A stretch of 13,633 bases of DNA from Thermococcaceae archaeon (lineage in GTDB: Archaea; Methanobacteriota_B; Thermococci; Thermococcales; Thermococcaceae): positions 1 through 13,633 of the forward strand of contig JAMOPD010000170.1 in NCBI GenBank assembly GCA_027064745.1, read 5' to 3'. The translations under genes were made by a program, and so were the position numbers. Below, one piece after another: positions 1 to 13,633 of this stretch (its first letter is position 1; every line of letters starts with the position of its first letter). The notes under the pieces were generated by a model, which saw only the letters and a program-made list of their open reading frames with translations, was not told the DNA's origin and did no database searches.

Positions 1-8
1 TGTAAAGA

Positions 9-31
9 CTAAAAAAGAGAATAAAAAGAAA
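9..31 (-). terminator. T-rich terminator of the glycosyltransferase gene
   Basis: Read on the minus strand, two T-rich tracts (TTCTTTTTATTC and TCTTTTTTAG) begin about 20 nt after the stop codon of the glycosyltransferase. Archaeal transcription often ends at such U-rich tracts without a hairpin. This is inferred from composition only. Confidence 0.5.
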
Positions 32-50
32 TTTTTTCATGAATATTATT

Positions 51-1298
51 TTATAAGCCTTCATTGTTGATCCTCTCCGTTTTATACCATTTACGTGGAG
101 AAAAGAGCGAAAGTAATGCTACAATCCCTATTATATACCAGTAGACAAACGCCACATATATGTACGGAGTATAGCTCTCAAATCTAGTATCGCTAAAATA
201 ATAGAGTATTATTCCAGTAAAGAACATATTCCCTCCAAAGAACATAAATGCCGCAAGGTAATATAGAACACCATTTATAGCTCCTTGGATTAAATTTGTT
301 ATTGAAATTATATCAAATATACCTCCAAAAACATAGGAAAAGAAAATTGTATAACTTAATGTTGTTGCCATAGAGATTGCAGGCCCCATATAGGTAATAG
401 CAAGTTTAAGAGCTTTCAGATGGCCTAAGTTTCGTCTGTATTTCCATAGCGCATATAAGCATTCATAATATCCCTTAAACCATCGCATTCTCTGATTTAT
501 CAAGGCCTTAAAGCTCAATGGAGCACGTTCAACAATGAAGGTCGAGTCAATGTAAGAAATTTTCTCTCCTATTCTAGCAAGTTCGATAGTTAAGTATGCA
601 TCTTCAGTCAGGCTTTCAGGAAATCCCCCTATCTTATTTAAAACATCCTTCCTAACAGCCAATCCCTCTCCACTCATGGGAGCATAGCCAACAAATTTCA
701 TATATACTGGGAGATAGATGTCATACCATATGAATGTGTCTAACGCAATAAATTTTGAATGGAGCTTCTCGCCGATTCTATATACTTTCGTTGTAACAGC
801 AGCAGCACCTTTTTTAATTTCTGCTACTACAGATGAAATATAATCCTCAGGTACTATGTCATCAGCATCAAAAACAATTATTACATCTTCTTCAATATAT
901 GGGAGGGCCTGATTCATGGCTCTGGGTTTTCCAATATATGTGCTTCGTGTGTATATAACCTTAACATTCATACCTCTGAAACGGAGGAAATTTACCAATA
1001 CAGGGATGCTCCTTTGTGTGATATTATCCTCTCCTTCAATCAAAACATATACCGTTATCAACTCAGGGAGATACGTTTGGTTGGCAACTGATCGGGCAGT
1101 CCTCATAACACTCAATGGATGTTCTTTATGGAAAGGGAGAAGCACAGCTACTTTAATATCATGATTAAACATAGGTTGATTCTGGGTTTGTGTGGATTTT
1201 ATTAGTGGTCGGGATAGGCTTGGTGCTACCCCAACTATAAATATCATTTGAATTAAAATAAACATTAACTTGAGCAATACTACCGTGATTGAAAACAT
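51..1298 (-). CDS. membrane-anchored family 2 glycosyltransferase (QxxRW type)
   Basis: A 415-residue GT2 enzyme that probably transfers a sugar from a nucleotide-sugar donor at the cytoplasmic face of the membrane, as processive or BcsA-like family members do. Visible features in order: N-terminal hydrophobic helix (about 5-25); GT-A core from about 47 with GKPRAMN (123-129); the metal-binding D-x-D type motif DADD (144-147); TED (231-233) with the likely catalytic base; QRMRW (269-273), the acceptor/product-site signature; then hydrophobic segments near 295-325, 340-368 and 379-399. The stop is followed by a T-rich tract. A TATA-like box lies about 26 nt before this ATG and there is no clear ribosome binding site, so the message may be leaderless, which supports this start. 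It is divergent from the PrsW-like gene. The sugar and acceptor cannot be read from the sequence; surface polysaccharide or glycolipid synthesis is an inference. Confidence 0.88.
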   Translation of the reverse strand: MFSITVVLLKLMFILIQMIFIVGVAPSLSRPLIKSTQTQNQPMFNHDIKVAVLLPFHKEHPLSVMRTARSVANQTYLPELITVYVLIEGEDNITQRSIPVLVNFLRFRGMNVKVIYTRSTYIGKPRAMNQALPYIEEDVIIVFDADDIVPEDYISSVVAEIKKGAAAVTTKVYRIGEKLHSKFIALDTFIWYDIYLPVYMKFVGYAPMSGEGLAVRKDVLNKIGGFPESLTEDAYLTIELARIGEKISYIDSTFIVERAPLSFKALINQRMRWFKGYYECLYALWKYRRNLGHLKALKLAITYMGPAISMATTLSYTIFFSYVFGGIFDIISITNLIQGAINGVLYYLAAFMFFGGNMFFTGIILYYFSDTRFESYTPYIYVAFVYWYIIGIVALLSLFSPRKWYKTERINNEGL

Positions 1299-1318
1299 GA
1301 AAATATAGACTCTGAATA

Positions 1319-1328
1319 TTTTTATAAG
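1319..1328 (-). promoter_or_regulatory. TATA box of the glycosyltransferase gene
   Basis: Minus-strand CTTATAAAAA is centred about 26 nt before the ATG at 1298, the usual archaeal TATA-to-start distance. This places transcription initiation at or beside the start codon, giving a leaderless or nearly leaderless mRNA. Confidence 0.55.
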
Positions 1329-1367
1329 TGTTATTGCTCAGATTCCCCTCTCATAATCTGCAAATTT

Positions 1368-1384
1368 GAGGAATGTTAATAAAG
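1368..1384 (+). promoter_or_regulatory. probable BRE/TATA of the PrsW-like gene
   Basis: Purine-rich GAGGAA precedes TTAATAAAG, resembling a BRE plus TATA box. Initiation would fall near 1405, leaving a leader of only about 8 nt that includes the GGTGAT ribosome binding site. The match is moderate. Confidence 0.35.
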
Positions 1385-1412
1385 ATTCACAATAAGTCTT
1401 ATTGGTGATATC

Positions 1413-2126
1413 ATGGATGTGCTGAGCACGATAGTATTTTTTGCCTATGTCCCTGCAATTGTAATAATGTGGTACTTCTATCATTTAGATAAATACGAAC
1501 CAGAGCCTAAAAAATATGTTATTGGAACATTTCTGCTTGGAGCTACACTCTCTGTTGGTGTTGCATTTGTACTGGAAACTCTACTCACTCCACGTTGGAT
1601 AAGGGGATATGCTCTCCTTCCTGCAAGTGCCTTTTATCTAGCCTTAGTTGCGGGAATTGTTGAAGAACCTGCAAAGGCCTTGGCAATAAGATTACCCTTT
1701 AAAGCGGGTCAAATGGATGGGATCATGGATGGAGTGGTCTATGGTATCGCTGCAGGTTTAGGATTTGCAGCAACAGAAAACATGCTCTATGGTCTTGGAT
1801 ATGGTGCCGCAATCACTGTAACAAGGGCATTTTTAACCCCTTTTGCTCATGGTAGCTGGAGCGCTATAGTAGGAGTTGGATATGGACTAAAATCCGAAGG
1901 TAAAATACATTCTCTAACGAACTATTTCCTTCTGGCAATCTTCCTTCATTTTCTCTGGGATTACTATGCATTTATGAGTGCTACACTTCCTCAGTATAAC
2001 ATCATGCTAATCCTCCTGCTCTTCATAAATCTAATTCTACTGAGATATTTCGTTATCTTAGGCCAGAGGGAAGATCTAGAGAAACAGTGGTGGTACTGGT
2101 TTGTGGGAGGCAGGAAGAATGTATAA
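1413..2126 (+). CDS. PrsW-family intramembrane protease (CPBP/PrsW superfamily)
   Basis: A 237-residue multi-pass membrane protein. Family hallmarks are visible: the glutamate motif EEPAK (84-88), a DGxxxG stretch (106-111) leading into GFAATEN (117-123), AHGSWS with H146, and HFLWD with H179. These acidic and histidine residues form the metal-site signature of PrsW and related CAAX-type proteases. About seven hydrophobic segments are seen (near 7-22, 37-57, 70-90, 108-126, 130-153, 171-190 and 196-217). The PrsW founder in Bacillus cleaves the anti-sigma factor RsiW; archaea lack that system, so the substrate here is unknown. GGTGAT at 1404-1409 sits just before the ATG and supports this start. 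A 71-residue gene follows after a 60-nt gap and could be cotranscribed. Confidence 0.85.
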   Translation: MDVLSTIVFFAYVPAIVIMWYFYHLDKYEPEPKKYVIGTFLLGATLSVGVAFVLETLLTPRWIRGYALLPASAFYLALVAGIVEEPAKALAIRLPFKAGQMDGIMDGVVYGIAAGLGFAATENMLYGLGYGAAITVTRAFLTPFAHGSWSAIVGVGYGLKSEGKIHSLTNYFLLAIFLHFLWDYYAFMSATLPQYNIMLILLLFINLILLRYFVILGQREDLEKQWWYWFVGGRKNV

Positions 2127-2186
2127 GATTGAGATATTCCACGGAAAGGGTATGGAAAATGTACTGACTTGTAGGGGGTAGGAGAA

Positions 2187-2402
2187 ATGTCTGAGCTAAA
2201 AAATCGCATTGAGAAGGCATTGTTTGAAGCTCGGCCTTATATTGAGTATTTTGATAATGTGAAGAAGAAGATAGATGAACTGGAGGAAAAGGCTACTGAC
2301 GTCGATAGCTTTCTGTTCCTACTTAACAAAGAGATTGAAGTCGCTGAGGAACCTTTCAAGACTGACTTAAAGATTTTTCTGCAGAAATTTGAGGGCATAT
2401 GA
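2187..2402 (+). CDS. small charged helical protein of unknown function
   Basis: A 71-residue protein that I do not recognise. It is rich in Glu, Lys and Asp, has no cysteine and no membrane segment. Residues about 1-40 (with KKKIDELEEKA near 26-36) should form a long amphipathic or coiled-coil helix, and a second helix probably spans 45-68. The ATG has AGGAG two to three nt upstream, somewhat close, and GGGGGT slightly further away. It lies 60 nt after the PrsW-like gene on the same strand, so cotranscription is likely, but a functional link is unproven. Codon use looks like that of its neighbours. Coding status rests on the ribosome binding site, codon pattern and position. Confidence 0.6.
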   Translation: MSELKNRIEKALFEARPYIEYFDNVKKKIDELEEKATDVDSFLFLLNKEIEVAEEPFKTDLKIFLQKFEGI

Positions 2403-2525
2403 ATTTTCCATTCCCTGATTCCCGTCAAAACTAAAAGCTACCCATGCATAGGCCAGCACAGGGATAGGGGCATTTTCCATTTTTGCAAATTCTTCTTAGT
2501 GGTAATCAAAATATGAATAGAAAAA
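2403..2525. other. non-coding stretch after the small helical gene
   Basis: No convincing gene, RNA or repeat is seen in this part of the long gap between the 71-residue gene and the GDPD operon; the remainder of the gap holds the decayed gene described separately. A 37-codon minus-strand frame (about 2370-2480) exists but lacks a ribosome binding site. Confidence 0.5.
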
Positions 2526-2576
2526 GTATTTAAACTTCAACAACACTTTCTATAGAAAACCTCTGGGAGAGGGAGC
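2526..2576 (+). promoter_or_regulatory. core promoter and leader of a decayed gene
   Basis: GTATTTAAAC (2526-2535) after an A-rich stretch looks like a BRE/TATA box. Initiation would fall near 2556, followed by GGGAGAGGGAG just before an ATG at 2577. The arrangement looks like a genuine gene start, although the reading frame after it is broken. Confidence 0.45.
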
Positions 2577-2983
2577 ATGAGAAACATCAGACTAGTATTT
2601 ATAATGATTCTTATGAAACAGCTAGTACCCTAATTCCCATCATGTCTTTGGTTGTGCTTGTTGAACGCCTGTATGAGCAACCACTTAGCATCTACAAGCA
2701 TCAAAACCAATCTTTAATGATGAGAACTTAGGGTACCCTCAGGATTAACGGCACGGTAGGATGGGCATTAACAGCTCAAAAATTCTGCATGGAGAATGCT
2801 TCCAGAATCTCTGTATTCTTGAGTTTGAGAAAAGATGGAACATCCCATCCGGAGGATATGAGTAGGTGGAGTGCCACGGGAAGGATGATAGTGGATGGAA
2901 GGAGGTCTGTTGAAGGTCAGATGAAGTTCATTATTAGGCATCAGAAGGAAAACATGGATAGAAGAGAAAGAGGTGCACTTTGA
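2577..2983 (+). pseudogene. decayed gene, possibly for a secreted or membrane protein
   Basis: The ATG at 2577, preceded by a promoter and a purine-rich leader, opens a hydrophobic N terminus (MRNIRLVFIMILMKQLVP) that stops at 2631. A second frame is then open from 2534 to 2728. After a TAG at 2729 the same frame runs from 2732 to 2983 for 84 codons, with protein-like text such as INGTVGWAL, ENASRISVFLSLR and DMSRWSATGRMIVDG. A third frame (about 2946-3050) reads KEVHFEITYALAGWN into the 3' end of the neighbouring GDPD gene. The pattern fits a single ancestral gene broken by at least one frameshift and one stop. An ATG at 2789 would give 64 residues but has no ribosome binding site. I recognise no family; a secreted protein is suggested only by the leader. 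Confidence 0.4.
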
Positions 2984-3026
2984 AATTACCTATGCCCTTG
3001 CTGGCTGGAATCAATGCCAGAAATCT

Positions 3027-3782
3027 TTACCTCAGTCCGAGCTCCTTTAGGTACTTGATCATTCTTTCAACATCGTTTGCTATCACAACATCGAATAAGC
3101 TCTTCAACTTGGTCAGATTGTTGTTTTTGTAAAATAGGATGTCATTTTCAGTCCAGAGAGCAACTCTAAGGCCTAAAGAGCGCATCCAGCGAAGCGCCTG
3201 TAGGGTTTTTTCAAGACCTATCAGAGGAATGGCCTCCATCGGAACATTTACAGACCAGAGTTTAAGTTCCTCTTTAAGCTGTGGTATCTTAGGGACAACT
3301 TTTTCATTATCAATGAGGAGACCGATTCTTATTTTATCATTTAATCTTCTGGTTTTTCTTAGAGCTTCAAGTTCGAATGATGATATCATAACCCTGTCCA
3401 GGGCATTAAACTCCTCAACAACTCTCAGGCTTTCCTCAACCGCATCGACGTCCTTTATCTCAATGTTAATGAGGGCATCTCCCGGCAGAACCTCAAAGAC
3501 CTCCTCAAGTGTTGGGATATTCTGCCCCATTCCGAGGTTGGCTTTTTTCAGTTCTTCCAGCGTCATCTCCTTCTGGTGGCCATTCAGGCTTGAGGTTCTA
3601 TCTATGCTTTCATCATGCATGATTACAGCTTTTCCATCCCTTGTCAGCCACACATCGAGCTCTATCCCATCCGCTCCAGCGTTGATGGCCTCAACAAACG
3701 CCAGAATACTGTTTTCTGGGTATCTTGACATGAAACCCCTGTGTCCAAGAACTAGGGCTCTGTTCTCTTCCCAGCTTGCCAT
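3027..3782 (-). CDS. glycerophosphodiester phosphodiesterase family protein (downstream copy)
   Basis: A 251-residue GDPD-type TIM barrel, the usual size for the small soluble archaeal and bacterial forms. The family hydrolyses glycerophosphodiesters to glycerol phosphate and an alcohol using a divalent metal. Visible signature: HRG (14-16), PENS..AF (22-29), the metal-ligand pair E41-x-D43, HD (56-57) carrying the second catalytic His, DRTS (61-64), and IEIKD (107-111) with the third acidic ligand E108 and K110. There is no signal peptide, so it is cytoplasmic. It starts 29 nt after the stop of a second GDPD gene, so the two are almost certainly cotranscribed. GAGGCGGT lies upstream of the ATG. 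Archaeal lipids carry sn-glycerol-1-phosphate, so the physiological substrate may differ from the bacterial one. Confidence 0.9.
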
Positions 3783-3811
3783 AGCTACCGCCTCAGATAG
3801 AAAAAGACAGT

Positions 3812-4522
3812 TTATCTAAAAAGCCTTTTCCCTAAGAGCCTTGATGCCCTTGAGACATCATCCGAGATCAGGATATCGCAGTACCTAACAAGATAGGGGA
3901 GGTATTTAAATTCATCCTGCTGATAGTTCCAGAGTGCTATTTTAACTCCCATCCCCCTTGCCCATCTGAGGAGGAGTTTAAGAGCTGAAAGTCCTACATA
4001 GTCCACGGCATCTATAGGTACATGGAGGGAATACAAGCCAAGCTTTCTTCTAAGAACAGGAAACTTAAAGAGTGAGTTCCACTCCACTATGGAGAAGCCC
4101 AGCTTCACATCTTCGTCCCTCTCCCTAATAGCCCGCAGAATAGCAGGGCTATCGGATGATAAAATTACCCCATCTAACTTTCCAGCAACCTTGAGAACAT
4201 CATCAACAGCGTCAATATCCTTAACATCCACGTTAAAATATGCCTCTGGAAATTCTCTGAGAATTTCATCGACGGTGGTTACCATAGCTCTAAGGGGATG
4301 CAGGCGCTTTATCTCACTCAGTTTCAGGGTTTTTACATCAAAAGTCTCTCCGTTGGTTCTGAAGTATCTATCATGCATCACTATGAGCTTTCCGTCTTTA
4401 GTTAGCCAGACATCAAATTCCACTCCATCTGCTCCATACTGGAGGGCTTTTCTGAATGCTGGGAGAGTGTTTTCAGGATAAAACCTTTTGAGTCCTCTGT
4501 GGCCAAGCAGCATTATGTTCAA
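3812..4522 (-). CDS. glycerophosphodiester phosphodiesterase family protein (upstream copy)
   Basis: A 236-residue paralogue of the gene that follows it in the operon. Conserved points: HRG (8-10), PENT (16-19), E35-x-D37, HD (50-51), and VDVKD (98-102), where the third acidic metal ligand is Asp instead of the usual Glu. The region after HD reads RYFRTNGE and lacks the normal DRT motif seen in its neighbour (DRTS). These differences suggest altered substrate use. The start is uncertain: the upstream frame opens with TTG at 4522 ([10 protein letters not shown]), which gives a full first beta strand, while ATG at 4513 is the first conventional start; neither has a strong ribosome binding site. 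A core promoter at 4555-4571 puts initiation near 4535, compatible with both. Confidence 0.87.
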
Positions 4523-4554
4523 TGTTCTTCCCCAGTTCTCAGGGTAGTCATTGT

Positions 4555-4571
4555 CCTTATTTAATTTGCGG
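4555..4571 (-). promoter_or_regulatory. core promoter of the GDPD operon
   Basis: Minus-strand CCGCAAATTAAATAAGG combines a BRE-like stretch with a TATA box (ATTAAATAA). Predicted initiation is near 4535, giving a leader of about 13-22 nt depending on the start codon. The upstream edge is 20 nt from the inverted-repeat element at 4591-4662. Confidence 0.55.
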
Positions 4572-4590
4572 CTTTCTGTATTAACCTCTT

Positions 4591-4662
4591 GATGCTGTTA
4601 GAATAACCCGTGAGAGTGCCTGATAATCCAGTATGCGAGCTGTTAATTATCCTGACAGTATC
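4591..4662 (-). repeat. short inverted-repeat element, copy 1 (MITE-like)
   Basis: A 72-bp non-coding element, related in inverted orientation to 12471-12546. By hand alignment about 53 of 72 positions match, with one 4-nt gap. The shared blocks are ATAACCCGTGAGA, CCTGATAAT, GTATGCG and TCCTGACAGTAT. Its two ends are imperfect inverted repeats: GATGCTGTTAGA at one side, and the complement of TCCTGACAGTATC (GATACTGTCAGGA) at the other. It has no coding capacity. It lies between the divergent GDPD operon promoter and the start of the broken MFS gene. It may be an old miniature transposable element or a conserved regulatory block. Confidence 0.6.
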
Positions 4663-4691
4663 TCTATATTGGCGCTTAATGGAGGGGCTAA

Positions 4692-5155
4692 ATGGATGTG
4701 GAGTTTAATTATAAGAGGATATTCCTGCTGGGTTTTGGTTTTTTGGTATAAGCATCATATGGGCGCTCTACAACGCTTATATTCCTATCTTCCTCCAATC
4801 AGTCTGTTGATGAGTATTGGCGTCATGATTGTAACGCTGTACCTCGGTCTTCAGGCAGCTGCTGGAAAGATGAAGGTTAATATGGTAACAGGTCTTTTGG
4901 ATGGGGATGTCAATGTGAATTCTCCCCATGGTCGTTGACATGACCACTGGACTATACTACTTCTTCAGCCAAGCAGCAAGCATATTTGCACCATCTGTTG
5001 TAGGTGATACCATCGATGTCACAGGCTACCAGTCGCTCCTCGTGTTTTCAGTGCTGTTTTTTGTTCTCGCACTGATTTCAATTCAGTTCGTCAGGAGGGG
5101 AGATATAGTCAAGCACAAAGGGGATATCTATGACTATGTACCCGACATAGACTGA
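4692..5155 (+). pseudogene. broken MFS transporter gene
   Basis: A good start remains: GGAGGGG at 4681-4687 precedes the ATG at 4692, reading MDVEFNYKRIFLLGFGF. The frame then ends at a TAA at 4749. Adding one T to the run at 4739-4744 restores GISIIWALYNAYIPIFLQS, a typical MFS first helix, which ends at a TGA at 4808. A second frame continues with LLMSIGVMIVTLYLGLQ, and a third, from about 4919, reads ILPMVVDMTTGLYYFFSQAA and then ends FVRRGDIVKHKGDIYDYVP up to the TGA at 5153. Only about 460 nt remain of an expected 1200 or so, so most of the middle is deleted. The C-terminal part resembles the last two helices of the intact transporter just downstream. This is a pseudogene with at least two frameshifts and a large deletion. 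Confidence 0.75.
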
Positions 5156-5240
5156 CGTCCATAAACCAAAGGATAAATGATAAAAACCTCAATGACTTAA
5201 TTTTGTTTTAGCCTTTACTTTATTAGGAGGGGGTGAATGC

Positions 5241-6506
5241 ATGGAAAAGAAAAGATTTAATTGGGGAATTGTTCTTGGACTGTCTTTTCTAGGATTCAGC
5301 AGAAGCCTTGGATGGGCGTTGAATAAAGGGTTTTCTTTTCCACTACTGTCTGCATACACCGGATCAGCATTTGTTAGAGGTACAATACTTGCCCTTGAGG
5401 GATTTATCGGTCTATTCATTCCACCTCTACTCGGATATTACAGTGATACTCTAAAATCGAAACATGGAAGGAGAAGACCTTTCATTTTTATAGGTGGTAT
5501 CCTGGCTGGCATTGCATCTATGATGATTTATACTGCCTATGTTCTTGGTGTTCCTCTCTTAGGTTTTGCCCTCGTCTTAGCCTTCTTGTATCTGTCTCTC
5601 CATTTATACACTGCCCAGTATCGAGCTTTAATGCCCGACACTATAGAGAGTGGCCAGAGAGGAAAGGCAAGCGGCTTTATAACACTGTTTGAATGGGCAG
5701 GAAATCTGTTTCTCTTTGGCATTGGGGGATATCTGGTCGCTAAACATGGAACAGGCTACTGGGGACCTTTTGCAATTGCCTCTGTTTTCTTGGTAGGTGC
5801 AGCATTGTTTATCTCCCTGAAGATTAAAGAGCCTAAAGCCCCCGAAATAGAAAAGGATGAATCCCTTGGAGAATACGTAAAAAGTATTTTCACAAACCAT
5901 GATTTTCTACGCTTTTATATCGCCCAGATTCTCTGGTGGATGAGCTTTGAGTTTGTAGCAATATTCCTTTATGGAATTCTTGCATTTATCCTCTATGGAA
6001 CAGCTACTGAGTCGGCAATAGACAAGGTTACCTCAATGGGATTGTATTTGATGGCCATGTTCAATATTGCGGTTTTACTCGGCTCACTTCCAGGGGGATA
6101 CATCTACGATAGAATCGGCAGAAGACTGAGCATAATCTTTGGAGGCTTGATTTTTGCGATACCTCTACTGGTTGGTTGGTTCATTCACACGAAGACCCAG
6201 ATATTCATCACTATCCTCCTGGCTGGAGTTGGATGGGGAGTTTTGGTGGCGGCTTCCTATCCAGTAATAGGAGATCTGCTTACAAAATACGAGAAGGAAG
6301 CATTTACAGGCCGTTACTATGGTGTCTTTGAAGCAACAAAATCAATACCTGTTCTTTTAGCTGGAACTATAGGAGGAGCGCTGGTCGATTTGGCAGGGGG
6401 GAACTATAGGGTTCTCTTTCCAATAGGTGCCCTGCTTGTCCTCGTTGCGATGCCACTTATATGGAGCATGAAAAGACTTGAAACCTCTCAGGAGGTAATA
6501 ACATGA
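5241..6506 (+). CDS. MFS transporter, SLC45/GPH sugar-transporter-like
   Basis: A 421-residue major facilitator with about twelve hydrophobic segments. Motif A appears in both halves: GYYSD with GRRRP (65-80) between helices 2 and 3, and GGYIYDRIGRR (285-295) between helices 8 and 9. YRALMPD (127-133) is typical of the SLC45/sucrose-transporter-like branch, so a sugar or glycoside carried with a cation is the likely substrate, by family resemblance only. A charged cytoplasmic loop (about 194-215) separates the halves. GGAGGGGGTGA at 5226-5236 precedes the ATG; a nearby ATG at 5236 is out of frame and ends after seven codons. Its stop overlaps the hydrolase start (ATGA), so the two form an operon. 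A damaged relative lies immediately upstream. Confidence 0.88.
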   Translation: MEKKRFNWGIVLGLSFLGFSRSLGWALNKGFSFPLLSAYTGSAFVRGTILALEGFIGLFIPPLLGYYSDTLKSKHGRRRPFIFIGGILAGIASMMIYTAYVLGVPLLGFALVLAFLYLSLHLYTAQYRALMPDTIESGQRGKASGFITLFEWAGNLFLFGIGGYLVAKHGTGYWGPFAIASVFLVGAALFISLKIKEPKAPEIEKDESLGEYVKSIFTNHDFLRFYIAQILWWMSFEFVAIFLYGILAFILYGTATESAIDKVTSMGLYLMAMFNIAVLLGSLPGGYIYDRIGRRLSIIFGGLIFAIPLLVGWFIHTKTQIFITILLAGVGWGVLVAASYPVIGDLLTKYEKEAFTGRYYGVFEATKSIPVLLAGTIGGALVDLAGGNYRVLFPIGALLVLVAMPLIWSMKRLETSQEVIT

Positions 6507-7372
6507 TTGTGTGGGCAGTTCTGTTTATTATTCTACTGTTCTTTGCTTTTATAACATTCATTGCCTATAAAATGGCATCTCCCCCACGTTTAATTGGTGA
6601 TTGGACGCCTAAGGACTTAGGCTATGGCTATGAATATGAGGAACTCTGGATAAGAACTAAAGACGGACTCAGACTCCATGCATGGTGGATTGACCAGGGC
6701 AACGAAAAGACTATTATACCCCTACATGGATACACAGCGAGCAAATGGGAAGAGATATATATGAAACCCACGCTGGAAATACTTCTTAAAGGCGGCTATA
6801 ATGTTCTTGTCTTTGATTTCCGGGCCCATGGAAAAAGTGAAGGGAAGTACACCACAATCGGCGACAAAGAGCTAATCGATGTTCTTTCAGCTGTAGACTG
6901 GATTAGAGAGAACAAATCTGCTAAGGCTCAAAAAATAGGACTTATTGGATTTTCAATGGGAGCAATAGTTACAATAAGAGCACTGGCAGAAGATGAAAGG
7001 ATTTGTTGTGGTATAGCCGACAGCCCTCCGATTTATATGGATAGGACTGGGGCAAGGGGACTGAAGTACTTTGCAAAACTTCCTATATGGTTATATAGCA
7101 TTGTCAAACCGATTACCCTCTGGATAAGTCGAGGGAAGATTATTAATATTATAGAATACGCCAACAAGATCAAGAAGCCCCTCCTCTTAATAGCAGGTAA
7201 GAAAGACCCTCTCGTCATGATTAAGGAAGTTGAGGAGTTCTACAAGAAAAATAAGAAAATAAACCCCGAGGTTAATCTCTGGGTGAGCGAAGCCGCCCAT
7301 GTTAGGACAATAAACATCAGCAGAGACTGCTATGAAACCCACGTCTTAGAGTTCTTTGGAAAGATGCTTTGA
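6503..7372 (+). CDS. membrane-anchored alpha/beta hydrolase
   Basis: A 289-residue serine hydrolase of the COG1073-like type. An N-terminal hydrophobic helix (about 2-22) anchors it or acts as an uncleaved signal; few positive charges precede it, so orientation is unclear. The catalytic set is visible: oxyanion HG (75-76), nucleophile elbow GFSMG with S151, acid D235 in GKKDPLV, and H266 in AAHV. DFRAHGKSEG (105-114) is a typical family stretch. GGAGGT at 6490-6495 precedes the ATG, which overlaps the transporter stop, so translation is coupled. The pairing suggests that the hydrolase acts on what the transporter carries, possibly an ester or acylated sugar, but this is inference. A T-rich tract follows the stop. 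Confidence 0.87.
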   Translation: MIVWAVLFIILLFFAFITFIAYKMASPPRLIGDWTPKDLGYGYEYEELWIRTKDGLRLHAWWIDQGNEKTIIPLHGYTASKWEEIYMKPTLEILLKGGYNVLVFDFRAHGKSEGKYTTIGDKELIDVLSAVDWIRENKSAKAQKIGLIGFSMGAIVTIRALAEDERICCGIADSPPIYMDRTGARGLKYFAKLPIWLYSIVKPITLWISRGKIINIIEYANKIKKPLLLIAGKKDPLVMIKEVEEFYKKNKKINPEVNLWVSEAAHVRTINISRDCYETHVLEFFGKML

Positions 7373-7382
7373 TTTTTATTTT
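7373..7382 (+). terminator. T-rich terminator of the MFS-hydrolase operon
   Basis: The tract TTTTTATTTTT lies directly after the hydrolase stop, in the 9-nt gap before the converging ABC permease gene. It matches the U-rich termination signals of archaea on the plus strand; no hairpin is needed. Confidence 0.6.
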
Positions 7383-8614
7383 TAAGCTTCCAGTCTTTTT
7401 ATCGCCCATTTATAGAGGGCTATTGCTGTTAAAAATACTACTGCCGTTTCTATGCTTATTAAAACAAGACCCGGCATTATTTCACTTACAGGTCTGTGAT
7501 ATATTTCGAGCAGTCTGAATTCCTTCAAAGCCCTTCCAAGCGCAAAATAATTAGCTATTGGTCTTGCCCAGCTGGGCACAATGCTCTCTGGAATCACTAT
7601 ACCAGCAAGAAAGAGCAGGGGCATTGATACGAAGTTGACAACTGCAGTTGTAGATTTTATACTTCTCGTAGCCATCGCTATGGTCAGTCCAAGACTCATT
7701 GAGAATATCGAGGCGATGAAGATTATCAGCCACCCTAGAGGACTCGGTACTATTGTTTCACCAAAAACTAGCTTAGCATAACCCAAACCGACAAAGATAC
7801 TCACCATTATAATGAGAAACGTGGATAGCATTTTTCCTGTTAGGAAATCCCAAGCAGTGGCAGGAGAAGCGGCTATTCTTCTCAACGTTCCTTTTTCGAT
7901 TTCCTCAAGCGTTCCAGTTCCTATTGTGAGCATTGTGGCAAAAAGGAATTGAATACCAATAAAGCTCGTTATATAGAACTGTATTGGCGTTGGACTTTTA
8001 CCAGAAACTTCCTTCTCTTCAACTTCTAATGGCTCTGCACTTGCTATGAGATACTCCTTTATGGTTTCGGGGCTTATGTTATCTTCCTTGGGGATATAAG
8101 CTTCCATATATTTAAGCTGGATTTCAATTCTTTTCTCCCTCATTTTCTTTTCCATCTCAGAGAAAAATCCCATAACAGTTCCTCTGACTATCTGGTATTG
8201 TTGAGGGTCACTCCTGTCAAAGTATATATAGATTTTTGCCTGTCTTCCAGTGCTAACATTTCTCCCAAACCCAGAAGGGAATACAATCAAAGAGTCAATT
8301 TTACCATGTTTTAAAGCATTAATCCCCGATTCCTCCTTTGAAAACTCCCTTATTTTGAAAACATGAACACCTTCCAGGGTTACGTTTTCCATGATCCTGA
8401 GAACATCATAAGCTGTGAAAGCTGAGCTTTCGTTGGTATATGTATAAACCACCCCAACATCCAAGCTTATTGGCGGGTTATGCCCTCCCCACATGGTTCC
8501 GAACAGAGTAATCCACATTAAGGGGAATATAAATATCCAGAAGAGGGCCATCTTTTCCCTTCGGAGCTCTTTCAAGTCTTTGATGATTATCCCTTTGATA
8601 GCTCTAAGTTTCAT
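7382..8614 (-). CDS. ABC-2 type exporter permease
   Basis: A 410-residue membrane subunit of an ABC-2 exporter. Layout: cytoplasmic N-terminal helix with KDLKELRREK (12-21), TM1 (22-41), a large external domain (about 45-210), then five helices near 211-232, 262-284, 293-317, 327-349 and 381-401. The stretch LEEIEKGTLRRIAASP (236-251), ahead of the third helix, is the classic ABC-2 coupling motif that contacts the ATPase. The six-helix plan with a long first external loop matches the YhfJ/DrrB-like exporter group. A strong GGGAGGAGGT (8619-8628, minus) lies inside the end of the ATPase gene, and ATGA overlaps the ATPase stop, so expression is coupled. Likely cargo is a small molecule, lipid or peptide; the sequence does not say which. 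Confidence 0.9.
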   Translation of the reverse strand: MKLRAIKGIIIKDLKELRREKMALFWIFIFPLMWITLFGTMWGGHNPPISLDVGVVYTYTNESSAFTAYDVLRIMENVTLEGVHVFKIREFSKEESGINALKHGKIDSLIVFPSGFGRNVSTGRQAKIYIYFDRSDPQQYQIVRGTVMGFFSEMEKKMREKRIEIQLKYMEAYIPKEDNISPETIKEYLIASAEPLEVEEKEVSGKSPTPIQFYITSFIGIQFLFATMLTIGTGTLEEIEKGTLRRIAASPATAWDFLTGKMLSTFLIIMVSIFVGLGYAKLVFGETIVPSPLGWLIIFIASIFSMSLGLTIAMATRSIKSTTAVVNFVSMPLLFLAGIVIPESIVPSWARPIANYFALGRALKEFRLLEIYHRPVSEIMPGLVLISIETAVVFLTAIALYKWAIKRLEA

Positions 8615-9498
8615 TCTAACCTCCTCCCAGTAAGTTTTAGAAAAACATCCTCAAGTGTTGGCTCTTCGATTTTAATGGTCTTTATCTCACTGCCGCTTTT
8701 AACGAGGGTTTCAACTATCTTTGGAAGGCTTTCTTTTGGATTTTTAACGTGAATCCTGACACTACCTTCCTTCTCAACCAATCTGAATTCGCTCTTTAAT
8801 CTTTTCAAACCCCTGAGAAATCCCTCAACCATTATGATACTCTCCTCTCCGATGAGAGCCTTTAACTCCTCTGCAGTTCCCAGGGCTATAATCTTTCCCT
8901 CATTCATTATGGCTATTCTATCAGCTAAGGCCTCTGCCTCTTCCATGTAATGAGTTGCCAGAAGTATTGTTTTACCCTCCTTCTTGAATTCCTGTATAAG
9001 TTCCCAGAGTTCTCTTCTCGATGGAACGTCAAGACCTATTGAAGGCTCATCGAGAATTAAAATCTTGGGATCATAAAGCAGGGATATTGCCAAATTCAAC
9101 CTTCTTTTGAAGCCACCGCTTAGTTCCTTAGCCTTCTTTTTCTTTGGCAGAGCAAATCGATCTATCAGCTCATATATTTTCTTCTTCGGAGCGTCATAAA
9201 GATCAGCATAAAATTTCAGGTTTTCTTCCACAGTTAGTAGATCATAGGATATGCTCTCCTGAGGAACATAGCCTATGAACCTTGCAGTTTCCTTGCTGAG
9301 CCTTCTGCCGAAAACCTTTATCTCGCCTGCATCATACCCAAGCCCCTCAGCCAGAATCCTTATAAGCGTGGTTTTTCCTGCTCCGTTTGGCCCGAGAAGA
9401 GCAAAAATCTCTCTTTCATATATCTCTAGGTTTATTCCTTTCAATGCTAAAAACTTACCATAACTTTTTTTCAATCCCTTAATTTCAATAGCTTCCAT
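8611..9498 (-). CDS. ABC exporter ATP-binding protein (DrrA/CcmA type)
   Basis: A 295-residue ATPase with all elements intact: Walker A GPNGAGKT (36-43), Q-loop Q80, signature LSGGF (126-130), Walker B LILDEP (147-152), D-loop with GLD (155-157), and H-loop H183. The C terminus (about 215-295), ending in IEEPTLEDVFLKLTG, is the accessory domain usual in DrrA-like ATPases. The frame is open 28 codons further upstream, to an ATG at 9582, but the ATG at 9498 has GGTGAG three nt upstream and starts the family at its normal point (MEAIEIKGLKKSYG), so I chose it. It is first in a two-gene operon with the permease. Its promoter carries a 19-bp palindrome, suggesting that the exporter is controlled by a dedicated regulator. 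Confidence 0.92.
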   Translation of the reverse strand: MEAIEIKGLKKSYGKFLALKGINLEIYEREIFALLGPNGAGKTTLIRILAEGLGYDAGEIKVFGRRLSKETARFIGYVPQESISYDLLTVEENLKFYADLYDAPKKKIYELIDRFALPKKKKAKELSGGFKRRLNLAISLLYDPKILILDEPSIGLDVPSRRELWELIQEFKKEGKTILLATHYMEEAEALADRIAIMNEGKIIALGTAEELKALIGEESIIMVEGFLRGLKRLKSEFRLVEKEGSVRIHVKNPKESLPKIVETLVKSGSEIKTIKIEEPTLEDVFLKLTGRRLE

Positions 9499-9501
9499 GG
9501 T

Positions 9502-9507
9502 CTCACC
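9502..9507 (-). promoter_or_regulatory. ribosome binding site deciding the ABC ATPase start
   Basis: Minus-strand GGTGAG lies three nt before the ATG at 9498. It favours this start over the ATG at 9582, which would add 28 residues, overlap the palindrome and TATA box, and lacks a comparable site. Confidence 0.7.
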
Positions 9508-9540
9508 GTAATAAATAGGACAATGTTCCATATAACACTC

Positions 9541-9564
9541 ATTTAAATTCTGAATTTCAGAATT
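9541..9564 (-). promoter_or_regulatory. ABC exporter promoter with 19-bp palindromic operator
   Basis: The minus strand has a TATA-like ATTTAAAT at 9541-9548, about 26 nt before a predicted initiation point near 9518, leaving a leader of about 20 nt that contains the ribosome binding site. Directly upstream, and overlapping its edge, is the palindrome AATTCTGAAATTCAGAATT (9546-9564), nine bases on each arm around one central base with no mismatch. It covers the BRE position, where a dimeric repressor would block TBP/TFB and an activator would assist them. I cannot name the regulator. Confidence 0.6.
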
Positions 9565-9589
9565 GGAAAATCCGAAAGTCAATCTAAGA

Positions 9590-9648
9590 GACCTCAGCTA
9601 ACCCTCTTTTCCTCATCAATCAGAGTGGCTAACGCTCATCATCGGCAG
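9590..9648 (-). ncRNA. C/D box guide sRNA, minus strand
   Basis: On the minus strand: box C AUGAUGA (9636-9642), a 12-nt guide (9624-9635), box D' CUGA (9620-9623), one spacer base, box C' UGAUGA (9613-9618), a 15-nt second guide (9598-9612), and box D CUGA (9594-9597). A short terminal stem (GCC before box C with GGU after box D) can close it. The box order and spacing are those of archaeal 2'-O-methylation guides. The second guide is longer than the common 12 nt, so this copy is a little less certain. The D' guide predicts a target AGUGGCUAACGC with methylation at its fifth base, and the D guide a target starting CUAACCCUCU. I cannot name the targets. The ends are approximate. Confidence 0.7.
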
Positions 9649-9660
9649 AAGAATATTCAC

Positions 9661-9677
9661 GGAAAGGTTAAAAAAGC
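9661..9677 (+). promoter_or_regulatory. TATA box of the plus-strand sRNA, possibly shared by both sRNAs
   Basis: GGAAAGGTTAAAAAAGC has a BRE-like purine stretch and a TATA-like box centred near 9671. Twenty-six nt downstream on the plus strand is about 9697, the 5' edge of the plus sRNA. Twenty-six nt in the other direction is about 9645, the 5' edge of the minus sRNA. Bidirectional use is therefore geometrically possible, though the box reads better on the plus strand. Confidence 0.5.
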
Positions 9678-9693
9678 TCGCCCGAAAAAGGGT

Positions 9694-9755
9694 GAGGGAT
9701 GATGAACGTTTACCGGTCTGAACTGTGATGAGATCGGCACTGTCTGACCATCTTC
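9694..9755 (+). ncRNA. C/D box guide sRNA, plus strand
   Basis: A textbook archaeal dual-guide sRNA: box C AUGAUGA (9699-9705), 12-nt guide (9706-9717), box D' CUGA (9718-9721), 3-nt spacer, box C' GUGAUGA (9725-9731), 12-nt guide (9732-9743), and box D CUGA (9744-9747). GAGGG before box C can pair with CCAUC after box D, with one mismatch. The RNA would assemble with L7Ae, Nop5 and fibrillarin to direct 2'-O-methylation. By the N+5 rule, the D' guide predicts target ACCGGUAAACGU (fifth base G), and the D guide predicts ACAGUGCCGAUC (fifth base U). I could not place these in a specific rRNA or tRNA. A TATA-like box 26 nt upstream gives it its own promoter. The ends are approximate. Confidence 0.9.
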
Positions 9756-9772
9756 AAGATAAGATACAGTTT

Positions 9773-9809
9773 CACTCTTGGAACCGCTTTGAGCGGCTAC
9801 CTAGGAGTG
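9773..9809. other. nested hairpin between the sRNA gene and tmk
   Basis: Outer arms CACTCTTGG (9773-9781) and CCTAGGAGTG (9800-9809) pair with one wobble and one bulge, and an inner stem CCGCT-TTG-AGCGG (9784-9796) is perfect. It begins three nt beyond the tmk stop on the minus strand, and about 26 nt after box D of the plus sRNA. It could end or protect either transcript. No U-run follows it on either strand. Confidence 0.45.
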
Positions 9810-9811
9810 GC

Positions 9812-10432
9812 TTATCCCTTCTTTAAAAGCTCGTGCTCAACTAGAGCCACTATGTCATTATGTATGTCCTCAAGCGGCGCTAGTGCATTAACAATTTTCA
9901 TCTCAGGAAACATTTCTGCCAACTTGAGATAGTTTTCCCGAACCCTCTTTTGAAGTTCCGCTATCTTATCAAACTCCGTTTTTATACTCCTGCCATTGAT
10001 ACGCTTCATGCTCTCCTTTGCCGGCAGGTCAAGGAGAATAACTAGATCAGGCCTAACAGCAAATTTGTTCAAATCGATTAGCCATTCGAGATCCAGACCA
10101 CGTGCCCACTGATAAGCTAAGGATGAGTAGAAATAACGATCAGAAATAACAATCTTTCCTGCCTTTAATGCAGGCTTTATGAGCTTGTGAACGTGTTCAG
10201 CTCTATCAGCTGCAAACAGAAGAGCCTCAGCTTCATGGCTTATTCTAGCACCGTCGATTATTCCTTCCTGGCCCCCTGTAAGAACGAGCCTCCTTATCAG
10301 CTTCCCAAAAGCGGTGTCAGTTGGCTCTTTTGTCAGTACGACATCTTTTCCTTTGTTTCTGAACCATTCAGCCAACAATCTTGCCTGAGTTGATTTTCCT
10401 GCCCCATCAATGCCCTCCATTACAATAAACAT
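9812..10432 (-). CDS. tmk: thymidylate kinase
   Basis: A 206-residue dTMP kinase (dTMP + ATP to dTDP + ADP), the normal family length. Visible: P-loop GIDGAGKST (7-15), KEPTDTAFG (35-43, the EPxxT substrate loop), the DRYFYSS motif (98-104) contacting dTMP, LILLD-like strand 132-135, and a LID region around 143-155 ([11 protein letters not shown]). It is cytoplasmic and essential for dTTP synthesis. GGAGGTG (10438-10444, minus) five nt before the ATG fixes the start. It has its own promoter, so it is probably not simply a tail of the upstream pyrophosphorylase operon, which ends 153 nt away. A stable hairpin lies directly after its stop. Confidence 0.96.
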
Positions 10433-10467
10433 AAAAACACCTCCACAGGAGATATGGTGGGAGGGGG

Positions 10468-10477
10468 ATTTTTAATG
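10468..10477 (-). promoter_or_regulatory. TATA box of tmk
   Basis: Minus-strand CATTAAAAAT, preceded by GGAAAG, is a good BRE/TATA match. Initiation near 10446 leaves a short leader of about 14 nt that is almost filled by the GGAGGTG ribosome binding site. Confidence 0.6.
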
Positions 10478-10504
10478 CTTTCCATCAAATTTTTTGGAAA
10501 TTTT

Positions 10505-10523
10505 AAAAGACAGGAAAAAGAAA
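10505..10523 (-). terminator. T-rich terminator of the pyrophosphorylase operon
   Basis: On the minus strand TTTCTTTTTCCTGTCTTTT occurs 63 nt after the stop of the mutase-like gene and before the tmk promoter. It fits a U-rich archaeal terminator separating the two transcription units. Confidence 0.45.
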
Positions 10524-10585
10524 TTTTAATTAGCCAATTCTTCTCGTGTTTTTGGTTGCGCATTGTGGTTATTGGATGTTCTCCA

Positions 10586-11293
10586 TCAGAGATGCTTTCG
10601 CATGTAGTCAAGGAGCGTCCACATGCTGCTGAATTCCTGGGTTTCATCATCATGATAAATCTCAACTATGCCTTCAGGTCTAAATCTCATGCCGAATGAG
10701 TAGTTTCCTTTCTTCAACTTCTGGAGGAAAACCTCACGCGGCTTCGGTGGGAGGTAGCTTGTCATCATGTCATTCAACAATTCAACCTCAAATCCAAAGT
10801 GTTCACTCATTCTTGGGAAGAAAAGCACCGCAGGAGTATTCATGCAATCAACTAGTGCTTTACCTTCGAGTTTGAAATGATAGTGCTTGAAAACCTCGTG
10901 GAGGAAATCATCTATTGCATTGGGATAATATACTGTTGCACCGATGTCATTAGGATGTGCCTCTATGAAGCTCCTACTCTTGAGTATCGCCTCTATTTCA
11001 TCAGCATCAACCCCGCTGATCTCAACCTTCACACCGCTATAATAATAGACATACGCCAGTGGAAGGCCTTTTTTATGGGCAAAGTCCTTGAGGGCTATAA
11101 GCGGGATCAGCCTAACATCCATAATCGTTGAACCGGTACTTACGATTCCAACAACCATTGCCCTCTTACCATAACGGGAAATTGCTCTTCCGTCCCTACC
11201 CACTATAATTGTACCCTGTGCAACAGTCCCTATAGCCCTTCCAAGCAGAGCCAGTTCCTCAGGATTGAACTTTTCCGAGTGGTATATCTCCAT
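10586..11293 (-). CDS. two-domain phosphohexomutase-like protein lacking catalytic motifs
   Basis: A 235-residue protein related to the first two domains of alpha-D-phosphohexomutases (PMM/PGM/GlmM, about 450 residues). Numbering from the chosen ATG, VGRDGRAIS (31-39) and the following G-x-V-D-x-x-x-x-P pattern match domain 1. Where active enzymes carry the phosphoserine loop TASHNP, this protein reads YYYSGVKVEISG (about 83-94). VDCMNTPAVLFFPRMSEHFG (about 147-166) resembles the start of domain 2, but the metal motif DGDxDR is replaced by RFRPEGIVEIYHDDE. Domains 3 and 4, including the phosphate-binding end, are absent. It is therefore unlikely to be an active mutase. It starts inside the upstream pyrophosphorylase stop region through GAGGTGAT, so the two are tightly coupled; a regulatory or scaffold subunit is the simplest inference. 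Confidence 0.8.
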   Translation of the reverse strand: MEIYHSEKFNPEELALLGRAIGTVAQGTIIVGRDGRAISRYGKRAMVVGIVSTGSTIMDVRLIPLIALKDFAHKKGLPLAYVYYYSGVKVEISGVDADEIEAILKSRSFIEAHPNDIGATVYYPNAIDDFLHEVFKHYHFKLEGKALVDCMNTPAVLFFPRMSEHFGFEVELLNDMMTSYLPPKPREVFLQKLKKGNYSFGMRFRPEGIVEIYHDDETQEFSSMWTLLDYMRKHL

Positions 11294-11297
11294 ATTT

Positions 11298-11305
11298 ATC
11301 ACCTC
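11298..11305 (-). promoter_or_regulatory. ribosome binding site deciding the mutase-like start and coupling it to the upstream gene
   Basis: Minus-strand GAGGTGAT overlaps the TGA stop of the pyrophosphorylase and lies four nt before ATG 11293. The in-frame GTG at 11302 is part of this site, so it is not the start. The overlap implies translational coupling. Confidence 0.75.
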
Positions 11306-12389
11306 AATCGGGTAGTATTATGCTTTCTTTTCCAATTCTGGACTCAACCCAGATTTTAACATTCGAACCAATCTTGCTGAATTCTTCAATTACGCTGTTA
11401 TCGCCAATCACACTTCCGGGCTGTATAACGGCACCCTTTCCAATATACACGTTTTCTCCTATAATCGCTTCTTTGATCTCGACACCTTCATCTACAGTAA
11501 CATTTGAGAATATCACCGAACGTTCTATTTTAACATTTCTCCCAACTTCCACATTATCTCCTAATACTGCAAAACCTCTGATACTAAAGTGCCTGAGTCT
11601 GCATCTTCTTCCTGTGAATATGGCCCCACCGTATTCAAGGTTTCCCTTCAGTGAGTCCACCCTTATTTGAGGTAACGAGAGCTTTCCCATAAAGACATCC
11701 TTAGTTGCCTGGAGATAGCTTGATGGCCTTCCCACGTCATTCCAGTATTCATCAAATGGAAATCCATAGAGAGGAAGATTCTCCTGAAGCATCTTCGGGA
11801 ATAAATTCATTGAAAAGTCGAAGTTTTCATTTTTAGGCACTAAATCAAAGACCTCCGGCTCAAAAACATACATTCCAGCATTCACTAAGTTGCTGAAAGC
11901 TTCCTCTGGTTTTGGCTTTTCTTTGAATCGCATAATGCGGTTCTCATCATCTACTATTGCGATTCCATATTGTGTTGGATCTTCAACTTTTGAGAGTGCA
12001 ATTGTGGCCAATGCATTTTTCTTCTTATGATACTCATAGAACTCTTTTATGTGTAAGTCAGTCAGCACATCACTTGATGCTACTATAAATGTGTCCTCCA
12101 TTTTCTCCACAACTTTTTTTGTGGCTCCTGCAGTGCCAAGCTTCAGATTGTCTTTATCGGAGTAATGTATCTCAATTCCCCATCTGCTACCATCCTCAAA
12201 GTAGTTCGTTATGCGTTCCTTGAGGTAACCTGTCAGGACAAAAACTTCATCAACACCCACTCTAATCAGCTTTTCAAGAACATACTCCATAATGGGCTTG
12301 TTGAAAAAGGGAACCATGGGTTTTGGCCTATAGACTGTCAGAGGGAGGAGCCTCGTCCCTTTACCGCCTGCCATAATCACTGCCTGCAT
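11304..12389 (-). CDS. NDP-sugar pyrophosphorylase (mannose-1-phosphate guanylyltransferase-like) with left-handed beta-helix
   Basis: A nucleotidyltransferase that joins a sugar-1-phosphate to an NTP, releasing pyrophosphate. Numbering from ATG 12389 (361 residues): GGKGTRLLPL (8-17) with RPKPM (21-25) is the nucleotide-binding signature; SSDVL (105-109) holds the metal-binding Asp, where most relatives have GD; EKP (157-159), NAG (170-172) and WNDVG (216-220) line the sugar site. From about 255 to the end are hexapeptide repeats of a left-handed beta-helix. The architecture matches GMPP-like enzymes, so GDP-mannose is a reasonable guess, but substrate specificity cannot be read. The frame extends to a GTG at 12398; MQAVIMAGG at the ATG is the family's usual start and is preferred. 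It is coupled to the mutase-like gene; in several bacteria the same two parts are fused in one chain. Confidence 0.88.
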   Translation of the reverse strand: MQAVIMAGGKGTRLLPLTVYRPKPMVPFFNKPIMEYVLEKLIRVGVDEVFVLTGYLKERITNYFEDGSRWGIEIHYSDKDNLKLGTAGATKKVVEKMEDTFIVASSDVLTDLHIKEFYEYHKKKNALATIALSKVEDPTQYGIAIVDDENRIMRFKEKPKPEEAFSNLVNAGMYVFEPEVFDLVPKNENFDFSMNLFPKMLQENLPLYGFPFDEYWNDVGRPSSYLQATKDVFMGKLSLPQIRVDSLKGNLEYGGAIFTGRRCRLRHFSIRGFAVLGDNVEVGRNVKIERSVIFSNVTVDEGVEIKEAIIGENVYIGKGAVIQPGSVIGDNSVIEEFSKIGSNVKIWVESRIGKESIILPD

Positions 12390-12412
12390 TGTGTGCACCG
12401 GTAAGCTATCTC

Positions 12413-12428
12413 ATTTTTTATTAATATG
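12413..12428 (-). promoter_or_regulatory. TATA box of the pyrophosphorylase operon
   Basis: Minus-strand CATATTAATAAAAAAT contains TTAATAAAAA centred near 12420. Initiation near 12394 would leave only about five nt before the ATG, hence a nearly leaderless message, consistent with the weak ribosome binding site (GGTG only). Confidence 0.5.
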
Positions 12429-12470
12429 TTTTGCGCATTTGACATATTTTGAAATGCCTGAACTTCATTG

Positions 12471-12546
12471 CATACTGTCAGGAAGTCAGGCGACCCGCAT
12501 ACCGGATTTATTATCAGGTGTTCTCACGGGTTATCTTGACAGTATC
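12471..12546 (+). repeat. short inverted-repeat element, copy 2 (MITE-like)
   Basis: The inverted relative of 4591-4662. Ends: CATACTGTCAGGA at the left, and at the right CTTGACAGTAT, whose complement is ATACTGTCAAG, so nine terminal bases (ATACTGTCA) match exactly. TCATTG occurs on both sides (12465-12470 and 12549-12554) and may be a target-site duplication, although it is two nt off symmetry. The element sits between the divergent pyrophosphorylase and pckG promoters, its right end about 10 nt before the pckG BRE. It has no coding capacity. Confidence 0.6.
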
Positions 12547-12553
12547 CCTCATT

Positions 12554-12570
12554 GGGAAAGTATTTTTAAG
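12554..12570 (+). promoter_or_regulatory. core promoter of pckG
   Basis: GGGAAAG followed by TATTTTTAAG is a BRE plus TATA box. Initiation would fall near 12591, so the leader begins almost at the AGGAGGGGG ribosome binding site (12591-12599). The sequence upstream is the inverted-repeat element. Confidence 0.55.
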
Positions 12571-12601
12571 TTCCCCTGATAATTATCTGAAGGAGGGGGC
12601 G

Positions 12602-13633
12602 ATGTTCATGAACGCACTCGAATATCTTGAAAAAAGACTCGAAAAAGAACAGTTTGAAAAGATTAAAGCAATAGATAACCCAGAACTCCATGAGTTTCTG
12701 GCAAAATATATTGAGCTTTTAAATCCTGACCGGGTTTTTGTATGTACCGACAGTGAAGAGGATGAGTTTTACGTTAGATGGAAAGCCCTATATTATGGGG
12801 AAGAGAAAATCCTTGAAACTCCAGGGCACACTGTGCACTACGACAACTACTATGACCAAGCAAGGGACAAAGCAAACACCAAGCTCTTAATTCCGGGAGG
12901 AAAAAAACTGCCATTTCTGAACACGCTTGATAGAGATGAGGGGTTGAAGGAAATACATGAGCTCATGAAAGGTGTAATGAAGGGAAAAGAGCTGTTCGTG
13001 TGCTTTTTTGTCCTCGGTCCAAAAGAGTCTGTTTTTACGATCCCAGCAGTCCAACTAACGGATTCTGCTTATGTGGCTCACTCTGAATTCATCCTCTATA
13101 GAAAAGGTTATGAAGAGTTCAAACGCCTTGGAAGGCAGGCGAGATTCCTCAAATTCGTGCACAGTGAGGGCGAGCTTGATGAAAGAAAAACGAGCAAAAA
13201 CCTTGACAAAAGGAGGATTTACATAGATCTGGAGGACGAAACCGTATATTCCGTTAACACCCAGTACGGCGGCAACACGATAGGCCTTAAGAAGCTTGCC
13301 TTCAGGCTCACCATTCAGCGCGCTGTCAGAGAAGGATGGCTGAGCGAACATATGTTTCTCATGCGCGTGAACGGACCGAACGACAGGAAAACTTACTTCA
13401 CAGGAGCTTATCCAAGCATGTGTGGCAAGACATCAACAGCAATGATACCATGGGAAAACATTGTCGGCGACGATCTGACGTTCATAGTTCCCATGAAAGG
13501 CGAGGCGAGGGGTACAAACGTTGAGAAGGGCGTCTTTGGTATTATCCAAGGTGTAAACCCAGAGGACGACCCGATAATATGGAAGGTGCTGCATTCCCAG
13601 CATGAGATAATTTTCTCAAACGTACTTATCAAG
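12602..13633 (+). CDS. pckG: phosphoenolpyruvate carboxykinase (GTP), N-terminal part, cut by the window end
   Basis: The first 344 codons of GTP-dependent PEPCK, which runs on past the window edge (full archaeal forms are about 620 residues). It interconverts oxaloacetate + GTP and PEP + GDP + CO2, the entry to gluconeogenesis or an anaplerotic step, in the cytoplasm. Visible: YGGNTIGLKK (222-231), the oxaloacetate/PEP site region; FTGAYPSMCGKTSTAM (266-281), the P-loop with the hyper-reactive Cys (C274) and K276; VGDDLTF (288-294) with the metal-binding Asp pair. There is no stop or frameshift in the visible part. The start is ambiguous: ATG 12602 has AGGAGG five nt upstream, while ATG 12608 (MNALEYLEKRL) is eleven nt away; both fit the predicted leader. 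I kept the upstream one. Confidence 0.95.
   Translation, partial: MFMNALEYLEKRLEKEQFEKIKAIDNPELHEFLAKYIELLNPDRVFVCTDSEEDEFYVRWKALYYGEEKILETPGHTVHYDNYYDQARDKANTKLLIPGGKKLPFLNTLDRDEGLKEIHELMKGVMKGKELFVCFFVLGPKESVFTIPAVQLTDSAYVAHSEFILYRKGYEEFKRLGRQARFLKFVHSEGELDERKTSKNLDKRRIYIDLEDETVYSVNTQYGGNTIGLKKLAFRLTIQRAVREGWLSEHMFLMRVNGPNDRKTYFTGAYPSMCGKTSTAMIPWENIVGDDLTFIVPMKGEARGTNVEKGVFGIIQGVNPEDDPIIWKVLHSQHEIIFSNVLIK

What the first reader, a model, noticed from the sequence alone, without database searches (positions are those of the whole stretch)
10586..11293. Catalytically dead, half-length phosphohexomutase coupled to a sugar pyrophosphorylase
The protein keeps domain 1 and part of domain 2 of the PMM/PGM family but lacks the TASHNP phosphoserine loop, the DGDxDR metal motif and domains 3-4. 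It is translated from a site overlapping the pyrophosphorylase stop. Fused pyrophosphorylase/mutase proteins exist in bacteria, and eukaryotic GMPPA is a non-catalytic partner of GMPPB, so a pseudoenzyme subunit controlling NDP-sugar synthesis is plausible and seems little described in archaea.
Basis: partly seen in the sequence, partly recalled or inferred. Interest (0 to 1): 0.75.

Follow-up and report, generated by a model that had tools for sequence, protein, structure and literature searches.

The report
Inactive sugar-mutase relative, conserved without partner
A heat-loving archaeon carries a half-length, apparently dead relative of sugar-phosphate mutases that its whole order keeps almost unchanged, even in species that have lost the sugar-activating enzyme encoded next to it, so it probably has another, still unknown, job.

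Summary

'Subunit of the adjacent pyrophosphorylase (NT)' holds only in part. Where NT exists, PM follows it by 4-14 nt, but NT is gone or broken in 28 of 93 loci, 11 changes on the locus tree. NT was never found without PM, and PM's dN/dS is not raised in NT-less sets. PM therefore very likely has an NT-independent function.

Best reading: a repurposed, ligand-binding regulatory pseudoenzyme with a client besides NT. Ligand and client are unknown.

The parts
10586..11293 (-). PM: two-domain (D1+D2) phosphohexomutase-fold pseudoenzyme, 235 aa
   Evidence: intact in 93 of 94 Thermococcales genomes
11298..11305 (-). ribosome-binding site GAGGTGAT of PM, overlapping the NT stop codon (11304-11306)
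   Evidence: sequence; PM starts 4-14 nt after NT in the 63 loci with full-length NT
11304..12389 (-). NT: sugar-1-phosphate nucleotidylyltransferase with left-handed beta-helix C-terminus, 361 aa
   Evidence: Pfam NTP_transferase 197 bits and hexapeptide repeats; best NCBIfam match man1P_GTase_Rv 245 bits, under its cut-off of 440
9812..10432 (-). tmk: thymidylate kinase, directly downstream of PM in 93 of 93 loci
   Evidence: TIGR00041 189 bits, over its cut-off of 83
10466..10483 (-). TATA-like element in the PM-tmk gap (GGAAAGCATTAAAAATCC); tmk may have its own promoter
   Evidence: sequence; a loose TATA-like hexamer occurs in 70 of 93 PM-tmk gaps (no chance control)
12602..13633 (+). GTP-dependent PEPCK, N-terminal part, divergent neighbour of NT (not part of the system)
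   Evidence: Pfam PEPCK_N 210 bits, PEPCK_GTP 114 bits

Best explanation
PM is a genuine pseudoenzyme: domains 1 and 2 of an alpha-D-phosphohexomutase, stripped of the catalytic loops and kept throughout Thermococcales for a non-catalytic job that does not depend on the adjacent pyrophosphorylase. Shown here: the fold (by prediction), loss of the catalytic motifs, strong purifying selection, close coupling to NT where NT exists, repeated loss of NT with PM kept. Inferred: the cleft between the two domains, lined by invariant Arg/Lys/Asp/Asn residues (R33 D34 R36 R40 K43 R44, D59 R61, D149 N152, N174 D175 K184, R203 at the former metal motif), still binds an anionic ligand such as a sugar phosphate or NDP-sugar, and PM passes that signal on by binding another protein. 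NT would be one client (perhaps the ancestral one, as in bacterial fused proteins with dead mutase halves). A second client present across Thermococcales, for example another sugar nucleotidyltransferase or a catalytic mutase, would explain why PM stays after NT is lost.
For: Intact orthologue in 93 of 94 genomes. PM dN/dS: NT-less sets 0.032 and 0.026, NT-bearing sets 0.023, 0.021, 0.042, 0.029; tmk control 0.017-0.037 (six sets, 59 of 93 genomes). NT lost or broken in 28 of 93 loci, 11 changes; no NT without PM. 96 of 235 positions identical in at least 92 of 93 sequences, denser in five loops that face the cleft in the parent fold (37 of 47 against 59 of 188; loops chosen by me from recalled mutase anatomy after seeing the alignment). 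High-confidence model matching T. kodakarensis PGM and PPM over 234 residues. Of TK1108, TK1404 and TK2185 only TK1108 exhibited both PGM and PMM activity (PMC11940775 passage); PM = TK1404 by gene order. Precedents: GlmM inhibits the c-di-AMP cyclase CdaA, its domain 2 making the main contacts (PMC8573169 passages); non-catalytic GMPPA binds GDP-mannose and interacts with GMPPB (PMC11228364, start of abstract in listing).
Against: No ligand, client or interaction has been observed. The cleft loops were named after the fact, and their glycines and prolines may be conserved for structure alone. One of the two NT-less dN/dS sets is not a clade, so it includes branches on which NT was still present; the other is. 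Strict adjacency to tmk (93 of 93) was not predicted by this explanation. The tie to the bacterial pseudo-mutases is unresolved: the D1-D2 tree rejects neither PM+fused (p-AU 0.281) nor PM+active (p-AU 0.182), and its best form puts PM next to the outgroup, perhaps by long branches. The PM profile scores active mutases of its own order (34-55 bits) above fused halves (0.7-29 bits); active mutases of other organisms get 3.6-29 bits.
Confidence: 0.6

Rival explanations
1. PM is a dedicated regulatory or structural subunit of the adjacent pyrophosphorylase NT, comparable in role to GMPPA for GMPPB.
For: PM starts 4-14 nt after NT in the 63 loci with full-length NT; fused NT/pseudo-mutase proteins in bacteria; NT never found without PM.
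Against: 28 of 93 loci have lost or broken NT with PM intact, and PM dN/dS is not raised in NT-less sets; six genomes show NT remnants beside an intact PM.
Confidence: 0.12
2. PM is a new enzyme: the cleft has gained a different catalytic residue set and works on another substrate.
For: Many invariant charged residues in the cleft loops; dN/dS as low as an essential kinase.
Against: No recognisable catalytic set or metal site (by eye); a positively charged cleft fits a binding site as well; TK1404 was not reported as a PGM/PMM (PMC11940775 passage; identity inferred). Other activities are untested as far as I could see.
Confidence: 0.15
3. PM regulates through hetero-oligomers with the full-length catalytic mutases of the same cell, using domain 1, the dimerisation domain in GlmM.
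For: Three other mutase genes in the same genome; PM retains domain 1; GlmM dimers form through domain 1 (PMC8573169 passages); TkPGM is a tetramer (PMC11940775 passages).
Against: No interaction data; dimer-interface conservation could not be measured without coordinates.
Confidence: 0.1
4. PM is a decaying remnant of a mutase gene, kept by chance or by linkage to tmk.
For: It is truncated and has lost its catalytic motifs.
Against: 93 intact copies without internal stops, dN/dS 0.021-0.042, 96 near-invariant positions, while NT beside it visibly decays in several of the same genomes.
Confidence: 0.01

Closest known systems
Alpha-D-phosphohexomutases (PMM/PGM, GlmM, T. kodakarensis PGM and PPM)
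   Different: No FGTxGIRG start, Ser loop, DGDxDR, domains 3-4; half the length
Bacterial fused nucleotidyltransferase/mutase proteins (about 832-845 aa; several named 'mannose-1-phosphate guanylyltransferase/phosphomannomutase' by JGI)
   Same: Same two modules in the same order; mutase half without the four motifs tested; shared L17, R40, R44, P206, G208 (also P114, F200, R203, F204 with the actinobacterial ones) that active mutases mostly lack
   Different: Fused and four-domain in bacteria; separate and two-domain in Thermococcales, where NT can be lost. Common descent of the dead state undecided
GMPPA/GMPPB
   Same: Idea of a non-catalytic partner of a GDP-mannose-type pyrophosphorylase (PMC11228364, start of abstract)
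   Different: GMPPA is itself a pyrophosphorylase paralogue; PM is a mutase relative and outlives NT
GlmM as inhibitor of c-di-AMP cyclases (CdaA/DacA)
   Same: A phosphohexomutase fold acting as a protein regulator; domain 1 dimerises, domain 2 makes the main contacts (PMC8573169 passages)
   Different: GlmM is an active enzyme; no evidence that PM touches the Thermococcales cyclase
PGM5/aciculin (non-enzymatic PGM relative of vertebrates; role recalled, PGM5 structures are listed)
   Same: Non-catalytic use of the phosphohexomutase fold
   Different: Full-length protein of the cytoskeleton (recalled)

Membership tests
Catalytic alpha-D-phosphohexomutase | phosphoserine loop (T/S)ASHNP | tested here: not met
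   0 of 93 orthologues have SHNP, 13 of 13 comparison mutases do
Catalytic alpha-D-phosphohexomutase | metal motif DGDxDR | tested here: not met
   0 of 93 against 12 of 13 comparison mutases; RFRPEG in its place in the window
Catalytic alpha-D-phosphohexomutase | four domains, sugar and phosphate loops in D3/D4 | tested here: not met
   233-243 aa; ends after D2
Catalytic alpha-D-phosphohexomutase | PGM/PMM activity | not testable with these tools
   Only TK1108 of TK1108, TK1404, TK2185 exhibited both activities (PMC11940775 passage); PM = TK1404 by gene order, inferred
Phosphohexomutase-fold superfamily (by structure and sequence) | significant similarity to domains 1-2 | tested here: met
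Bacterial fused pseudo-mutase family | common ancestry of the dead mutase module | tested here: inconclusive
   Tree with outgroup: PM+fused not rejected (p-AU 0.281), nor PM+active (p-AU 0.182); 9 (actinobacterial) and 7 (campylobacterial) residues shared with fused but rare in active, 11 and 8 the other way
Bacterial fused pseudo-mutase family | physically fused to the nucleotidyltransferase | tested here: not met
   In the 63 loci with full-length NT the two are separate frames: NT frames 362-414 aa, PM frames at most 277 aa
Regulatory subunit of a pyrophosphorylase (GMPPA-like role) | obligate co-occurrence with the catalytic subunit | tested here: not met
   PM without intact NT in 28 of 93 loci
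Regulatory subunit of a pyrophosphorylase (GMPPA-like role) | physical complex and effect on its kinetics | not testable with these tools
   needs protein work

The most novel reading that the evidence does not exclude
[quoted passage not shown] In Thermococcales it may control a client found in every species, possibly the diadenylate cyclase itself, which is present in 74 of 74 good genomes (90 of 94 in all) and lies within 1 kb of the GlmU-like nucleotidyltransferase in 42 of the 82 genomes where both were listed. This would link sugar-nucleotide state to a second messenger in archaea. The GlmM contact residues could not be traced in PM (inconclusive).
Probability: 0.08. Interest if true: 0.8.

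Novelty: new variant of a known kind. Interest (0 to 1): 0.52.

Why it matters
A core gene of a model archaeal order, named 'phospho-sugar mutase' in databases, is very unlikely to be that enzyme and is not tied to the gene it appears coupled to. The repeated natural loss of NT next to an untouched PM separates 'operon partner' from 'functional partner' and gives species pairs (G026/G039, G029/G041, G057/G061, G049/G060) in which to test it. In the two bacterial groups sampled, fused proteins named guanylyltransferase/phosphomannomutase lack the mutase motifs, so pathway annotations that count them as phosphomannomutase look wrong there.

Tried and rejected
Pseudogene: rejected by selection data. 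Duplicate from within the order's own catalytic mutases: PM plus these as one clade gets p-AU 0.031; a weak rejection with long branches. Shared origin with fused pseudo-mutases: suggested by shared residues, not shown by trees; the tree is unrooted, so its 'one side of a branch' answers say nothing on it. NT tree: Thermococcales NT and fused NT fall in one unresolved fork with other nucleotidyltransferases.

tmk as functional partner: adjacency in 93 of 93 loci, gap 13-153 nt, median 87; 70 of 93 gaps hold a loose TATA-like hexamer (no chance control), so co-transcription is uncertain; left open. Residues conserved in NT-bearing but variable in NT-less genomes: 14 positions, half of them hydrophobic, no clear patch without coordinates, and not corrected for kinship. 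GlmM-CdaA contact residues: the Priestia plasmid copy used as stand-in does not carry the acidic residues at those numbers, so the test failed. G035 as a species lacking also the GlmU-like enzyme: only one frameshift at 82% identity, possibly an error. Structure of a whole fused bacterial protein: low confidence (pLDDT 70, pTM 0.40), not used. Three short frames outside the order proved to be catalytic mutases cut by contig ends or a frameshift. dN/dS values were not in the first outputs and were read from the logs.

Literature: 10 searches; in the rows listed I saw no paper on this protein's function or on the fused mutase half being inactive. The library holds only open-licence papers, lists were capped (for example 15 of 128, 6 of 1,151), and the locus tags were partly recalled guesses and did not include TK1404. 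Passages only: PMC11940775, PMC8573169, PMC1414084 (no hit for this locus). Term search without hits: PMC2718504, PMC11641776.

Full report
WHAT IS THERE. The minus strand at 10586-11293 encodes a 235-residue protein, called PM here, starting at ATG 11293. Upstream, with 10 nt between stop and start, lies NT (11304-12389), a sugar-1-phosphate nucleotidylyltransferase with a left-handed beta-helix tail. The ribosome-binding site of PM, GAGGTGAT at 11298-11305, overlaps the NT stop codon. Downstream after 153 nt lies thymidylate kinase (tmk, 9812-10432), and beyond NT, on the other strand, GTP-dependent PEPCK.

CONSERVATION. The protein was sought in the 94 Thermococcales genomes held: 93 carry a strong orthologue (383-530 bits, 72-100% identity, no internal stop). 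The 94th, G053, is 73% complete and gave only weak matches, the better of which is a contig-cut catalytic mutase. A profile search of 5.8 billion proteins, limited to lengths of about 129-411 aa and to candidates sharing short words, found 61: the 60 of the first search (those with names are Thermococcales; most have none) and one partial Stenotrophomonas mutase. In 21 genomes of four sister families of the class the matches lie in frames of mutase length, or in three short frames that proved to be catalytic mutases cut by a contig end or a frameshift. Codon models on six sets (59 of 93 genomes) gave dN/dS for PM of 0.021-0.042 and for tmk of 0.017-0.037.

THE PARTNER IS LOST, PM IS NOT. The region was fetched for 92 genomes plus the window. 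Searching NT in these 93 loci: full length in 63, where PM starts 4-14 nt after NT (10 nt in 40); cut by a contig end in 2 (G003, which also has one in-frame TAG, and G083; both counted as present); degraded remnants in 5; nothing significant in 23. In one of the 23 (G035) the first and last few codons of NT are still visible (single matches E 0.29 and 1.1, convincing only by position). So 28 of 93 lack an intact NT. On a tree of PM plus tmk proteins this needs 11 changes, 11 also in the 5-95% bootstrap range. In several cases an NT-less genome has an NT-bearing sister (G026/G039, G029/G041, G057/G061, G049/G060). PM is 233-243 aa and open in all 93. PM dN/dS in the NT-less sets is 0.032 (a clade of 10) and 0.026 (7 genomes, not a clade), in NT-bearing sets 0.023, 0.021, 0.042 and 0.029: no sign of relaxation. 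No genome has NT without PM. PM is therefore very unlikely to be just a subunit of NT. What never changes is that tmk follows PM (93 of 93, gap 13-153 nt), but 70 of 93 gaps hold a loose TATA-like hexamer (no chance control), so this may be position only.

WHAT THE CONSERVED RESIDUES SUGGEST. 96 of 235 positions are identical in at least 92 of 93 sequences. Five loops that in active mutases face the active-site cleft (recalled anatomy; no coordinates were measured) hold 37 invariant positions of 47, the rest 59 of 188 (chosen by me after seeing the alignment, so the p-value is only a guide). Many are charged, and R203 sits in the former metal motif. I infer an anion-binding cleft; nothing here shows a ligand.

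BACTERIAL FUSED RELATIVES. The top-ranked plasmid matches of NT (H1-H4, 37-40% identity) are fused proteins of 832-845 aa with a mutase-like half: H1, H3 and H4 are annotated as one gene, H2 is an unannotated open frame of 838 aa. In 79 actinobacterial fused proteins (80 loci; one, L092, was not parsed) and 120 proteins (the best 120 listed of 803 found, query included; those with names are mostly Campylobacterota, a few are fragments) none has SHNP, DGDxDR, SGTE or GExSGH in the mutase half. Both samples were drawn by likeness to examples without these motifs, so other bacterial groups may differ. PM shares with both groups L17, R40, R44, P206 and G208, and with the actinobacterial ones also P114, F200, R203 and F204, all rare in active mutases; but it shares 11 (or 8) other conserved residues with active mutases that the fused ones lack. 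Trees do not decide: PM+fused gets p-AU 0.281, PM+active 0.182, and the best tree puts PM next to the outgroup, perhaps by long branches. The PM profile scores the order's own active mutases (34-55 bits) higher than the fused halves (0.7-29 bits).

CONCLUSION. Its proposed role as pyrophosphorylase subunit can be at most part of the story. The best-supported reading is a ligand-binding, non-catalytic regulator with a client other than, or besides, NT. GlmM acting on CdaA (PMC8573169, passages) and GMPPA acting on GMPPB (PMC11228364, start of abstract) show that both ideas have precedents. The client is the open question, and T. kodakarensis, which lacks NT, is the place to ask it.

Noticed in passing
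L035 4001-6538, L036 4001-6499, L041-L120 (about 1900-4400 in most): Bacterial fused proteins, several named 'mannose-1-phosphate guanylyltransferase/phosphomannomutase' by a source, have a mutase half without the four motifs tested: 0 of 79 and 0 of 120. Likely mis-annotation in the groups sampled.
   Followed up: partly
G000 contig C276 4125-5793 and relatives: The GlmU-like nucleotidyltransferase paralogue lies within 1 kb of the diadenylate cyclase gene (PF02457) in 42 of 82 Thermococcales genomes for which both were listed; the pair is convergent in the window's genome.
   Followed up: partly
L052-L116 (17 loci sampled): An ORF that looks by eye like a CDP-alcohol phosphatidyltransferase precedes the fused gene and has relatives in all 17 sampled actinobacterial loci (family not tested).
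   Followed up: no
L039 1-7386: On a Streptomyces plasmid the fused gene follows genes for an AGE-family epimerase and a STAS-domain protein, with a separate gene annotated phosphomannomutase/phosphoglucomutase nearby.
   Followed up: no
window 4633-5155: Two short ORFs just before the MFS sugar transporter (5241-6506) look by eye like pieces of a second, broken membrane transporter.
   Followed up: no
window 3027-4522: Two tandem glycerophosphodiester phosphodiesterase genes.
   Followed up: no
   Followed up: partly
P0059: Protein whose residue changes look by eye as if translated from C-to-T converted DNA.
   Followed up: no
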